Shown here piece after piece: positions 1 through 64,000 of a stretch of DNA of 64,000 nucleotides. The position numbers and the translations under genes are program-made. The notes under the pieces were generated by a model. That model saw only the letters and a list, made by a program, of their open reading frames with translations, was not told where the DNA came from and made no database searches. The DNA is from an uncultured Pelagibacteraceae bacterium (GTDB taxonomy: Bacteria > Pseudomonadota > Alphaproteobacteria > Pelagibacterales > Pelagibacteraceae), in assembly GCA_902560075.1 (NCBI GenBank), contig CACEKE010000001.1, positions 124,001 through 188,000 on the forward strand, written 5' to 3'. Numbering within the stretch: the stretch's first letter is position 1; every line of letters begins with the position of its first letter.

Positions 1-736
1 ATGCATCAGAAACTAAAACACCGTGGTGTAAGTTTAAAGCTTTTCTATTAGGGTCACCGCCAGTTGGCCTTCTCATTTCAATAAATTCTTCTATCTCTGG
101 ATGATCAATTGGTAAGTAACATGCAGCAGAACCTCTCCTTAAAGATCCTTGACTAATTGCCATTGTTAGAGAGTCCATAACTTTAATAAATGGAATTATC
201 CCAGATGTCTTTCCTACTCTACCGATTTTTTCACCAATAGATCTTAAGTTACCCCAATAACTCCCTATTCCACCACCTCTTGCTGCAAGCCAAACATTTT
301 CACTCCACAAACCAAGGATACCATTTAGACTATCACCTGCCTCATTCAAAAAGCACGATATTGGTAAACCTCTAGTTGTTCCACCATTAGATAAAACAGG
401 TGTTGCAGGCATAAACCATAAGTTGCTGATATAGTTATAAAGTCTTTGTGCATGTAAGTTATCGTCTGCATAGTGACTAGCAACTCTCGCAAATAAATCT
501 TGGAACGACTCGTTTTCTCCAAGATATCTGTCACTTAAAGTTGCTCTTCCAAAATCTGTTAAATTCTCGTCGCGACTTCTATCAATTTTAATTGTTATTC
601 CTTTTGAATTCTGAAATAGCTCCGTATTGCTATTTAATGAGAATAAATCTGGACCTTTTACTTTATTATCTGATACAACCTTAGGTGTATATTCAGAGAC
701 AGCTTTCTTAATAGCCTGAGACAGTACTTTGTTCAT
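1..736 (-). CDS. nrdA: Ribonucleoside-diphosphate reductase, alpha (large) subunit, N-terminal part
   Basis: Reads leftwards off the window edge, so only about 245 N-terminal residues are present. The translation begins MNKVLSQAIKKAVSEYTP and contains the large-subunit signatures FMPATPVLSNGGT, GLPISCFLN, a Gly-rich AARGGGIGSYWG stretch and RRGSAACYLPIDHPEIEEF. The enzyme reduces ribonucleotides to deoxyribonucleotides in the cytosol; the cysteines of the GLPISC and later motifs belong to the active site in this family. The start at 736 has an AGGGAG Shine-Dalgarno just upstream. The subclass cannot be settled without the C-terminus and the partner gene, which lie outside the window. Confidence 0.9.
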   Translation of the reverse strand, partial: MNKVLSQAIKKAVSEYTPKVVSDNKVKGPDLFSLNSNTELFQNSKGITIKIDRSRDENLTDFGRATLSDRYLGENESFQDLFARVASHYADDNLHAQRLYNYISNLWFMPATPVLSNGGTTRGLPISCFLNEAGDSLNGILGLWSENVWLAARGGGIGSYWGNLRSIGEKIGRVGKTSGIIPFIKVMDSLTMAISQGSLRRGSAACYLPIDHPEIEEFIEMRRPTGGDPNRKALNLHHGVLVSDA

Positions 737-892
737 AAAACTCCCTATTTTACCGCAATAATTAAGTAAAACAACTATATGTTGTGTGTAGATTTCTGTA
801 ATACACTATATAAATTAGAAATCAATAGAACATTTATAGAACACGCAAAAAAAAATGCAATAAAAAAATTAAAAAAATATACAAATATCAAC

Positions 893-2341
893 ATGCAAAA
901 GGAAAAGAAAATAGACCCCTTTGGTTTTAGAGAATATGACGCAAGATGGCTATTCCCAGAAAGTATTAATGAAATGGGAATCGAGTCTGTAGGAAAAGGA
1001 TTTGGTACTCAAGTCATTAAAAAAAACAAAAATCCAACTGTGATTGTTGGTCATGATTATCGATCCTACAGTGAAAATGTCAAAAAAAATTTTGTAAAAG
1101 GTCTAATATCAACAGGATGTAATGTAAAAGATATTGGGTTATGTCTATCTCCTACAGTATATTTTTCTCAATTTAAATTAAACTCTGATGCAGTGGCTAT
1201 GATAACAGCAAGTCATAATGAAAATGGATGGACTGGCATAAAAATGGGTATTGAAAAAGGTTTAACACACTGCAAGGATGAAATGTCAGATTTGAAAGAT
1301 ATAGTATTAAATGAAAAGTTTGTAACTGGATCTGGAAAATTTGAAGAAATAAAAGAATTTAATAAAGTCTATATTAATGAACTCAGTAAAAATAAATTAA
1401 AGAAAAAATTAAAGGTAGTTGCTGCTTGTGGAAATGGAACAGCAGGTATATTTGCACCAGAAATATTAAGAGGGATAGGTTGTGAAGTGATAGAGTTGGA
1501 TTGTAATTTAGATTATACATTTCCAAGATATAATCCTAATCCTGAAGATATGAAGATGCTTCACGAAATTGCAAAGTGTGTAAAGGAAAATAACGCTGAT
1601 GTTGGATTTGGATTTGACGGTGATGGGGATAGAGTTGGTGTAATAGACAATATTGGTAATGAAATATTTGCAGATAAAATAGGATTATTAATTGCAAGAA
1701 ATATTTCTAATACTCATAAAAATTCTAAATTTGTTGTAGATGTAAAATCTACTGGGTTATTTATGAATGACGAAGTTTTAAAAAAAAATAATTGTAAAAC
1801 TATATATTGGAAAACTGGACACTCTTATATTAAAAGAAAAGTTAACGAGGATAAAGCAATAGCGGGTTTCGAGAAAAGCGGACATTTCTTTTTTAATAAT
1901 CCATTAGGTTACGGGTTTGATGATGGAATAAATTCTGCAATACAAGTTTGCAACTTATTAGATAATCAAACTGAAAAATTAAATATTCTTATAGATAAAT
2001 TGCCTAAAACTTATCAAAGTCCTACTATGGGTCCATTTTGTAAAGATGATGAGAAATATAAAGTTATAGAAGATATAATTATAAAAATTAACAAATTAAA
2101 AGATGAAAATTATAAAATTAGCGGTCAAACTATTTTAGATATATTAACTGTGAATGGTATTAGATTTACATTAGAAGATGGCTCATGGGGATTGATAAGA
2201 GCGTCTTCTAATAAACCTTCTTTGGTTGTTGTGACTGAAAGTCCAACCTCAGACGAAATAAAAAAAGAAATATTTTATTTCATAGATAAGCTTTTACAAG
2301 AAACAGGTAAGATTGGTGAATACGATCAAAAAATTAGTTAG
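893..2341 (+). CDS. Phosphohexomutase (phosphomannomutase/phosphoglucomutase)
   Basis: Alpha-D-phosphohexomutase family, 482 aa from the ATG at 893. An upstream in-frame ATG at 779 would add 38 residues of lysine-rich, non-conserved sequence, so I prefer the internal start. Family landmarks are in order: the phosphoserine loop TASHNE (Ser107), the metal-binding DGDGDR at 242-247, the sugar-binding EKSGH at 327-331 and the phosphate-binding RASSNKP at 436-442. It interconverts hexose 1- and 6-phosphates, feeding nucleotide-sugar synthesis. It is close to family length and looks intact. Mannose versus glucose preference cannot be read from these motifs; ManB/AlgC-type is the most likely assignment. 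Confidence 0.88.
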   Translation: MQKEKKIDPFGFREYDARWLFPESINEMGIESVGKGFGTQVIKKNKNPTVIVGHDYRSYSENVKKNFVKGLISTGCNVKDIGLCLSPTVYFSQFKLNSDAVAMITASHNENGWTGIKMGIEKGLTHCKDEMSDLKDIVLNEKFVTGSGKFEEIKEFNKVYINELSKNKLKKKLKVVAACGNGTAGIFAPEILRGIGCEVIELDCNLDYTFPRYNPNPEDMKMLHEIAKCVKENNADVGFGFDGDGDRVGVIDNIGNEIFADKIGLLIARNISNTHKNSKFVVDVKSTGLFMNDEVLKKNNCKTIYWKTGHSYIKRKVNEDKAIAGFEKSGHFFFNNPLGYGFDDGINSAIQVCNLLDNQTEKLNILIDKLPKTYQSPTMGPFCKDDEKYKVIEDIIIKINKLKDENYKISGQTILDILTVNGIRFTLEDGSWGLIRASSNKPSLVVVTESPTSDEIKKEIFYFIDKLLQETGKIGEYDQKIS

Positions 2342-2373
2342 TGAATTATATTTTACTTTAAAAGAGTCGGCTC

Positions 2374-3201
2374 CTATAAATTAAAGAAACGATATATAAA
2401 TATTGTTCCTACAACATAAAGAAACACTCCAAAAAGCCTTTGTGCTTTTAATTTATCCATTTTATAAACTGTATTTGCGCCTATCCTTGCCATAAAACTC
2501 GTAATTGGAACAAATAATATAAATGCAGGAATATTTATAAAACCAATACTGAAGGGTAAATTCACATTGAAATAAAAGCCTGAAATTAAAAAACCTATTG
2601 AACCTGTAAAAGATATAAAGAAACCAATTGCAGCTGCACTACCTATACATTTACTAATTGGATAACCAAGATATCTAAGAATTGGCACGTTCATCATGGC
2701 GCCCGTTATGCCCATAGGTGCCGAAACAAAGCCTGAAAACAAGCCTAATATTACTCTTGGTGTAATGGAAGAATTAGGTTTAATTTTTTTAACTTTTTCT
2801 TGAGCCATCATTAAATATGCCCCAAAAAAGTATACAACAACTGAAAAAAATAAAACTAACATTTTTGTTTTCATTATTGATGCAAAAAATGTGCCCGCTA
2901 AAACTCCGATAACAACAAAAATACCAAAAGTTTTTACTACACTGAAATCTACAAGTTTATTTTTATTATGAGTCATTACAGATACAGTCGATGTAAAAAT
3001 TGTTATAGTAAAAGCTGTACCAACTGTTAAATGCATTAAATAATTTTTATCAAAATTTAATGTTTCAAATATAAAAAATAAGCAAGGAACTGAAATTAAT
3101 CCACCGCCAATTCCAAAAAGACCAGCAAAAAAACCTACAGCACTAGCGGCAAATATAATTAACAAAAAAAAGTGCCAATATTCATTTATAATAAACGTCA
3201 A
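2374..3201 (-). CDS. TSUP/TauE-SafE family membrane exporter (copy 1)
   Basis: 275-aa integral membrane protein with about eight hydrophobic segments and the repeated family signature (GFFAGLFGIGGGLISVP near residues 23-39, and a second half beginning GLFSGFVSAPMGITGAMMNVP). Members export or take up small organosulfur or sulfite-like anions; TauE and SafE are the named examples. It lies 20 bp after the stop of a close paralogue and probably belongs to the same transcript as dusA and the TRAP genes. The N-terminal half is clearly homologous to the neighbour, so the pair arose by tandem duplication. Substrate is unknown; sulfite or sulfonate is inferred from family and from the sulfonate genes elsewhere in the window. 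Confidence 0.82.
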   Translation of the reverse strand: MTFIINEYWHFFLLIIFAASAVGFFAGLFGIGGGLISVPCLFFIFETLNFDKNYLMHLTVGTAFTITIFTSTVSVMTHNKNKLVDFSVVKTFGIFVVIGVLAGTFFASIMKTKMLVLFFSVVVYFFGAYLMMAQEKVKKIKPNSSITPRVILGLFSGFVSAPMGITGAMMNVPILRYLGYPISKCIGSAAAIGFFISFTGSIGFLISGFYFNVNLPFSIGFINIPAFILFVPITSFMARIGANTVYKMDKLKAQRLFGVFLYVVGTIFIYRFFNL

Positions 3202-3221
3202 AGACAGATAAACCTACTTAA

Positions 3222-4058
3222 TTAAGTTATGCTAAAATACTCAAAGAAGGATCTAACAGAAACAATAAGCAAAAAACAGCCAAATATTCTACTAAGTAAT
3301 TTTTTGTTTATTTTATAAACAACTTTAGCTCCTATTCGTGCCATTATCATTGTTATAGGGACAAATACAATAAAACCTAGGAGATTAATATAACCATAAG
3401 AGAACGGAGATTTTACATTGTCAATTATATTTCCACCAATGATCATTGTTGTTGTTCCTGTTAAAGCAATTAAAAAACCAACTGCAGCAGCTGTGCCAAT
3501 AGATGTACGGATATCATAACCAAATGTTCTTAAAAACGGAACCATCAACGAACCACCACCTATTCCTAATGGCACCGATATAAATCCAATTAATAAACCT
3601 GATATATTTTTAACCATTTTTGAAATCTCTTTAGGATTTTCTAATAATTTATCTCTAAAAAATATAAAAAATAGGCCAACGCAAAATGAAAAAAAGGCAA
3701 AAAATAAAACCAAAGCTGGGGTTTTCATATTAACAGCTAAAAATGTACCCGCTAGAACCCCAAGCACAATTAACAAACCAAAAGTTTTAACCATTTTAAA
3801 ATCAACAGCTTTATATTCCATATGTGTTTTTGTAGATATGATTGAAGTTGGAATAATAATTGCGAGTGATGTTCCAACTGATAAATGCATTCTCGTTAAG
3901 ATATCAAAATCTAGTACGCTAAAAGCATAGTATAAAGCTGGAACCATTATAATTCCTCCACCAACACCCAACAATCCTGCCATAAAGCCAGCTATAGTTG
4001 CTGCAATAGCTAAAACTGTGAGTAAATTTATAATTGTACTAGTATCTATGTTTTCCAT
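3222..4058 (-). CDS. TSUP/TauE-SafE family membrane exporter (copy 2)
   Basis: 278 aa with about eight membrane segments. The two internally repeated family motifs are better preserved than in copy 1: GFMAGLLGVGGGIIMVPALYY near residue 24 and GFISVPLGIGGGSLMVPFL near residue 158. Its last codon region abuts the second copy downstream (20-bp gap), and its start overlaps the dusA stop by one base (4058), indicating translational coupling. Proposed role: export of sulfite or a related anion across the inner membrane. Heteromeric function with copy 1 is possible but not shown by the sequence. Confidence 0.84.
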   Translation of the reverse strand: MENIDTSTIINLLTVLAIAATIAGFMAGLLGVGGGIIMVPALYYAFSVLDFDILTRMHLSVGTSLAIIIPTSIISTKTHMEYKAVDFKMVKTFGLLIVLGVLAGTFLAVNMKTPALVLFFAFFSFCVGLFFIFFRDKLLENPKEISKMVKNISGLLIGFISVPLGIGGGSLMVPFLRTFGYDIRTSIGTAAAVGFLIALTGTTTMIIGGNIIDNVKSPFSYGYINLLGFIVFVPITMIMARIGAKVVYKINKKLLSRIFGCFLLIVSVRSFFEYFSIT

Positions 4059-5062
4059 TAAATTGAAGCTTGATTTGCTTTCTCATTATTTTGAGCAATA
4101 TCCATGATGTGTTTTGCTTTTTGAAAATCAGAATCTCTTGCCATCATATTGTCACTTAAATATCTTTTCCACTCTTTAGAACCAGGTTGTCCATGATACA
4201 AACCAACAGTATGTCTCATTATATGATTAACTTTAGTCCCATTTTTAACCTCCTCTTCTAAATAACTTAAAAGTTTTTTAACAATATCCTCTCTTGATAA
4301 AATATTAGTATTGTTAAAAATTTCTTTTTCTATTTCACTTAAAAAGTAAGGATTTTGATAAATAGCTCTTCCAATCATTACACCATCGCAATTTTGTAAA
4401 TGATTTTTTATTTGGTCTGTGGAGGTAATGCCTCCATTTATAATAATTTCTAAATCTGGGTTTGATTTCTTTATTTCATATACCATTTTATAGTTTAGCT
4501 TAGGAATATTAAGGTTTTGTTTTGGTGTTAACCCTTTTAAAATAGCCTTTCTAGCATGTAAAATGATAGTCGATGATCCAGCGTCCTTAATTTTATTGAT
4601 AAACATATTTAGATAATCAAATTCTTCAGTATTATCAAAACCAATTCTTGTTTTTGCAGTAACTGGAATTTTACAAGAATTAGACATTTCATTAATACAT
4701 TCTGCAACAAGATCTGGTTCTTTCATTAAACACGCACCAAAAGAATTTTTTTGTACTTTTTTACTAGGGCACCCTAGATTAAGATTTATCTCGTCGTAAC
4801 CTAAATCCTCTGAGATTTTAGCTACCTCAGATAGCTCTTTTTTATCAGAACCACCTACTTGCAGTGCAACAGGTTTTTCTTCCTCTCTAAATCCTAATAT
4901 TTTTTTTCTATCCCCATGAATTGCCGACTTTGTTGCAACCATCTCTGAATACAGCATTACATTTTTGCTTATAAGTCTTAAAAAAAATCTATCATGTCTG
5001 TCTGTGCAATCCATCATAGGTGCAACAGAAATTTTTCTATTAATCTTTCTATTAATATCCAA
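4058..5062 (-). CDS. dusA: tRNA-dihydrouridine synthase A
   Basis: 334-aa FMN-dependent TIM-barrel enzyme that reduces uridines in the tRNA D-loop. Visible motifs: ISVAPMMDCTDRHDR at the N-terminus (DusA type), the NLNLGCPS loop at 94-100, the catalytic cysteine in NSFGACLM (Cys111), and the barrel-end phosphate-binding segments IINGGI and GVMIGRAIYQNP. Its start overlaps the end of dctM by 11 bp and its stop overlaps the TSUP gene start, so it is embedded in a transport operon to which it has no obvious functional tie. Full family length, no anomalies. Confidence 0.93.
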   Translation of the reverse strand: MDINRKINRKISVAPMMDCTDRHDRFFLRLISKNVMLYSEMVATKSAIHGDRKKILGFREEEKPVALQVGGSDKKELSEVAKISEDLGYDEINLNLGCPSKKVQKNSFGACLMKEPDLVAECINEMSNSCKIPVTAKTRIGFDNTEEFDYLNMFINKIKDAGSSTIILHARKAILKGLTPKQNLNIPKLNYKMVYEIKKSNPDLEIIINGGITSTDQIKNHLQNCDGVMIGRAIYQNPYFLSEIEKEIFNNTNILSREDIVKKLLSYLEEEVKNGTKVNHIMRHTVGLYHGQPGSKEWKRYLSDNMMARDSDFQKAKHIMDIAQNNEKANQASI

Positions 5063-6383
5063 GTGCTTTACCCATTATTTTATCAGGTAACCAAGTAACG
5101 ATTTCAGGAAAAATACATAAAATTAGTATAGCTAACGCCATTATTATCATAAATGGTATAGATCCTTTTAAAATTTCTGACAAACTTACATCAGGGGTAA
5201 TACCTTTAATTATATAAAGGTTTAATCCAACAGGAGGTGTTATTAATCCTATTTCCATATTAATAGTAAACACTATTGCAAACCAATAAGGGTCAAAACC
5301 TAAAGTTGTTATAACCGGTAGTAATATTGCTGAAGTCATGACAATAACAGCAACAGGAGGTAGAAAAAATCCTGCTATTAAAAGAAATATATTTATTAAA
5401 ATAAATACTACCCATTTATTAGAACTTAACTCAACCATACTTTGTGCAAGTGATTGTGTTACATAAAGTTGAGAAAGTGTGAATGCAAAAAGATATGATG
5501 CAGCAATAATGAACATTATCATTACACTCTCTTTCATAGAGACTTTAACAATGTTCCATATTTTTTTTGGTTGGTAAATTTTGTAAACAACTGCAATTAA
5601 TACAAATACTAAAAAAGCCCCAACACCAGATGCTTCTGAAGGCGTTGCGACACCTCCATATAATACATATAGAACACCAGCTATGATCGCTAGGAAAGGA
5701 AGTATTCTTGGTAAAACTTCTAATTTTTCTTTTAGGGTTGGAGGTTTCCTATTTTTTAAAGCTTTTGCAGAGTCCTTATCTATAAAATAACTATGTATTA
5801 GTGCCCATATTGCAAACATACCAGCTAACATAAATCCAGGTATTAAACCACATAAGAACAATCTTCCTATAGATGTACCGGTAGCAATTCCATAAACAAT
5901 TAAAACTATACTAGGTGGAATTAACACTCCTAATGTACCGCCTGCTGCTATGGTTCCTGTAGCTATTTGATCTGAATATCCTCTTTTTCTCATCTCAGGA
6001 ATTCCCATTGTTCCAATAGCTGCACAAGTTGCTGGACTTGATCCACTAAGAGCAGCAAAAATTGAACAAGCTCCTATATTTGAAATTACTAACCCACCTG
6101 GTAATCTCCAAAGCCATCTATCTAATCCGGTATATAAATCCTTTCCAGCAGGAGAATTAGCAACTGCCATTCCCATCAAAATAAACATTGGTATTGAAAG
6201 AAGGACGAAAGAATTAAGACCTGCATAAAATGTTTCAGCAAAAACATCCAACATCTGCAAACCTTCAAAAGCAACTAAAAGTGCTATTGATACAAAGCTC
6301 AGACCAAACGCAATTGGAATTCCGGAGAACAAAACTATTAAAGTAAAGACCGCAACTATTATCGCAATTATTAATGGATCCAT
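5052..6383 (-). CDS. dctM: TRAP transporter large permease subunit (DctM)
   Basis: 443 aa, about 12-13 membrane segments, typical of the DctM family. Diagnostic stretches include SIPMFILMGMAVANS, CSIFAALSGSSPATCAAIGTM, GTIAAGGTLGVLIPPSIVLIVYG and, near the C-terminus, INMEIGLITPPVGLNLY. It forms the ion-driven transport channel of a TRAP importer together with DctQ and the periplasmic DctP. Its start codon overlaps the dctQ stop by one base (position 6383), indicating translational coupling. The ligand cannot be inferred from DctM. Confidence 0.93.
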   Translation of the reverse strand: MDPLIIAIIVAVFTLIVLFSGIPIAFGLSFVSIALLVAFEGLQMLDVFAETFYAGLNSFVLLSIPMFILMGMAVANSPAGKDLYTGLDRWLWRLPGGLVISNIGACSIFAALSGSSPATCAAIGTMGIPEMRKRGYSDQIATGTIAAGGTLGVLIPPSIVLIVYGIATGTSIGRLFLCGLIPGFMLAGMFAIWALIHSYFIDKDSAKALKNRKPPTLKEKLEVLPRILPFLAIIAGVLYVLYGGVATPSEASGVGAFLVFVLIAVVYKIYQPKKIWNIVKVSMKESVMIMFIIAASYLFAFTLSQLYVTQSLAQSMVELSSNKWVVFILINIFLLIAGFFLPPVAVIVMTSAILLPVITTLGFDPYWFAIVFTINMEIGLITPPVGLNLYIIKGITPDVSLSEILKGSIPFMIIMALAILILCIFPEIVTWLPDKIMGKALGY

Positions 6384-6877
6384 TAGTTTGTATCCTTCTC
6401 GTCAGTAAGTTTGATAATTTCAGCAATATACTGCAAAATCATTAGTCCTGCGCCAATCATCATTGACGAATATGGTATCCATAAAGGAGGATCCCAAACG
6501 GTTCCTGTTGAGTAATTTTTTGTAAAAGCTTCCTCAACCATTAAAAAACCAAAATAAAATAAAATTAAAAAAAATAACAAGCTTACTAGCGAGGTAAATA
6601 TTTTAAGTCTTAAAATATTTTTATTAGATAAAAAATCATATATCCATTCCATGCTAACATGTGCCTTTTCACTCAGTACATATGCACTTCCTATGAAAGT
6701 CGAGGCAACTAAAAGCATTGTTACTAATTCTGTTTGCCAAGTGATTGCTCTTTGAAAAAAATATCTTTCAAATACAAGTTCTACAATTACCAAAATTGAT
6801 AAAAGCAAAGCTAAAACAGCAAAAGCACCACAAGCTTTTGCAACTAAATCACAAAATTTAAGATATTTTTTTTTCAT
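6383..6877 (-). CDS. dctQ: TRAP transporter small permease subunit (DctQ)
   Basis: 164 aa with four predicted membrane segments and the DctQ-type pattern (hydrophobic helix, Glu-Arg-rich loop RYFFQRAITWQTELV, then LVASTFIGSAYVLSEKAHVSM). It scaffolds DctM in the membrane. The start codon at 6877 sits directly after the U-tract of an intercistronic hairpin. The only Shine-Dalgarno-like tract, GGGG at 6885-6888, lies inside the 3' arm of that hairpin, so translation may depend on opening of the stem or on ribosomes arriving from dctP. Confidence 0.9.
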   Translation of the reverse strand: MKKKYLKFCDLVAKACGAFAVLALLLSILVIVELVFERYFFQRAITWQTELVTMLLVASTFIGSAYVLSEKAHVSMEWIYDFLSNKNILRLKIFTSLVSLLFFLILFYFGFLMVEEAFTKNYSTGTVWDPPLWIPYSSMMIGAGLMILQYIAEIIKLTDEKDTN

Positions 6878-6882
6878 AAAAA

Positions 6883-6913
6883 AACCCCTATCTAATAAAA
6901 TTAAACAGGGGTT
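6883..6913 (-). promoter_or_regulatory. Intercistronic hairpin with U-tract between dctP and dctQ
   Basis: On the minus strand the arms AACCCCT (6913-6907) and AGGGGTT (6889-6883) form a 7-bp stem around a 17-nt loop, followed by seven U residues that run into the dctQ start codon. It has the form of a weak intrinsic terminator, which would leave most transcripts ending after dctP and give an excess of binding protein over permease. It also buries the dctQ ribosome-binding tract. Confidence 0.7.
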
Positions 6914-6927
6914 CTTTATATATTATT

Positions 6928-7938
6928 TTAATCTACTGCTAAAGCCATTTCCATTAGCTTATCGCCACCTGGAACTTTTTCAGCAAATGCTTTATGAGAC
7001 GATTGTTTTGCAATTTCAACCCACGCAGCATGATCTTTGGCATCCATATATACTAATTTGACACCAGCAGCTTTATAAGCTTCCTCAAACTTTTTATCTA
7101 AGTTTTCAACTTGAGCTGTCATGTATTCCTCAGCAACTTTACCTGCTTTCATTAAAGCTTTTTGTTGTTTAGCATTTAATTTATCAAAACTCATTTTTGA
7201 CATTAAAATTGGCTCGTACATAAACCATAAACCAAATTTACCTGGAGGTGTTGCGCATGTAACCTGTTCATAAATTTTGTAACTTACAAAACTACCAGAA
7301 CTTGTATTTGCACCAGTTAGTACACCAGTTTGTAAACCTGTATAAATCTCAGATGAAGGCATACTTTGAATTCCAGCACCAGCTTGTTCTAACATTTGGT
7401 TAAAAGCTTTGCCGGCTGCTCTCATTACTTGACCTTTTGCATCACTTGGATTTTTAATACATTTTGTTTTTGATGCAAAACCACCACCTAACCAAGCATC
7501 TGATAATACAACAACACCAGCATCATTAATAATTTTTTTAATCTCAGTCATCATTGGACCTTTATTAAATCTTAATGCGTGATCGTGATTTTTTACTGTT
7601 CCTGGCATTAGGGTGGCATCAAATTCTGGATGGAATTTAGATGCATAAGCTAATGGAAAAGCAGAAATATCCAGTTGACCTGTTGTCATTGGTTTCCACT
7701 GTTCTTTTGGTTTATATAATGATTTAGCTGGATAGATTCTTATATCTACACCAACATTTGCCTTTTTCATTTCATCAGCAATTATTTGAACCATCTCGTG
7801 TCTCGGATCGAATGAGCCGTCAGCTCTAGGCGTACCTGGCCATTGGTGACTAGCTTTTAAAGTGACTGCATATGCAGATCCTATTGTGGTTAAAAGAAAT
7901 ACTAATGAAGTGAAATATAATGATATTTTTCTAAACAT
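6928..7938 (-). CDS. dctP: TRAP transporter periplasmic substrate-binding protein (DctP)
   Basis: 336 aa with a clear signal peptide (cleavage likely after Ala24 in IGSAYA, mature start VTLKASHQWPG). The body matches the DctP fold: conserved LPG-like region, an Arg within QVMRAAGKAFNQML that in this family typically salt-bridges a carboxylate ligand, and SEIYTGLQTGVLTGANTS. It captures an acidic solute in the periplasm and delivers it to DctQM. First gene of a minus-strand run that continues through dctQ, dctM, dusA and two TSUP exporters. The ligand is not identifiable; a sulfonate is an attractive guess given the exporters, but this is inference. Confidence 0.9.
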   Translation of the reverse strand: MFRKISLYFTSLVFLLTTIGSAYAVTLKASHQWPGTPRADGSFDPRHEMVQIIADEMKKANVGVDIRIYPAKSLYKPKEQWKPMTTGQLDISAFPLAYASKFHPEFDATLMPGTVKNHDHALRFNKGPMMTEIKKIINDAGVVVLSDAWLGGGFASKTKCIKNPSDAKGQVMRAAGKAFNQMLEQAGAGIQSMPSSEIYTGLQTGVLTGANTSSGSFVSYKIYEQVTCATPPGKFGLWFMYEPILMSKMSFDKLNAKQQKALMKAGKVAEEYMTAQVENLDKKFEEAYKAAGVKLVYMDAKDHAAWVEIAKQSSHKAFAEKVPGGDKLMEMALAVD

Positions 7939-8027
7939 TTTTTTCCTTCTGTAGTTATTAAAAAAAGTGTATTAAAGATAACTTAGGCTCAAGAGTCAAG
8001 TTGCCTAAAAGTACAGAGAAATTGCAT

Positions 8028-9170
8028 ATGAATGGTCCTTTAAAAGATTTATTAGTTGTAGACTTAACAAGAGTATTGGTTGGTCCTTATTGCACAATGA
8101 TATTGTCCGATTTAGGTGCAAGGGTTATTAAAATAGAGGCTCCAGAAATAGGAGACGATTCAAGAAAGTTTGGACCTTTTGTAAAAGATTACTCTGCATA
8201 TTTTATGTCTTTAAATAGAGGTAAAGAGAGCATTGCTTTAAATTTAAAAAATGAAGATGATAAAAAAATATTCGAAAAAATTTTAGCTAAAGCTGACATT
8301 CTCGTTGAAAATTTTAAGCCTGGAACATTAGAGAAATGGGGTTTGGGTTGGAAACAAGTTTCAAAAAAATATCCTAAATTAATTTATGCTTCAGCATCAG
8401 GTTTTGGACAAACGGGTCCATTGAAAGAATTACCAGCGTATGACATGGTAGTACAAGGTATGGGCGGATTAATGAGCGTTACAGGCCAACCTAATTCAGA
8501 ACCAACAAGAGTGGGGACATCAATTGGTGACATTACTGCAGGATTATTTACAGCTATAGGAATAAATGCTGCTTTATATGATAGACAAAAAACAGGTAAG
8601 GGGATGTACATAGACGTATCAATGTTAGATTGTCAAATTGCAATCCTAGAAAACGCGATTGCAAGATATTTATCTAAAAATGAAATTCCTAAACCAATGG
8701 GATCTCGTCATCCATCGATTGCTCCATTTGAAGCTTTTAAGACAAAAGATAGTTACATAATAATTGCAGCAGGTAACGATAAACTATTTGAAAATTTGTG
8801 TAATGCTTTAGATCTCAAAGATTTAATAATGGATGAAAAATACAAATCAAATTCTTTGAGGAGTGAAAATATGAATGAGTTGAAAAAAATTCTAGAACAG
8901 AAACTTATTAATAAAACTACAAATGAATGGGTTAAAAATTTAGAAAGTTTGAAAATTCCATGTGGTCCAATTTTTAATATAAAAGAAGCGGTTGAAAATC
9001 CTCAGGTAGAGGCAAGAAATATGATCGTTAAAGCTTATCATAAAGTTATTGGAGATTTTAAACTTGCTGGTAATCCAATTAAAATGTCCACATATAAAGA
9101 TGAAAAAACTCGAGGAGACATCCCAGATTTAGACGAACACAGGGAAAAAATTATTAAAGAATTTAATTAA
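8028..9170 (+). CDS. CoA-transferase family III (CaiB/BaiF) protein
   Basis: 380 aa from the ATG at 8028 (MNGPLKDLLVVDLTR). A TTG at 8001 would add nine non-conserved residues. Class III features: the N-terminal VVDLTRVLVGPYCTMILSDLGA, IKIEAPE, and the catalytic aspartate candidate Asp139 in LPAYDMVVQGMGGLMS; the C-terminal half has the family's GRHPSIAPFEAFKTKD-like segment. These enzymes transfer CoA between carboxylic acids in the cytosol. It diverges from dctP with an 89-bp gap, so it may activate the acid imported by that TRAP system. The 3' end overlaps cmk tail-to-tail by 8 bp. Substrate unknown. Confidence 0.88.
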   Translation: MNGPLKDLLVVDLTRVLVGPYCTMILSDLGARVIKIEAPEIGDDSRKFGPFVKDYSAYFMSLNRGKESIALNLKNEDDKKIFEKILAKADILVENFKPGTLEKWGLGWKQVSKKYPKLIYASASGFGQTGPLKELPAYDMVVQGMGGLMSVTGQPNSEPTRVGTSIGDITAGLFTAIGINAALYDRQKTGKGMYIDVSMLDCQIAILENAIARYLSKNEIPKPMGSRHPSIAPFEAFKTKDSYIIIAAGNDKLFENLCNALDLKDLIMDEKYKSNSLRSENMNELKKILEQKLINKTTNEWVKNLESLKIPCGPIFNIKEAVENPQVEARNMIVKAYHKVIGDFKLAGNPIKMSTYKDEKTRGDIPDLDEHREKIIKEFN

Positions 9171-9795
9171 TTTTTTTTTCAATAGCATCTGACATTTTTT
9201 TTATCATCATCTTTTTATTTAAAATGTCAGTTCTTATCAAAATTGCATCTTTAGCTTTTTTTAGTGGGCTATGCTTTCTTTTTTTATCCATTGAAGTACG
9301 TTTGCTTAAAGATTTACTAACTTCTTTTAATGATATTTTTTTTTTTAAATCAACCCATCTCCTATAACTTGCTTTTTTAAGACTACATTTAAAGTAAAAT
9401 GCAATATCATATTTAGGATTTTTTTTTAATATTGTGGACGCAATGTCCCTACCCTCAACGCAAATTCTTTTGTTATTTTTAATTAATTTTTTTTGTGTTT
9501 TCTTCATAATCAATCTAACATTTTTAATTTTAGCTAATGGACCTACATGTTCATCAATTTTTTGTGTATGAAGATTTAATTTTGATATATTTTTATAATT
9601 AATACTCTTAAATTTTTTATTTAAAAACATAATTAAATTTTTAGGTTTGTTATCAATAATCAATTTACTCGCATATCTATAAAGTAATCCAGAGTTTATA
9701 AGTAGTAATTTATATTTTTTTGATATTAATTTTGCTCCGGTACTTTTTCCACTAGCCGCTTCGCCATCACATGCAATAATCAATGATTTTTTCAT
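9163..9795 (-). CDS. cmk: Cytidylate kinase
   Basis: 210 aa. Walker A loop GEAASGKST at residues 11-19, and the CMP-kinase signature CVEGRDIASTILKKNPKYDIAFYF in the centre, followed by the lid-like Arg/Lys-rich stretch. It phosphorylates CMP and dCMP to the diphosphates for nucleic-acid synthesis. Slightly shorter and more Lys-rich than enterobacterial CMK, as expected for this AT-rich genome. Its stop region shares the octamer TTAATTAA with the stop of the convergent CoA-transferase gene. Confidence 0.88.
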   Translation of the reverse strand: MKKSLIIACDGEAASGKSTGAKLISKKYKLLLINSGLLYRYASKLIIDNKPKNLIMFLNKKFKSINYKNISKLNLHTQKIDEHVGPLAKIKNVRLIMKKTQKKLIKNNKRICVEGRDIASTILKKNPKYDIAFYFKCSLKKASYRRWVDLKKKISLKEVSKSLSKRTSMDKKRKHSPLKKAKDAILIRTDILNKKMMIKKMSDAIEKKIN

Positions 9796-9855
9796 AAATT
9801 ATGAATGAATTTATTATATTTTATTAAGAAATTTTTTAAAAGAAATATAAATTAA

Positions 9856-10377
9856 TTATTGATCGTTTGTATCGGAAGCATCTGAAGCATTGGCAGTCTC
9901 TTGATCTTTTAATTCATCAATTGAGACTTCGGCTTCTTCGCTCTCTTCGCTAGGAATTTCTTGAGAAACTTGATCTGTTGAATTTTGTAATTCATTTAAA
10001 TCATCTTTAGATACTTGTATTTTCTCTGGTATTTTTCTAGCTCTTTTAGATGGTAGTATTGGAACACCACTTTTTGAAATTTCACCTTTATATAAATTTT
10101 CGAAATCATCACCTACTTCTTCATCCTCTTCAGAAGTTTCATCAACTTGTTCCACATGTTTTCTTAACTTATAAACTGCACTATCAGTTAAATCTGAAAC
10201 CTTAACATTTTCGTTAGCAATTTCTCTAAGGGCTATAACAGTATTTTTGTCATTATCTCTATCAACAGTTGCTTCTAGACCTGAATTTAGTTGTGTTGCT
10301 CTTTCTTTAGCAACAAGCACTAGCTCATAAGGACTGTCAACTTTATCGATGCAATCTTCTACTGTTACTCTAGCCAT
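9856..10377 (-). CDS. rpoZ: RNA polymerase omega subunit with acidic C-terminal extension
   Basis: The first about 65 residues match omega ([30 protein letters not shown] and [11 protein letters not shown]). Omega binds beta-prime and assists RNA polymerase assembly. At 173 aa it is roughly twice the length of E. coli omega. The extra C-terminal part contains a basic patch ([13 protein letters not shown]) and long Glu/Asp/Ser-rich low-complexity tracts. The extension's function is unknown. Start chosen at the canonical MARVTVEDC. Confidence 0.92.
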
Positions 10378-10415
10378 GCGAGGTATTTATACTTGGTTAA
10401 GGAATAAATCAAGTT

Positions 10416-11627
10416 TTAATTATATAACTTAGGATTTAGTTTTCCTCTTATAGAAAATAAAGAAATAAGAGAAATCGATATGTATATTGCTGATATCACT
10501 CCAATTTGCTCTATAGAAAAACCCCTATCTATTAAATAACCAAATAAAGCAGTTCCAAATGCCGTTGCAAATACCATTAATGCAGTTGTTAAGGCTTTTA
10601 TTGATCCAATATATTTTACACCATAAATTTCTGCCCATGTTGAAGATCCTAGTACGTTTGCAAATCCATTAGATATTCCGATTAATCCGAGAAAAATAAA
10701 AGCTGTAAAAGACTGATCAAAATAAATGATTACAAAGACTGAAATCAATAAAGGTATATTCATATAAACAATTAATTTTCTGCTAGTAAATTTATCTATT
10801 AAAATTCCAGATATGATTAAAGTTATAACAGACAAAATTGAGTAAGCCATAAAAGATTGCGCAATTATATAAGGGCCCCAATTTTTTGAGCTTAAAATAA
10901 ATGATTGATAAACGAAAGTTCCAGTTGCTATCCAAGGCATAGCCAACATATTTGCACAAATAATATAAAATCTATAATCTTTTAAAACTTCAATTCTTTT
11001 CCAATTTTTAATATTTTTTTCTTTTTGTTTCTCTTTTCCATCTGTTTCTCTAGACTCGAAATTGAGATTCTTTACTAAAAAATATGAAGCTAAAGGCAAA
11101 ATTATTAAAACTATTAGAGAAATAGATTTCCATATAGTTTTCCAATCGTAAATTGATAAAAGATAAATAATTAATACAGGTAAAATAAATTCTGCTGAAG
11201 ACAAACCAAACCAGCTAGTGCTTAAAGCTTTCCCACGAGATTTTGTAAAATATCTTGATACTGTAGTCGTTGCTGTGTGAGACATCATGCCTTGACCAGA
11301 GAATCTCATAAAGAATATAGCTAAGAATAATAGAAAAGTTGATGATATAGTTGAAAAAAAAAAACTAGAAAATGATAACAATAAAATTACAAAAAATGCA
11401 AATTTTGATATATTTATGTCGTCTATTTTTTTCCCAAACCAAATTAAAACAAAACTACTTAGCAAAGTTGCTGAAGCATAAATTGAACCAAATTGTCCAT
11501 GCGTAATTGATAATTCGTTTCTTATACTAGTATTAAATAACCCTAAAAAAAAACTCTGTCCAAAACTTGAAAAAAATGTAAATATAAAACCAAATAAAAT
11601 TACTTTTAAACTTAAATTTTTAAACAT
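10416..11627 (-). CDS. Major facilitator superfamily transporter
   Basis: 403 aa with 12 predicted membrane segments. The MFS motif between helices 2 and 3 is recognisable (FVLIWFGKKIDDINIS), and a second-half counterpart appears as SGILIDKFTSRKLIVY. A basic cytoplasmic loop rich in Glu and Lys (SRETDGKEKQKEKNIKN) separates the two six-helix halves. It is a secondary transporter in the inner membrane; nothing in the sequence identifies the substrate. It diverges from the dehydrogenase gene at 11633 with only five bases between start codons, so the two genes' promoters must lie inside each other's coding regions. Confidence 0.85.
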   Translation of the reverse strand: MFKNLSLKVILFGFIFTFFSSFGQSFFLGLFNTSIRNELSITHGQFGSIYASATLLSSFVLIWFGKKIDDINISKFAFFVILLLSFSSFFFSTISSTFLLFLAIFFMRFSGQGMMSHTATTTVSRYFTKSRGKALSTSWFGLSSAEFILPVLIIYLLSIYDWKTIWKSISLIVLIILPLASYFLVKNLNFESRETDGKEKQKEKNIKNWKRIEVLKDYRFYIICANMLAMPWIATGTFVYQSFILSSKNWGPYIIAQSFMAYSILSVITLIISGILIDKFTSRKLIVYMNIPLLISVFVIIYFDQSFTAFIFLGLIGISNGFANVLGSSTWAEIYGVKYIGSIKALTTALMVFATAFGTALFGYLIDRGFSIEQIGVISAIYISISLISLFSIRGKLNPKLYN

Positions 11628-11632
11628 ATTAA

Positions 11633-12502
11633 ATGACTTGTAACGTAGCTTTCATTGGTCTTGGTGTCATGGGATATCCGATGGCTGGTTATATATCAAA
11701 AGGTGGACATAATGTAACTGTTTTTAATAGAACAAAATCAAAAGCAGAAAAATGGATTAGTGAATTTGAAGGTAAATTGGCCAACACACCTGAAGAGGCA
11801 GCAAAAGATGCTGAGTATATATTTACCTGCGTTGGAAATGATAACGATTTAAGAGAAGTGACCTTTGGTGATAAAGGAGCTTTTAAAAGTATTAAAAAAG
11901 GATCAGTTTATATTGATAATACAACTGCGTCCGCAAAAATAGCAAAAGAAATTTATGACTATGCAAAAAAAAATGGTTTTGGTTCCTTAGATGCTCCTGT
12001 TTCAGGCGGACAAGCTGGAGCAGAAAATGGTGCTCTTACTGTAATGATAGGAGGGGATCAAGCTGACTTTGACAAAGCTAAAGACAAAATTGAGTGTTAC
12101 AGTAAGAAAATGAAACTATTGGGTGGACCGGGAAATGGACAACTAGCAAAAATGGTAAATCAAATATGTATTGCTGGTTTAGTGCAAGGATTATCAGAAG
12201 GTATTAATTTTGGTATGAAAGCTGGATTAAATATGGAAGATGTAATTGAAGTTATTTCTAAAGGTGCAGCTCAATCTTGGCAAATGGAAAACAGATATAA
12301 GACAATGATTAATGATAAATTTGATTTTGGTTTTGCTGTAGATTGGATGAGAAAAGATCTTAAAATCGCAATGGATGAAGCTAAAAATAATGGTTCATTG
12401 TTACCTGTAACAGAACTTGTTGATAAATATTACTCAGAAGTACAGGATATGGGTGGAAACAGATTAGATACTTCAAGCTTAATCAAGAGATTTAGGAAGT
12501 AA
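11633..12502 (+). CDS. NAD(P)-dependent 3-hydroxyisobutyrate-type dehydrogenase
   Basis: 289 aa of the beta-hydroxyacid dehydrogenase family. It shows the Rossmann motif GLGVMGYPMAGYI starting at residue 9, the substrate-binding loop DAPVSGGQAGAENGALTVMIGG and the catalytic lysine region GNGQLAKMVNQ. Members oxidise 3-hydroxyisobutyrate or reduce tartronate semialdehyde or succinic semialdehyde; the substrate cannot be resolved here. The gene is followed after 6 bp by an FMN oxidase-like gene, probably co-transcribed. The start fits the family N-terminus exactly, leaving a 5-bp divergent gap to the MFS gene. Confidence 0.88.
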   Translation: MTCNVAFIGLGVMGYPMAGYISKGGHNVTVFNRTKSKAEKWISEFEGKLANTPEEAAKDAEYIFTCVGNDNDLREVTFGDKGAFKSIKKGSVYIDNTTASAKIAKEIYDYAKKNGFGSLDAPVSGGQAGAENGALTVMIGGDQADFDKAKDKIECYSKKMKLLGGPGNGQLAKMVNQICIAGLVQGLSEGINFGMKAGLNMEDVIEVISKGAAQSWQMENRYKTMINDKFDFGFAVDWMRKDLKIAMDEAKNNGSLLPVTELVDKYYSEVQDMGGNRLDTSSLIKRFRK

Positions 12503-12508
12503 TATTGT

Positions 12509-13108
12509 ATGCAGCCAGCATACTATGAAGATTTAAAAGAAATTCAGAATAAGTATTGGTCAATGCTTGATGACGCTGTAAAAAATAGAAATTCACCTTT
12601 TAGAATTCCTGTATTTATTTGTTCAGACCAAAATGAAATTGATGGTAGGATAGTTGTGTTAAGAAAATCAGATAGAAGTAATAATCTTTTACAATTTCAT
12701 ACTGATTTAAGATCTTCTAAAATAAATATTTTAAACAAAAACAAAAATGCATCACTAGTTTTTTATGACAAAGAAGAAAAAATTCAATTGCGAGTAAAAG
12801 TAGAATGTATAATTAATAATAAAAATTCTATAACTGAGGACTCTTGGAAAAAAACACAACATATAAGTAGAAGATGTTATTTAACTGATGATCCACCTGG
12901 AACAATTTCAAATAATCCAACCTCAGGAATGATTTCAAAATTAGAAGATTTTGATTACACGATGGAACAAAGTGAAGAAGGGTATAAAAATTTTACAGTT
13001 ATTCAATGTAAAATTAAATCTATTGAGTGGCTTTATTTAGCAGCAAAAGGGCATAGAAGAGCTAAGTTTGATTTTGAAAATAAAAAGGAAAGTTGGTTAG
13101 TACCTTGA
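12509..13108 (+). CDS. Pyridoxamine 5'-phosphate oxidase-like FMN-binding protein
   Basis: 199 aa with the split-barrel FMN-binding fold pattern: DGRIVVLRKSDRSNNLLQFHTDLRSSKINIL (FMN phosphate contacts), ASLVFYDKEEKIQLRVKVEC and a C-terminal IEWLYLAAKGHRRAKFDF. True PdxH enzymes oxidise PNP or PMP to PLP. This protein resembles the broader family of such proteins of unknown substrate found in alphaproteobacteria, so PLP synthesis is not assured. The stop codon TGA overlaps the probable TTG start of the next gene. Confidence 0.75.
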   Translation: MQPAYYEDLKEIQNKYWSMLDDAVKNRNSPFRIPVFICSDQNEIDGRIVVLRKSDRSNNLLQFHTDLRSSKINILNKNKNASLVFYDKEEKIQLRVKVECIINNKNSITEDSWKKTQHISRRCYLTDDPPGTISNNPTSGMISKLEDFDYTMEQSEEGYKNFTVIQCKIKSIEWLYLAAKGHRRAKFDFENKKESWLVP

Positions 13109-13500
13109 CGAAAAAATATAAAGCAATGGTCCTCTCATGTATAGATCCAAGATTTCAGAAAAAAGTATATAATTATTTAAAAAATAAAAAGCTTTCAGGG
13201 AAATATAGTTCATTTACAATAGCAGGTTCTGCCATAGGCGTAACTAATAAAAAATTTAAAAAATGGCATAAAACATTTTGGGATAATCTAGACATATCAA
13301 TTAAATTACATAAAATATCCAAATTAATCGTTATTAACCATGAAGATTGTGGTGCAGCAAAAATTGTTAATAATAATAAAAAATTTAATTCGTTAATTGA
13401 AAAAAAAATTCACAAGGAGTCTTTTAAAAATATGAAGAAAATTATAACTAAAAGATATCCTTATTTGAAAGTAAGTTGTACAACATTATCTCTAAGGTAA
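13105..13500 (+). CDS. Small beta-carbonic-anhydrase-like protein
   Basis: About 131 aa. The zinc-site pattern of beta-carbonic anhydrases is present in short form: CIDPRF near the N-terminus (C-x-D-x-R) and NHEDCGAA (H-x-x-C) in the middle. It is much shorter than canonical enzymes (about 200 aa), lacking the C-terminal region, so activity is uncertain. I take TTG at 13105, whose TTGA overlaps the preceding stop, as the start; TTG at 13093 and ATG at 13126 are alternatives. Lysine-rich throughout. Confidence 0.6.
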   Translation: MTKKYKAMVLSCIDPRFQKKVYNYLKNKKLSGKYSSFTIAGSAIGVTNKKFKKWHKTFWDNLDISIKLHKISKLIVINHEDCGAAKIVNNNKKFNSLIEKKIHKESFKNMKKIITKRYPYLKVSCTTLSLR

Positions 13501-13501
13501 A

Positions 13502-15472
13502 ATGTCATTAGAAAAACAAGCTGTAGAGGCATTTAGAAATAATAATTTTAATGAGTCATTAAAATTATTAAAAAAATTTATTGAAACAAACCCAAATTCA
13601 AATGAAGCATACAATTTTTTAGGAATCGTTTATTTAAAGTTAAAAAAATATGATTTTGCAAAAAATTCTTGGGAAAAAGCAAATAACATTAACGCAAATT
13701 ATATTGATCCATTAATAAATATTGCAAATTTATTTATTCAGGAGGAAAAATTTGAGATTGCAATAAGCTATTTAAATAAAGCACTTTTAATTGAACCGGA
13801 GAATTTTAAATTAAGTTTAATGTTAGGTAATACTTTTATGATGATAAATAAATTTGAGAAAGCTTTAGAAAATTTAAATTCTGCAATCAAAATTAATTCT
13901 AATAACTTTGAGCCTTATTATTTAAAAGGATTGGTCTATAACAATATGAATAAGTTGGAAGATGCGATTAAAAATTTTAATTTATCTTTGAGTTTTAATC
14001 AATCTCATCAAGATACGTTGTATTCTCTTGCAGTTTCCTATCGAGAAATTAAAAATTTTGTAAAATCAAGAGAAATTTTTATAAAACTTTATGAGTTAAA
14101 TAATAATTACAATTACCTCTTAGGATCTATATTTTTCATAAATAATAGAATTTGTAATTGGATTAACTATGAAAAAAATATGGAATTGATTAAAAAAAAA
14201 ATTTTGAACAACGAAAAATCTATAACGCCCTGGGCAGCCTTATCAATTTTCGACTCACCCGAGATACAAATGATTAATACAAAAATTTATACAGATTTTG
14301 AAAATACTCAAAAAAAAGAAATAGATATAAAAAAAAATACTAATGAAAAAATTAATATAGGATACTTTTCTGGTAATTTTTGTAAGCATGCAGTTGCTTT
14401 TCAAATAAATAAAATGTTGCAACAGCATAATACAAAAAAATTTAATATTTATATATTTAACTTTACAAATTCTCATAATAATTTGATTAAAAATGAATAT
14501 AAAAATATTAAAGAAATATTTAATGTTTCGGACTTGAGTGATGTTGAAATAGTTAATCTCTCAAAAAAAAACAAGATAGACATTGCAATAGATTTGATGG
14601 GTTTTACTAAAGGAAATCGTTTCAATATTTTTAAACAAAGGTGTGCCCCACTACAAGTAAACTTTTTAGGATATGCTGGAACTTCGGCGATTAAAAATAT
14701 GGATTATTTAATTGCAGATAGCACAGTTGTTAATAGTTCAAATAGGCAATTTTTTACAGAAAATATTATTTTTATGCCAAATTCGTTTATGGTTAATGAC
14801 GATGATCTAAATATTGATAACATAAATTTTAAAAGATCAGATTTGAAAACAAATGATGTCAATTTAATTTTTTGCTCTCTTAATAAAAATTATAAAATTA
14901 ATCCTAAAATTTTTAGTTTATGGATGCAAATTTTAAAAAAAGTGGATGGTTCTATTTTATTACTTAATTATGCAGATGATATTGCAAAGTATAATATTTT
15001 AGAAAATTGTAAAAATTTTAATGTTCCTAAGCAAAGAATAAAATTTTTAGAATATACAAAAAGTTACAATGAATATTTATCAAAAATTAAAAATGTTGAT
15101 ATTTTTTTAGATACATTTCCATATTCTGCTCACTCCACTGGAAGTAGTGCATTATGGTGCGGGATCCCAATTATTACAAAAAGTGGAAATAGTTTTACAA
15201 GTAATGTTGCATCAAGCATGCTCAAAGCTTTAGATCTTGAAGAATTGATAACTATAAACGATGAAGAATATATAAAATTAGCTATTAGCATGGCTAAAGA
15301 TAAAGAAATTTTAAAAAAAATAAAATTAAAGTTAAAAAATAACAAATTATCAAAATCATTATTTAACACAAAAAAATATACCAGAAATATCGAAAGAGCA
15401 TTTGAAAATATTTACTCATTGAAATGTAAAAATAAAAAGCTTGTTGATTTTGAAGTTAATAAATTATTATAA
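13502..15472 (+). CDS. TPR protein with O-GlcNAc transferase (SPINDLY/GT41-like) domain
   Basis: 656 aa. Residues 1 to about 210 form five to six tetratricopeptide repeats (for example NSNEAYNFLGIVYLKLKKYD and NFEPYYLKGLVYNNMNKLED). Residues about 280-640 match the bacterial GT41 catalytic region, with IGYFSGNFCKHAVAF, a PLQVNFLGYAGTSA segment, FLDTFPYSAHSTGSSALWCGIP and the UDP-contacting SGNSFTSNVASSMLKAL. Such enzymes attach a sugar to Ser/Thr or Asn of proteins, or act in surface glycan synthesis. The gene starts one base after the previous stop. The acceptor is unknown. Confidence 0.82.
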   Translation: MSLEKQAVEAFRNNNFNESLKLLKKFIETNPNSNEAYNFLGIVYLKLKKYDFAKNSWEKANNINANYIDPLINIANLFIQEEKFEIAISYLNKALLIEPENFKLSLMLGNTFMMINKFEKALENLNSAIKINSNNFEPYYLKGLVYNNMNKLEDAIKNFNLSLSFNQSHQDTLYSLAVSYREIKNFVKSREIFIKLYELNNNYNYLLGSIFFINNRICNWINYEKNMELIKKKILNNEKSITPWAALSIFDSPEIQMINTKIYTDFENTQKKEIDIKKNTNEKINIGYFSGNFCKHAVAFQINKMLQQHNTKKFNIYIFNFTNSHNNLIKNEYKNIKEIFNVSDLSDVEIVNLSKKNKIDIAIDLMGFTKGNRFNIFKQRCAPLQVNFLGYAGTSAIKNMDYLIADSTVVNSSNRQFFTENIIFMPNSFMVNDDDLNIDNINFKRSDLKTNDVNLIFCSLNKNYKINPKIFSLWMQILKKVDGSILLLNYADDIAKYNILENCKNFNVPKQRIKFLEYTKSYNEYLSKIKNVDIFLDTFPYSAHSTGSSALWCGIPIITKSGNSFTSNVASSMLKALDLEELITINDEEYIKLAISMAKDKEILKKIKLKLKNNKLSKSLFNTKKYTRNIERAFENIYSLKCKNKKLVDFEVNKLL

Positions 15473-15493
15473 TTAAATATTTTTTGATGTATT

Positions 15494-16006
15494 TTAAAAT
15501 ACTGACTTTAGATATTTTTTCCAATTATTTTGGTATCTAATTGCATTTTGCTTCATTGCTTCAATTTCTTCTTCTGTGACCTGTCTTACAATTTTTCCAG
15601 GAGATCCCATAACTAATGAATTGTCTGGTATTACTTTATTTTCAGTAATTAATGCTCTTGCACCAATTAGACAATTCTTTCCAATTTTTGATCCATTAAG
15701 TAGAACTGCACCTATTCCAATTAAACTGTTATCATCAATTGAACAACCATGAAGCATTACTAAATGACCCACAGTAACATTTTTTCCAACCTTTAAAGGA
15801 TAACCCGGATCAGTATGAAGTACGCAACTGTCTTGGACATTTGACCCCTCTCCTATGTAGATATTTTCTATATCTCCCCTTAAAGTAGCATTAAACCAAA
15901 CACTGGTATTTTTTTCTAATGTAACATCACCTATTACAACGGCATTAGGCGCGACCCAGTTTTCACCAGAGTTTTTTGGTTTTTTATCTTCCAAATCGTA
16001 AAACAT
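15494..16006 (-). CDS. Gamma-carbonic-anhydrase family left-handed beta-helix protein
   Basis: 170 aa. Hexapeptide repeats run through the protein (VIGDVTLEKNTSVWFNATLRGD, VGKNVTVGHLVMLHGC), with the histidines of SCVLHTD, VGHLVMLHG in the positions of the family zinc ligands. A short C-terminal helix (TEEEIEAMKQNAIRYQ) closes the helix as usual. Proteins of this YrdA/PaaY-type group are trimeric; some hydrate CO2, others are of unknown function. Convergent with the upstream TPR gene (21-bp gap) and divergent from the redoxin (20 bp). Confidence 0.86.
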   Translation of the reverse strand: MFYDLEDKKPKNSGENWVAPNAVVIGDVTLEKNTSVWFNATLRGDIENIYIGEGSNVQDSCVLHTDPGYPLKVGKNVTVGHLVMLHGCSIDDNSLIGIGAVLLNGSKIGKNCLIGARALITENKVIPDNSLVMGSPGKIVRQVTEEEIEAMKQNAIRYQNNWKKYLKSVF

Positions 16007-16026
16007 AAATTATAAATAATCATAAC

Positions 16027-16578
16027 ATGTCACTTACAAAAACACCAATGTGCGATTTTGGAAAACAAGCTGACAATTTTAAACTAAAGTCAACTGATGG
16101 TAAATTTTTAACGTTAGACGATCTAAAAGGTAAAAATGGAACATTAATAATGTTCATCTGTAATCATTGTCCGTATGTTAAGGCTATTATATCTGATGTT
16201 GTAAAAGATACTAATGTACTCTCGAAATTAGGAGTGAATTCTGTAGCAATCTGCTCTAATGATGTTGTTAATTATCCAGAGGATTCATTTGAAAATATGA
16301 GTATATTTTCAAAAAAAAATAATTTTAATTTTTCATATTTACACGATGAAACTCAAGAGGTTGCAAAAAAATATGGAGCTGTATGTACACCTGATTTTTT
16401 TGGGTATAATGGAAATTTAGAGCTTCAATATAGGGGAAGGGTAAGAGAGCTAAAAGACTTAAAACCAATAAGGGATGGAGATAGTGATCTTTTATTAGCA
16501 ATGACACAAATATCAAAAACAGGTAATGGGCCAAAAGAGCAAATTCCGAGTATGGGCTGTAATATTAAGTGGAAATAA
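16027..16578 (+). CDS. Thioredoxin-like (AhpC/TSA-type) redoxin
   Basis: 183 aa with a peroxiredoxin/thioredoxin fold. Residues 15-40 resemble the AhpC/TSA N-terminus (NFKLKSTDGKFLTLDDLKG), followed by IMFICNHCPYVKAI, where the CxxC-equivalent is Cys-Asn-His-Cys-Pro (the family's NHCPYV motif). Later YLHDETQEVAKKYGAVCTPDFF supplies the cis-Pro loop. Role: cytosolic thiol-disulfide exchange or peroxide reduction; the partner is unknown. No signal peptide is visible. Confidence 0.82.
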   Translation: MSLTKTPMCDFGKQADNFKLKSTDGKFLTLDDLKGKNGTLIMFICNHCPYVKAIISDVVKDTNVLSKLGVNSVAICSNDVVNYPEDSFENMSIFSKKNNFNFSYLHDETQEVAKKYGAVCTPDFFGYNGNLELQYRGRVRELKDLKPIRDGDSDLLLAMTQISKTGNGPKEQIPSMGCNIKWK

Positions 16579-16582
16579 CATA

Positions 16583-17665
16583 ATGAACTTGATTGTTACA
16601 AGAACTTTTCCGCCAACTATTGGTGGCATGCAAAATCTTATGTGGGGTTTGGCTAATGCAGTATCTAAAATTGATTTAGTAAAAGTTTATGCTGATTATG
16701 AATTAAATCATGACTCTTTTGATGAAAAGGTATCATTTTCGATAGAGAGAATTAAAGGTTTTAAACTATTTCAAAAATACAGAAAAGCTTATTTAGTTAA
16801 TGAATATTTGAAATCAAATAAAAATGTAAAGAATATAATTGCTGATCACTGGAAAAGTTTAGAACATATAAAAACTAATAAAAATAAAATCTGCCTAATA
16901 CATTCAAAGGAAATAAATCATGACAATGGTAGTAATCTTAATAAAAGAGTATTGAAAGTTCTTAATAATGTTAACATAATTATAGCAAATTCAGAGTTCA
17001 CAAAAAATTTAGCAATAGAAAGAGGTGTTAATTCAAATCTTATAAAAGTTATAAACCCTGGTGTAAATGATACTAAAGAAATCAGTAAACAAAATTTAAA
17101 AAAAGCTGATGATTTATTAATAAACAAATCGCCAAGACTAATTACAGTTTCACGTTTTGATAAAAGAAAAAATCATGCAAAAGTAATGATGTCTATAAGA
17201 AATTTGAAAACAAAATATCCGAATATAATCTATACTTGTATAGGATATGGTGACGAAGAAGAAAGACTTAAAAAACTTTGTAGAGAACTTATTATAGAGG
17301 ATCAAGTTTTATTTTTAAAAGGTATTTCTGAGGAGTTAAAAAATGCGCTTATTTCAAAATCTAATATTTTTATTATGCCATCGATTATACACGAAAAATC
17401 TGTAGAGGGTTTTGGTATTTCTTTCATAGAGGCGGCCCAATATGGTATTCCATCAATAGGTGGAAAAGATGGTGGAGCATCAGATGCAATTATTCACGAA
17501 AAGACTGGTTTAATATGTGATGGCAATAATCTAGATGAAATTTATAGTGCAATAAATAAATTGTTAGAAAACAAAACTTATATTGAATATGGTGAAGCAG
17601 CAAAAGAAAACTCTAAGAAGTTTCATTGGAGTAAAATAATTGAAAACTATAAAAGAATCTTATAA
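16583..17665 (+). CDS. Glycosyltransferase family 4 (GT-B)
   Basis: 360 aa from the ATG at 16583, which begins with the classical MNLIVTRTFPPTIGGMQNLM. The longer reading from 16526 overlaps the redoxin gene and adds irrelevant residues. GT4 features: the N-terminal PPTIGGMQ loop, LITVSRFDKRKNHAKVM, IYTCIGYGDEEERLKKL, and the nucleotide-sugar site EKSVEGFGISFIEAAQYGIPSIGG. It transfers an activated sugar, probably in lipopolysaccharide or exopolysaccharide synthesis. Confidence 0.88.
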   Translation: MNLIVTRTFPPTIGGMQNLMWGLANAVSKIDLVKVYADYELNHDSFDEKVSFSIERIKGFKLFQKYRKAYLVNEYLKSNKNVKNIIADHWKSLEHIKTNKNKICLIHSKEINHDNGSNLNKRVLKVLNNVNIIIANSEFTKNLAIERGVNSNLIKVINPGVNDTKEISKQNLKKADDLLINKSPRLITVSRFDKRKNHAKVMMSIRNLKTKYPNIIYTCIGYGDEEERLKKLCRELIIEDQVLFLKGISEELKNALISKSNIFIMPSIIHEKSVEGFGISFIEAAQYGIPSIGGKDGGASDAIIHEKTGLICDGNNLDEIYSAINKLLENKTYIEYGEAAKENSKKFHWSKIIENYKRIL

Positions 17666-17674
17666 TTTAAGAGT

Positions 17675-18097
17675 ATGATCGAAAAATTTAATAATGTTTG
17701 GTATTTAGCAATTTTTTTAATACATTTTTTAGGAATTGGTGTTTATGCATTTCAAACAATTTTTCAAACGAGAAAATTTTGTACTAAATTTGAAATAGAT
17801 GACAGTGCATTTACAATGATCAGATTTGTAGGAGCATTTATGCTCGCTAATTTTTTAATGGCAGTTTATATTTTATTTATAAGAAGAAATGGAATAGTGG
17901 CAGCTGGATCTTTTTTTAATTTAGTATTTTTGTCAAATTTGTGTATTTTTTTAGTAAACTGTTATTCAATACTTATAGATAAAACTGGAATAACAACTCC
18001 GGAAAAATCTAAGGAAGGTATAATTGCACCTTTAATATTTACTGCTTTAAGTGCTGCTCTCTGTTATGGTTTAGCAGATAAAATATATCTCTACTAA
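17675..18097 (+). CDS. Hypothetical four-helix membrane protein
   Basis: 140 aa with four hydrophobic segments (about residues 8-27, 48-68, 76-98 and 118-136). A polar segment with TRKFCTKFEIDDS lies between helices 1 and 2. I recognise no family. It follows the GT4 gene by 9 bp and ends tail-to-tail with the GT9 gene, sharing a CTAA tetranucleotide that contains both stops. Function unknown. Confidence 0.7.
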   Translation: MIEKFNNVWYLAIFLIHFLGIGVYAFQTIFQTRKFCTKFEIDDSAFTMIRFVGAFMLANFLMAVYILFIRRNGIVAAGSFFNLVFLSNLCIFLVNCYSILIDKTGITTPEKSKEGIIAPLIFTALSAALCYGLADKIYLY

Positions 18098-19035
18098 ACT
18101 AGATTTTCACTCATTCTTTGAAAGACTTTATCAGCAGACAACTTATTTAAATCGTTAACCTGTATAGCTTTGAAATTTTCCCTCTCTATACTTACTTTTT
18201 GAGCCGTTGTATGTTGACCAAATAAAGCTAAACCCTTTACTCCAAGATGAGCTGCCATATGTGCTGGTCCAGTATCATTTGCAACTACGAAACTGCTTGA
18301 TTTAATCAAAGATCCTAATTCAGAAATGTTTAAAGCTTTATTATTGTTTAATATTATATTTGCATTAACATTCTTTGAGTCTGCTATTTCCTTAGGTCCT
18401 GGAGCGGTTACAATTTGATATTTATTGCCGAACTTGTTTAAGATAATTTTAATTAGATCATTATAATAGGGCCATTTTTTTAAAACTAAATGTGGTGAAC
18501 AAAAAGGAAATAACAAAATATATTTCTCTAGATTAAAATTTTTTTTTATCTCACTTATATCTACACATGCCCAATCAAAATTAGGATATAAAGTGTGCTT
18601 TGTTATTAAACCAGTATTTTTTAATTGATGATCAAAACGATTTAATACAGATATTTTATCAAATTCCTCTTTTTTAGTATTTTTTGGCAAAGATGTAATT
18701 GAACTAGACCAAATATTTTTTTCAGCTTTTGGAAATAAAATTTTTTTATAAAAATTTGATCTCGACGAATTTTGCAAGTCATAAACTTTTGAAATATTTA
18801 ATTTTTTTATATTTTTCATTAAAATATATAAATAGAAAATATTAAATCTGGATAATCGTTTGTCTAAAATTACGTCCTTAATATTGGGAAATTTTTTCAA
18901 TAAATCTATGTAAGGTTTTGTTGTTAAAATATAGATATTGTCATCTAAATGGTTCTCACAAATATCTTGAATTGCACCACTAGCTTGGGCTATATCCCCT
19001 AATGAACCGTGTTTTATAATTAAAATATTAGACAT
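18094..19035 (-). CDS. Glycosyltransferase family 9 (heptosyltransferase-like)
   Basis: 313 aa. The family pattern is visible: ILIIKHGSLGDIAQASGAI at the N-terminus (heptosyltransferase GDxxxA), a KKWPYYNDLIKIIL segment, VTAPGPKEIADS and the C-terminal SFVVANDTGPAHMAAHLGVKGLALFGQ nucleotide-sugar loop. It adds a heptose or related sugar to lipopolysaccharide core. The neighbouring GT4 gene suggests a small surface-glycan group. ATG start 32 bp from the divergent gene at 19068. Confidence 0.86.
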   Translation of the reverse strand: MSNILIIKHGSLGDIAQASGAIQDICENHLDDNIYILTTKPYIDLLKKFPNIKDVILDKRLSRFNIFYLYILMKNIKKLNISKVYDLQNSSRSNFYKKILFPKAEKNIWSSSITSLPKNTKKEEFDKISVLNRFDHQLKNTGLITKHTLYPNFDWACVDISEIKKNFNLEKYILLFPFCSPHLVLKKWPYYNDLIKIILNKFGNKYQIVTAPGPKEIADSKNVNANIILNNNKALNISELGSLIKSSSFVVANDTGPAHMAAHLGVKGLALFGQHTTAQKVSIERENFKAIQVNDLNKLSADKVFQRMSENLV

Positions 19036-19067
19036 ATTTTTAACATGTTATAACAGTAATTAAATTT

Positions 19068-19457
19068 ATGGACAAAATCTTAGTCGAAGTTTCAATTGGC
19101 GAATTACTAGATAAAATTTCTATTTTAGACATTAAAAAAGACAAAATTAAAGATGAGACTAGGCTCGAGCATATTTTGAGAGAATACAAAATTTTAAAAG
19201 AAGAATATGACAATAAAGTGAAAAATGACAATAAATTATCAAAACTTTATACATCACTTAAAGAAATTAATTCAAAACTATGGGTAATAGAGGATGAAAA
19301 AAGGTTATGTGAAAAAAACGCAGATTTTGGAGACCAATTTATAAAATTGTCTAGAGACGTTCATTTTCTTAACGATGAGAGAGCAAAAATCAAACTTGAA
19401 ATAAATATTCATACAGGGTCTAAAATCAAAGAAATTAAGGAATACACAAAATATTAA
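19068..19457 (+). CDS. Small coiled-coil protein, DUF6165-like
   Basis: 129 aa, almost entirely helical and charged. It opens with the conserved-looking EVSIGELLDKISILDIKKDKIKD and continues with heptad-like stretches (EYKILKEEYDNKVKN, DERAKIKLEINI). I recall such short proteins beside glycosyltransferase genes in marine bacteria as DUF6165, but cannot verify. Position next to the GT9 gene fits a role in glycan synthesis. Shares TTAA containing both stops with the convergent ABC permease. Confidence 0.6.
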   Translation: MDKILVEVSIGELLDKISILDIKKDKIKDETRLEHILREYKILKEEYDNKVKNDNKLSKLYTSLKEINSKLWVIEDEKRLCEKNADFGDQFIKLSRDVHFLNDERAKIKLEINIHTGSKIKEIKEYTKY

Positions 19458-20128
19458 AAACTATATTTCTTTTCTAAAAATTTAATTACATTATGAATAA
19501 TAAAAGTAAAAAATAAATAAATACTTCCAGCAATAATAAAAACTTCTATAGGCTTGAAGGTAGTTGAAATTATATATTTAGCTACTCCAGTTAAATCCAT
19601 TAAAGTTACAGTACTTGCTAAGGAAGTTCCTTTTAACATCAAAATTATTTCATTACCATAAGCAGGAAGCGATTGACGTATTGCTATAGGAATTTGGATT
19701 TTATAAAAAATAAGTTTATTAGGCACTCCTAAACTTTTTCCAGCTTCAATAAAACCAGGTTTAATTGTTTGAAATGCAGACCTTAAAATCTCAGATGTGT
19801 AAGCTCCAGTGTTAAGAGCAAAAGCTATTACTGCACACCAGTATGGTTCTTTTAAAATAGCCCACAAAAAACTTTCTCTGATTAATTCTACCTGGCCAAA
19901 ACCATAATATATTATAAAGATTTGAACCAATAATGGTGTACCTCTGAAAGTGTATGAGTAACCATAAGCAATTTTACCTAATATAATATTATTATTTACT
20001 CTTAAAATTGAAAAAAATAATCCTATAAATAAACCTATAAATAATGATACGGATAGTAATTTCAAAGTAGTGATACTGGCAAATAATAATTTCGGAAAAC
20101 TATTTATAATTAAATCAAAGTCCATCAA
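19454..20128 (-). CDS. Polar amino-acid ABC transporter permease (HisM-type)
   Basis: 224 aa, five membrane segments. HisMQ-family features: the N-terminal TLKLLSVSLFIGLFIGL, TFRGTPLLVQIFIIYYG, and the ATPase-docking EAA loop FIEAGKSLGVPNKLIFYKIQIPIAIRQSLP. It pairs with the upstream HisQ-like subunit (4-bp overlap) as the channel for the periplasmic protein at 20862-21725. No ATPase gene is present in this cluster, so the ATP-binding subunit must be encoded elsewhere. Last gene of a nine-gene minus-strand run. Confidence 0.9.
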   Translation of the reverse strand: MMDFDLIINSFPKLLFASITTLKLLSVSLFIGLFIGLFFSILRVNNNIILGKIAYGYSYTFRGTPLLVQIFIIYYGFGQVELIRESFLWAILKEPYWCAVIAFALNTGAYTSEILRSAFQTIKPGFIEAGKSLGVPNKLIFYKIQIPIAIRQSLPAYGNEIILMLKGTSLASTVTLMDLTGVAKYIISTTFKPIEVFIIAGSIYLFFTFIIHNVIKFLEKKYSF

Positions 20129-20817
20129 TATCCCCTGTTATATTTTATTTCCAATCGATTGATAATTTTCATACTTAAAAAAGTTAAGATTAAATACAAA
20201 ATCGCAGCAACAGTATAAAATAATAATGGATCTCTAGTTGATCCCGCTGCAATATATGATTGTCTCATAATTTCTACTAAACCTGTTACTGAAATAAGAG
20301 ATGTATCTTTCAAAGTTATTTGCCAAACATTGCTTAAATTTGGTATCGACAGTCTTAGCATTTGAGGAAGGATAATTTTATAAAATCGTAATGCCTTATT
20401 GAAGCCTAAAACATTTGAAGCTTCAAATTGACCTTTGTCTATAGACTGTATTGCTCCACGAAATACTTCTGTTGAATATGCACCAGATATAATTCCAATT
20501 GAAAAAGCTCCAGTTAAGAAAGCATTAATTTCTATATAATCATTATATCCAAATATTGAACCAACAAACATTATTGCACTACTTCCACCAAAAAAGAAAA
20601 GGTAAATTACCAATAATTCAGGTACACCTCTTATGATAGTTGTATAAAAATTTGCAATAAGATTGAAAAATTTATTTTTAGATAGTTTTAAAGGAGTAAA
20701 TATTAAAGCAAATATAAAACCTATCAGCATTGCTGTAACAGAGACTGCTAATGTCATAATTGTTGCAACGATTAATTCGTCACCCCAACCTGTTTTACCG
20801 AATGAAAGAAGTTCCAT
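20125..20817 (-). CDS. Polar amino-acid ABC transporter permease (HisQ-type)
   Basis: 230 aa, five membrane segments. Conserved features are TIMTLAVSVTAMLIGFIFAL, TIIRGVPELLVIYLFFFGG (the family RG-P-LL motif) and the EAA loop QFEASNVLGFNKALRFYKIILPQMLRLSIPNLSN. It partners with the HisM-like subunit, whose start overlaps its stop by 4 bp. Imports basic or polar amino acids, judging from the binding protein of the same operon. Confidence 0.9.
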   Translation of the reverse strand: MELLSFGKTGWGDELIVATIMTLAVSVTAMLIGFIFALIFTPLKLSKNKFFNLIANFYTTIIRGVPELLVIYLFFFGGSSAIMFVGSIFGYNDYIEINAFLTGAFSIGIISGAYSTEVFRGAIQSIDKGQFEASNVLGFNKALRFYKIILPQMLRLSIPNLSNVWQITLKDTSLISVTGLVEIMRQSYIAAGSTRDPLLFYTVAAILYLILTFLSMKIINRLEIKYNRGY

Positions 20818-20825
20818 ATCGAAAT

Positions 20826-20847
20826 GGCGGTTAATTAATTAACCGCC
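20826..20847. promoter_or_regulatory. Perfect 22-bp palindrome between binding-protein and permease genes
   Basis: The arms GGCGGTTAATT and AATTAACCGCC are perfectly complementary and contiguous, lying between the binding-protein stop (20862) and the hisQ-like start (20817). Transcribed leftwards it folds into a stable hairpin without a following U-tract. It could protect the 3' end of the binding-protein message from exonucleases, giving more binding protein than permease. It could alternatively bind a protein as DNA. Confidence 0.65.
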
Positions 20848-20861
20848 AATTCAAATATTTA

Positions 20862-21725
20862 TTACATTGATGCGTCAAAACCAAAGTGTTTAATGGCTAA
20901 TCTACTAATTACACCATCTTTTCTTGCTTGATCTATAGCTTTATTAAAAGCTTTTAAAAGAGCAGCATCTCTTTTTCCTTGAGCGGAGTCTTCACCCATT
21001 TGAGAAGCTTGTCTTAATCCAACGCCCACTCCATTTCCAAATGCGCCACCTGAAAATGTTGGTCCAACAAGAACAACTGGTTTACCAGATTTTTCTGCAT
21101 AGTCAGTAAACGCTACCGCAGCAGCCAATGCAACATCACATCTTCCAGATGCTAAGTCTAAGTTGACGTCGTCTTGCGTTTTATAAGTTCTAACATTTAC
21201 TTTACCAACATCACCTGACTCTAAAAAGTTTTGGTGAATAGTACCTGTCTGAGTACAGACTGTCTTACCTGCTAAAGCTCCTGTAATTGTTTTAAGAGCT
21301 TTATTTACTCCAGAACCACCTAAAGAAAGATTAATTCCCTCTGGTGTTTCCATACCTTCTAAATCTGAACCTTTCATCACAGCAAGAGAGGCTACTTCAT
21401 CTGCGTATCCTTGAGAAAAAGTAATTACTTTCTTTCTCTCGTCAGTTATCGACATTCCGGCCATAATTGCATCAAACTTTCTCATTTGAAGTGCTGGTAT
21501 CATTCCATCCCAGTCTTGCTCAACTATTACACATTGTTGTCCAATGTATCTGCATAAAGCCCACGCAAGCTCAACTTCAAATCCAATTAATTTACCTGAG
21601 GCATCTTTTGAATTCCAAGGGGGATAAGCACCTTCAGTACCTATTCTAATCTTATCGGCGTTAGCTGAAATTGTTAGGAATAAACTAATCAATAACCCTA
21701 AGCCTAATTTTTTAAATATATTCAT
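20862..21725 (-). CDS. Periplasmic basic-amino-acid-binding protein of an ABC importer
   Basis: 287 aa with a signal peptide (cleavage after Ala23, mature DKIRIGTEGAYPPWNSKD). SBP family 3 features: the EGAYPPWN opening, GFEVELAWALC, WDGMIPALQMRKFDAIMAGMSIT and the hinge segment KTVCTQTGTIHQNFL. This pattern resembles lysine/arginine/ornithine-binding proteins. Together with a downstream HisQM pair it forms an importer; the neighbouring polyamine-type enzyme makes ornithine or arginine a reasonable ligand guess. Confidence 0.9.
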   Translation of the reverse strand: MNIFKKLGLGLLISLFLTISANADKIRIGTEGAYPPWNSKDASGKLIGFEVELAWALCRYIGQQCVIVEQDWDGMIPALQMRKFDAIMAGMSITDERKKVITFSQGYADEVASLAVMKGSDLEGMETPEGINLSLGGSGVNKALKTITGALAGKTVCTQTGTIHQNFLESGDVGKVNVRTYKTQDDVNLDLASGRCDVALAAAVAFTDYAEKSGKPVVLVGPTFSGGAFGNGVGVGLRQASQMGEDSAQGKRDAALLKAFNKAIDQARKDGVISRLAIKHFGFDASM

Positions 21726-21784
21726 TTTTCCTCCAAAAATATAAATTTGATTATTCCATAAAATTTTAGATTTAAAAAGATAAA

Positions 21785-22825
21785 TTAATTATTAATTGAT
21801 GATGCAAAATTCCAAGAACAATCAAAACTTGGTATATAAACTCTATCTAGGGTAGCATTACCAAAGTTTTTATTAAATACATTTAGCCAATTTTTAACCT
21901 GTTTAGGTTTTTTGTCTTGGCTTCCAACCTGAGCAGTAATAGTACCATTTGTTTTTAAAATTCTTTTTAGGGATTTCATGTTTTTTGCAGCAAGATCAAT
22001 ACAATACTGATCATCATTGAGATCAACAAATATTTTATCGTATTTATCATTCTCAATATTTTTTATACTTTCAAATGCATCACCCCAAAAACACTTTACA
22101 GAATTTTTTTTTGTAGCTCTATCTCCTACTTTTGCTAGATGTTTTTCACAAACCTTAACAACCTGAGGGTCTAACTCAAACCAATCAATAAATCCAAAAT
22201 TTTTAGAAATACATTCTCTTGCAACACCCCCGTCACCACCTCCTATAATGGCAGCTTTGTCTCTGTTTTTATTTAGATTTAATCCTGATTTAACAAAAGT
22301 CGAGCTGTATATATGCTCATCTTTTTCAGCTACTTGTATTTCATTATCTATAAAGAGAGCTTTGCCAAATTGCTCTAAATTTAAAATTTCTATATGTTGG
22401 CCTACTTTCGAGGTGAAGTTTTCTAAAACATCTTTCACAATATAATATTTTTTTATTCCTGGAGAGCTATAAATATCATCATATTGGCTTAAAGTACTTC
22501 TATCAAAATTATTTATTGATACTCTTTTTGATTTTATTTCTTTTTTTAAGACATCTAGAGCTATCTTTGGATGTACTTTACCACAAGTGAAGAAATCAAA
22601 ACTAACAATTCCTTTCTCAGGAAAAGTATGAAAGCTCATATGACTTTCGGCAAGTAATGCAATAGTTGTGAAACCCTGTGGTTCAAACTTATGACTGTTA
22701 ATTCCTAAGATTTCAACTTTTGCAAGTTTAGCTATTTTATAAATTATTTTTTCGTAAAATCTTTGTGAGTAATCTTTTTTAACTCCAATAAAATCTAGAG
22801 TTATATGCTCGCCTACTTTAGTCAT
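21785..22825 (-). CDS. SpeD-SpeE fusion: pyruvoyl decarboxylase plus aminopropyltransferase
   Basis: 346 aa in two domains. Residues 1 to about 110 match bacterial AdoMet decarboxylase: ESHMSFHTFPE with the self-cleavage Ser61 that becomes the pyruvoyl group, and DFFTCG with catalytic Cys81. Residues about 118-346 match spermidine synthase: QVAEKDEHIY, the AdoMet-binding IIGGGDGG (193-200) and WFELDPQVV. The usual DSSDP-type catalytic motif reads VDLNDD at 267-272, a notable divergence. The expected reaction is decarboxylation of AdoMet and aminopropyl transfer to a diamine, releasing methylthioadenosine. Some SpeD homologues decarboxylate ornithine or arginine instead, so specificity is open. 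Lies 4 bp after the aldolase gene. Confidence 0.87.
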   Translation of the reverse strand: MTKVGEHITLDFIGVKKDYSQRFYEKIIYKIAKLAKVEILGINSHKFEPQGFTTIALLAESHMSFHTFPEKGIVSFDFFTCGKVHPKIALDVLKKEIKSKRVSINNFDRSTLSQYDDIYSSPGIKKYYIVKDVLENFTSKVGQHIEILNLEQFGKALFIDNEIQVAEKDEHIYSSTFVKSGLNLNKNRDKAAIIGGGDGGVARECISKNFGFIDWFELDPQVVKVCEKHLAKVGDRATKKNSVKCFWGDAFESIKNIENDKYDKIFVDLNDDQYCIDLAAKNMKSLKRILKTNGTITAQVGSQDKKPKQVKNWLNVFNKNFGNATLDRVYIPSFDCSWNFASSINN

Positions 22826-22829
22826 AAAA

Positions 22830-23459
22830 TTACTCTTTTTTATAGTTTTTAATCTGTTCTAAAATTTTAATCATTTCGTCGTCAGATAGAATTTTAGGTT
22901 TTCCTATTTTTAATGCATTTATATATTGTTGACAAATATTTTCTATTTCCTGTGCAAGTTCAAAGGCTTTATTTAAATTTTTTTCAAAAGCAACCTGACC
23001 GTGATTAGACATCAAACACGCTTTTCTATTTTCAAGCGCTTTAATTATATTTTGTGAGAGTTCTTCAGTGCCAAAAGTTGCATAATCGGCACATTTAATA
23101 TCATTACCACCTGCTAAAGCTACCATGTAATGAAATGCTGGTATTGATTTCCCATGAGTTGAAACTGCTGTAGCATGGGTTGAATGCGCGTGAACGATAG
23201 CGTTAGCCTCTGTCTTATTTAAATATATGTCTTTATGGAATCTCCATTCTGATGAAGGTTTCATATTTTTTTCTTCAAATTTCCCATCTAAAGATACAAA
23301 AACTATGTCTTTATATTTTAAAGATGAATATTTTACTCCAGAAGGGGTTATTAAAAAGCCGTCATCATGTCTTATGGATATATTTCCCGATCTTAAAGCT
23401 GAAAGATTTTCAGTATTAAGCATGTTAGCATATTTAATTACTTCTTCAGCTGGGCTCAT
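22830..23459 (-). CDS. Class II aldolase, fuculose-1-phosphate aldolase-like (candidate methylthioribulose-1-phosphate aldolase)
   Basis: 209 aa, collinear with E. coli FucA from memory. The catalytic Glu is Glu71 in SSEWRFH; the zinc histidines are His90, His92 and His153; Tyr111 sits in IPAFHYM. The offset to FucA is a constant two residues. The context is methylthioadenosine salvage: mtnP and mtnA in the same operon make methylthioribulose-1-P, which FucA-type Ald2 enzymes split into DHAP and 2-methylthioacetaldehyde (the DHAP shunt). The dehydratase MtnB belongs to the same superfamily, but the close FucA-like match favours aldol cleavage. Start overlaps the upstream membrane gene by 14 bp. 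Confidence 0.82.
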   Translation of the reverse strand: MSPAEEVIKYANMLNTENLSALRSGNISIRHDDGFLITPSGVKYSSLKYKDIVFVSLDGKFEEKNMKPSSEWRFHKDIYLNKTEANAIVHAHSTHATAVSTHGKSIPAFHYMVALAGGNDIKCADYATFGTEELSQNIIKALENRKACLMSNHGQVAFEKNLNKAFELAQEIENICQQYINALKIGKPKILSDDEMIKILEQIKNYKKE

Positions 23460-23781
23460 TATTTTGATTCTCTTTTAATTTTTTTGAAAAAACATATCCA
23501 AAAATTAATCCAATTAAAATAATTACGTATTGATAAAGTTTAAGTATAATAAATACTATCGGCAATTCTTTTTCAGATGGATTTTTGTTAAAATAATTTT
23601 TTGAACCATCCTCATATAAGTCGATTGGACCAAAAATTAAATAAATACCATAAATAACAAGATAAATGCATGGAATAGTTGAAATATATAACATTGTTTT
23701 ATTTTCTTTAATTAAACTTAAAAAATTTGCTGAAACAGCAACTAAAATTAAACTTATTAACGAAAAAATTAATGGGTTCAT
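23446..23781 (-). CDS. Small three-helix membrane protein within the methylthioadenosine operon
   Basis: 111 aa with three hydrophobic segments (about 3-22, 30-50 and 80-101) and a short polar loop containing DLYEDGSKNYFNKNPSEKE. No family recognised. It overlaps mtnA by 4 bp (ATGA) and the aldolase by 14 bp, so it is translationally coupled on both sides, which argues for a role linked to the pathway. An export role for a volatile or thioether product would be speculation. Confidence 0.65.
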   Translation of the reverse strand: MNPLIFSLISLILVAVSANFLSLIKENKTMLYISTIPCIYLVIYGIYLIFGPIDLYEDGSKNYFNKNPSEKELPIVFIILKLYQYVIILIGLIFGYVFSKKLKENQNNEPS

Positions 23782-24848
23782 TTAAATAATTTATTTAACC
23801 CTTCTTCCGACGCACTACAAATTCCTTTTTCTGTTATTAATCCTGTAATAAATTTTGCAGGTGTTACATCAAACGCTAAATTTAAGGATTTACTATTTTC
23901 AGGGTATATTTGTATTTTTTTAATATTCCCGTTCTCATCTAAACCCTCGATAATTGATAGTTCATTTGAATTTCTCTCTTCAATTGGAATATTTTTAGAG
24001 TCTTTTAAATCCCAATCAATAGTAGAACTTGGCAAAGCCACATAAAATGGAACATTATTATCATTAGCAGCGATCGCTTTTAAATAGGTTCCTACTTTGT
24101 TGCAAACGTCACCATTAGATAATGTACGATCAGTTCCAACAATACACAAATCTACCTCGCCTCTTTGCATTAAAATACCACCAGTATTGTCTGCGATAAT
24201 AGTGTTTTTAATGTTTTCCTCATTTAATTCAAAAGAAGTTAAATTTGCTCCTTGATTTCTTGGTCTTGTTTCATCTACCCAAACGTGAATTGGAATGTTC
24301 TTGTTATGAGCATGATAAATAGGTGATGTTGCTGTACCCCAGTTTATTGTTGCAAGCCAACCTGCATTACAATGGGTTAAAACATTTACTGTGTCTTTTT
24401 TTTTTTTATAAATGTCCTCTATAATTTTCAGTCCATTGATACCAATATTTTTACAAAAATTTACATCCTCTTCACAAATCGCATTAGCTTCATTAACAGC
24501 TATATTAAATATTTCATTACTATTAACACCTTTTAATTTCTTGTACATTCTATCCACCGCCCACTTTAGATTAATAGCAGTTGGTCTGGATTTTATTAAA
24601 TTTTTACAAGCATTATCTAAAAAAGATTCTTCATTATTTTCCATTAAAGCTAATACTATGCCATATGCTGCGGTAGCTCCAATTAGAGGTGCCCCTCTAA
24701 CCTTCATGACTTTTATTGCATTAATAGCATCATCTACTGACTTTAGTTCTTCAATCTGAAATTTATGTGGTAATTTTGTTTGATCAATAATTTTAACGGT
24801 ATTATTCTCAAACCAAATTGTTTTGTATTCTTGGCCTTTAATTCTCAT
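23778..24848 (-). CDS. mtnA: S-methyl-5-thioribose-1-phosphate isomerase
   Basis: 356 aa, eIF2B-alpha-like fold. Family residues are in register: RGAPLIGATAAYG at 51-63, the catalytic Cys160 in THCNAGWLAT and the catalytic Asp240 in IVGTDR, followed by the GDVCNKVGTY segment. It isomerises methylthioribose-1-phosphate to methylthioribulose-1-phosphate in methionine/methylthioadenosine salvage. It overlaps both neighbours by 4 bp, in an operon with mtnP upstream and the FucA-like aldolase downstream. Confidence 0.94.
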   Translation of the reverse strand: MRIKGQEYKTIWFENNTVKIIDQTKLPHKFQIEELKSVDDAINAIKVMKVRGAPLIGATAAYGIVLALMENNEESFLDNACKNLIKSRPTAINLKWAVDRMYKKLKGVNSNEIFNIAVNEANAICEEDVNFCKNIGINGLKIIEDIYKKKKDTVNVLTHCNAGWLATINWGTATSPIYHAHNKNIPIHVWVDETRPRNQGANLTSFELNEENIKNTIIADNTGGILMQRGEVDLCIVGTDRTLSNGDVCNKVGTYLKAIAANDNNVPFYVALPSSTIDWDLKDSKNIPIEERNSNELSIIEGLDENGNIKKIQIYPENSKSLNLAFDVTPAKFITGLITEKGICSASEEGLNKLFK

Positions 24849-25297
24849 TTAATTCTATCCAAACTGTTCTTTGGCCAAGTTTTTTCTCTATCATACATTT
24901 CATTATAGCAAATTTTCTTATCCTTAATTTCGATCCAAGGATCTTTGCTTTTAATAAAAATATGTGCTTGTGGTTCAATTGGCTTCTCTAATGTCTGGGT
25001 TCTTACTGCTATTCTTCCTTTAGATATATTATACCTACAAAAAACATATACACCACATATAATACAAAAATACGCATTGTAACCCTTTCCACTTCCGGTG
25101 GGTAAATCTATTGAGGCTACATCTCCACTTATTTTAAAATCTTCTTCCATAACCATTGTATGAATTACAAATGAGGAACCTGTAGATAGTTTACAATTTT
25201 TACAATGACATGCCTGTGTAAATAAAGGATCTTTTTCAATTTTATATTTTACGTTACCACAAGCACAATTTCCTTTAATTTCGTTTTTTTTGCTCAT
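24845..25297 (-). CDS. GFA-family zinc protein (glutathione-dependent formaldehyde-activating-like)
   Basis: 150 aa with the family cysteine pattern: GNCACGNVKYKI at the N-terminus, CHCKNCKLSTGSSF in the middle and YFCIICGVYVFCRY further on, which in this fold bind two zinc ions. Named members handle S-hydroxymethylglutathione or related thiol-aldehyde adducts, though most are uncharacterised. Placement between mtnP and mtnA, with a 4-bp overlap to mtnA, is unusual. It could deal with the reactive aldehyde expected from the aldolase step, but that is inference. Confidence 0.8.
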   Translation of the reverse strand: MSKKNEIKGNCACGNVKYKIEKDPLFTQACHCKNCKLSTGSSFVIHTMVMEEDFKISGDVASIDLPTGSGKGYNAYFCIICGVYVFCRYNISKGRIAVRTQTLEKPIEPQAHIFIKSKDPWIEIKDKKICYNEMYDREKTWPKNSLDRIK

Positions 25298-25332
25298 CTT
25301 TAAATTTTACTCAATAAACTCTAAAATTTTTT

Positions 25333-26202
25333 TCATTTATTTAGTACCCTACCTGCAATTGTATTTAATTTATCTTTAGTTTTTTGAGTTCTTTTCTCTG
25401 GAGCTGTAATTATTGCTAGATCTAAGCAATTATTAGTTGGATCATTAGGATCAATATGATTTTCAAAGTTCTCTATTAAATTTTTTATCATATTTTTTGC
25501 TTTTAAAGAATTATCTAACAGTACTTTTATAACTTTTTGAACATCAACATTCTCATGTTCTGGATGCCAACAATCATAATCTGTTACCATAGAAACCGAG
25601 GCATATCTTATTTCAGCTTCTCTTGCCAATTTAGATTCTGGCATATTGGTCATTCCGATTACATCTGCATTCCAAGACCGATATAAGTTAGATTCTGCTA
25701 ATGTAGAAAATTGCGGACCTTCCATAACCACATATGTACCTCCTCTTTTATAATCTATTTTAGACTGTTTAATTGCTTCTTCACATGCATTCATTAACCC
25801 GTTTGAAGTTGGATTAGCCATAGAAACGTGGGCTACTATTTCATCATCAAAAAATGTTTTATTTCTAGCAAATGTCCTATCAATAAATTGATCAACTATG
25901 ACAAATTTTCCAGGTTCTAAATCTTCCTTAAGAGATCCAACAGCTGAAACTGAAACTAAATCTGTGACTCCTAATTGCTTTAATGCATCAATATTTGCTC
26001 TAAAATTTATTTTTGAAGGAGATATAAAGTGACCTCTGCCATGTCTTGGAATAAAGTATACCTCTTTATTAATATAGTTTATTTTAAGAATTTTATCTGA
26101 TGGTTTTCCCCAGGGAGTGTTTATCACTAATTCTTCTTTATCCTTAAATTCATCTATATCGTAAAGTCCACTTCCTCCTATAATTCCCAATTTATTTGTC
26201 AT
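25333..26202 (-). CDS. mtnP: 5'-methylthioadenosine phosphorylase
   Basis: 289 aa of the PNP/MTAP family II: KLGIIGGSGLYDIDEF at the N-terminus, the phosphate site PRHGRGHFISPSKINFRANI, VSAVGSLKEDLEPG and YVVMEGPQFSTLAES, and the MTAP-type IGMTNMPESKLAREAEI with TDYDCWH. It cleaves methylthioadenosine with phosphate to adenine and methylthioribose-1-P. First gene of the minus-strand operon, diverging by 36 bp from apt, which would reuse the adenine released. Confidence 0.93.
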   Translation of the reverse strand: MTNKLGIIGGSGLYDIDEFKDKEELVINTPWGKPSDKILKINYINKEVYFIPRHGRGHFISPSKINFRANIDALKQLGVTDLVSVSAVGSLKEDLEPGKFVIVDQFIDRTFARNKTFFDDEIVAHVSMANPTSNGLMNACEEAIKQSKIDYKRGGTYVVMEGPQFSTLAESNLYRSWNADVIGMTNMPESKLAREAEIRYASVSMVTDYDCWHPEHENVDVQKVIKVLLDNSLKAKNMIKNLIENFENHIDPNDPTNNCLDLAIITAPEKRTQKTKDKLNTIAGRVLNK

Positions 26203-26238
26203 ATTATTTAAAATGAATTATTTATATCTTAAAAAATT

Positions 26239-26766
26239 ATGGATTTAAAAGATTATATTAGGTCAATACCAGATTATCCAAAAAAGGGTATACTATTTAG
26301 AGATATTACAACTTTAATAAAAAATGAAAAAGCTTTTTCTGAAACAATAAATTTAATGATTGATAAACTAAAAAAATATGAATTTGAAAAGATTACAGCT
26401 ATTGAGTCTCGAGGATTTATATTTGCATCTGCAATATCTTATATTTTAAAAAAACCATTCATATTATTAAGAAAAAAAAATAAACTTCCAGCTGAAAGAT
26501 TCTCAGTAGATTTTGAGTTAGAGTACGGCACAGCCACAATTGAGATGCACAAGGACTCGATAAATAAAAATGAAAAAGTTGTGATTATTGATGATTTAAT
26601 AGCAACAGGAGGTACAGCTGAAGCTGCAGCTAAGATAATTGAAATGTCAGGAGGAAAAGTATCTAATTTTTTATTTGTTATTAATTTATTTGATTTAGGT
26701 GGAAATAAAAATTTAATTAAAAAAGGATATAAGACCGAAAGTTTAATCGAATTTCCTGGTCATTAA
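26239..26766 (+). CDS. apt: Adenine phosphoribosyltransferase
   Basis: 175 aa. APRT hallmarks: the N-terminal IRSIPDYPKKGILFRDIT, ESRGFIFASAISY, the flexible LRKKNKLPAERFSVDFELEYGTATIEMH segment and the PRPP-binding VVIIDDLIATGGT at 114-126. It converts adenine plus PRPP to AMP. Divergent from mtnP, which generates adenine; this pairing suggests coordinated recycling. Its stop shares TTAA with the stop of the convergent GT2 gene. Confidence 0.93.
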   Translation: MDLKDYIRSIPDYPKKGILFRDITTLIKNEKAFSETINLMIDKLKKYEFEKITAIESRGFIFASAISYILKKPFILLRKKNKLPAERFSVDFELEYGTATIEMHKDSINKNEKVVIIDDLIATGGTAEAAAKIIEMSGGKVSNFLFVINLFDLGGNKNLIKKGYKTESLIEFPGH

Positions 26767-27617
26767 TCTATTCTATAAAAAGATTTTTTACCGATAAATG
26801 CGTTAATTATTCCTAGTAATCTCATTTGGTAAATTGTTCTTTTATGTTTTTTAAAAAATAATAGATAAAAAATAAATTTCATAAAAGAAGATATAAAAGT
26901 TGGAAATATTTTTATAATTGAAACTAAAAAACCTGAATGTTTTTTATGAAAATAAAATTTTGACCACATCCAATGCCAATTCCTCAAATAATCAAATTCT
27001 TTAGTATCTTTTATGCTTGATGATGATGCTCCCAAATGATCAATTAGAGAATTCTTAATAATATAAATTTTTTGATTATTTTTTCTAGCTCTTAGGCAAA
27101 TATCATCATTTTCAAGATATAAAAAAAAATTTTCATCAAAAAAAGAGTTATTAAATTTATTTTTATTTATTAACATTGAAAAACCATCTATTGTATCAAC
27201 TTCGATTATTTGATTATTAAAATCTTTTTTTTTTTCAAAAATTTTATAGTTAGGAAAATTATTATTACTGCTCAAAGGAGATAGAATGGCGAAATCATCT
27301 AGTTTATCCGTAGCTTCAATTAATTTATTTAATGTTAATTCATTTAACTTAGTATCAGGATTAAGAATGTATACAAATTGTGTATTTGATTTTAGGATTC
27401 CTATATTATTTGATGCGCCCATACCTAAATTCTGGTTCATCAGAACCTCAATATTGTCATATTTTGATAATAATTCCTCTTTTAATTTAGTATTTTTTGA
27501 ATTTTCTATTATGATTTTTTTTGCATTTTGTGGCAAAGATTTTAAACAAGTATGAATTACATTTTCACTTTTAAAACTAACTATTATAAAAGTAATGTTG
27601 CTAAGATTTAATATCAT
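26763..27617 (-). CDS. Glycosyltransferase family 2
   Basis: 284 aa, GT-A fold. N-terminal ITFIIVSFKSENVIHTCLKSL, the metal and sugar-binding region VYILNPDTKLN (DxD equivalent NPDT), FSMLINKNKF and FLYLENDDICLRARK. This pattern matches rhamnosyl- or other family 2 transferases acting in O-antigen or exopolysaccharide synthesis. A C-terminal hydrophobic stretch (about 225-262) suggests membrane association. It faces rfbBAC with 47 bp between starts, consistent with a dTDP-sugar substrate. Confidence 0.85.
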   Translation of the reverse strand: MILNLSNITFIIVSFKSENVIHTCLKSLPQNAKKIIIENSKNTKLKEELLSKYDNIEVLMNQNLGMGASNNIGILKSNTQFVYILNPDTKLNELTLNKLIEATDKLDDFAILSPLSSNNNFPNYKIFEKKKDFNNQIIEVDTIDGFSMLINKNKFNNSFFDENFFLYLENDDICLRARKNNQKIYIIKNSLIDHLGASSSSIKDTKEFDYLRNWHWMWSKFYFHKKHSGFLVSIIKIFPTFISSFMKFIFYLLFFKKHKRTIYQMRLLGIINAFIGKKSFYRID

Positions 27618-27664
27618 TAAGACAATTAAGTATACTAAATCTATCTATTAATGTAAAAAAAACT

Positions 27665-28687
27665 ATGCAAAAAATTTTAGTAACAGGTGGCCTTGGTTTT
27701 ATTGGAAGCAATCTTATCAGGATGCTGTTAAATAGGAATTATTATGTAATAAATATAGATAAAGTTACTTATGCATCAAATTTTTACAATTTAAAAGATA
27801 TTTCAAATTTTAAAAATTATAAGTTCATTAAAACTGACATAAGGAATAAAAGAAAATTAAAAAAAATTCTAAATGATTTTAAACCTATCTGTATTTTTAA
27901 TCTTGCAGCAGAAACACATGTTGATAGGTCTATAGATGGTCCAAAAAATTTTATTGAGACAAATATTATAGGCACATTTAACCTATTAGAATGTTTTAAA
28001 GAATTTTCTATAAAATTTAAAAACTCAAAATTAATACATATATCAACTGACGAAGTTTTTGGAGATGTTTTGACAGGAAGATCAAAAGAGACAGATCCAT
28101 ACGTACCTAGTTCACCATATGCAGCATCTAAAGCCTCATCGGACCATTTAGTTTATTCTTATGTAAGAACTTATAATTTAAAAGCTATAATTACTAATTG
28201 TTCAAATAATTATGGTCCAAGGCAACACCCTGAAAAATTAATTCCTAAATTAATTTATAATGCTATAAATAATAAACCATTACCGATTTATGGCAAAGGT
28301 AAGAATTCCAGAGAATGGATTTATGTAGATGACCATTGTGATGCTCTAATCAAAATTTTTAAAAAAGGAAAAATTGGTCATTTTTATAATATTGGATCAA
28401 ACTTTAATATTAACAATATAAAAGTTATAAAAATACTTCTTTCTATAATTAAAAAAAAAATAAAAATAGGTAAAAAAGTTAAAATAAAATTTGTCAAAGA
28501 TAGACCTGGACACGATTTGAGATATGCAATTGATAGCGATAAAATTAAAAAAGATTTAGGATGGAAACCTAAAACAAGTTTTATTAAAGGAATTGAAAAT
28601 ACATTTGATTGGTATTTTAAAAATAAATCATATTATTCACTTTTAAAAAAAAAAGATATAATCAATAGAGTTGGTTTAAAAAAATGA
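27665..28687 (+). CDS. rfbB: dTDP-glucose 4,6-dehydratase
   Basis: 340 aa extended short-chain dehydrogenase. NAD-binding GGLGFIGSN at residue 8, AAETHVDRSIDGP, HISTDEVFGD (catalytic Thr-Asp-Glu) and the YAASKASSDH Tyr-Lys pair, then NCSNNYGPRQHPEKLIPK and GKGKNSREWIYVDDHC. It makes dTDP-4-keto-6-deoxyglucose. Its stop overlaps the rfbA start by 4 bp. Confidence 0.94.
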   Translation: MQKILVTGGLGFIGSNLIRMLLNRNYYVINIDKVTYASNFYNLKDISNFKNYKFIKTDIRNKRKLKKILNDFKPICIFNLAAETHVDRSIDGPKNFIETNIIGTFNLLECFKEFSIKFKNSKLIHISTDEVFGDVLTGRSKETDPYVPSSPYAASKASSDHLVYSYVRTYNLKAIITNCSNNYGPRQHPEKLIPKLIYNAINNKPLPIYGKGKNSREWIYVDDHCDALIKIFKKGKIGHFYNIGSNFNINNIKVIKILLSIIKKKIKIGKKVKIKFVKDRPGHDLRYAIDSDKIKKDLGWKPKTSFIKGIENTFDWYFKNKSYYSLLKKKDIINRVGLKK

Positions 28688-29550
28688 TTAAAAAAGGAAT
28701 TATATTATCTGGGGGTAAAGGAACAAGGATGAGTCCTCTAACAAAGGCTGTCAACAAACAGCTTTTACCTATATATGATAAACCTTTAATTTATTATCCA
28801 CTATCAGTTTTAATGTTGGCTAAAATACGAGATGTTTTAATTGTGGTAAACAAAGGACAATTGGATCAATATAAAAAAATATTACCCAATGGAAAAAATT
28901 TGGGCATAAAAATTTCTTATGTTGAACAAGATAAACCTAGGGGTTTGCCAGATGCTTTTATTTTAGGTGAAAACTTTATTGGTAAAAGTAGTGTTTCTCT
29001 CATATTAGGTGACAACTTTTTTTATGGTCAATATTTGACAGAAAAGTTAAAATCTTCAGTAAAAATTAAAAAAGGTGCAAAAGTATTTTTACACCGAGTT
29101 AGAAAACCAGAGAGATATGGAGTTGCGAAAGTTAAAAATAACAAAATTATTTCTATAAAAGAAAAGCCAAAAAAATTTTTTTCTGACTATGCTATAACAG
29201 GCCTTTACTTCTTTGATAATAAAGTAGTAGATTATTCAAAAAAATTAAAACCTTCAAAAAGAGGGGAATTAGAAATAACTGACCTTTTAAAAAAATATAA
29301 AGCAAAAGGAAAATTATCAGCAGATTTTATCGGTAGAGGTGGTGCTTGGTTAGATACAGGTTCTATAAGCGATTATTATAAAACAAGCAATTTTGTTTCT
29401 GCAGTTGAGAACCGTCAAGGATTTAAAGTTGCTTGTTTAGAAGAAATCGCATTACTAAATAATTGGATAACAAAAAAAAATATAAAAGATGCAGTGAAAT
29501 TTTATGGTAATTGTGAATACTCAATATATTTAAAAAGACTTATTAAATAA
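28684..29550 (+). CDS. rfbA: Glucose-1-phosphate thymidylyltransferase
   Basis: 288 aa. Nucleotidyltransferase motif GIILSGGKGTRMSPLTKAVNKQLLPIYDKPLIYYPLS split over residues 4-40; IKISYVEQDKPRGLPDAFILGE, LGDNFFYG and the GRGGAWLDTG product site are canonical. Note SGGKGTRM rather than the more usual AGGSGTRL. It forms dTDP-glucose from dTTP and glucose-1-P, feeding rfbB. Overlaps rfbC by one base. Confidence 0.94.
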   Translation: MIKKGIILSGGKGTRMSPLTKAVNKQLLPIYDKPLIYYPLSVLMLAKIRDVLIVVNKGQLDQYKKILPNGKNLGIKISYVEQDKPRGLPDAFILGENFIGKSSVSLILGDNFFYGQYLTEKLKSSVKIKKGAKVFLHRVRKPERYGVAKVKNNKIISIKEKPKKFFSDYAITGLYFFDNKVVDYSKKLKPSKRGELEITDLLKKYKAKGKLSADFIGRGGAWLDTGSISDYYKTSNFVSAVENRQGFKVACLEEIALLNNWITKKNIKDAVKFYGNCEYSIYLKRLIK

Positions 29551-30077
29551 TGATTACAAAAACAAAATTTAAAGGTCTAATTATTATAAAAAATAAAACC
29601 TTTAAGGATAAAAGAGGTTATTTCAAAGAACTTTTTAGAGAAAAAGAAATTAATAAAAAATTTCCTTTTATTGTTATGTCTCAATCAAAAAAAAATGTGA
29701 TTAGAGGGCTACATATTCAAACGAGTGCTAAGCAGGGGAAATTTATTTCGGTCATAAAAGGCAAAATTTTTGATGTAGCTTTAGATTTAAGAAAAGGCTC
29801 AAAAACTTTTGGAAAATATTTTTCAATTTATCTTAGCGAAAAAAATTCTTTGTCAATATACATACCTCCAGGGTTTGCCCATGGTTTTTGTGGACTTGAA
29901 AAAGAGAATTATATGCTTTACAGCTGCACAAATTACAGACATAAAAACTCAGAAATTGGTATTCGATTTAATGACGAAACACTTAAAATAAAATGGCCAA
30001 TTAAAAATCCAATATTATCAATAAAAGATAAGAATAATATAAATTTTAAGGATTATAAAAAAAAATATAAATTATAA
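29550..30077 (+). CDS. rfbC: dTDP-4-dehydrorhamnose 3,5-epimerase
   Basis: 175-aa cupin. Shows the substrate-binding RGYFKELFRE, the catalytic-His motif VIRGLHIQTSAKQGKFI, FDVALDLRKGSKTFGKY and IPPGFAHGFCGLEKENYMLYSC. It epimerises C3 and C5 of the 4-keto sugar. The reductase rfbD is not adjacent (a tRNA gene follows), so either it lies elsewhere or the product is another deoxysugar. Confidence 0.93.
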   Translation: MITKTKFKGLIIIKNKTFKDKRGYFKELFREKEINKKFPFIVMSQSKKNVIRGLHIQTSAKQGKFISVIKGKIFDVALDLRKGSKTFGKYFSIYLSEKNSLSIYIPPGFAHGFCGLEKENYMLYSCTNYRHKNSEIGIRFNDETLKIKWPIKNPILSIKDKNNINFKDYKKKYKL

Positions 30078-30082
30078 TCTTT

Positions 30083-30159
30083 TGGTAGCGGGAAGTGGGA
30101 TCGAACCACTGACCTCGGGCTTATGAGTCCCGCGCTCTAACCAACTGAGCTACCCCGCC
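30083..30159 (-). tRNA. tRNA-Met (CAU), intact copy
   Basis: 77 nt with encoded CCA. The parts read from the 5' end: GGCGGGG acceptor, TA, D-arm GCTC-loop-GAGC, anticodon loop CTCATAA (anticodon CAU), T-arm with TTCGATC, acceptor TCCCGCT, A, CCA. G1 pairs with U72 as a wobble and A31 opposes G39, a mismatch at the loop-proximal end of the anticodon stem. Overall similarity to alphaproteobacterial elongator tRNA-Met is stronger than to tRNA-Ile2, but CAU alone does not settle that. Its first 63 nt recur exactly at 31733-31795. Confidence 0.9.
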
Positions 30160-30175
30160 TTAAAATAAATGTTGG

Positions 30176-30203
30176 TTTATACTACTTATTTTTTTTCTTT
30201 CAA
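30176..30203 (-). promoter_or_regulatory. Sigma70-type promoter of the intact tRNA-Met
   Basis: On the minus strand TTGAAA (30203-30198), a 16-bp spacer and TATAAA (30181-30176) stand 16 bp before the tRNA 5' end. It lies within the tRNA-flanked element, so the element supplies the promoter of the working tRNA gene. The -10 region (AGTAGTATA) is shared with the promoter of the broken copy. Confidence 0.6.
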
Positions 30204-30242
30204 ACAAGAAAATCAAAAAATGCGTTTAATAACACTTTATCT

Positions 30243-30271
30243 GTGGACCGTAAGTGGACCAAAATTGGACC
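30243..30271 (+). repeat. 11-bp-phased GTGGACC repeats, left end of element
   Basis: GTGGACC at 30243-30249 and 30254-30260, then TTGGACC at 30265-30271, each exactly 11 bp after the previous one. One-helical-turn spacing near an attachment repeat is what arm-type integrase sites look like. The same heptamer with the same period occurs at the other end (31678-31695). Confidence 0.6.
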
Positions 30272-30326
30272 GGAAATCCTGGTCACGTGGAGACCCGTGC
30301 GTGATAAATTATTTTTATCATTTCAA

Positions 30327-30839
30327 CTAAAATTTTTTATCCTCTTGTTTTTCACACTGCATAAAATGTTTATACTTTGCTGTAATGCTTTCATTAACTA
30401 TGGTGTTATGTTGAGCAATAACTAAATTTCTTCTATCTCTCTGCTCTACTGGGTTTTCTCCTCTTAAAGGTTTATCTTCACTACCCATGACAGGAAATTC
30501 AATATTGACCTTTAATCTTTCTATAAAAACTTTATTTTTATCAATCTTATAAACTTCATCTATATCATAGACATAAAGATAGCCACTTCCAGTATACCTA
30601 TCTATTTTATAAATAAAAAAATCATTAACTTTTCTATTCTCAATAGTAACAAATATGTTTTCATCAGTTATAGCTGCAGGAATTTTATGATTTGCTAAGT
30701 AATACTCATTTTCTAAATCAAATTTTAAAGAAACTGGCATTCCCTCATTTTTCTCTTTGCAAGATAATATTAATATTTCTGAAAAAGCTGTTTTAAAACT
30801 AAACAAGCTCAATAAAATAAGTAAAAATATTCTTATCAT
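30327..30839 (-). CDS. Hypothetical exported protein
   Basis: 170 aa with a signal peptide (hydrophobic residues 3-18, likely cleavage after FKTAFS or nearby). The mature part looks beta-rich (SLKFDLENEYYLANHKI, NIFVTIENRK, GYLYVYDID) and has two cysteines, Cys27 in LSCKEK and Cys162 near the C-terminus (MQCEKQ), which could pair. No family recognised. Last gene of the element's minus-strand set; its start is 37 bp after the stop of the 56-aa gene. Cargo of unknown function. Confidence 0.6.
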   Translation of the reverse strand: MIRIFLLILLSLFSFKTAFSEILILSCKEKNEGMPVSLKFDLENEYYLANHKIPAAITDENIFVTIENRKVNDFFIYKIDRYTGSGYLYVYDIDEVYKIDKNKVFIERLKVNIEFPVMGSEDKPLRGENPVEQRDRRNLVIAQHNTIVNESITAKYKHFMQCEKQEDKKF

Positions 30840-30876
30840 ACACTAACAATACCAAGGTATGGCTATTGGACCAAGT

Positions 30877-31047
30877 TTATTTATTTTTTATTGTCCAGCC
30901 GTTCTTTTCTAAAGCTTTAATTAAATTTCTTTTCATCTCATCTCTTGAGGTTTTTTGATCACCTATTTTTTCAAAAAACACAGGTTCTAATCCCCTGTCC
31001 TTTTTTGATTTAAAATAGTTTTTTATTGATTGTATTATTATTTTCAT
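30877..31047 (-). CDS. 56-aa basic small protein
   Basis: Reads MKIIIQSIKNYFKSKKDRG at the start and ends ALEKNGWTIKNK. A strong Shine-Dalgarno AAGGAG stands five bases before the ATG, unusual in this window and good support for translation. A decayed homologue, 18 codons long before a stop, lies at 54927-54983 with the same upstream leader. The first 13 residues are nearly identical between the two. The rest is Lys-rich and probably helical; function unknown. Confidence 0.6.
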   Translation of the reverse strand: MKIIIQSIKNYFKSKKDRGLEPVFFEKIGDQKTSRDEMKRNLIKALEKNGWTIKNK

Positions 31048-31109
31048 TTTGCTCCTTTAGCGTTGTGTTTAAAGTCCCAGCAAGTAGAGTTTTTTTCTAA
31101 ATCAGGACT
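31048..31109 (-). ncRNA. Putative structured 62-nt leader (copy A)
   Basis: Minus-strand sequence from AGTCCTGATTTAG to the start codon of the 56-aa gene. It matches copy B (54984-55045) at 51 of 62 positions without gaps. AGTCC pairs with GGACT, extended by U-G here and U-A in copy B. An inner UAGA/UCUA stem can nest inside. The CUCU of the inner stem could also pair with the ribosome-binding tract, so translational control is conceivable. A protein-binding DNA site is the alternative. Confidence 0.45.
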
Positions 31110-31115
31110 AGTAAT

Positions 31116-31289
31116 TTATACTACATCTAAGATCCAAAAGTAAATCCCCAATAAAACCATTCCTAAAGCCATATAATAAGTTTTATCTGCATAAGGTGTG
31201 AAACCACCAATAATCCAAACGATAACTCCTATTGAAATGCATGCGAAAGGTTTTTTGGTGAATAAAGATTTCCAACCTTGATCTTCCAT
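31116..31289 (-). CDS. 57-aa two-helix membrane miniprotein
   Basis: Begins MEDQGWKSLFTKKPFACIS and has two hydrophobic segments, about residues 16-30 and 40-57, separated by TPYADKTYY. It starts two bases after the stop of the 123-aa gene, so the two are probably co-translated. The stop lies just upstream of the structured leader. Unknown function. Confidence 0.5.
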   Translation of the reverse strand: MEDQGWKSLFTKKPFACISIGVIVWIIGGFTPYADKTYYMALGMVLLGIYFWILDVV

Positions 31290-31290
31290 T

Positions 31291-31662
31291 TTAAATATTT
31301 TTTTTTAAATCTACCCAAAAATTGTTTATACCTCTATCTTTTTTTAATCGATCTAAATCTTCTAAAAAACCGTTAGGGGTATTCACTATTTTGAGTTTAG
31401 ATAATTCTTTTTTTAATTTCTCGTTTGTATAATAATCAAGTTCTGCCATAGCTTTTTCTTTTTTGTTAAGGTTTTCTCTAATATCTACCGCAAACATTTT
31501 AACATCATTATCATCTAAACCTTTTCCACCTTCTAGATTAATTAAACAGCTTTGTATCGTTGAATGAGCCCAATCAATTGTATCTTTTAATCTTTCAATC
31601 TCAAAAACAATGCTTTCAAGTTCCTTTAATTTTCCATCTTTATCATTAAAAATTTTTTTCAC
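31291..31662 (-). CDS. Hypothetical 123-aa coiled-coil protein
   Basis: Starts with GTG (MKKIFNDKDGKLKELESIVFEI) and is mostly helical and charged, with heptad-like stretches at 10-40 and 65-95. No enzymatic motif or family recognised. First gene of the element when read from the broken tRNA end; the tRNA promoter at 31812-31840 points directly into it. Confidence 0.5.
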   Translation of the reverse strand: MKKIFNDKDGKLKELESIVFEIERLKDTIDWAHSTIQSCLINLEGGKGLDDNDVKMFAVDIRENLNKKEKAMAELDYYTNEKLKKELSKLKIVNTPNGFLEDLDRLKKDRGINNFWVDLKKNI

Positions 31663-31677
31663 TTTGTAATACTATCA

Positions 31678-31695
31678 GTGGACCACCAGTGGACC
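31678..31695 (+). repeat. 11-bp-phased GTGGACC repeats, right end of element
   Basis: GTGGACC at 31678-31684 and 31689-31695, exactly 11 bp apart, 38 bp from the right tRNA repeat. Same heptamer, strand and period as at the left end. Confidence 0.6.
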
Positions 31696-31732
31696 AATAT
31701 TTATGTTTGCTTGAATTAATTAAGAAATGTAG

Positions 31733-31795
31733 GGGATCGAACCACTGACCTCGGGCTTATGAGTCCCGCGCTCTAACCAACTGAGCTACCCCGCC
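31733..31795 (-). pseudogene. Truncated tRNA-Met (CAU), 5' 63 nt only
   Basis: Identical to positions 1-63 of the intact tRNA, from the acceptor 5' strand through the T-loop, then diverges into CTACATTTC. It lacks the 3' T-stem, the 3' acceptor strand and CCA, so it cannot fold into a tRNA. It retains its own promoter. Interpreted as the attachment-site remnant left when the element entered the gene. Confidence 0.85.
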
Positions 31796-31811
31796 ATTAA
31801 ATTAAAATTGA

Positions 31812-31840
31812 TATATACTACTTTGATCTTTATGAAGCAA
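31812..31840 (-). promoter_or_regulatory. Sigma70-type promoter of the truncated tRNA, facing the element genes
   Basis: TTGCTT (31840-31835), 17-bp spacer, TATATA (31817-31812), ending 16 bp before the tRNA 5' end, the same distance as at the intact copy. Transcription from here would pass through the tRNA fragment and straight into the element's minus-strand genes. Confidence 0.55.
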
Positions 31841-32012
31841 TATGCTTAATAAGATAATATAATATGCCAGTAATAATTGTTGCAATTACAAAACCCTCTG
31901 AAAATAAAATTAAAATTTTTTTCTTATCATTATAATTTGTTCTTAAATAAACATGCACTAGCGTGTAAATACCTACAATTGCAATACTTAATAGAATATC
32001 TGTTGCTAACAT
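31830..32012 (-). CDS. Small two-helix membrane protein
   Basis: 60 aa from the ATG at 32012 (MLATDILLSIAIVG); a start at 32042 would add ten residues overlapping the pmbA end. Hydrophobic segments at about 3-22 and 38-55 flank a basic loop (RTNYNDKKK). It follows the pmbA stop by 4 bp and its 3' end overlaps the -35 box of the truncated tRNA. Function unknown. Confidence 0.6.
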   Translation of the reverse strand: MLATDILLSIAIVGIYTLVHVYLRTNYNDKKKILILFSEGFVIATIITGILYYLIKHIAS

Positions 32013-32016
32013 AATT

Positions 32017-33336
32017 TTATTTACCACCCACAGTAATACCATTAACTAACATTGTGGGCGAACTTGTAGAATATTTAAACTCCAAATCGTCTGCCAAGAT
32101 AATGTTTTTAAACATTTCATTAAAATTTCCTGCTATAGTTATCTCACTCACCGGGAATGTAAATTTTCCATTTTCAATCATTATACCTGAGGCCCCGACA
32201 GAATAATCTCCTGTAATAATATTTGCACCTCTTCCAATTGTTTCCTTTATATAGAGTAATTTTTTTTCTGAATTTATTAATTGGTCAAATGATTGATCTC
32301 CATTTTCAAAGTATAAATTTGTTGTACCACTAGAACGGCCATTAGATTTTCTGTTAATTTTTTTTCCGCTGTAAGTCTCAACAAGATAATCACTTAAAAT
32401 TCCATTTTTAACAAGTTGTAAGTCTTCAATCCTAACCCCCTCACTGTCAAAATATCTTGATCCGTTCGCTTTTTTAATATTAGCTTTGTCAATTATATTA
32501 ATTCGATCATTAAAGACTTTTTTATTTAAACAATCTTTCAAAAAAGTTGTTCCTTTAGAAATGGTATTAGATGATATTGCGCTTGCAAATGTTGATAGTA
32601 AATTTTGTGCTATCCTTTTATCAAATACAATACCCATTTTATTGCTCTCAATTTTTTTTGGATTTAGTTTGCTTATTGCCAATTTTGCAGCACTGTCTCC
32701 TATTTGTTTAGGAGTAAGAAGATCTTTATAATGCCTTTTACTACTATACTCATAGTCCCTTTCCATGCTGCCATTACTTTTAGATACGACTTCACAATAG
32801 GCAGTAAATTGAGAAGTTTTATAGCCATCTGAAAAACCATTTGAGTTTGCAAGTATAAAATTGGATTTAGTTTCACTGAAGCCCGATCCATTTGTATTAA
32901 CTATTTTATCATGGGAAAATGCAACTTCTTCTGCTTCTTTTATAAAATTTATTTTTTCGTCATTACTTAAGTGCGTATTGTCATATAACTCCAAATTTTT
33001 TTCACCTTTAAAATGTAATTCTTGATCTGGTAAAGAATTATATTCATCTTCTGGGGTGACCTTTGTGGAGTCTATACATTTTGTTACAAGTTCAATTAGA
33101 TTATTTTCGGACAGATTAGTCGAAGATATTGATGCTTTTTTTTTACCAATATAGGTTGTCAAAGTAACACCAAGATTTTCTGATCTCTCTGAGCCATCTA
33201 ATTTTTTATTCCGAATATTCACATTTTCGGAAATTGTATTCATCACCAAAACGTTTGAACTTGTTGATCCAAGATCTTTTGATTTAGAAATACAAAAATC
33301 CGCGATTTTTTCTAAAAATCTATCTTCTTTGATCAT
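32017..33336 (-). CDS. pmbA: TldE/PmbA, metalloprotease partner subunit
   Basis: 439 aa of the TldD/PmbA family. The C-terminal half has the family core (MGIVFDKRIAQNLLSTFASAIS, KKINRKSNGRSSGTTNLYFENGD, TIGRGANIITGDYSVGASGIMIENG). It lacks the HExxxH metal site carried by TldD, as expected of TldE. Together the two form the cytosolic protease that matures peptides such as microcin B17 and degrades unfolded peptides in E. coli. It lies 5 bp after tldD. Confidence 0.9.
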   Translation of the reverse strand: MIKEDRFLEKIADFCISKSKDLGSTSSNVLVMNTISENVNIRNKKLDGSERSENLGVTLTTYIGKKKASISSTNLSENNLIELVTKCIDSTKVTPEDEYNSLPDQELHFKGEKNLELYDNTHLSNDEKINFIKEAEEVAFSHDKIVNTNGSGFSETKSNFILANSNGFSDGYKTSQFTAYCEVVSKSNGSMERDYEYSSKRHYKDLLTPKQIGDSAAKLAISKLNPKKIESNKMGIVFDKRIAQNLLSTFASAISSNTISKGTTFLKDCLNKKVFNDRINIIDKANIKKANGSRYFDSEGVRIEDLQLVKNGILSDYLVETYSGKKINRKSNGRSSGTTNLYFENGDQSFDQLINSEKKLLYIKETIGRGANIITGDYSVGASGIMIENGKFTFPVSEITIAGNFNEMFKNIILADDLEFKYSTSSPTMLVNGITVGGK

Positions 33337-33341
33337 TTAAA

Positions 33342-34754
33342 TTATATTTGAGTGCCACCAACTGTCATTTTGTCAATTAGTAGTGATGGTTGACCAACAC
33401 CAACTGGCACACCTTGACCAGCTTTACCACAGGTTCCGATTCCAGGATCTAACATCATATCGTTACCGACCATAAGAACTTCTTTAAGAGATGAAGGACC
33501 GTCACCAATTAATGTTGCACCTTTAATGGGCGATCCAATTTTTCCGTTGATAATCTCGTAGGCCTCTGTGCAACTGAATACAAATTTTCCTGAAGTTATA
33601 TCTACCTGCCCACCTCCAAAGCTTACAGCAAAAATACCTTTGTCCACAGATTTTATCATTTCGTCTTGAGTGTTGTTGCCATTTAACATTATAGTATTTC
33701 TCATTCTTGGCATTACTATATGTTTATAGCTTTCTCTTCTTCCATTTCCTGTGGATTTAGTATTCATTAATCTTGCATTTAACCTATCCTGCATGAAATT
33801 TTTTAAAATACCATTTTCTATCAAAACTGTTTTTTCTGTTGGTGTTCCTTCGTCATCAATGTTCAAGCTTCCTCTTCTTTTATCAATTGTTCCGTCATCA
33901 ATAATTGTAACACCATCACTTGCTACTTTCTTTCCTACCAAGTCATGGAATACTGAGGTTTTTTTTCTATTAAAATCTCCCTCTAATCCGTGACCAACAG
34001 CTTCATGGATTAAAATTGCAGGCCAGCCAGGTCCTAAAACTACCTTCATTTCACCTGCTGGTGAAGCCTTACTTTCTAAATTTGTTGTAGCAATTCTATA
34101 GGCTTCGTCACAAATTTTTTTCCAGTCATCATTTTTTAGAAACTCGTCATAAGATTGTCTGCCTCCTACACCGTAAACACCAGTTTCTTTTCTTCCATTC
34201 TTCTCTACCATCACTGAAACATTAATCCTCACTAAAGGCCTCGTGTCTTTAAGTAATTCTCCACCACACCTTAAAATTTCTATATTTTTTCTCTCTCCTA
34301 GAAAATTAGCGGTTACTTGTTTTACAGATCCGCTTATTGATCTAGAATATTCGTTGATTTCGTTCAAAATTTTAATTTTATCAGCTAAATTCTTTTCATC
34401 CACAGGGTCTAAGTCATTATAAAATTTTTGATTTGTTTTTTTAATTTCAGAATTATATATGCCTTCACTATTTTTTAATGTCGATTTCAGGTTTTTGCTT
34501 GAATTTCTTAAAGATTTTTCAGAAATTTCGTTAGAATGAGAATAAGCAACTACGTCACCATTGATTGCTCTAAATCCATAGCCAGATTCCTTTGTATAGT
34601 TTGAGCTTTTAATTTTATTGTCATCTAATACAATTGACTCGGACTTAGTATCTTCTAAATATAGTTCTCCATCATCACACTTGTTCAGTGTTTCAGAAAC
34701 AATTTTTTCTGCTTTATTTAGATCTAATTCAGTATTTTTAAAGAATGATGACAT
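33342..34754 (-). CDS. tldD: TldD, metalloprotease catalytic subunit
   Basis: 470 aa with the metal-binding HEAVGH at 250-255 in WPAILIHEAVGHGLEGD, DDEGTPTEKTVLIENGILKNFM and the C-terminal SFGGGQVDITSGKFVFS and GNDMMLDPGIGTCGK. It is the zinc protease half of TldD/E. It is first in a minus-strand operon with pmbA. A 126-bp divergent gap separates it from the TPR gene at 34881. Confidence 0.93.
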   Translation of the reverse strand: MSSFFKNTELDLNKAEKIVSETLNKCDDGELYLEDTKSESIVLDDNKIKSSNYTKESGYGFRAINGDVVAYSHSNEISEKSLRNSSKNLKSTLKNSEGIYNSEIKKTNQKFYNDLDPVDEKNLADKIKILNEINEYSRSISGSVKQVTANFLGERKNIEILRCGGELLKDTRPLVRINVSVMVEKNGRKETGVYGVGGRQSYDEFLKNDDWKKICDEAYRIATTNLESKASPAGEMKVVLGPGWPAILIHEAVGHGLEGDFNRKKTSVFHDLVGKKVASDGVTIIDDGTIDKRRGSLNIDDEGTPTEKTVLIENGILKNFMQDRLNARLMNTKSTGNGRRESYKHIVMPRMRNTIMLNGNNTQDEMIKSVDKGIFAVSFGGGQVDITSGKFVFSCTEAYEIINGKIGSPIKGATLIGDGPSSLKEVLMVGNDMMLDPGIGTCGKAGQGVPVGVGQPSLLIDKMTVGGTQI

Positions 34755-34880
34755 GCAAATAATTTAATTATGATTTGTAATATATCAACTGCAAAGTTTA
34801 CACATCTACCAAGGCACATATCATTAAATCATATATAAATGGTTGAAATAAGTTGCTAAAAACTTATAAAATTAGCTCTA

Positions 34881-36197
34881 ATGGATAAAGTTGCCAACAA
34901 AGAAAAAATTAGTGAGGCTGTTAGACTTATAAATAACAGGTCTTATAAAGAAGCTTTAGAGTGTTTAAAAGATATTATAAGCGAAAATAAAACTGATCCA
35001 AAGATATTTAATTTATACGGAATAGTTCAATTACAGCTAAATAAAATGGATGAAGCTATTATTTCTTTCGAAAATTCAATTCAATTAGATGATAAGTTTA
35101 TCCAAGGATATAATAATTTAGGTAATGTTTATGTTAAATCTGGAAAATTTAAAAAAGCTATTGAGATATACAATAAAGTCTTATCTATAAAACCCGATTA
35201 TTCGGCAGGATATAATAATTTAGCAAGCGCACAAAATGATTTAGGTGAATTTGCAGATTCAATTAAAAATTATGAAAATGCGCTTAAACATGATCCTAAT
35301 TTTAATGCTGCAAAAAATAATATAATTCAAGTACTAACTTTTTACAGCCCAAAAAACGCAAGTGAAAATGTTTTTACAAAATCAAATTCAGAACTTCAGC
35401 AAATTGAAATTCCTTATAAAAAAAATCATGAGATATTAGATAATGAAGTAATTTTTTTTTACAAAAAATGTAAGGAAATATTAGATAGAAATTTAAAAGA
35501 TTTTGATTTTCATTTATCTCAGATATGGAGAAGTAACACAATTAATTTAGGTTGTAACAGACATTTTGAAATATTTGATAAATTTAAAGTTATTCCTGAG
35601 TATTGTTTTGGATGCTTTAAAGTTCAAATAGAGCTTAAATCTATAATCGACCTCATTAAACTTTATTTTGTTTTTGATAAACTAAATTTAAGCAAGAACA
35701 ATTCAAGAAAATGCATGATTGAACTTAGAGAAAATGCAACAGGAACTTATAAAGGATTAATATATTGTTCCGGCGTTGATGAAGCAAATTTAATTTATGA
35801 ACAACTATCAAGAATACTTAATGAAAAAATTAAAAGAGAAATTAAAGTTGGCGTTAAAAGAGGATGTACAGAATACGGAATTGAGTATCCTGAGTATAAA
35901 ATAATTGATAAAGAATCTAAAGATTTTATGTCTTACAATAATGATTGGAAAGAAAAAGAGGAAATTATAGACAGTAATACCATTAAATATGCTAGAGAGA
36001 AAAGTGTAAATAGAAAGCCTACTATCAGTGGTGTCACATTAAACGATATTTTAATTATAAAAAATTGGATTTATTACGCTAAAAAAATTGGAGACGTAGA
36101 TTATAAAAAATTGGATGAAAATATTTTTGCTTCAAGTCAAATAGAAAATCAAACATCTAAAAAATTGAAATATTTAAAAAAAGGTATCTCTTATTAA
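34881..36197 (+). CDS. TPR protein with C-terminal domain of unknown function
   Basis: 438 aa. Residues about 5-145 form four tetratricopeptide repeats (for example DPKIFNLYGIVQLQLNKMDEAI and FIQGYNNLGNVYVKSGKFKKAI). Residues about 165-430 are a separate domain with conserved-looking WRSNTINLGCNRHFEIFDKF, FGCFKVQIELKSIIDLIKLYFVF and VGVKRGCTEYGIEYPEYKII. I do not recognise it. The cysteines and charged patches could form a small-molecule or protein-modification site. TPRs indicate partner binding; no signal peptide. Confidence 0.75.
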   Translation: MDKVANKEKISEAVRLINNRSYKEALECLKDIISENKTDPKIFNLYGIVQLQLNKMDEAIISFENSIQLDDKFIQGYNNLGNVYVKSGKFKKAIEIYNKVLSIKPDYSAGYNNLASAQNDLGEFADSIKNYENALKHDPNFNAAKNNIIQVLTFYSPKNASENVFTKSNSELQQIEIPYKKNHEILDNEVIFFYKKCKEILDRNLKDFDFHLSQIWRSNTINLGCNRHFEIFDKFKVIPEYCFGCFKVQIELKSIIDLIKLYFVFDKLNLSKNNSRKCMIELRENATGTYKGLIYCSGVDEANLIYEQLSRILNEKIKREIKVGVKRGCTEYGIEYPEYKIIDKESKDFMSYNNDWKEKEEIIDSNTIKYAREKSVNRKPTISGVTLNDILIIKNWIYYAKKIGDVDYKKLDENIFASSQIENQTSKKLKYLKKGISY

Positions 36198-36207
36198 TTT
36201 ATCTTGA

Positions 36208-36411
36208 TTAAAGGGATACTATTAGACCTGTTGCTAAAACGCTTAAAGAAACTAAAGATATTACTGCTATAGTTTCCAATTTTTCTTTTTTTTTATCTGC
36301 ACGAACTCTATTAAGCAAAATATTAATATCAACCCTATTTTTTTTATTTAACCTTTTATCTTGAGAAGTGCTCAGTTCTGAATTTTGAATTACTTGGTTT
36401 CTGTTTAGCAT
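36208..36411 (-). CDS. Small single-span membrane protein, paralogue A
   Basis: 67 aa: polar N-terminus, a basic VDINILLNRVRADKKKEKLE segment, then one hydrophobic helix (about 46-66) to the C-terminus. A second copy of the same architecture lies at 49242-49436, with the matching VNIDVLKRKIYEQQKKEK segment. Probably tail-anchored with a basic cytosolic face. Function unknown. Confidence 0.65.
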   Translation of the reverse strand: MLNRNQVIQNSELSTSQDKRLNKKNRVDINILLNRVRADKKKEKLETIAVISLVSLSVLATGLIVSL

Positions 36412-36500
36412 TTTTTATATCAATAATTAAACTATAGATTCATAATATTTACAAACATAATCAGGCTTAATTTAGAATGAATATAAACTAGAAATTTTAG

Positions 36501-38942
36501 TTATAATTTTTTATAGTTGTTTTTATTTAAAGGGCTATCTAATAACTCAGCCTCATATTTAGACTTTTCTACCTCAATATAAATATTTTTACCTTTTAAA
36601 CCCTCTTTGGTATTACCAGAATTTACATAACCAAATGCTAAGTTTGTATTAAAATTAAACGAATAATTGCCAGATGTTGTTCTTCCGATTATTTTTTTAT
36701 CTAAATAGATAGGTTCGTCATGTAACAGAAGTGGCTCGCCTGGCTTTGTATCTTTTAACCTAAACATCATTAATCTTTTATTAATTTTGTTCTCCTTTAT
36801 TTTAAGTAAAGAATCTTTACCAATGAAATCTACATTTTTTTTAAAACTAATAGCAAATTCTAAACCTGCCTGATATTGATTTTCCTCTGGTGAAATATCA
36901 TGCCCCCAATGTAAAAAACCATTTTCCATTCTCATAATATCAAGAGAATGCATCCCACAGTTACTAATATTATATTTTTTTCCTTCATTAATAAGTAAGC
37001 TATATATTTCTACTGCCTTATCAAATTCTACATAAATCTCATAACCAAGTTCTCCTACGTATGACAATCTTTGCACCCATGTTTCTACATTATTGATTTT
37101 GATTTTTTTTCCAGTTGCAAATTTAAAATTTTTATTTGAAAAATCCTCTTTACTTATGCTACTAATTAATTCTCTACTTTTAGGCCCAAACAGACCAAAT
37201 ACACAATATTTATCTGTTACATCTGATAATTCTATGTTTGTTGTTAAATTTTTATTTATATGAAATTTATCTCTCTCTCTTGTTGCCGCAGAGCTAATTA
37301 TTCTAAAATAATTTCTTTCTAGGCAAACTATAGTCACATCAGCTTCTATACCACCATCATTGTTAAGCATTTGTGTATAAACACATTTTCCAGGTTCATT
37401 TTTTATATTTGCCGTACAAATCCTTTGCAATTCCTCAAAAGCTTTTTCTCCTTTTAGCTCGAATTTTGAAAAAGGCGTAAGATCGAATAATCCAACATTT
37501 TTTCTACAATTTTTTGTTTCAAATTCTACCGATGGATACCAATTTTGATATCTGTAACTGTAATTATATTTCGGCTCTTGATTATCCATCGAAAACCACA
37601 TTGGTCTTTCATAACCACCAGACACACCAAAACATGCACCATTTTTTTTTAATATTTCGTGGTGAGGGAATATTTTTATATTTCTTGCAGTCTGATGTTG
37701 TTTAAATGGCCAATGCATTCCATATAAATCACCAAGAGTTTCTGTAACTCTTTCTTTAATAAATTTTATTTCTGAATGAAATTTTTGAAATCTTTTAATA
37801 TCATAACTAAAAATATCTTCATTAATATGTCCAGTCATCATCCACTCAGCAGTAACTTTTCCAACCCCACCAGCACTGGCTATTCCGATACTATTTAAAC
37901 CACAACAAACAAAAAAATTTTTAACTTCTGGGACTTCGCCTAATAAAGTATTTGTATCTGGTGTAAAAGACTCAGGGCCTGCAAAAAATTTTCTAATCCC
38001 TGTTTGCTCTAGTATAGGAAACCTTTTCATGCATGCATTTAAATATGGTTCAAAATGCTCAAGATTTTCTGGAAATTCACCAAATGAAAAATCTTCTGGA
38101 ACTTCATTAGTTTTGTCAAATGCAGGAATGGATTTTCCCTCAAATATACCAAGTAACAATTTTCCAGCGTCCTCTTTAAAATAAGTTCTACTATCAAAAT
38201 CTCTAACAACAGGTAAATCTTTTGGTAAATTATTAATTGGTTCAGTTATTACATAAAAATGCTCAGCAGGATATAATGGTATACTTACATTTAGTTTTTC
38301 ACCAATTTGTCTTGACCACATACCTGTCGCCAAAACTATGTATTCGCATTCAATTTTTTGGCCATTAACAATAACACCTTCAATTTTTTTATTTTTAACT
38401 AAAATTTTTTCTACAGGTAAGTCTTCAAAGATTTTTGCACCTTCAGCTCTAGCAGCTTTTGCAAGAAGTTGTGTGATTCCAGAGGGATCTCCTGATCCAT
38501 CACCTGGCATTAGAATACCACCAAACAAATCCTCATTTTTAATAAGTGGAATTTTTTCTTTAATATCCTCTTTATTTAAAATTTGGACATCAAAATTGTA
38601 AAGTTGTGCTGTAGTTGCTTGTCTTTTTAATTCCTGCCACCTACCTTCCTCTTGTGCGATAGATAATGCTCCATTTAATCTCAACCCAGCTGAATGGTCA
38701 ATTTTTTTTTCAAGTTCTTTATACAAATCTAAAGAATATTTCCTTATTTTAGTTATAGTTGCAGATGGACCAATTTGACTTACTAATCCTGCGGCGTGCC
38801 AAGTTGTACCTGAAGTTAGTTTATCTCTCTCTAAAAGAATAACATCTTTCCATCCAAACTTTGCTAAATGATATGCACAAGAACATCCTACAACACCTCC
38901 ACCAATAACTATTGCTTTTGCTGAACTTGGTATCTTTTTCAT
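36501..38942 (-). CDS. Dimethylglycine/sarcosine dehydrogenase-type FAD enzyme with GcvT domain
   Basis: 813 aa. The N-terminal half is a DAO-type FAD domain (IVIGGGVVGCSCAYHL at 11-26; TTWHAAGLV around 47-55, the histidine region that carries covalent FAD in relatives). The C-terminal half is an aminomethyltransferase (GcvT-like) domain that accepts the one-carbon unit on tetrahydrofolate (FELKGEKAFEELQRI, GELGYEIYVEF, MRMENGFLHWGHDI). It demethylates dimethylglycine or sarcosine derived from glycine betaine. It lies 3 bp after alanine dehydrogenase in one transcript with the aminotransferase. Specificity between the two methylated glycines is not resolved. Confidence 0.88.
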   Translation of the reverse strand: MKKIPSSAKAIVIGGGVVGCSCAYHLAKFGWKDVILLERDKLTSGTTWHAAGLVSQIGPSATITKIRKYSLDLYKELEKKIDHSAGLRLNGALSIAQEEGRWQELKRQATTAQLYNFDVQILNKEDIKEKIPLIKNEDLFGGILMPGDGSGDPSGITQLLAKAARAEGAKIFEDLPVEKILVKNKKIEGVIVNGQKIECEYIVLATGMWSRQIGEKLNVSIPLYPAEHFYVITEPINNLPKDLPVVRDFDSRTYFKEDAGKLLLGIFEGKSIPAFDKTNEVPEDFSFGEFPENLEHFEPYLNACMKRFPILEQTGIRKFFAGPESFTPDTNTLLGEVPEVKNFFVCCGLNSIGIASAGGVGKVTAEWMMTGHINEDIFSYDIKRFQKFHSEIKFIKERVTETLGDLYGMHWPFKQHQTARNIKIFPHHEILKKNGACFGVSGGYERPMWFSMDNQEPKYNYSYRYQNWYPSVEFETKNCRKNVGLFDLTPFSKFELKGEKAFEELQRICTANIKNEPGKCVYTQMLNNDGGIEADVTIVCLERNYFRIISSAATRERDKFHINKNLTTNIELSDVTDKYCVFGLFGPKSRELISSISKEDFSNKNFKFATGKKIKINNVETWVQRLSYVGELGYEIYVEFDKAVEIYSLLINEGKKYNISNCGMHSLDIMRMENGFLHWGHDISPEENQYQAGLEFAISFKKNVDFIGKDSLLKIKENKINKRLMMFRLKDTKPGEPLLLHDEPIYLDKKIIGRTTSGNYSFNFNTNLAFGYVNSGNTKEGLKGKNIYIEVEKSKYEAELLDSPLNKNNYKKL

Positions 38943-38945
38943 ACT

Positions 38946-40061
38946 TTAGATTAAAGCTTCTGCAGGAGACAGAAATTTATGTCCAAAAGTATCTGCAACA
39001 GCCTTGTATGTTACATTGCCTTTACAAATATTTAATCCAGCTAAAAAGTTAGGGTCATCTTTTAAGGCTTTTTGATATCCATCTTTAGCTAATTTATTTA
39101 AAAATGGTAATGTTACTTTATTTAAAGCTAAAGTTGATGTCCTAGGAACACCTCCGGGCATATTAGCTACACAATAATGAACAATATCATCTACTATATA
39201 AGTTGGATTAGCATGAGTAGTTGGTTTACTCGTTTCCACACATCCACCTTGGTCTATAGCGACATCAACTATAACGGACCCTCTTTTCATTAATTTTAAC
39301 ATATCTTTTGTGACCAACTTTGGTGCTTCAGCGCCAGGAATTAATACTCCACCAACCAAAAGATCTGCGTCTGATATTAGTTTTTTTAAATCAATATTAT
39401 CTGTTTGTTGAGGAATTATTTTATCTCCAAATTTTTTAGTTAGTTCTTTTAGTCTTTCTTCAGATTTATCAACAATATGAACTTTTGCTTGCATACCAGT
39501 TGCAATATCAGCCGCATTTTCTCCTACAACCCCTCCTCCTAAAATTACCACTGTGCCACCTTCTACACCTGGTGCTCCTCCAAGCAAAACACCTCTACCT
39601 TTTTGATTTTTTTCTAAACAATGAGCGCCTGCTTGTACCGACATTCTTCCGGCAACAGCACTCATAGGAGCCAAAAGTGGCAATCTTCCATTTTGGTCTG
39701 TTACCGTTTCGTATGCTATGCAAACACCTTTAGAGTTAATTAACCCTTGTGTTAATTCTTTTGCAGCTGCCAAATGAAGATAGGTAAAAACAATTTGGTT
39801 TTCTCTAATCATTTGCACCTCATTTGAAAGAGGTTCTTTTACTTTAACAATAATTTCCGAGTCATTAAATATGTCTTCAGCTTTATCAATTATTCTTGCA
39901 CCTGCAGAAGTATAATGTGAATTATCAAATCCGGCTTCTGATCCCCCATTATTTTCGATCAAAACTTGATGTCCATTAGATACTAAATCTTTAACACTAT
40001 CAGGGGTTAATCCTATTCGAGTTTCTTGAGGCTTTATCTCTTTTGGAACACCAATTTTCAT
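38946..40061 (-). CDS. ald: Alanine dehydrogenase
   Basis: 371 aa. Family signatures: KIGVPKEIKPQETRIGLTPDSVKDL at the N-terminus, YLHLAAAKELTQGL (substrate Lys and His region), the NAD-binding VVILGGGVVGENAADIATGMQAKVHIVDKS and IVDVAIDQGGCVETSKPTTHANPTY. It interconverts alanine and pyruvate with NAD. Between the omega-aminotransferase and the methylglycine dehydrogenase, its likely job is to regenerate pyruvate as amino acceptor, releasing ammonium. Confidence 0.95.
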   Translation of the reverse strand: MKIGVPKEIKPQETRIGLTPDSVKDLVSNGHQVLIENNGGSEAGFDNSHYTSAGARIIDKAEDIFNDSEIIVKVKEPLSNEVQMIRENQIVFTYLHLAAAKELTQGLINSKGVCIAYETVTDQNGRLPLLAPMSAVAGRMSVQAGAHCLEKNQKGRGVLLGGAPGVEGGTVVILGGGVVGENAADIATGMQAKVHIVDKSEERLKELTKKFGDKIIPQQTDNIDLKKLISDADLLVGGVLIPGAEAPKLVTKDMLKLMKRGSVIVDVAIDQGGCVETSKPTTHANPTYIVDDIVHYCVANMPGGVPRTSTLALNKVTLPFLNKLAKDGYQKALKDDPNFLAGLNICKGNVTYKAVADTFGHKFLSPAEALI

Positions 40062-40070
40062 ATATGAAAA

Positions 40071-41414
40071 TTAATTTTTTTTACTTTTGCTATAATTAGT
40101 TATCCCTGTTCTTAACTTTTCAATAATTTCATCAATATGTTTTTTTTCACAAATAAACATTGGAGCAATAATAAGTGCATCACCTGTTGCTTTAAAGTTA
40201 ACACCAGCTTCGTAACAATGTTTAAATGTTGCAAGTCCTGCTTTACCAGGTCTGCCATCCATCTTAATATCAATTCCACCCATCATTCCATATCCTCTAA
40301 TATTTTCTACTACATCAATATCTTTTAGTGAAAATAAACCTTCTTGAAAATATGGACTCAATTCTTTAGCTCTATTAAATATATCTTCTTTTTCAAATAT
40401 ATCTTGTACTGCCAATGCTGCTGCAACGGAAATTGGAATTCCAGAATATGTATAGCCATGGAAAAGTTCTATTACCCCTTTGGGCGAATTGTCCATTACT
40501 GCATCATAAATTTCTTCTTTACACGCAACAACACCAAAAGGAACGATCCCGTTCGTTGTGGCTTTTGCCATTGTCATTATATCAGGTGTAACTCCAAATT
40601 CCTGTGCACCAAATGCTGATCCTGTTCTGCCCCATCCTGTTATTACTTCATCAAAAATTAATAAAATGTTATGCTTATCACAAAGTTCTCTTAATCTTTG
40701 TAAATATCCAACGGGTGGTACTAGTGTTCCAGTTGATCCTGCGATTGGCTCAACAATGCAAGCTGCAATATTTTCAGCTCCAAAGTTTGTGCAAATTCTC
40801 TCTAAATCATTTGCAATTTCTGCACCAGTTTCGGGTTGACCAGAAACAAATTTATGTTCATCTAAATGAGTATGTCTCATGTGGACTACACCTGGCATTA
40901 AAACACTCGCGTAAGCTTTTACATTATTTATCATTCCACCAACAGAAGTAGCACCAATATTCATTCCATGGTAAGCTCTTTCACGACCTACAAACCTAAA
41001 TCTTTGACCTTCTCCTCTAGCTTTATGATATGCAACACTGATTTTAATTGCTGTCTCTACTGCTGTGGATCCACAAATTGTGTAAAAAATTCTGTTTAAA
41101 TTTCCTGGCGTGTGTTTTGCTATTTTTGTTGCTAATTCAAATGAACCCCCAAAACCTTGTTGAAATGGTTGGGCGTAATCTAAAGTTTTTAATTGATTTG
41201 TGATTGCATCTATAATTTCGGTTCTACCATGTCCTAAAGGATTGCAAAATAATCCTGAACTTGCATCAATTTGAGTTTGTCCCTCATGGTTTTTTAAGTA
41301 AACACCTTTTGCACTTGTTATAAGTCTTGGTCTTTCCTTAAAATCTTTATTGGATGTAAATGGCATCCAGTGTTCATTTAAAGAATTTGGTATTGGGTTT
41401 TTTTCTGAACTCAT
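40071..41414 (-). CDS. Class III omega-amino acid:pyruvate aminotransferase (taurine- or beta-alanine-type)
   Basis: 447 aa, PLP fold I. LNEHWMPFTSNKDF at the N-terminus, GSTAVETAIKISVAYHKARG, ERAYHGMNIGATSVGG, Asp255 in LIFDEVITGWGRTG and the Schiff-base Lys284 in MTMAKATTNG. The sequence resembles beta-alanine:pyruvate aminotransferases, but the gene is divergent from tauABC and followed by alanine dehydrogenase, exactly the set needed for Tpa-type taurine deamination to sulfoacetaldehyde. I favour taurine:pyruvate aminotransferase by context. Confidence 0.85.
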   Translation of the reverse strand: MSSEKNPIPNSLNEHWMPFTSNKDFKERPRLITSAKGVYLKNHEGQTQIDASSGLFCNPLGHGRTEIIDAITNQLKTLDYAQPFQQGFGGSFELATKIAKHTPGNLNRIFYTICGSTAVETAIKISVAYHKARGEGQRFRFVGRERAYHGMNIGATSVGGMINNVKAYASVLMPGVVHMRHTHLDEHKFVSGQPETGAEIANDLERICTNFGAENIAACIVEPIAGSTGTLVPPVGYLQRLRELCDKHNILLIFDEVITGWGRTGSAFGAQEFGVTPDIMTMAKATTNGIVPFGVVACKEEIYDAVMDNSPKGVIELFHGYTYSGIPISVAAALAVQDIFEKEDIFNRAKELSPYFQEGLFSLKDIDVVENIRGYGMMGGIDIKMDGRPGKAGLATFKHCYEAGVNFKATGDALIIAPMFICEKKHIDEIIEKLRTGITNYSKSKKN

Positions 41415-41484
41415 ATTTTTATTTTAAGTATAATTAAATTCTTAGACTAAAATTTTTGTTAAGACTACACAATTTTAATTTATA

Positions 41485-41508
41485 AAGTGTGTAATAGTAA
41501 CACAACTT
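41485..41508. promoter_or_regulatory. Interrupted palindrome in the tpa-tauA divergent region
   Basis: AAGT-GTGT and ACAC-(A)-ACTT arms flank a 7-bp centre AATAGTA, with one extra base in the right arm. It is the most symmetrical site in the 200-bp divergent region between the aminotransferase and tauA, so it is a candidate operator for a shared regulator. The rest of the gap is AT-rich promoter sequence, ending with GGAG before the tauA start. Confidence 0.35.
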
Positions 41509-41614
41509 GAACGTGTAATCTTTAATAGGCATCTCTGGTCTTATTAATTCATCATTTACATGGATCGATTTATGAATTTAAATGCTGCTATTAAATTAAA
41601 TTAATGGAGACAAA

Positions 41615-42556
41615 ATGAAAAAAATAATAAGTTTCATTTTAGGAAGTTTAGTTGCTCTAACTATGTCTATAACAGTTGCAAATGCAGCTGCTAAAGAAGT
41701 AAGAGTTGCTTACTTTTTAGAGTGGCCAAGTCCAAATTTGGAAGACATGCAAAAAAAAGCGTTTGCTAAAGCTCTTGGAGTACCTGTCAAATGGACTAAC
41801 TTCACAAATGGTGGAGCGATGACAGATGCAATGTTAGCAGGAGATATTGATATTTCTTATTCTCAAGGATTAGTACCTTTTATAAATGCTGTTAAATCAA
41901 AAGCACCAATTAAGTTAGTTGATATTGCTATGGAATACGGAATGGGAGGAACAACATGTGTTACTTCTAACGCTTCAGGAATTACAAAAGCAAATGCAAC
42001 TGAATTAGAAGGTAAAAAAGTTGCTGTACCATTAGGAACAATGGCTGAGTATGTTTTTGACGAAAGTATGAAAGTTGTAGGCGCAGATAGAGGTAAAATG
42101 GATATTATTCAAATGGACCCTGAGGAAGGAGCCGCTGCGTTAGTTAGTGGTGATGTTGTAATGGCATGTTTATTTGGTGGTAATTCAATTAAAGCTGCAA
42201 CAGCTGTTGGAACGAGATTGTTAACAGTTGATGAAGCAAGAGCAGCTGGAATACTTGGTATAGATATTACTTCAGTAACTGACAAGTTTATGAAGGAAAA
42301 TCCAGGTATGCTTAGAACTTTTATTGAAGTAACTCACGAAGCAAATGCTAGATACAGAGCTGGTAAAAGCGATATGAATTCAATGTCAAAAGCTTCTGAA
42401 ATGAAAGTGGCTGATATGAAAGAAACGCTAAGTGGCTTCAAGTTTCTAACCCCTGAAGAGACAAAAAAATCTATGGAGAGTGGAAACTTAGATGCGTTCC
42501 TAAAAGGAATGGGAACACCATCTGGTAATGTAAATACAAGTTTCCTACCTTTGTAA
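41615..42556 (+). CDS. tauA: Taurine ABC transporter substrate-binding protein
   Basis: 313 aa with a signal peptide (cleavage after Ala24 in TVANA). The mature protein shows EVRVAYFLEWPSPNLEDMQK, GGAMTDAMLAGDIDISYSQGLVPFI and LEGKKVAVPLGTMAEYVFDESM, typical of the NMT1/TauA-SsuA periplasmic family. Good GGAG ribosome site 7 bases before ATG. It is followed by a strong hairpin and then tauB and tauC. It captures taurine in the periplasm; taurine is inferred from tauBC and the aminotransferase. Confidence 0.88.
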   Translation: MKKIISFILGSLVALTMSITVANAAAKEVRVAYFLEWPSPNLEDMQKKAFAKALGVPVKWTNFTNGGAMTDAMLAGDIDISYSQGLVPFINAVKSKAPIKLVDIAMEYGMGGTTCVTSNASGITKANATELEGKKVAVPLGTMAEYVFDESMKVVGADRGKMDIIQMDPEEGAAALVSGDVVMACLFGGNSIKAATAVGTRLLTVDEARAAGILGIDITSVTDKFMKENPGMLRTFIEVTHEANARYRAGKSDMNSMSKASEMKVADMKETLSGFKFLTPEETKKSMESGNLDAFLKGMGTPSGNVNTSFLPL

Positions 42557-42570
42557 AAGGAAAAAATAGA

Positions 42571-42608
42571 TAGGCGCCAATTACAATTTAATTGGTGCCT
42601 ATTTTTTT
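42571..42608 (+). terminator. Strong hairpin with U-tract between tauA and tauB
   Basis: TAGGCGCCAATT pairs with AATTGGTGCCTA (12 bp, one G-U) around a 7-nt loop, followed by seven U residues. A full intrinsic terminator by form, yet tauBC lie directly downstream. It probably attenuates, leaving tauA message in excess. Confidence 0.85.
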
Positions 42609-42636
42609 ACAAAAATTTCTAATATAGTAAAGTTAT

Positions 42637-43434
42637 ATGAGTGATTTAGTTTCTCAAAATCTTAATATGATTTTTAAATCTCCAAAGGGAGAAACAGTCC
42701 ACGCTTTAAAAGACTTAAACTTTACAATAAAGAAGGGTGAACTTTTAACTGTTTTAGGACCATCAGGTTGTGGAAAAACAACCTTACTGAATATTGCTGC
42801 AGGGTTTATAAGGCCCACTTCAGGAACAATAACTTTGGGCAATAATGAAATAAATGGTCCTGGAGTTGACCGTGGAATGGTATTTCAGCAGGGTGCATTA
42901 TTTGAATGGTTGACGGTTGCTGAAAATGTAAATTTTGGATTAAGGATGAAAAAACAAGACCCAATGTCCACACAAGAAAGGGTTGATGAATGGTTGGATA
43001 TTGTTGGTCTAAAAGGCTTTGGTAATACTCCTACTTATCAATTGTCAGGTGGCATGCAGCAAAGAGTTGCCCTTGCTAGATGTTTAATAAACGACCCTGA
43101 TTTAATTCTTATGGATGAGCCTTTAGGTGCTTTAGATGCATTAACAAGAGAAAAAATGCAGTCTTTAGTATTAAAGATTTGGAAAGAGACCGGTAAAACA
43201 ATTATTTTAATTACTCACTCTGTTGAGGAGGCATTATTATTAGGTGAAAGATTATACGTAATGGCTCCAAGGCCAGGAAGAATACACAAAGAGTATAATC
43301 TTCCCTTTGCTGAAATGGGATTAAAAGAAGATTTACGGGAAATTAAAAAAAATAAAGAATTTTCTTCAAAGAGAGAAGAAATTCTTTCTATGATTTGGAA
43401 TATGGAAGAGGAAATCATGGGGAAAGACAATTAG
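42637..43434 (+). CDS. tauB: Taurine ABC transporter ATP-binding protein
   Basis: 265 aa. Walker A GPSGCGKTTL (about 40-49), Q-loop FQQGALFEWLTV, signature LSGGMQQRVALARCL, Walker B LILMDEPLGALD and the switch ITHSVEEALLLG. Canonical nitrate/sulfonate/taurine-type ATPase energising import through TauC. It ends directly at the tauC start (no gap). Confidence 0.92.
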   Translation: MSDLVSQNLNMIFKSPKGETVHALKDLNFTIKKGELLTVLGPSGCGKTTLLNIAAGFIRPTSGTITLGNNEINGPGVDRGMVFQQGALFEWLTVAENVNFGLRMKKQDPMSTQERVDEWLDIVGLKGFGNTPTYQLSGGMQQRVALARCLINDPDLILMDEPLGALDALTREKMQSLVLKIWKETGKTIILITHSVEEALLLGERLYVMAPRPGRIHKEYNLPFAEMGLKEDLREIKKNKEFSSKREEILSMIWNMEEEIMGKDN

Positions 43435-45360
43435 ATGTTTACGCAGATCGTTACAATTCTAATTCTTGTATCCATTGTAGGATGTATTCTTTATGGCAGA
43501 AAACTTATAAAGACTGAAAAAGTTGATGCTGTTTTTGGAAATCCTGAAAGAGCTAAAGGAGGTACTCATTGGATAATTGTGGGTAGTAGTGCAATTTTAT
43601 TAATTTGGTTATATTACTCTTGGGATATTGCCAAAGGGTTTTATCCAAAATCTGCGAATGAGTTATGTCAAGTAGCCAAAATAAACGAGTCATTATTAGG
43701 ATTAAAATATCAATTTCCTATAGAAGAAAGAGAATTCAAAAGTACATCTATTATAAAGATTGAAAATGAAAATCTAAAAAAAATCAATCTTGAAATAACT
43801 AATTCACAAGATATCAGCGATCAACAAAAAATAGTACTTTCTAGTTTTATAAAAAAAACATCTCAGCTTATTCCTTTGCTTACAAATGATGAATTAATGG
43901 AGATGGAAACAAAAATACAGATAAAAAAAATGACTGAGGATTTAAAATTACTGAGTTCAAATTTTCAGAAGCAAGATTATCCATTTGAAACTGAGTCAGA
44001 ACGAAATGAACGTCAAAAAGCCATTTTAAAAGAAGGTGGATGGGGAATCACTACTGTGCAATCAGGAACAGGTTCTATCGAAAATACTTTAGAAGTTCCG
44101 TTAATACCCGCAACAAATAGAGGTTTAAAGTTTCATGCAGCTTCTCAAGAACTAAAAATTATTGATGATAAATTTTTTAAATTAAAAAATCACAACCCAC
44201 AATTTAAGAATTCGATTAAAAATTTAAAAGATGAAATAAAAACCTACAGAAAAAATTTAGATGATAATGAGGAGATAGCTTCCACTTATGCAAAAAACAT
44301 TGTTAAAATTGCGAGAAGAATTGAATTTGCAAGTATTTACCCTCCAGGTGCTCTAAATGAAATGCAAAATGCGATTATAGAATTTGATAACTTACAAAAA
44401 AAGGAGCAAGGTGGATTAAGATTAATAGATATACTTCTATTCCCCGCTGGAACAATAGTTGCAAGTGGTCCTAGTTGTTCCGAGCAAGGATCAGGTAGAT
44501 GGCTACCTAAACCATCTGATACCTTTAATAAATTTATTTTAATGTCTAAGCCAAGTGTTGGTTATAAAAATATACCACTTCTTTGGATTGATATGATGGA
44601 TGTAAGTAAAATAATTGGATTTATCCTACCAGACTGGATTGCAGATATATTGCCTGGAGATTATCCTGTTCATAATAAAAACGGTATAGTTGAGCAAAAT
44701 TTTAAAGGTCAAGTATTAAAAATTGTAACTGGTGACTTTAAATTGTTTAGAATTCCTGTTCCATACGGGCATATTTGGGATTCGTTCATGAGAGTATTTT
44801 TAGGTTTAATATTTGGAATATTAATAGGTGTTCCCTTAGGACTATTTATGGGTCTTAATAGATTTGCAAAAGGTTTTTTTGATCCCTTGATTGAACTTTA
44901 TAGACCTGTGCCTCCTTTAGCCTGGGCACCACTTATAATTTCTGTACTAGGAATTGATAATACAGGTAAAGTTTTTTTACTTTTTATGGTCTCTTTATCA
45001 ATAATGATTATTTCTGCACGAGCTGGGGCTTCAGGAACACAACTTTCAAAAATTCATGCTGCTCATTCACTAGGCGCATCAAAAAAACAAATATTAAGAT
45101 ATGTTATTTTTCCAAATTCACTTCCTGAAATACTAACTGGTATTAGGGTTGCTGTAGGAATGTGTTGGGGTACTTTGGTTGCTGCTGAATTTTTAGCTGG
45201 TACAACTGGCATAGGATTTGTTGAGAACGTTGCAAAAAAATATTTCCAATACGAGGTTATTTGGATAACAATTTTTATAATGGGTATGCTCGGATTATTA
45301 TTTGATGTTACGTTAAGAAAGATTATTGATAAAACAATACCTTGGAGAGGTAAAGGATAG
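43435..45360 (+). CDS. tauC: Taurine ABC transporter permease with large N-terminal extension
   Basis: 641 aa, more than twice the usual TauC/SsuC length of about 250-280. Residues about 445-641 are the normal permease (six helices, EAA-type loop AAHSLGASKKQILRYVIFPNSLPEILTG). Residues 1-70 hold two additional membrane helices, and 70 to about 430 form a charged, largely helical soluble region with low-complexity Lys/Glu tracts plus a YPPGALNEM and PAGTIVASGPSCSEQGSGRWLP stretch near the membrane. The reading frame is continuous. The extra domain's role, perhaps docking TauA, is unknown. Confidence 0.88.
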   Translation: MFTQIVTILILVSIVGCILYGRKLIKTEKVDAVFGNPERAKGGTHWIIVGSSAILLIWLYYSWDIAKGFYPKSANELCQVAKINESLLGLKYQFPIEEREFKSTSIIKIENENLKKINLEITNSQDISDQQKIVLSSFIKKTSQLIPLLTNDELMEMETKIQIKKMTEDLKLLSSNFQKQDYPFETESERNERQKAILKEGGWGITTVQSGTGSIENTLEVPLIPATNRGLKFHAASQELKIIDDKFFKLKNHNPQFKNSIKNLKDEIKTYRKNLDDNEEIASTYAKNIVKIARRIEFASIYPPGALNEMQNAIIEFDNLQKKEQGGLRLIDILLFPAGTIVASGPSCSEQGSGRWLPKPSDTFNKFILMSKPSVGYKNIPLLWIDMMDVSKIIGFILPDWIADILPGDYPVHNKNGIVEQNFKGQVLKIVTGDFKLFRIPVPYGHIWDSFMRVFLGLIFGILIGVPLGLFMGLNRFAKGFFDPLIELYRPVPPLAWAPLIISVLGIDNTGKVFLLFMVSLSIMIISARAGASGTQLSKIHAAHSLGASKKQILRYVIFPNSLPEILTGIRVAVGMCWGTLVAAEFLAGTTGIGFVENVAKKYFQYEVIWITIFIMGMLGLLFDVTLRKIIDKTIPWRGKG

Positions 45361-45378
45361 TTAAATTTTTGATATCTA

Positions 45379-46320
45379 ATGATTAATTGGGGTATTTTAG
45401 GATATGGTAGAATGGGTTTATCCTTTTCTAAGGTGATTAAAGAAACTTCGAATTCAAAGCTAATTTATATAGGAAGTAGAACTGCGAACAATAAATCAGA
45501 AAATATATTGAAAGGTTACGATGATGTAATAAAGGATAAAAATATTGATGCAATATACATAGCAACTTTAAATAACACCCACAAAGATTTAATATTACAA
45601 ATTTTAAAATCTGACAAACATATTTTATGCGAAAAGCCGTTTGTAATTGATTTAGAGCAAGCATTAAAAATAAATAAAAATGTTATTTCATCTAGTAAAA
45701 AATTCTTTGAAGCAATTGCATATTATTCTCATCCTCAAACTTTAAAATTACTAGAAATTATTAATAACAACGAAATAGGAGATATTATACAAATCGATAG
45801 CAGTTTTGGATATAAATCAAAAGAAAATATTAAAAAAAGAATTTACAACAAAGAATTTGGAGGAGGAGCAATATTAGATCTAGCTTGTTATCCTATTAGT
45901 TTTGCAATGTTGTTTTGTAAAGAATTTAATAATTATAAGTTTTTATCAAAAAAAATTGAAATGGCAAAAACAGGTGTCGACAAACATGCTGAGGCTAAAA
46001 TTTTATATGACAATAAAATTCACTTAAATATATCTGTAAGTATTAGTTCTCACTTAGATAACAAATGCATTGTTTACGGTACAAAAGGTAAAATCACAAT
46101 TTTGAATCCTTGGATGCCAAGTAATAAGTCTGCTTTAGAAATTGAAAATGAAAAAAGGTATTATAAAAAATTTATTGAGTCTTCAATGTCAACTTATGCA
46201 AATCAAATACAAAACGTTTCAGATTATTTTTTAGGTAAAACAAAAAATGATTTCAATTTATTTGATATTAATAAATCTGTAATGTGTATGAAAATAATTG
46301 ATAAATGGATAGAAAAATAA
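45379..46320 (+). CDS. Gfo/Idh/MocA-family oxidoreductase
   Basis: 313 aa. Rossmann GILGYGRMGLSFSK at residues 5-18, IDAIYIATLNNTHKDLI and HILCEKPFVIDLEQA with the family EKP lysine, then GGAILDLACYPISFA. NAD(P)-dependent oxidoreductase acting on a sugar, inositol or related hydroxyl substrate, not identified. It starts 18 bp after tauC and ends one base before the sulfotransferase gene. Confidence 0.85.
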   Translation: MINWGILGYGRMGLSFSKVIKETSNSKLIYIGSRTANNKSENILKGYDDVIKDKNIDAIYIATLNNTHKDLILQILKSDKHILCEKPFVIDLEQALKINKNVISSSKKFFEAIAYYSHPQTLKLLEIINNNEIGDIIQIDSSFGYKSKENIKKRIYNKEFGGGAILDLACYPISFAMLFCKEFNNYKFLSKKIEMAKTGVDKHAEAKILYDNKIHLNISVSISSHLDNKCIVYGTKGKITILNPWMPSNKSALEIENEKRYYKKFIESSMSTYANQIQNVSDYFLGKTKNDFNLFDINKSVMCMKIIDKWIEK

Positions 46321-46321
46321 A

Positions 46322-47164
46322 ATGATTATATGGTTAGCGTCTTATCCAAAGAGCGGGAACACATGGGTAAGATCATTCATTTCAACTTTAATGGAAACAG
46401 AAGATGGAAATTCTGATTTAAGGAATTTAAAATCAATTCCGCAATACCCTACAAGATCTTTTTTTAGTGGAATTTTAAAAAACTATGAGGATATGCATGA
46501 AATTAAGAAAAAATGGATACCGTCGCAAGATATTATAAATTTAGATAATAAAGTAAAATTTTTTAAAACCCATCACCTAAATTGTAAAGTCGATGAGTAT
46601 GAATTTACAAATTTACAAAATACGCAAGGCGTTATCCACATCGTAAGAGATCCAAGAAATGTTATTACATCAATTAAAAATCACTATCACATTAATGATT
46701 TTGATGATGCGTTGAAATTTATACTTAATGAAAAAAATTGTATAGGTTTTGCAAAAAATAACAAAATAACGGAAAATGTTTTCCCAACAATAATTAGCTC
46801 TTGGAAAAGTCATTATAATTCTTGGAAGAAAGTTAACAAGAATTATCTATTAATCAAATATGAAAATTTGTTAAACAATCCTGAGACTGAATTTAAAAAA
46901 ATATCAAGTTATGTATCAAAATTTTTAGATTTAAGTTTTGATGAAAATAAAATTTTAAACAGCATAAAAACTAATTCCTTTGAAAATTTAAAAATACAGG
47001 AAGAAGAAGGTAAATTTAATGAGAAAGTTGCAGATGACATGTCAAAAAAGGATTTTTTTTATTTAGGTAAAAGGAATAATTGGAGAGAGTTATTAAATAA
47101 AAACTATATTGATGAAATAAATAGCGAATTTAATACTGAAATGAAGGAACTTGGTTATATTTAA
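46322..47164 (+). CDS. Sulfotransferase family protein
   Basis: 280 aa. The PAPS 5'-phosphosulfate loop YPKSGNTW at 8-15 and the 3'-phosphate site VRDPRNVITS at 108-117, followed by ISSWKSHYNSW and LLIKYENLLNNPE, all as in cytosolic sulfotransferases. It would transfer sulfate from PAPS to a hydroxyl or amine acceptor. PAPS use is notable if the host cannot reduce sulfate, as reported for SAR11. Acceptor unknown; glycan or lipid are options. Confidence 0.86.
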   Translation: MIIWLASYPKSGNTWVRSFISTLMETEDGNSDLRNLKSIPQYPTRSFFSGILKNYEDMHEIKKKWIPSQDIINLDNKVKFFKTHHLNCKVDEYEFTNLQNTQGVIHIVRDPRNVITSIKNHYHINDFDDALKFILNEKNCIGFAKNNKITENVFPTIISSWKSHYNSWKKVNKNYLLIKYENLLNNPETEFKKISSYVSKFLDLSFDENKILNSIKTNSFENLKIQEEEGKFNEKVADDMSKKDFFYLGKRNNWRELLNKNYIDEINSEFNTEMKELGYI

Positions 47165-47171
47165 ATTTTTG

Positions 47172-48179
47172 ATGAAAAAAAACGAATTAAAAAAAATAAT
47201 ATTTAAAATTTTTAAAAAACATAAATTGGTTCACAAACATTCAAATATATGTGCTGATGCAATAATTAACGCAGAAATAGTCGGTGCTCATTCTCATGGA
47301 TTATCAAGACTAAAAATGTACTGTGATAGAATTAAAAAAAATTTAATCAATCCTAAACCTAAATTTAAAATAAAAAGATATTCTAATTCAATTTTGCATT
47401 TAGATGCTAATGACTCTATAGGTTTTGTGGCTGCAGACTTTGCCATAAAACAAGCAATTAAACTTGCAAAAAGGACCGGCATAGGAATTGTTGGAGTTAA
47501 AAATAGCGGACATTACGGTCTTTCTGGATATTATATAGAGCAAGCTGTTAAGAAAAACCTTTTAGCCTTATGTTTTACAAATGCTCCTCCAGCTATAGCG
47601 CCTTATGGAGCAAAAAAAAGTTTATTTGGAACAAATCCAATTTCTTTTGGAACCCCATCTGGATCCACAGCTCCATTTATATTTGACTCCTCAATGTCAA
47701 AAATAAACAGAGGCAAAATAAGAGTTGCGGCAAAAATGAATAAAAAAATTCCTTTTGATGTAGCATTAGATAAAAATGGTAATATTACAAGTGATCCAAA
47801 AAAAGCTTTGGAGGGTGTGCAATTGCCTATTGCCGATTTTAGAGGGTCGGGTTTAGCTTGGATGGTAGATATTTTAAGTGGGGTGTTGACAGGATCTGCT
47901 CACTCAGGAAAAGTAAAGGATCCTTTTGACGATTTTACTGGTCCTCAAAACGTTGGTCATTTTTTTTTGGTTTTAAAACATAATATATTTATAAATAACT
48001 ACTTAAATAGAATTAAAGAAAATATTAAAAATGTTAAAAAACTCCCTAAAATAAAAGGTGTTAAAGAGATTTTTTATCCGGGACAAAGAAAATTTAAAAA
48101 ATACAAAATAAATTTAAAGAAAGATATATTAATTTCTAATAAGATTAAAAATGAATTATTTGAATTATTAAATGATTAA
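47172..48179 (+). CDS. Malate/L-lactate dehydrogenase (Ldh_2) family oxidoreductase
   Basis: 335 aa from the ATG at 47172 (MKKNELKKII); a TTG at 47151 is less likely. Family features: GAHSHGLSRLKMY with catalytic His42, GIGIVGVKNSGHYGLSGYY, ALCFTNAPPAIAPYGAKKSLFGTNPISF and the C-terminal GSGLAWMVDILSGVLTGSA. NAD(P)-dependent reductases of 2-keto acids: malate, ureidoglycolate, cyclic imino acids, or (R)-sulfolactate (ComC). Substrate unresolved. Confidence 0.83.
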   Translation: MKKNELKKIIFKIFKKHKLVHKHSNICADAIINAEIVGAHSHGLSRLKMYCDRIKKNLINPKPKFKIKRYSNSILHLDANDSIGFVAADFAIKQAIKLAKRTGIGIVGVKNSGHYGLSGYYIEQAVKKNLLALCFTNAPPAIAPYGAKKSLFGTNPISFGTPSGSTAPFIFDSSMSKINRGKIRVAAKMNKKIPFDVALDKNGNITSDPKKALEGVQLPIADFRGSGLAWMVDILSGVLTGSAHSGKVKDPFDDFTGPQNVGHFFLVLKHNIFINNYLNRIKENIKNVKKLPKIKGVKEIFYPGQRKFKKYKINLKKDILISNKIKNELFELLND

Positions 48180-49245
48180 ATTTCTGTTTTTTTTGTTTAA
48201 CTTTTTTATTTTAACAAATTATTCAACCGCTTATGAATTTTCTTTGAAAAAAATAGCAGATTTCAACGCTCCTTGGGGTTCAGCTTTTATAAACAAAGAT
48301 GAATTGATTTTAACTGAAAAAAAAGGTGAAATAAAAGTTATAAATTTAATTTCTAGAAAAATAAGTAAAATAAAACATAATCTTGATATTTTGGTTTATG
48401 GACAAGGTGGTTTATTAGATATTATTTACAAGGACAATCATGTTTGGGTTTCCTATAGTGAAAACAGAGAAAACTGGGAAACAAGTACATCAATAGCAAA
48501 AGGTAAATTTGATAAAAAACAAATTAATTTTGAAAATATTTTTCAAGCAGAGCCTCCAATAGACTCAGGTTACCATTTTGGATCAAGATTAGTAATAAAG
48601 AATAATCATTTATATGCATCTATTGGAGAAAGAGGAATGGGGATGATTGCCCAGGATCCAAGTAAACATCCTGGAAGCATTATTAGAATAAATCTGGATG
48701 GTACAGTTCCAATAGACAATCCACATTTTGAAGATCAAAAAGATTGGTTGCCTGAAATTTTTCAAATTGGAGTTAGAAATCCACAAGGTATGGCGCTTTC
48801 AGATTTTGATAACAAAGTTTATATTAGTAACCATGGAGCGAAAGGTGGCGACTGGTTTGGGGAAGTTAAAAAATCTGAAAATTATGGATGGAAAATTTTA
48901 GGTTGGGGCGGTACAAATTATAGTGGCTCTGAGATAGGACCTAAATGGAAACCAGGATACACAAAAGCAATTAAATATTGGGTACCATCTATAGCTACAA
49001 GTGCAATCACTATTTATAATGGAGAAGAATTCTCTGCTTGGAATGGACATGCATTGATCACATCATTAAAAGATATGTCATTAAGAAAACTAGATTTTAA
49101 AGATAAAAAAGAAAACAAAGTTTTAGAGGAAATCATATTCCAAAATGAAATAGGCAGGATTAGAGATATTCAAATCCAGCCTATAACAGGTAAAATATTT
49201 ATTTTAACGACGAAAGCCCTTTGGAAAATGGAAAGAAGTTATTAA
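48172..49245 (+). CDS. PQQ-dependent aldose-sugar-dehydrogenase-type protein, periplasmic
   Basis: 357 aa with a signal peptide (cleavage after Ala20 in NYSTA). Beta-propeller motifs: FNAPWGSAFI, GQGGLLDIIY, GYHFGSRLVIKNNHLYASIGERGMG and IFQIGVRNPQGMALS, with a YISNHGAKGGDWFGEVK segment. Soluble glucose/aldose dehydrogenase family; oxidises sugars in the periplasm using PQQ if the residues are active. No PQQ synthesis gene in the window. Overlaps the preceding gene by 8 bp and shares a TTAA stop tetranucleotide with the next gene. Confidence 0.82.
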   Translation: MIKFLFFLFNFFILTNYSTAYEFSLKKIADFNAPWGSAFINKDELILTEKKGEIKVINLISRKISKIKHNLDILVYGQGGLLDIIYKDNHVWVSYSENRENWETSTSIAKGKFDKKQINFENIFQAEPPIDSGYHFGSRLVIKNNHLYASIGERGMGMIAQDPSKHPGSIIRINLDGTVPIDNPHFEDQKDWLPEIFQIGVRNPQGMALSDFDNKVYISNHGAKGGDWFGEVKKSENYGWKILGWGGTNYSGSEIGPKWKPGYTKAIKYWVPSIATSAITIYNGEEFSAWNGHALITSLKDMSLRKLDFKDKKENKVLEEIIFQNEIGRIRDIQIQPITGKIFILTTKALWKMERSY

Positions 49246-49436
49246 GCTGAAATTATAAAACCTATAACGCAAATAAAACTAAAAAAAGTAAATATAGCTA
49301 TTCTTCCAACCATCTTCTCTTTTTTTTGCTGCTCATAAATTTTACGTTTAAGAACATCTATATTTACCTTTTTTGGGGTCTTCTTTGATATATAGTTTTC
49401 AGATATAGATGTTTTATCGAGACTTTCTGTGCTCAT
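49242..49436 (-). CDS. Small single-span membrane protein, paralogue B
   Basis: 64 aa from the ATG at 49436 (MSTESLDKTS). Polar N-terminus, basic VNIDVLKRKIYEQQKKEKMV stretch and one C-terminal hydrophobic helix ending FIISA. Same plan and similar core as the protein at 36208-36411. Function unknown. Its upstream region faces the regulator gene. Confidence 0.65.
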   Translation of the reverse strand: MSTESLDKTSISENYISKKTPKKVNIDVLKRKIYEQQKKEKMVGRIAIFTFFSFICVIGFIISA

Positions 49437-49480
49437 AATTAATTTAATCACAATCAAATTTTTTTAACCATGAGACAAAT

Positions 49481-49526
49481 GTTCAAATTGGGTTGATTTT
49501 ATTTTCAATTGTGTTCAATTTGGGTT
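49481..49526 (+). repeat. Two direct repeats GTTCAAWTTGGGTT before the regulator gene
   Basis: GTTCAAATTGGGTT at 49481-49494 and GTTCAATTTGGGTT at 49513-49526, 32 bp apart (about three helical turns), one mismatch. They occupy most of the gap before the start at 49534, placing them where an autoregulatory operator would sit. Confidence 0.5.
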
Positions 49527-49533
49527 TTATATA

Positions 49534-50496
49534 ATGGAAAAACTACCAAGTATAAGTTCTGAAATTAAGAAAGAAGAGGTAAATAAATTTATATTTAATA
49601 ATTTTAATTCAATAAGCCCATATTTTTACAAATTAATTTCAGAGTGGATGTCTGATGCTTATAAAATTTTTAAAGATTTAGACAAATTTTTAATATTAAT
49701 TTATTTAATAAATACTGACTTCGAGTTTTTTAGAAGAAATAATTTAAATATAACTTACGAAAATTTTTATAAAGATAAAACGTTAGAAATTAATAAAATC
49801 AATCTTATACAAATTTCAAAAGATTTAAATATACCTAAAGAAAGTGTTAGAAGAAAAATTTCTGAACTTGAAAAAAAAGGTATTATTAAGAAAAAAGGGA
49901 AGAAAATCTTTTTAGATAGATCGGCATACGAGTCTCAAGAACCTATTAATACTTTAAAAAATGTATCTGTATTGCTAAGTAAATTCTCAGAAATATCAAA
50001 AAAAAATAATATAACAAAAAAATCGTTGGATAGAACTGAGGTATCAAAATTAATCAAAAACAATTTTTCTTTTTGTTGGTATCAATTTTTTAAATTTATA
50101 TTTTCATATTGTTACAGATGGCGAAAATACTTTGGAGATTTAGAAATTATGTTGATAGGTATTACGATAGCCTTTAACTCAGTTACAACAGCATCTATAA
50201 AACTTAAGGGCATAGAATCATATATTGATAAATGGAGGGAAGAAATTCTTCAAAACAGTATTCGTGGAATCAATGCAATGTCTATATCTGAAATTACAGG
50301 GATACCAAGACCAACAGTTATAAGAAAGATTAACTCTTTAATTAAATTAAACATGGTTGAAATGGATAAAAATAAACTTCTTAATATTAAGTTTAATAAC
50401 AAATCTTATAAAGAGACTTCAGAATTACAAAATGAAACGATTAATGATTTGGGTGTTTTCATTACTAGAACTTTCAATCAGATCAATTTTAATTAG
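49534..50496 (+). CDS. Putative transcriptional regulator with two winged-helix units
   Basis: 320 aa. Two helix-turn-helix segments appear in repeated halves: NLIQISKDLNIPKESVRRKISELEKKGII at about 89-117 and AMSISEITGIPRPTVIRKINSLIKLNMVEM at about 248-277. Each is preceded by a helical, aromatic-rich region and followed by a short wing-like strand. The halves look like an internal duplication. I recognise no named family. A covalently linked dimer binding two half-sites is plausible. Stop region overlaps the convergent BASS gene by 8 bp. Confidence 0.65.
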   Translation: MEKLPSISSEIKKEEVNKFIFNNFNSISPYFYKLISEWMSDAYKIFKDLDKFLILIYLINTDFEFFRRNNLNITYENFYKDKTLEINKINLIQISKDLNIPKESVRRKISELEKKGIIKKKGKKIFLDRSAYESQEPINTLKNVSVLLSKFSEISKKNNITKKSLDRTEVSKLIKNNFSFCWYQFFKFIFSYCYRWRKYFGDLEIMLIGITIAFNSVTTASIKLKGIESYIDKWREEILQNSIRGINAMSISEITGIPRPTVIRKINSLIKLNMVEMDKNKLLNIKFNNKSYKETSELQNETINDLGVFITRTFNQINFN

Positions 50497-51337
50497 AATT
50501 TCTTAATAAGTACATGAATATAAATGCAGTTATATACATTATTAATGCATATGCTGCGGTGGGTATTACATAAATAATGTCATTAAAAATTTGTGTTGCA
50601 ACAAAAACTGCCAATGTACCATTTTGTAAACCACATTCAATTGCTATACATCTTCTTTGTTCTATATTTGATGAAAAAACCTTAGCCAAATAATATGCAA
50701 ATATCATCATGACTATATTAAGAGTTAATACAATAACGCCTGCTTGAGATAAATAAGACAAAATATTATTTCTCTCCTCTATCCAAATAGCTGTAAATAC
50801 AATTAAAAATAAAAATCCTGTCGTTCTTTCTATAAATTTTATATTGTTCGAAATAAAATTTTCATTAAATTTTCTAATTATCATTCCAATAAATACTGGT
50901 AAAGTAACTACACCTGCCATTTTTAAAGCTATTCCAGTCATAGTAATTTCTTCAGATATATTTGAAACTCCAATAACTTCTGCAGATGAAAAAACAATTA
51001 ATGGAACAGATAGTATACTAATTAAACTACACACAGCGGTTAATGAAATAGATAATGCTACATCTCCTCTAGCAAATTTTGTCATCACATTTGAGGTCAC
51101 TCCTCCGGGTGCTGCAGCAATAATCATTACTCCTAATGCTATAGCTGTTGGTACTTTAATTACTAAAAGTAAAATATAAGCAATAATTGGTAAAAGAACT
51201 ATTTGGGAAATAATTCCTACAAAAAAAATTTTTGGGTTTTGTAAAACTCTTTTGAAATCGTTTACAGTAAGACCTAACCCTAAGCCAAGCATTATTAATG
51301 CGAGTGCTAAAGGAGCTATTTTAGTAACTATGTCCAT
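50489..51337 (-). CDS. Bile acid:sodium symporter (BASS) family transporter
   Basis: 282 aa with nine or ten membrane segments. Family features: LGLGLTVNDFKRVLQNP, GVMIIAAAPGGVTSNVMTKFARGDVALSISLTAVCSL (sodium-site region) and CIAIECGLQNGTLAVFVATQIF. Sodium-coupled uptake of an organic anion such as pyruvate, pantoate or a sulfated steroid-like compound in relatives. Substrate unknown. It follows the Cys-rich miniprotein by 45 bp and may share its Fur-box promoter. Confidence 0.88.
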   Translation of the reverse strand: MDIVTKIAPLALALIMLGLGLGLTVNDFKRVLQNPKIFFVGIISQIVLLPIIAYILLLVIKVPTAIALGVMIIAAAPGGVTSNVMTKFARGDVALSISLTAVCSLISILSVPLIVFSSAEVIGVSNISEEITMTGIALKMAGVVTLPVFIGMIIRKFNENFISNNIKFIERTTGFLFLIVFTAIWIEERNNILSYLSQAGVIVLTLNIVMMIFAYYLAKVFSSNIEQRRCIAIECGLQNGTLAVFVATQIFNDIIYVIPTAAYALIMYITAFIFMYLLRNSN

Positions 51338-51382
51338 AACCTTAAAGGTCTAAGATATTTTAGGCAAGTTTACTGAGGTAAA

Positions 51383-51565
51383 TTATTTGTGAGACGAAGC
51401 GCAAATATCCTTAATAACTGGTGTATTAGCACAATCTCCACATTTCGTTACTTGAACTATACAACCATCATCTAGTTTTTTTACATCCACAACTCTATGA
51501 CATTTTGAACAAGTCGACGAAATTGTTAATCCACATTTTCTGCAATTATAAGTTTCGAGTTCCAT
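51383..51565 (-). CDS. 60-aa Cys-rich (zinc-ribbon-like) miniprotein
   Basis: Contains C8xxC11, C19xxC22 and C42xxC45, plus Cys35 and Cys55 and His23, an arrangement typical of zinc or iron-binding ribbons. No larger family recognised. The promoter region carries two Fur-type boxes, so expression is likely metal-dependent and a role in metal homeostasis or redox is plausible. Confidence 0.6.
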   Translation of the reverse strand: MELETYNCRKCGLTISSTCSKCHRVVDVKKLDDGCIVQVTKCGDCANTPVIKDICASSHK

Positions 51566-51616
51566 ATTAAGATATTTAATCTGAAAAAATTTTATTTCAA
51601 TTACTTTTGTTAAAAA

Positions 51617-51631
51617 TGATAATCATTATCA
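51617..51631. promoter_or_regulatory. Perfect Fur-type 7-1-7 box
   Basis: TGATAAT-C-ATTATCA, a perfect inverted repeat matching the classical Fur 7-1-7 consensus. Its near edge is 51 bp upstream of the miniprotein start codon. In alphaproteobacteria the closely related Mur or Irr sites are alternatives. Confidence 0.7.
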
Positions 51632-51671
51632 AAAAAAATTAAGTAAAAAAAAAATTATTTTTTAATTTTAT

Positions 51672-51686
51672 TGAGAATGATTTTCA
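51672..51686. promoter_or_regulatory. Second, imperfect Fur-type box
   Basis: TGAGAAT-G-ATTTTCA, two substitutions from the 7-1-7 consensus, 55 bp centre-to-centre from the perfect box in the same 140-bp gap. Supports metal-responsive control of the leftward genes. Confidence 0.5.
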
Positions 51687-51705
51687 TTACTACGGATGAA
51701 TGAAT

Positions 51706-52083
51706 TTATTTTTTTCTTTTTGATATTCCAAGTTTTTCGCTATGTCTTAATCTTAAAACAACTATTGCAGCAGCAATTAACAATATAGCACCCGCTTCAT
51801 ATAATAATGCCGATGGATCCATTGATTTACCTTGAAGTATAATAAATCGACTAAGTGCAGTAATTGCAATTAACAAAGGCAACGAAATAGATATAGATTG
51901 TTGTTCCCAAAATACCCGGACCATAGCCATCACCTCTAAATACAGAAACATTAAGAGTAGATCTGCTAATGTAACACTTTGGTTCAAAAACATAGTTCTT
52001 ATTTCGATACCAACAGCAATTACTGTGCTAACAAGAATTACTCCTAGTAGAATTAATTGCAAAGTTTTAGTAATGTTATCCAT
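51706..52083 (-). CDS. psiE: PsiE family (phosphate-starvation-inducible) membrane protein
   Basis: 125 aa with four membrane segments. The family core is evident: TLADLLLMFLYLEVMAMVRVFW and SISLPLLIAITALSRFIIL. E. coli PsiE is induced by phosphate starvation, and its function is unknown. Highly charged tail (RHSEKLGISKRKK). Confidence 0.8.
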   Translation of the reverse strand: MDNITKTLQLILLGVILVSTVIAVGIEIRTMFLNQSVTLADLLLMFLYLEVMAMVRVFWEQQSISISLPLLIAITALSRFIILQGKSMDPSALLYEAGAILLIAAAIVVLRLRHSEKLGISKRKK

Positions 52084-52124
52084 ATAAAGTTAGAGTTATC
52101 ATTTTTAAATTATAATTCAATTTA

Positions 52125-52685
52125 TTAATTTATTTCTAAATTACCTAATATGTTAAGTTTTTTGTCTGTTATAATCATCTCACCAGAAGAAGTGCCCTTA
52201 TTAAGCAGTTCTGAAATTACCACAAAATGAGTAACAATTATTAAATTAGAATCACTGTCCCAATTATTAATGAAATTTTTTAAATCCTTAATTTGTTTAG
52301 ACCTATTTTTAGCAAACCTAGTCTCATAAAAAGAGTTTAAAGCATTAAATGTTTGAAAATTTTCAAAAGCTATCTTTGCAGTTTCTTTACATCTGCACCA
52401 TTCACTTGATAAAACTTTATCAATTTTAATATTATTTATTTTAAAAAAATTACCAATTTTTTCAGATTGTAATCTTCCTTTTGAACTTAAATTTCTTTGG
52501 GTTTTGCAATCATTTATATCAAAATTATCTGGGTCACCATTACCTGGAGCTAAAGCATGTCTTAAAAAAACTATTTTTTTTCCTAGTTTTAAATCTTGTA
52601 CCAATGAGTTTTCTGAATATGATAAATTTGTATTTAATACTAGTAAGGATATAAAAAAAAATATTTTAAAAAACTTATATTTCAA
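52125..52685 (-). CDS. Exported histidine-phosphatase (phosphoglycerate-mutase superfamily) protein
   Basis: 186 aa. Signal peptide (hydrophobic 8-22). RHG-type motif is FLRHALAPG at about 40, followed by RNLSSKGRLQSEKIGNFF, SSEWCRCKETAKIAF and LIIVTHFVV with the second catalytic His. Acts on a phosphoester in the periplasm, substrate unknown. An extra Cys pair in the domain may form disulfides. Confidence 0.78.
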   Translation of the reverse strand: MKYKFFKIFFFISLLVLNTNLSYSENSLVQDLKLGKKIVFLRHALAPGNGDPDNFDINDCKTQRNLSSKGRLQSEKIGNFFKINNIKIDKVLSSEWCRCKETAKIAFENFQTFNALNSFYETRFAKNRSKQIKDLKNFINNWDSDSNLIIVTHFVVISELLNKGTSSGEMIITDKKLNILGNLEIN

Positions 52686-52706
52686 TTTTTTTTTTCTTTC
52701 TCTCTT

Positions 52707-53102
52707 TTAATATGCCTTCAATAGTATCGTAGGCATAATCACTATACGGTGTCTTTCTTTATAATGCTTCTTTTTTTTATTTAACGGCATTAAATCTCTG
52801 TGTTTTTTTGATTTGTATCTTTTTCTTAAAGTTTTTTCAGAAATATTTTTTGTTTTGAAATCATCGATTGATTGATCTGTTGAGTGTTTAAAAATTTTAG
52901 ATAATGGCAGTTTGTTACCGTAATGACCAAAAATTAAACCTTGTCTCTCAGTTTCTTTCCTAGTTAATATTTTTTTATTTCTAAAAGTTTTTTTTGTCCA
53001 ATAGCTTGGTTTTGAATTAATTATTTTCTGTATTTCAATATTAGTTCTGATGTTCCATTGATTATGACCTTTTGGATTTCTGTTCAAACTTTTTGATGAC
53101 AT
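52707..53102 (-). CDS. Hypothetical basic 131-aa protein
   Basis: Very Lys/Arg/His-rich (for example RKRYKSKKHRDLMPLNKKKKH). Begins MSSKSLNRNPKGHNQWNIRT. No family recognised and no membrane segment. The charge suggests nucleic-acid binding, but this is guesswork. It lies between the phosphatase and rmuC, and its reality as a gene is supported mainly by length and codon use. Confidence 0.4.
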   Translation of the reverse strand: MSSKSLNRNPKGHNQWNIRTNIEIQKIINSKPSYWTKKTFRNKKILTRKETERQGLIFGHYGNKLPLSKIFKHSTDQSIDDFKTKNISEKTLRKRYKSKKHRDLMPLNKKKKHYKERHRIVIMPTILLKAY

Positions 53103-53130
53103 AAAAACTAAATGTTAAATTCGGTTATAT

Positions 53131-54147
53131 TCAATTATTATTAATTTCATCTTTTATTTTTTGCATATTAGATTGCATTTTTTCAGCAGAGGACGTTACA
53201 GCTTGCGCGTCCGCATAAGCTTTTTTCATATTGTTTTCATGTTTTAAAGTATTATCATTTAATTGATCTATTGAATTGGTTAACGCTTCAAGATGTTTAA
53301 CAAACATTTTTGCTTTTTGATCACCCTCTATTTGGTTAAAACCTAAAAGTATAGCACCACAATAGGCTGCAAAAGTTGAAGGACCCATAAAAGTAACTTT
53401 AAGTGAATCTTGGACCTTAGAAATCCATAATTCTTTTTCCTCATTCACATGTGTTGTAACTTCATGGTAAAGGCTTTCACTTGGTATATAAACACAAGCA
53501 AAACCCACACTAATTGCACTATCTATATATTTCTTTTTTACCTCTTTTGCTTTATCACGGTAATCATTAATAATTTTTTTAAACAAATCCTCTTTTTCTT
53601 TTTTAATTCTTTGTTGCTCTATTTCATCTGTTGTTTCTGCTTTTCTTAATTCTAAAAGTTTTTCATAGGATGTTTTAGGCCAGTGAGCATCGATTGGTAA
53701 ATATAAACCTGTTGGATGCTTTATAGCGAATTCAACAGTAAGGCTTTTACCATCTTTTTTAATGGTTAAGTTTTTCTCCCATTGCTTTTCATAAACAAGT
53801 CCAGAATTTCTAAACAAATTTTCTAATAGTAATTCACCAGTTGTTCCAAACTTTTTAGATCCTGTAAGGCTATCTACTAATCTATTATGTGCTGTTAAAA
53901 TATTTTCTGATTTAGTCTCGAGTATACCTTTGTTTGTGCCTGCATCAGTCGAAATAGTAGTTAATGTATTTTTTACATTATCAATTTGGTTATTTATGTC
54001 ATGAATTATTTTATCTCTAAATCCCTCATGATCTGACTTACTGTAAACATCTCCATCACTGTCTTTCTTCTTTTTTAAATCTAATAAAATTAGAACTGCG
54101 ATAATTATTAAAACTAAAATTAATAATAAATTAAAATATTGAATCAT
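53131..54147 (-). CDS. rmuC: DNA recombination protein RmuC-like
   Basis: 338 aa: an N-terminal membrane anchor (about 5-23), a helical coiled segment, then the RmuC nuclease-like domain with FGTTGELLLENLFRNSGLVYEKQW, VEFAIKHPTGLYLPIDAHWP, DSAISVGFACVYIPSESLYHE and VTFMGPSTFAAYCGAILLGF. RmuC limits recombination at inverted repeats and is PD-(D/E)xK-related. The gene is first of its family in the window and borders the restriction locus. Start overlaps the small gene upstream by 4 bp. Confidence 0.88.
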   Translation of the reverse strand: MIQYFNLLLILVLIIIAVLILLDLKKKKDSDGDVYSKSDHEGFRDKIIHDINNQIDNVKNTLTTISTDAGTNKGILETKSENILTAHNRLVDSLTGSKKFGTTGELLLENLFRNSGLVYEKQWEKNLTIKKDGKSLTVEFAIKHPTGLYLPIDAHWPKTSYEKLLELRKAETTDEIEQQRIKKEKEDLFKKIINDYRDKAKEVKKKYIDSAISVGFACVYIPSESLYHEVTTHVNEEKELWISKVQDSLKVTFMGPSTFAAYCGAILLGFNQIEGDQKAKMFVKHLEALTNSIDQLNDNTLKHENNMKKAYADAQAVTSSAEKMQSNMQKIKDEINNN

Positions 54148-54434
54148 TCTATCTCCTTAGTATTTTGCTTATTTTTGATATCATTTAATAATTCAATTTC
54201 TTTACTTATCATTTCATACTTGTGTTTATCGAATACGTAATTAAAAAATTTAAATGTATTATATGGTATAAAATAAATTTTTAATATTAGGTTTAAAAAA
54301 GGTTTATTTTTATAATATTCTCTTTTAGCACGGTTATGCAGCATTCTATGTGTCAAAAGCCACTTTAAATAGCCTTGCCATTCAAGCCTATTTTTCAATC
54401 TTTGGTTAATAATTTCATTTAAATCATTTTTCAT
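54144..54434 (-). CDS. Hypothetical 96-aa protein
   Basis: Basic and aromatic-rich, with a hydrophobic centre (FLNLILKIYFIPYNTFKFFNYVF, about 47-69) that could associate with a membrane. No family recognised. Overlaps rmuC by 4 bp and the next small gene by one base, so it is coupled to both. Confidence 0.5.
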   Translation of the reverse strand: MKNDLNEIINQRLKNRLEWQGYLKWLLTHRMLHNRAKREYYKNKPFLNLILKIYFIPYNTFKFFNYVFDKHKYEMISKEIELLNDIKNKQNTKEIE

Positions 54435-54712
54435 TAGTGCAATACCCTTCCCTCATGAATTTTGTGCTCATGATGTATTTTAGATAAAATTAATCTGATA
54501 CGTCTTGAAAGTTTTTCCCAATTTTTATTACTTTTTTTGTGTGAATTTAACCACGGGAGGTTAGATTGTTCAATTTTTAAAAATTTTACTATCATTTCAT
54601 CGACTTCCCTTAAAAGATTTTGTCTTTCAAGAGGGGTATAATCACTCAGCAAATATATTAGCTTTTTATGATCACTTTTTTCTTCTTTAAGTATTTTATT
54701 TCCCTTTTTCAT
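54434..54712 (-). CDS. Hypothetical 92-aa protein
   Basis: Charged, probably all-helical (MKKGNKILKEEKSDHKKL to KIHHEHKIHEGRVLH), with a His-rich C-terminus. No family recognised. First gene of the small operon leading into rmuC. Upstream, 54713-54926 is AT-rich sequence with no gene I can support. Confidence 0.5.
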   Translation of the reverse strand: MKKGNKILKEEKSDHKKLIYLLSDYTPLERQNLLREVDEMIVKFLKIEQSNLPWLNSHKKSNKNWEKLSRRIRLILSKIHHEHKIHEGRVLH

Positions 54713-54926
54713 ATTTTCCTTTCAAATTTGAGTTTTGTCTTTGGAAAATACAAATCTATCAATTAATCCAAAATCAAAACTCATGTTTTGTTTGGTTAAT
54801 ATGATAAAACTGTTTGAAATAATTTAACGGTGTGTTCAGTTAAATAATTGTCTAAACTAGTAAATCAATTAACTAAAAACTAAAGTAACATAATAATTTT
54901 ATAAATCAAGTAGATTATTTTTTATT

Positions 54927-54983
54927 TTAAAACTTTTTTTTAAATTTAAAATAGTCTTTTATTGATTGTATTTTTATTTTCAT
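54927..54983 (-). pseudogene. Remnant of the 56-aa small gene
   Basis: MKIKIQSIKDYFKFKKKF then a stop: the first 13 codons match the gene at 30877-31047 with only two base differences in 40, after which homology is lost. The leader upstream is conserved. The leader with the start of the gene seems to be the preserved unit. Confidence 0.6.
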
Positions 54984-55045
54984 TTGTCTCTTTTAGAGTT
55001 GTTTTTAAAGTCCTCACGAGTAGAGTTTAGTTCTAAATCAGGACT
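54984..55045 (-). ncRNA. Putative structured 62-nt leader (copy B)
   Basis: Aligns without gaps to 31048-31109 (51 of 62 identical). Outer stem AGTCCT/AGGACT is a full 6 bp here; in copy A the sixth pair is U-G. The UAGA/UCUA inner stem is kept. The remainder of the 54713-55058 gap is otherwise empty of genes. Confidence 0.45.
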
Positions 55046-55058
55046 ATTTTTCCATCAT

Positions 55059-55490
55059 TTAGTTAGGTTTATAGAAAGTGCACCATTCTTTTGCATAACT
55101 CATACTTGGTGAAATTCCTAAATAATTATCGTTATATGGTTTTGGGTTATCTAAACTAAAAATTCTTATAGCTTGAAAGTCTATATTGGTACCTCCATTG
55201 AACCAATATTCCAAATTATGTGCAAAATAGATGTTATTTTCTGAAATTCTCTCACAACTTTGAGCTAAATCAATAAAGTTCCATACATCAGAAATTCGAT
55301 TAAGCCTTTTTGTATTTTTATTCACCTCCCAAATTGTATTTCCACGAGGTCTATTCTCTACAATTATGGTTCTACCATCATTAATATTATAAATAGATTT
55401 AATATCGAATGGTTTATGTGGATAAGTAATATTTAGGTCTTTAGAATAAGCTGAGCATGATAAAATAATAAAAATAAAAATAAATCGCAT
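55059..55490 (-). CDS. Hypothetical exported protein
   Basis: 143 aa with a short signal peptide (residues 1-16; LSCSAYS could be a lipobox-like Cys12 or a standard cleavage site). Two further Cys (78 and 138) may pair. Beta-rich, ending WCTFYKPN. No family recognised. It diverges from the methyltransferase gene and precedes leader copy B on the same strand. Confidence 0.55.
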   Translation of the reverse strand: MRFIFIFIILSCSAYSKDLNITYPHKPFDIKSIYNINDGRTIIVENRPRGNTIWEVNKNTKRLNRISDVWNFIDLAQSCERISENNIYFAHNLEYWFNGGTNIDFQAIRIFSLDNPKPYNDNYLGISPSMSYAKEWCTFYKPN

Positions 55491-55576
55491 AAATTATACT
55501 AAATTTTAAATATGTTTAAATTTTGCCTGAGTATTTTAAAGTTTTAGATGTGATATATTAAATGCGAATCAAATTT

Positions 55577-56737
55577 ATGAAAAAAGAACAATATTCACTA
55601 TTTCAAAGTAGCGAAGACTGGCAGACTAAAAAATTTACCAAGCCTAATGCAATCATTAGAGTAGGCAGCCTTTTTTCAGGGATTGGTGCTTTTGAGCAAG
55701 CATTAGAGATACTAGGTTTAAAAAGTGAAATTTCTTTTGCATGCGATAATGACGAATTTGTCAAACAAAGCTTTTTTGCGAATTACAACATAAAAGAAAA
55801 TAATTGGTATGATGATGTTTTAAAGTTAGATACAAAAAAATACAAAAATAAAATAGATTTACTAGTGGGGGGTGCCCCTTGCCAGTCATTCTCTATGGTT
55901 GGCAAAAGAAAAGGTTTAAAAGATGACAGAGGAAATCTTACAATTCATTTCATAAAAAAAATAAATGAAATCAAACCTAAAGTTTTTATTTTTGAGAATG
56001 TAAGAGCACTACTTAGCGTCGATAATGGCTCTGCTTGGAAAACTGTTTTAAAGATGTTCGAAAAAACTGGGTATGATTTTTCTTTTAATCTATTAAATGC
56101 AAAAAACTTTGGTATTCCACAAAATAGAGAAAGATTATTTGTAATTGGGTTTAAAAATAAAAATGATTTTAGATTTCCAAAACCAATTTCTTTAGAAAAT
56201 ACTATGCAAGATTTTTTAGAGGGTAAATTTGACGAGAAATTTTATTTACCTCCTAAAGGGATAGCATTTGTAACAAAACAAAAGAATTTAAAAAAAAGAT
56301 ATACACAAATTAATGGAAAAATTGCATTATGCCAAAAAAGAAACCAGCAATTTAATTGGCATGGAGATTTTGTGGAAGTAAAAAAATCAGATATAAAAAA
56401 ATATATTTTATCAAATAAAGTTAAAAAATATGTTCTGAGTTCAGGAACAAAAGGATTTTACTCTAAACCTGAAATTGATTTAAAAATTGCACGTCCATTA
56501 GTGTCTACTATGCACAAGATGCATCGATCAGGTGTAGATAACTATATTTCTCTTAAAAAAGGAAAAATTAGAAAACTTACACCTAGAGAATGTTTAAGAT
56601 TGATGGGATTCCCTGATACATTTAAACAAGTTGTTTCAGATACACAAATATACAGACAGGCAGGAAACAGTATTGTTGTTAATATAATCGTAGCCTTGTT
56701 GAAAGAGATGGATATTTCAAAATTTGGAAAAAATTGA
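55577..56737 (+). CDS. DNA (cytosine-5) methyltransferase
   Basis: 386 aa from the ATG at 55577; an ATG at 55562 adds five residues. All C5-MTase motifs are present: I (VGSLFSGIGAFE), IV with the catalytic PCQ (GGAPCQSFSMVGKRKGL), VI (FENVRALL), VIII (QNRERLFVIGF), a target-recognition region of about 100 residues, IX (RKLTPRECLRLMGFPDTF) and X (QAGNSIVVNI). It methylates cytosine C5 in a sequence I cannot predict. Upstream of an HNH nuclease gene by 11 bp. Confidence 0.93.
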   Translation: MKKEQYSLFQSSEDWQTKKFTKPNAIIRVGSLFSGIGAFEQALEILGLKSEISFACDNDEFVKQSFFANYNIKENNWYDDVLKLDTKKYKNKIDLLVGGAPCQSFSMVGKRKGLKDDRGNLTIHFIKKINEIKPKVFIFENVRALLSVDNGSAWKTVLKMFEKTGYDFSFNLLNAKNFGIPQNRERLFVIGFKNKNDFRFPKPISLENTMQDFLEGKFDEKFYLPPKGIAFVTKQKNLKKRYTQINGKIALCQKRNQQFNWHGDFVEVKKSDIKKYILSNKVKKYVLSSGTKGFYSKPEIDLKIARPLVSTMHKMHRSGVDNYISLKKGKIRKLTPRECLRLMGFPDTFKQVVSDTQIYRQAGNSIVVNIIVALLKEMDISKFGKN

Positions 56738-56748
56738 AAAAATAAAAA

Positions 56749-57804
56749 ATGTACTCAGCAGATGAAATTATAGAGAGTATAAAAGTAAATATATCAGACT
56801 CATTTTGTCATTTTACTAAGGCTAAAGGGACATCAGGTAACGGAGAAGCTAAGTTATTTGTCAAGGGAATCAAGAGAGTGCATGAAATAAATACTTTTTT
56901 TAGCAATTTCAGGAAAGATAATGAATACGTATATTCAAGAGAAAACCTTATTGAATATTTAAATGATGCTTCTTATGAATATTTAAATCAATCAATAACT
57001 ATTAATGATGTGCATGGTTACGAAAATGATATAATTAAAAAATATAAACATTTTTTAACTCATGTACGTTCATCTAAAGATAAAATAATAATTACAGAAC
57101 GGAACTTTGAAGTTAAAACACAGAAACAAGGTCATTATATTAGACCATTAGATCTTCCAGCTAGATGTGACTGTGGGTCTAAACAGATTACATCTCATCC
57201 ATGGAATTTAATGAGAGATATGGCTCTTCCAAAAATTTCACAGGTTAAAATCGAAAAAGTTAGGCATTTCGGATCAAGTCATTATACATTCTACTTTTTA
57301 ATTTTTTTAGATCACGATATTCAAAAAGTTAGTTATCATAATAGTCAAGTTTTGATTGATAAAATTTTAAATGAAATTAACCAAAAATATGTAGGTATAA
57401 AAAAATTAAGAATGATAGAAGCAAGAGTTGGTCAAGGTTATTTTAGAGAAGAAATTTTAAAGAGAACAAAAATATGCCTTATAACAGGAATTAAAAATTT
57501 AAAATTATTAGAAGCCGCACATATTAAACCTTGGTCAAGATCTGAGGATATTGAAAAAATTGACGGTTACAATGGTATACTTCTAACTTCAAACTGTCAT
57601 AAGTTATTTGATATAGGATTTATTACTTTTAATGATAATGGCTCATTGTTAAAATCAAGTATTTTAAAAGAAAGTGAATACATCAAATTATTTAAAGAAG
57701 ATAATAACGTAGATAGAAATGTCATTATAAATGAAAAGTCAAAAAAGTACCTCGAATGGCACAGAAAATGGGTATTTGAAAAATTTAATAACTATGAATT
57801 TTAA
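56749..57804 (+). CDS. HNH endonuclease, probable restriction enzyme
   Basis: 351 aa. C-terminal HNH domain, about 225-300: GQGYFREEILKRTKICLITG, LLEAAHIKPWSRSEDI (His258), NGILLTSNCHKLFDIG (Asn275, His284). The N-terminal about 220 residues are unfamiliar and may recognise DNA; they hold CDCGSK near 141. It sits directly behind the methyltransferase, so restriction of unmethylated sites is the natural reading. Converges on the Z1 gene with a shared TTAA stop. Confidence 0.82.
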   Translation: MYSADEIIESIKVNISDSFCHFTKAKGTSGNGEAKLFVKGIKRVHEINTFFSNFRKDNEYVYSRENLIEYLNDASYEYLNQSITINDVHGYENDIIKKYKHFLTHVRSSKDKIIITERNFEVKTQKQGHYIRPLDLPARCDCGSKQITSHPWNLMRDMALPKISQVKIEKVRHFGSSHYTFYFLIFLDHDIQKVSYHNSQVLIDKILNEINQKYVGIKKLRMIEARVGQGYFREEILKRTKICLITGIKNLKLLEAAHIKPWSRSEDIEKIDGYNGILLTSNCHKLFDIGFITFNDNGSLLKSSILKESEYIKLFKEDNNVDRNVIINEKSKKYLEWHRKWVFEKFNNYEF

Positions 57805-60800
57805 TTTAAATTTGCAGACTGTTCTTCGGCATAAAAAATATTATTTCCAACATAAGGGATTGAAATTTCTTTATTTATCTCCGGTAAACTTATTGCGATA
57901 CTTATAATTGGCTTTCTGTTATTAATATCATTTACATTCTCTTTTTTTCTTACAAAATTTTCTTTAAATGGATTCCATGCTTTATATTTAAAATCAGTAC
58001 CTTTATAAATTTTGTTTGGCATTCTACTAATAATTGTCTCTCTAATCACAGGAAGTATTGGGTAAATTAGTAAGACTCCATTTTTTTCAGATCTTTTTCT
58101 TCTTATCTCTTGAGAAAATTTAATATCTGTATTTCTATTATCTTCGAGCTTATGTTTTTCTGCTGTTAGCCATGCATTTAAATAATCTTCATTGGATATG
58201 TCCATAGTTTCATCTTTTGGATCCCATATAGCGCCGAATGATGCTTTGTTTTCTTTTGAATTTGAATCAGGAGAGGGCATACGTTCGATTAACTCCACTT
58301 TCTTTCCACCAATATCCCATTCATGTTTTGAATTGCCATTTCCACACAAAACTACATTCCAATTTGTTAGGCAATTTTGTCCAGCAGCATCAGAAATATA
58401 TCTTGATAATTGTTCACAATGAAAATTACTGTTCTCATGTTCTGTAAATGACCTTAAATAATTGACTATACTTTCGTTACTGACGTTTTTCCATAGATGA
58501 GTGTTTTTCCAAGCTGATGTCATTTCTTGATTTTTTTTATTTTTAGGATTTGGAACTTTTCCTCTTTTTCTAACTATGTTTGGTCCCTCGCTTTCTTTGC
58601 CTAATTTTTTAATTAAATCCGAAGTTTTTTGAAAATTATTTTTTATAACATCTATATCCCACGGCAAGGTTGTCATTTGTATGCCACTACCAGAAAAATC
58701 TAAACTAAATTCATGCCCATCTCTCATTTTAACTTTAGAGGTTATTAGCAATCCTGGTGACTTTTGTACCGCTAATCCAAAATCTGCGGGTGTTCTTTTG
58801 TGTGCCTGCATATACGAAACTCTCGCTCTTAATCTCTCGCTAGCAATATTTATATCAATGAAATTTTGTCTTAATTCTGCACTAGTATACAATCTACAGA
58901 CATCCTCATATCCTTGTCTATAACCAAACCATCTACCCATTTGCATTAGAGTATCGTACATACGAGATGCCCTTAAAAAATAACTCGTAGATAAACCGTC
59001 AAAAGTAACTCCTCTAGACAATTTATCACCACCAATAATTATTGTTGTTAAACCTATATTCCAATCTATTTTGTATTGTCTATAATTTGGTTTGTTTCCA
59101 CCTTTCCCACTCATTCTATAAATATTACTAATGCCTTCTCTTCCTTTAATTTCTTTAATTATCCACTCAATACCTTTTTCGTGATGCTTCAAATCTTCAA
59201 ATGAAATTACCTTTTTGTTTTCTTTAAATTCCTTCGTTTGCTCTAAAAAATAGTTTTCATAAATATGTTTCATACAGTTAAAAAAGTAATCTTTTCTATA
59301 TCGTATTACGTCTAAAATTGATGAAATTAATTTTTGTATTTCTATCTCAATTTTTTCTTGAACATTTATAAATTTTGAAACATGTATTAACATTGACTTA
59401 TGTGAAAAAATTTCTTCATAAGATCTTACATTTCTAATTGTAGATGCTATAATAAACGACATAACAGCGTGTATCATGCTAGGAGGTAGATTAATTTTTT
59501 TTGTATCATTTGATCCGCTAAATTCCAATAGTTCAACGTAAAAATTTAGTGTATGCTCATCAAGTAAATCCTCATCAAGCACACCAGTATTTTGATTGTA
59601 TATAGGGGTATGATTTTTGTTGTGTTTATAGGGTATCCAGCCTTTATTACAAAACAAATCATAAGGATTTTCACAAAAATCATTTATAGTAATTATAAAA
59701 TTACTTTGATCTGCTCCCGAAGGATCATCGTCATCTTTATCTGCGAAAAGTGTCTCTAAACCTTGATGATTTGAGGGCGGTCTAATATCGAACATAAAAC
59801 TTTTAGGAAATAAATCAGGTCCATAATTTTTTGCATATGCTCCTTCATGAATAAATATATTTGCAAATGGTGTTGCTGTATAACCAATATAAGCTCTTCT
59901 ACTAAAACAAATAAGCAATTTTCTTATTAGTCCATTTATGGTTTTTGGATCATACTCCTCATCTAATACGCCTGGTGTTATTTCAGGTCTTTCTTTGGTA
60001 TCAACAGAGTAATGATCACATTCATCATCTAAAACTAATATGGGCCAATCATTTATAAAAGGTGGTTCTGATCTATTTGTTTCGTTTAAAGGAGGAACCC
60101 GTTCAAACCCTTTTGCTCCAGCTTTGCTTTGAGTATGTGTTAATAACCATTGTATTAATCTTGTTAAAGGAGTTTTATTTTTTTTTATAACAAAAATATA
60201 GGAGGCATCTCTATTTTTACCTAACTTCTGTTTTGCCAGTCTTTCAAATGCTGCTTTGTTGAAGTCCCCGTTTAATTTATTAAATGTGCCATGTAACGGC
60301 CATTGATGTTTATCAGGAAATTTTGTTTGTCTTAATCTCCCCAAAGGATTCATGATTTGAGGATTACCTTTTGAATCAGAATATGAAGATGTGTAATATC
60401 CAATAAAACCGTCATCTATTCTCTCCTGCGTTTGTTGTCTTAAATCATTATTTGTTCCTGATAAAACAACAATAAATTTATATCCAGCATCTCTTGCTTT
60501 ATTAATTAAACCTATAAAGTTAGCTGTTTTACCTGATTGAATACTTCCTATAACAACCCCTCTCCTATCCCATTTTAAATGGGTATCATCTTTAGGGTCC
60601 TCAATTTTTGCAAGAATTTTTTGAGTTGAGCTGTCTATATCATTTATCGCTGCTTCAGAAAAATTTTCTTCTTCTTTTAAATAGGTTTTATAAATTTCCC
60701 AGTATTCACCATTTTTAACTCTATCAGGATTATCCTCTAACCATGGTTTGTGGTCTTTATCATCACTTAAACCTAATATTTCTCCTGATTTAGTATTATA

Positions 60801-61001
60801 CATAAAAAGAAATTTTTCTGTAGTTTCGTTAACTAAAGATTTAAAATTATGAAAATTTTCACCTAACCTTTTTTTAAGAGCTACCTTGACCTCTTCTCTT
60901 ATTTCATTTTCAGTAATTTTTCCATTATCTTTAAATAAATAATCACATTCTATTCTTATAGATTTTTTTGCTCTATTAATATTTTCAATTATACTGACCA
61001 T
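57801..61001 (-). CDS. Z1-domain superfamily II ATPase (restriction-associated)
   Basis: 1066 aa. Walker A GSIQSGKT at 152-159, Walker B DDECD at 325-329, YTATPFAN at 374-381, and the Z1-type C-terminal core at about 650-706 with GGDKLSRGVTFDG and MGRWFGYR (Arg690 and Arg695 as finger candidates). Z1 proteins are predicted helicase/translocase partners of restriction systems with cytosine methyltransferases. Here it lies opposite the dcm-HNH pair. The last about 300 residues are unassigned. No MORC-type ATPase or PD-(D/E)xK subunit is adjacent, although those often accompany Z1. Confidence 0.85.
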   Translation of the reverse strand: MVSIIENINRAKKSIRIECDYLFKDNGKITENEIREEVKVALKKRLGENFHNFKSLVNETTEKFLFMYNTKSGEILGLSDDKDHKPWLEDNPDRVKNGEYWEIYKTYLKEEENFSEAAINDIDSSTQKILAKIEDPKDDTHLKWDRRGVVIGSIQSGKTANFIGLINKARDAGYKFIVVLSGTNNDLRQQTQERIDDGFIGYYTSSYSDSKGNPQIMNPLGRLRQTKFPDKHQWPLHGTFNKLNGDFNKAAFERLAKQKLGKNRDASYIFVIKKNKTPLTRLIQWLLTHTQSKAGAKGFERVPPLNETNRSEPPFINDWPILVLDDECDHYSVDTKERPEITPGVLDEEYDPKTINGLIRKLLICFSRRAYIGYTATPFANIFIHEGAYAKNYGPDLFPKSFMFDIRPPSNHQGLETLFADKDDDDPSGADQSNFIITINDFCENPYDLFCNKGWIPYKHNKNHTPIYNQNTGVLDEDLLDEHTLNFYVELLEFSGSNDTKKINLPPSMIHAVMSFIIASTIRNVRSYEEIFSHKSMLIHVSKFINVQEKIEIEIQKLISSILDVIRYRKDYFFNCMKHIYENYFLEQTKEFKENKKVISFEDLKHHEKGIEWIIKEIKGREGISNIYRMSGKGGNKPNYRQYKIDWNIGLTTIIIGGDKLSRGVTFDGLSTSYFLRASRMYDTLMQMGRWFGYRQGYEDVCRLYTSAELRQNFIDINIASERLRARVSYMQAHKRTPADFGLAVQKSPGLLITSKVKMRDGHEFSLDFSGSGIQMTTLPWDIDVIKNNFQKTSDLIKKLGKESEGPNIVRKRGKVPNPKNKKNQEMTSAWKNTHLWKNVSNESIVNYLRSFTEHENSNFHCEQLSRYISDAAGQNCLTNWNVVLCGNGNSKHEWDIGGKKVELIERMPSPDSNSKENKASFGAIWDPKDETMDISNEDYLNAWLTAEKHKLEDNRNTDIKFSQEIRRKRSEKNGVLLIYPILPVIRETIISRMPNKIYKGTDFKYKAWNPFKENFVRKKENVNDINNRKPIISIAISLPEINKEISIPYVGNNIFYAEEQSANLN

Positions 61002-61088
61002 AAATTAAAAATTATTATAACCGAAATTTTTAATTTATAAATTGCTTAATTAAAAATTTTTGCGACTTATAATGGAAAAACTATTAAT

Positions 61089-61475
61089 TTATATTAATAA
61101 ATATACTAAACCTGCCATTTGAAGAAAATTAATTAAAACTGACAATCCATGAGCATACTTAAATTTTTTTTCTTCTTTATTGTCTTTAAGTTTATTAATT
61201 AATGGCATTAAAATAAACTGAGCAAAAATAAAAGATAAAGCTAATATAAGAGCTATATAAAAGCTGATATTAAATGAAGAAACTAAGTAAAATAATATTA
61301 CTGCTATTAATAAAAAAATAAAATTAACAAAATAGTAATATGGGAATATTTTTCTTACGAACTTACCTGCGTTTTCAGCATCTAAGATTTTAAAAATCAT
61401 CGGAGCTAACACAAATGAAAAAAATATCATCATACCTAGAGTAATTGCTATTATATTTTGAGCTAAATTTTCCAT
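61089..61475 (-). CDS. DUF4149-like membrane protein
   Basis: 128 aa from the ATG at 61475; a TTG at 61487 would overlap the preceding gene. Four membrane helices, with the family-like GMMIFFSFVLAPMIFKIL and AGKFVRKIFPYYY. Function unknown. Follows the DUF4396 gene by 2 bp. Confidence 0.7.
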   Translation of the reverse strand: MENLAQNIIAITLGMMIFFSFVLAPMIFKILDAENAGKFVRKIFPYYYFVNFIFLLIAVILFYLVSSFNISFYIALILALSFIFAQFILMPLINKLKDNKEEKKFKYAHGLSVLINFLQMAGLVYLLI

Positions 61476-61477
61476 TT

Positions 61478-61921
61478 TTAATGACAACTTATGTTATATT
61501 TTTTTAATTTATAATAATTGTATGGCAATGGTGTAATAAAACCAACTGCGAGCATAATTGGTATCACATACCAATTCAAAACTGCTCCACCTGTGATTAA
61601 ATAATCTGTTAAGTTCATAGCTATTTCCATACTTATCATAGATATAAAACTCATCCCAAATGCTGTCTTAATAGCATTTTTAAAACTAAATTTTTGTTTA
61701 ATTAGAATTATGGTCTCAAGGGCAATACTTGTTATCAATCCATTAATAATAGCTAAAATCATTATACCCAATACCGGAAAGGGAATTTCAGATAATTGAA
61801 AAAACAAAATTGTACCAAAATCTCCAATTGAACAGCCCAGTAAACACCAAGCAGTATTTTTAGAACTTTTTCTCCATGTATGTCTACAATTCCAACTTAT
61901 TTTAATTGTTTCTGAACTCAT
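61478..61921 (-). CDS. DUF4396-like membrane protein
   Basis: 147 aa, about four membrane segments. N-terminal SWNCRHTWRKSSKNTAWCLLGCSIGDFG (conserved Cys, His, TWR and GCSIGD) and C-terminal SMEIAMNLTDYLITGGA are typical of DUF4396. Cys/His at the membrane face suggest metal binding. Function unknown. Confidence 0.75.
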   Translation of the reverse strand: MSSETIKISWNCRHTWRKSSKNTAWCLLGCSIGDFGTILFFQLSEIPFPVLGIMILAIINGLITSIALETIILIKQKFSFKNAIKTAFGMSFISMISMEIAMNLTDYLITGGAVLNWYVIPIMLAVGFITPLPYNYYKLKKYNISCH

Positions 61922-62029
61922 ATCTACTATCTAGATAATTATTTTTATGTTCCAATGCATCAAAGTGACCAATTTTAACTGTTATTTCTATTTTATGCCA
62001 TATTAACTTAATATATAAAGACCAGTTAA

Positions 62030-62941
62030 ATGCTATCAGATAAAGAAATTGTATGTCCGAATAATCTTTTGGATGTTGCTCATCAAAAAAAAGGAGTGTC
62101 AGCTGGTATTGTTAATGCTGGTAAATCTATAACTATGATGTCTGTTATGGACGCGGTAAATGAAAATTTAATCACTCCAACATTTATAGGAAATAAGGAA
62201 GAAATTGAAAAATGTGCTTTGGAGTTAAATTTTGATATATCTCAATTTGAAATCTTAGATGAAAAAAATGAAAATAAGACAGCAGTAATAGCAGCGGAAT
62301 TAGCCTCTAAAGAAAAAATTAAAATCATTGTAAAAGGTCATATTCACACTGATGTCTTGATGAAAGAAGTAATCAAAAAAAAATATAGTTTAATTGGTAA
62401 AACAAGACTAAGTCATATTTGGCATATGACACTAGATAAGGAGGATAAACCACTAATAATTACAGACGGAGCATTAAATGTAAACCCAAATGTAAAAACA
62501 AAAATGCATATCCTTAAAAATGTAATTAATTTTTGTAATAGAATTGGAAATGAAAGACCTAAAGTATCAATTCTATCTGCCACAGAGGAAGTTCTTGATA
62601 GTGTTCAAAGTTCATTGGATGCAAAAGAGATCACTGAAATTGCAAAAAAAGAAAATTTAAAAGCTGATGTTTTTGGACCATTGGCATTTGATAATAGTAT
62701 TTCGAAAAAATCTGCAGAAATTAAAGGTATAAAAAATGTTGTTGCGGGAGACTCGGATGTTTTGCTAGTACCAAATGTAGAAGCAGGTAATGCATTAGTT
62801 AAAATTATGGTCTATTTTATGGGCGCATGCGCAGCTGGTGTGGTTGTTGGTGGAAAGGTTCCAGTTGTCATTACATCAAGATCAGATGTGGCAACTGCAA
62901 GGTTAGCTTCGATTGCAGCTGCAGTAGTTGCTTTAGATTAA
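62030..62941 (+). CDS. Phosphate acetyl/butyryltransferase (short Pta type)
   Basis: 303 aa of the PTA/PTB family: MLSDKEIVCPN, AAELASKEKIKIIVKGHIHTDVLMKEV, IITDGALNVNPNVKTKMHIL and VAGDSDVLLVPNVEAGNALVK with CAAGVVVGGKVPVVITSRSD. It interconverts acyl-CoA and acyl phosphate. In taurine degraders the acetyl phosphate from sulfoacetaldehyde acetyltransferase goes to acetyl-CoA by this step; no xsc gene is in the window. Precedes the HisD-like gene by 20 bp. Confidence 0.87.
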   Translation: MLSDKEIVCPNNLLDVAHQKKGVSAGIVNAGKSITMMSVMDAVNENLITPTFIGNKEEIEKCALELNFDISQFEILDEKNENKTAVIAAELASKEKIKIIVKGHIHTDVLMKEVIKKKYSLIGKTRLSHIWHMTLDKEDKPLIITDGALNVNPNVKTKMHILKNVINFCNRIGNERPKVSILSATEEVLDSVQSSLDAKEITEIAKKENLKADVFGPLAFDNSISKKSAEIKGIKNVVAGDSDVLLVPNVEAGNALVKIMVYFMGACAAGVVVGGKVPVVITSRSDVATARLASIAAAVVALD

Positions 62942-62961
62942 TTAATGAAATAGAATTTTGT

Positions 62962-64000
62962 ATGGGAATAAATTATTTAAAAAAATCACCAAAACAACCT
63001 TCTACTGATGATGTAAAGACAAGAGAAATTGTTCAAAAACTATTAAGTGAACTTGAAAAATCAAGAGAAGAAGGGTGCAAAGAATTAACAAAAAAATTTG
63101 ATAAATATGATGGAGATATAATAGTTTCAAAGGAAAAAATTAGTGAAATAACTGATACTTTAGATCAAAAAACAAAAGATGATATAAAATTTTCTTATGA
63201 CAGAGTTAAAAAATTTGCTGAAGCACAACTTAAAAACTATGGTCAAGATTTTGAAGTTGAGCTTTCAAAAGGTTTATATGCTGGTCAAAAATTAATTCCT
63301 GTAAATACTGCTGGATGCTATATACCTGGAGGTAGATATGCACATATAGCTTCAGCTGTAATGAGTGTTACAACTGCAAAAGTTGCAGGTGTTAAAAATA
63401 TTATTGCATGTAGCCCGCCAAAAAAGGGGGTCGGAGCAAATCCATCTGTAATCTACACAGCTAATTTATGTGGAGCAGACAAAATTTTAAACTTGGGTGG
63501 TGTTCCAGCAATCGCTGCAATGACATATGGCATGTTTGGAAATGAACCTGCGGATATGTTGGTTGGTCCTGGAAATCAGTTTGTGGCAGAAGCAAAAAGA
63601 ATTTTATTTGGAAAAGTAGGTATAGATTTATTTGCTGGACCTACTGAAATCGCTGTAATAGCGGATGAAACAGCAGATCCCGAAATCGTTGCTGTTGATT
63701 TAGTTGGACAAGCTGAACATGGGTATAATTCTCCAGCTTGGCTTTATACCACAAGTAAAAAACTTGCAGATGAGGTAATGAAAAGAGTGCCAGAATTAAT
63801 TTCGGAATTACCTGAATTACCAAGAACTAGTGCTGAAGCTGCATGGAGAGATTACGGAGAAGTAATATTATGTGAAAACGATGAAGACATGGCCAAAATA
63901 AGTGATGAATACGCTCCAGAACATTTAGAAGTTCAAACTAAAAATGACAAATGGTTTCACGAAAGATTAAAAAATTATGGATCTTTGTTTATTGGAGAAG
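62962..64000 (+). CDS. HisD-family dehydrogenase, sulfopropanediol dehydrogenase-like, C-terminus off the edge
   Basis: 346 codons visible, open at the right edge. Begins MGINYLKKSPKQPSTDD. It shows VNTAGCYIPGGRYAHIASAVMS, DMLVGPGNQFVAEAKR, GIDLFAGPTEI, GQAEHG (zinc Gln and His) and YAPEHLEV (catalytic Glu-His). The SVTTAKVAGV, NTAGCYIPGG and short gaps look more like the HpsN/HisD-like group of marine bacteria, which oxidise 2,3-dihydroxypropane-1-sulfonate, than like the biosynthetic enzyme. No other his genes are nearby. The specific substrate is inference. Confidence 0.75.
   Translation, partial: MGINYLKKSPKQPSTDDVKTREIVQKLLSELEKSREEGCKELTKKFDKYDGDIIVSKEKISEITDTLDQKTKDDIKFSYDRVKKFAEAQLKNYGQDFEVELSKGLYAGQKLIPVNTAGCYIPGGRYAHIASAVMSVTTAKVAGVKNIIACSPPKKGVGANPSVIYTANLCGADKILNLGGVPAIAAMTYGMFGNEPADMLVGPGNQFVAEAKRILFGKVGIDLFAGPTEIAVIADETADPEIVAVDLVGQAEHGYNSPAWLYTTSKKLADEVMKRVPELISELPELPRTSAEAAWRDYGEVILCENDEDMAKISDEYAPEHLEVQTKNDKWFHERLKNYGSLFIGE

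Follow-up and report, generated by a model that had tools for sequence, protein, structure and literature searches.

Small integrase-free elements with repeated ends at the 5′ side of tRNA-Met(CAU) in Pelagibacteraceae

How can DNA that encodes no integrase come to lie at the 5′ side of a tRNA gene, between that gene and a displaced copy of its own beginning? The question is posed by the sole tRNA gene that ARAGORN detected in the 64,000-nt stretch of Pelagibacteraceae DNA analysed here (the window), a tRNA-Met with the anticodon CAU (CAT in the gene; Rfam tRNA score 62.6 bits), upstream of which a second copy is located that is identical to its nucleotides 1–63 (Table 1). The similarity extends further upstream, giving a single ungapped repeat of 91 nt with 92% identity. 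The 1,573 bp between the end of this fragment and the start of the full tRNA (1,636 bp from start to start) hold four ORFs of 123, 57, 56 and 170 aa, all on the same strand. Chance is ruled out for the exact 63-nt match, and, of 151 genus genomes, three (including that of the window) had an identical tRNA-Met 1–63 fragment.

The initial annotation had described the locus as a 63-bp exact repeat of tRNA positions 1–63 around four small genes and no integrase, a description that was borne out by ARAGORN, by the repeat itself and by searches against Pfam and PHROGs, in which none of the four ORFs resembled a recombinase. Furthermore, the Phage_integrase family (PF00589) had no match in the whole assembly (1.18 Mb in 20 contigs, 90% complete). 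The repeats at the element ends, the family of 22 genomes, the integrase-encoding sister elements and the internal repeats between modules go beyond that annotation.

Inserted DNA between tRNA-Met and its displaced 5′ fragment

The gene order in the window is TldE, a small ORF, the fragment, the element, the tRNA and rfbC. The corresponding order in G136 is TldE, a 60-aa ORF, the tRNA and rfbC, with no fragment and hence an empty site, and the two window flanks joined to the tRNA (605 + 77 + 682 bp) aligned with it in one piece over query positions 1–1364 with 77.8% identity. A similar site without the fragment was found in G142. At the window's position, G406 carries a sister element that belongs to the window's class but differs in cargo, and G221 carries an integrase-encoding element; their left flanks (95.9% and 94.7% identity, respectively, each over 320 bp) were the most similar to the window's among those found. 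The window element is inserted DNA. An empty site and sites of variable content had been proposed as checks on relatives; the former is provided by G136, where the neighbouring genes are those of the window, and the latter by G406 and G221, and together they support the original suggestion of a small non-autonomous integrating element.

The element carries tRNA nt 1–63 together with an upstream segment, and insertion therefore displaces the host's 5′ part and rebuilds the tRNA from the 5′ part of the element and the 3′ end of the host. The sister elements have the same ends and differing cargo. The view that the working tRNA takes its upstream region and 5′ end from the element side was confirmed in that the segment directly upstream of the tRNA belongs to the shared right end; this segment has no match to the host-side upstream DNA beyond about 28–45 bp. 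With the 5′ configuration, the chromosomal promoter that formerly served the tRNA may, as a side effect, now point into the cargo. A consensus promoter scan of positions 30040–31960 gave 7 sites, versus 9.9 in shuffles, and none within 30160..30242; nothing exceeded the shuffles in the promoter and terminator scan.

Table 1 Features of the tRNA-Met locus and of the inserted element (positions in the window)
Feature	Position	Strand	Basis and remarks
Working tRNA-Met(CAU)	30083..30159	-	5′ part element-derived, 3′ end chromosomal; ARAGORN, Rfam, shared-end comparison
Element-borne upstream segment of the tRNA, putative promoter	30160..30242	-	Aligns as part of the common right end
Right repeats GGTCCAA-N4-GGTCCAC-N4-GGTCCAC, candidate arm-type recombinase sites	30243..30271	-	Motif and alignments
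Cargo ORF, 170 aa	30327..30839	-	Signal-peptide-like N-terminus by eye; MRJP 13.3 bits, under the Pfam cut-off
TTGGTCCAA between the 56-aa and 170-aa ORFs, possibly a decayed internal repeat	30866..30874	-	Sequence, 13-locus alignment
56-aa ORF, small family	30877..31047	-	In 13 of 22 loci, also elsewhere in the genus
SAM-II-riboswitch-like leader before the 56-aa ORF	31037..31118	-	Rfam SAM_alpha 25.3 bits, E 0.0096
Cargo ORF, 57 aa	31116..31289	-	No Pfam family; weak PHROG match, unknown-function family, E 0.12
Cargo ORF, 123 aa, starts with GTG, nearest gene to the left repeats	31291..31662	-	ORF list
Conserved left end of the element family	31672..31732	-	Alignment with G008 and G123, listing of loci
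Left repeats GGTCCAC-TGGT-GGTCCAC, candidate arm-type recombinase sites	31678..31695	-	Motif and locus comparison
Displaced 5′ fragment of tRNA-Met, nt 1–63	31733..31795	-	Exact repeat
Chromosomal upstream segment of the tRNA, putative promoter, now before fragment and cargo	31796..31823	-	Within the 91-nt repeat; matches G221, G406 and G142 flanks

Shared ends and variable cargo in 22 loci

Just inside both ends of the element are pairs of GTGGACC repeats (GGTCCAC on the strand of the tRNA) with a spacing of 11 bp, at 30243–30260 and 31678–31695. The heptamer occurs five times in the window, four times at the element ends, with 1.07 occurrences expected from shuffles. A 20-mer of this motif, searched against one genome each of 84,980 species, gave 20 loci, 19 of which (in 18 records) were Pelagibacteraceae loci at tRNA-Met, the remaining one (L099) being unrelated. 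When two mismatches were allowed, 15 of 399 genus genomes matched, 13 at tRNA-Met, and these 13 together with nine further ones reached via the scan of 84,980 species make up the 22 loci considered here. Left out of the count were G385 and G339, two-mismatch matches with no tRNA-Met in the stretch examined, and a Pseudomonadota MAG (L099/G408) with one exact and one one-mismatch match.

Because the 22 loci were gathered by the motif, counts of its presence among them are partly circular, namely that the repeats precede the tRNA in all 21 loci keeping the full gene and that the left repeat pair is exact in 13 of the 14 fragment-bearing loci. The three genomes with the 1–63 fragment were located through the tRNA, not through the motif, and all three are among the five of 151 genus genomes that have the exact repeat-pair pattern. 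The fragment is kept in 14 of the 22 loci and is identical to nt 1–63 in 12 of these, with one mismatch in G406 and eight in G403; at one of the 22 loci it is located at a contig end. The tRNA without the fragment was observed at the other eight loci, with a contig end close by in two (G017, G405) and the fragment absent from the stretch read in the remaining six. Thirteen elements, among them that of the single-contig genome G297, were complete on one contig; they measure 998–3,795 bp from start to start, vary in their cargo and had no integrase match inside.

We scanned 14 cargo proteins from 12 sister loci with Pfam and 10 of these also with PADLOC. Matches above the Pfam cut-off were to HNH (G008), a ResIII helicase (G297), T5orf172 (G155), PDDEXK_5 (G400), DUF4379 and CapR (G362), Mrr_cat and TerB (G407), DUF6804 (G252) and NUMOD3 (G405), and five proteins (those of G123, G401, G402 and G403 and one of G252) had none. 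The G297 protein scored 235 bits against a type IIG restriction enzyme in PADLOC. Judged by these predicted domains, nuclease-type cargo is common among the sister proteins scanned.

In the window's own cargo, Pfam and PHROGs gave no family support for a defence function, and no genes for phage packaging, replication or regulation, such as a phage satellite would carry, were found; the best PHROG match was to a family of unknown function (E 4e-4), and a major-head-protein family matched only at E 0.14. The 123-aa ORF has a relative in G052 (48% over 113 aa) that is located beside another 5′ tRNA-Met fragment. The leader upstream of the 56-aa ORF missed the SAM-II (RF00521) gathering cut-off of 36 bits in the window (25.3 bits) and in five sister loci (24.3–27.7 bits); tandem SAM-II/SAM-V and SAM-V riboswitches are known from Pelagibacter, as described for this genus (PMC2704228). 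The 56-aa ORF itself was considered as a hallmark of the element or as an excisionase. Its use as a hallmark was dismissed, as the family is present in 56 of 300 genus genomes (with a best E >0.001 in four of these) and the ORF was away from the repeats in 6 of 6 additional loci read. A structure prediction for this ORF (mean pLDDT 61.7) was too poor for use.

Integrase-encoding sister elements and the source of a recombinase

The arm-type sites of tyrosine integrases usually come as repeat pairs that border a tRNA-derived core on either side. Work on phages and host tRNAs (PMC10865867) also mentions such sites around tRNA cores. Other 5′-type tRNA-Met elements have repeat pairs of their own at both ends, GATCACA in the integrase-free elements of G076, G241, G305 and G367 and (T)GACACA in the element of G061. 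The GATCACA pattern was found in 8 of 399 genus genomes, among them G186, where a complete, integrase-encoding element of 5,467 bp has GATCACA at both ends, in the order fragment 1–58, repeats, integrase, a 671-aa AAA protein, three small ORFs, a GATCACA cluster and the full tRNA. The product of its first gene, P0001, is a 329-aa tyrosine integrase (PF00589, E 2e-17; PHROG integrase, E 2e-47), relatives of which were present at E ≤ 1e-8 in 27 of the 399 genus genomes. Further integrase-encoding 5′-type elements occupy the same tRNA-Met in G221, with GGGCACA repeats (left end), and in G283, G302 and G344, with TGTGACA repeats. The left end bears the integrase gene in two of the five elements (G186, G221), the right end in G283, G302 and G344. 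Two of these elements fit the scheme less well, as the right end of G221 has mostly another repeat, GGACTCA, and the left pair of G283 was not found by the scan. An exact 7-mer pair at most 60 bp upstream of the integrase start was present in 15 of 18 loci read (20 tried), a raw count without shuffle control, and these 15 pairs were spaced by 11 bp in 10 cases and by 12 bp in 5. The window element resembles those of G186, G221, G283, G302 and G344 in the tRNA-Met occupied, the 5′ configuration and the paired repeats at 11-bp spacing, whereas it lacks their tyrosine integrase and has another repeat sequence.

A GATCACA-class insertion at a second site, found in G011 and G027 and counted as one event because of the same cargo, has tRNA 22–56 as its left copy and tRNA 1–46/51 as its right copy, so that the exchange point of this class falls within tRNA nt 22–51. 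G061 suggests that its class exchanges ahead of about nt 37; in the window's class both copies are identical and do not allow a point to be assigned.

We favour, with a probability of about 0.72, the reading of the window element as non-autonomous, a small integrative element that lies on the 5′ side of tRNA-Met(CAU) and borrows its integrase in trans. A tyrosine integrase from another element or a phage would bind the repeats as arm-type sites, and, in the region of the anticodon arm, the tRNA segment of the element would recombine with the tRNA of the chromosome. The GATCACA repeats, common to one integrase-encoding and four integrase-free elements, make supply in trans the explanation that fits best. 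By analogy, the GGTCCAC class, if it moves today, would depend on an integrase not yet seen.

The initial annotation had also pointed to relatives as a place to look for a matching recombinase, and no integrase with GGTCCAC repeats was found there. Matches to PF00589 were present in 18 of the 22 locus genomes, none inside an element, and a helper could be missed because most of these genomes are incomplete. The single contig of G297 (99% complete) bears a complete element, and the only integrase-family match in this genome is one that we take to be of Xer size. In G402 a phage-like integrase gene is located on the 3′ side of the tRNA. Five pattern scans of virus contigs gave one match with the repeats, L080, which was judged a chance match as it falls into a GC-rich phage coding region; no virus contig had the left end of the element or the tRNA core, and patterns of the 56-aa family and of P0001 gave matches but no relatives. 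Phage records compared with the element gave short matches, with 0 of 194 records covering 80% of it, and among the 20 of these 194 matches that were listed many were phage tRNA-Met genes. A viral origin of the helper was rejected, as neither the virus-contig scans nor the phage-record comparison gave a carrier.

The lack of a GGTCCAC integrase, the lone Xer-size match in G297 and the eight fragment-less loci count against supply in trans. The first and the last of these would also fit a fossil island, whose integrase was lost once from an old element and whose conserved ends have since served as homology for cargo swaps between cells. Homologous recombination is frequent in SAR11, and a right module of about 450 bp, consisting of the 56-aa ORF and the right end, is common to most loci with that ORF at 86–98% identity. 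We nevertheless regard such a fossil as unlikely, since 13 of 14 loci have kept the left repeats without a single change, deviations of the displaced fragment from nt 1–63 are confined to G403 and G406, and the GATCACA class has inserted at a second site in G011/G027.

Internal repeats, other readings and known islands

Internal GGTCCAC sites were found in 4 of the 22 loci (G252, G008, G401, G402). G252 has four modules with three internal sites between them, each preceded by AAATAGATATT, which also precedes one site each in G008 and G401 (five internal sites in all) and not the degenerate one of G402. At G401 there is a further site without a tRNA fragment seen before it; the window has only a possible decayed site. 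A 692-bp module (96.8% identity) reaches from site to site in both G252 and G401, with unrelated sequence on both sides, and another gene follows the 56-aa ORF in the window as well as in G008 and G252. G404 and G029 have just one site, at the right end, and in G404 it is abutted by left-end-like sequence, as if empty.

The modules of G252, the internal sites, the 692-bp module bounded by two of them and the resemblance of G404 and G029 to arrays without cassettes could mean that GGTCCAC pairs support a cassette-type exchange, in which some recombinase, working on the pairs themselves and not solely on the tRNA, adds or removes modules with a common leader singly behind the tRNA promoter. This appears improbable, given that 18 of the 22 loci (several of them truncated) have no intact internal site, that the GATCACA-class elements read have none, that no recombinase is known for such an exchange and that recombination at short homology in the shared leaders would yield the same pattern. 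Homologous recombination in these short leaders is the plainer account of the modules. Integron cassette arrays are made of gene modules of variable content delimited by a repeated short site. Some sister loci are like them in having modules of variable content between repeated short sites; unlike integrons, the elements are anchored on a tRNA, the site consists of two 7-nt direct repeats and there is no integron integrase (0 PF00589 matches in the 90%-complete assembly).

Still less probable is that the repeats act solely as operators or promoters, serving the first gene or a former integrase, with no part in recombination. The repeats do lie shortly before the first start codon in the window and closely precede the integrase gene in the integrase-encoding elements; against this, they also occur at the other end, where only the tRNA follows (21 of 21 loci), and the same repeat stands at both ends in the window's class, the GATCACA elements, G302 and G344, while differing between classes. 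Operator and recombination roles are not mutually exclusive. A tandem duplication or an assembly artefact, which the draft state of the assemblies and the 63-nt repeat taken alone might suggest, is refuted, to a probability close to nil, by the empty site of G136 and by the variable cargo of the 13 complete copies, one of them in the single-contig genome G297.

The favoured reading, an element integrated with a borrowed integrase, has parallels in several known systems. The initial annotation was right that integration usually duplicates the 3′ end of a tRNA, yet islands with a 5′ fragment have already been counted, 159 versus 3,760 with a 3′ fragment in the Islander catalogue (PMC4383910). 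As in the 5′-fragment islands described there, the window has a full tRNA with a displaced 5′ fragment upstream, the tRNA being rebuilt on insertion; unlike the islands of that catalogue, for which both a minimum of 2 kb and an integrase gene were required, the window element has neither (PMC4383910). It is also like the cis-mobilizable elements (CIMEs) as described in PMC3146451, which have attachment-site ends and no integration genes and are moved by a related element (as proposed here), and unlike them in its small size and 5′-type ends. A related element with matching sites was found for the GATCACA class (G186) and none for GGTCCAC, and none of the loci read showed tandem accretion with an integrase-encoding 5′-type element.

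The likeness to marine tRNA-associated cargo elements drawn by the initial annotation holds for the tRNA at the border and fails for size and recombinase: the tycheposons of Prochlorococcus and OM43/Methylopumilus, as described in PMC10872708, are 4–200 kb in size and have a tyrosine recombinase, with tRNA-Met among the tRNAs named, whereas the window element has 1,636 bp and no recombinase. Phages that disrupt a host tRNA while bringing their own represent another solution to the same problem (PMC10865867). Islands at the 5′ side of tRNAs and tRNA islands without an integrase are already known kinds; no description of these SAR11 elements was found in the open-licence literature.

The host is an abundant ocean bacterium, and SAR11 have small, streamlined genomes with few known mobile elements, which raises the question of how they gain genes. 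Elements of 1–8 kb at one tRNA, in several repeat classes and with as well as without an integrase, would represent a natural test system for the study of helper-dependent gene transfer and of arm-site specificity. The 5′ configuration also predicts a promoter swap with each insertion, in which the tRNA would receive the promoter of the element and the cargo that of the chromosome.

Integrase genes and outlying repeat matches

The element with GGTCCAC repeats on the 5′ side of tRNA-Met(CAU) carries no integrase, and the window's own assembly yielded zero Phage_integrase matches, proteins of Xer size included; a gene of that size probably falls in the 10% of the genome that is absent from this assembly. 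The 20-mer representing the GGTCCAC repeat pair matched exactly on one contig and with 1 mismatch on another in G408, a MAG titled Pseudomonadota (C104, C126; L099).

Repeats and cargo of related elements

In the sister class with GATCACA repeats, at least six closely packed copies occur at the right end of the integrase-encoding element of G186. This density is greater than an arm site would need and resembles that of replication iterons. Genome G122 contains pieces of the tRNA-Met core (nt 20-59 and nt 16-55) together with a GATCACA-like repeat pair, located within arrays of prepilin-like genes and directly 5′ of one such gene. In the 7.6-kb element of G302, also of the 5′ type, three large genes look by eye like a putative type I restriction-modification set.

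Locations of the features discussed
Feature	Location	Strand or orientation	Remark
G122 tRNA-Met core piece and GATCACA-like repeat pair	L164, about 8343-8960	read reversed	
G122 tRNA-Met core piece and GATCACA-like repeat pair	L165, about 3457-4189		
G186 right-end GATCACA cluster	L160, last 190 bp before tRNA at 10761	read reversed	
55-60 aa ORF and leader	window, 30877-31118	(-)	likeness to SAM-II riboswitch
G402 425-aa integrase and phage-like genes	L122, 9425-15012	read reversed	3′ side of tRNA-Met; by eye (phage-like genes)
G302, three large genes	L208, 7101-11981		by eye

Insertions on the 3′ side of tRNA-Met

The 3′ side of the same tRNA-Met is a second insertion hotspot (L050-L059). 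Fragments of its 3′ part, starting at nt 24, 25, 27, 28, 31 or 33 and ending at nt 77, were found in at least 10 of 151 genus genomes, and the inserts they bracket among the matches listed are mostly 0.6-3.5 kb long with small cargo genes. In G402 the tRNA is flanked both ways, by a GGTCCAC element 5′ and by a 425-aa integrase and genes that look phage-like by eye 3′.

A small ORF with a SAM-II-like leader

The family of the 55-60 aa ORF is present in 56 of 300 genus genomes. Its 5′ leader is near-invariant, resembles the SAM-II riboswitch with scores below the Rfam cut-off, and was recognisable in all six loci read outside elements (L194, L197, L200-L203).
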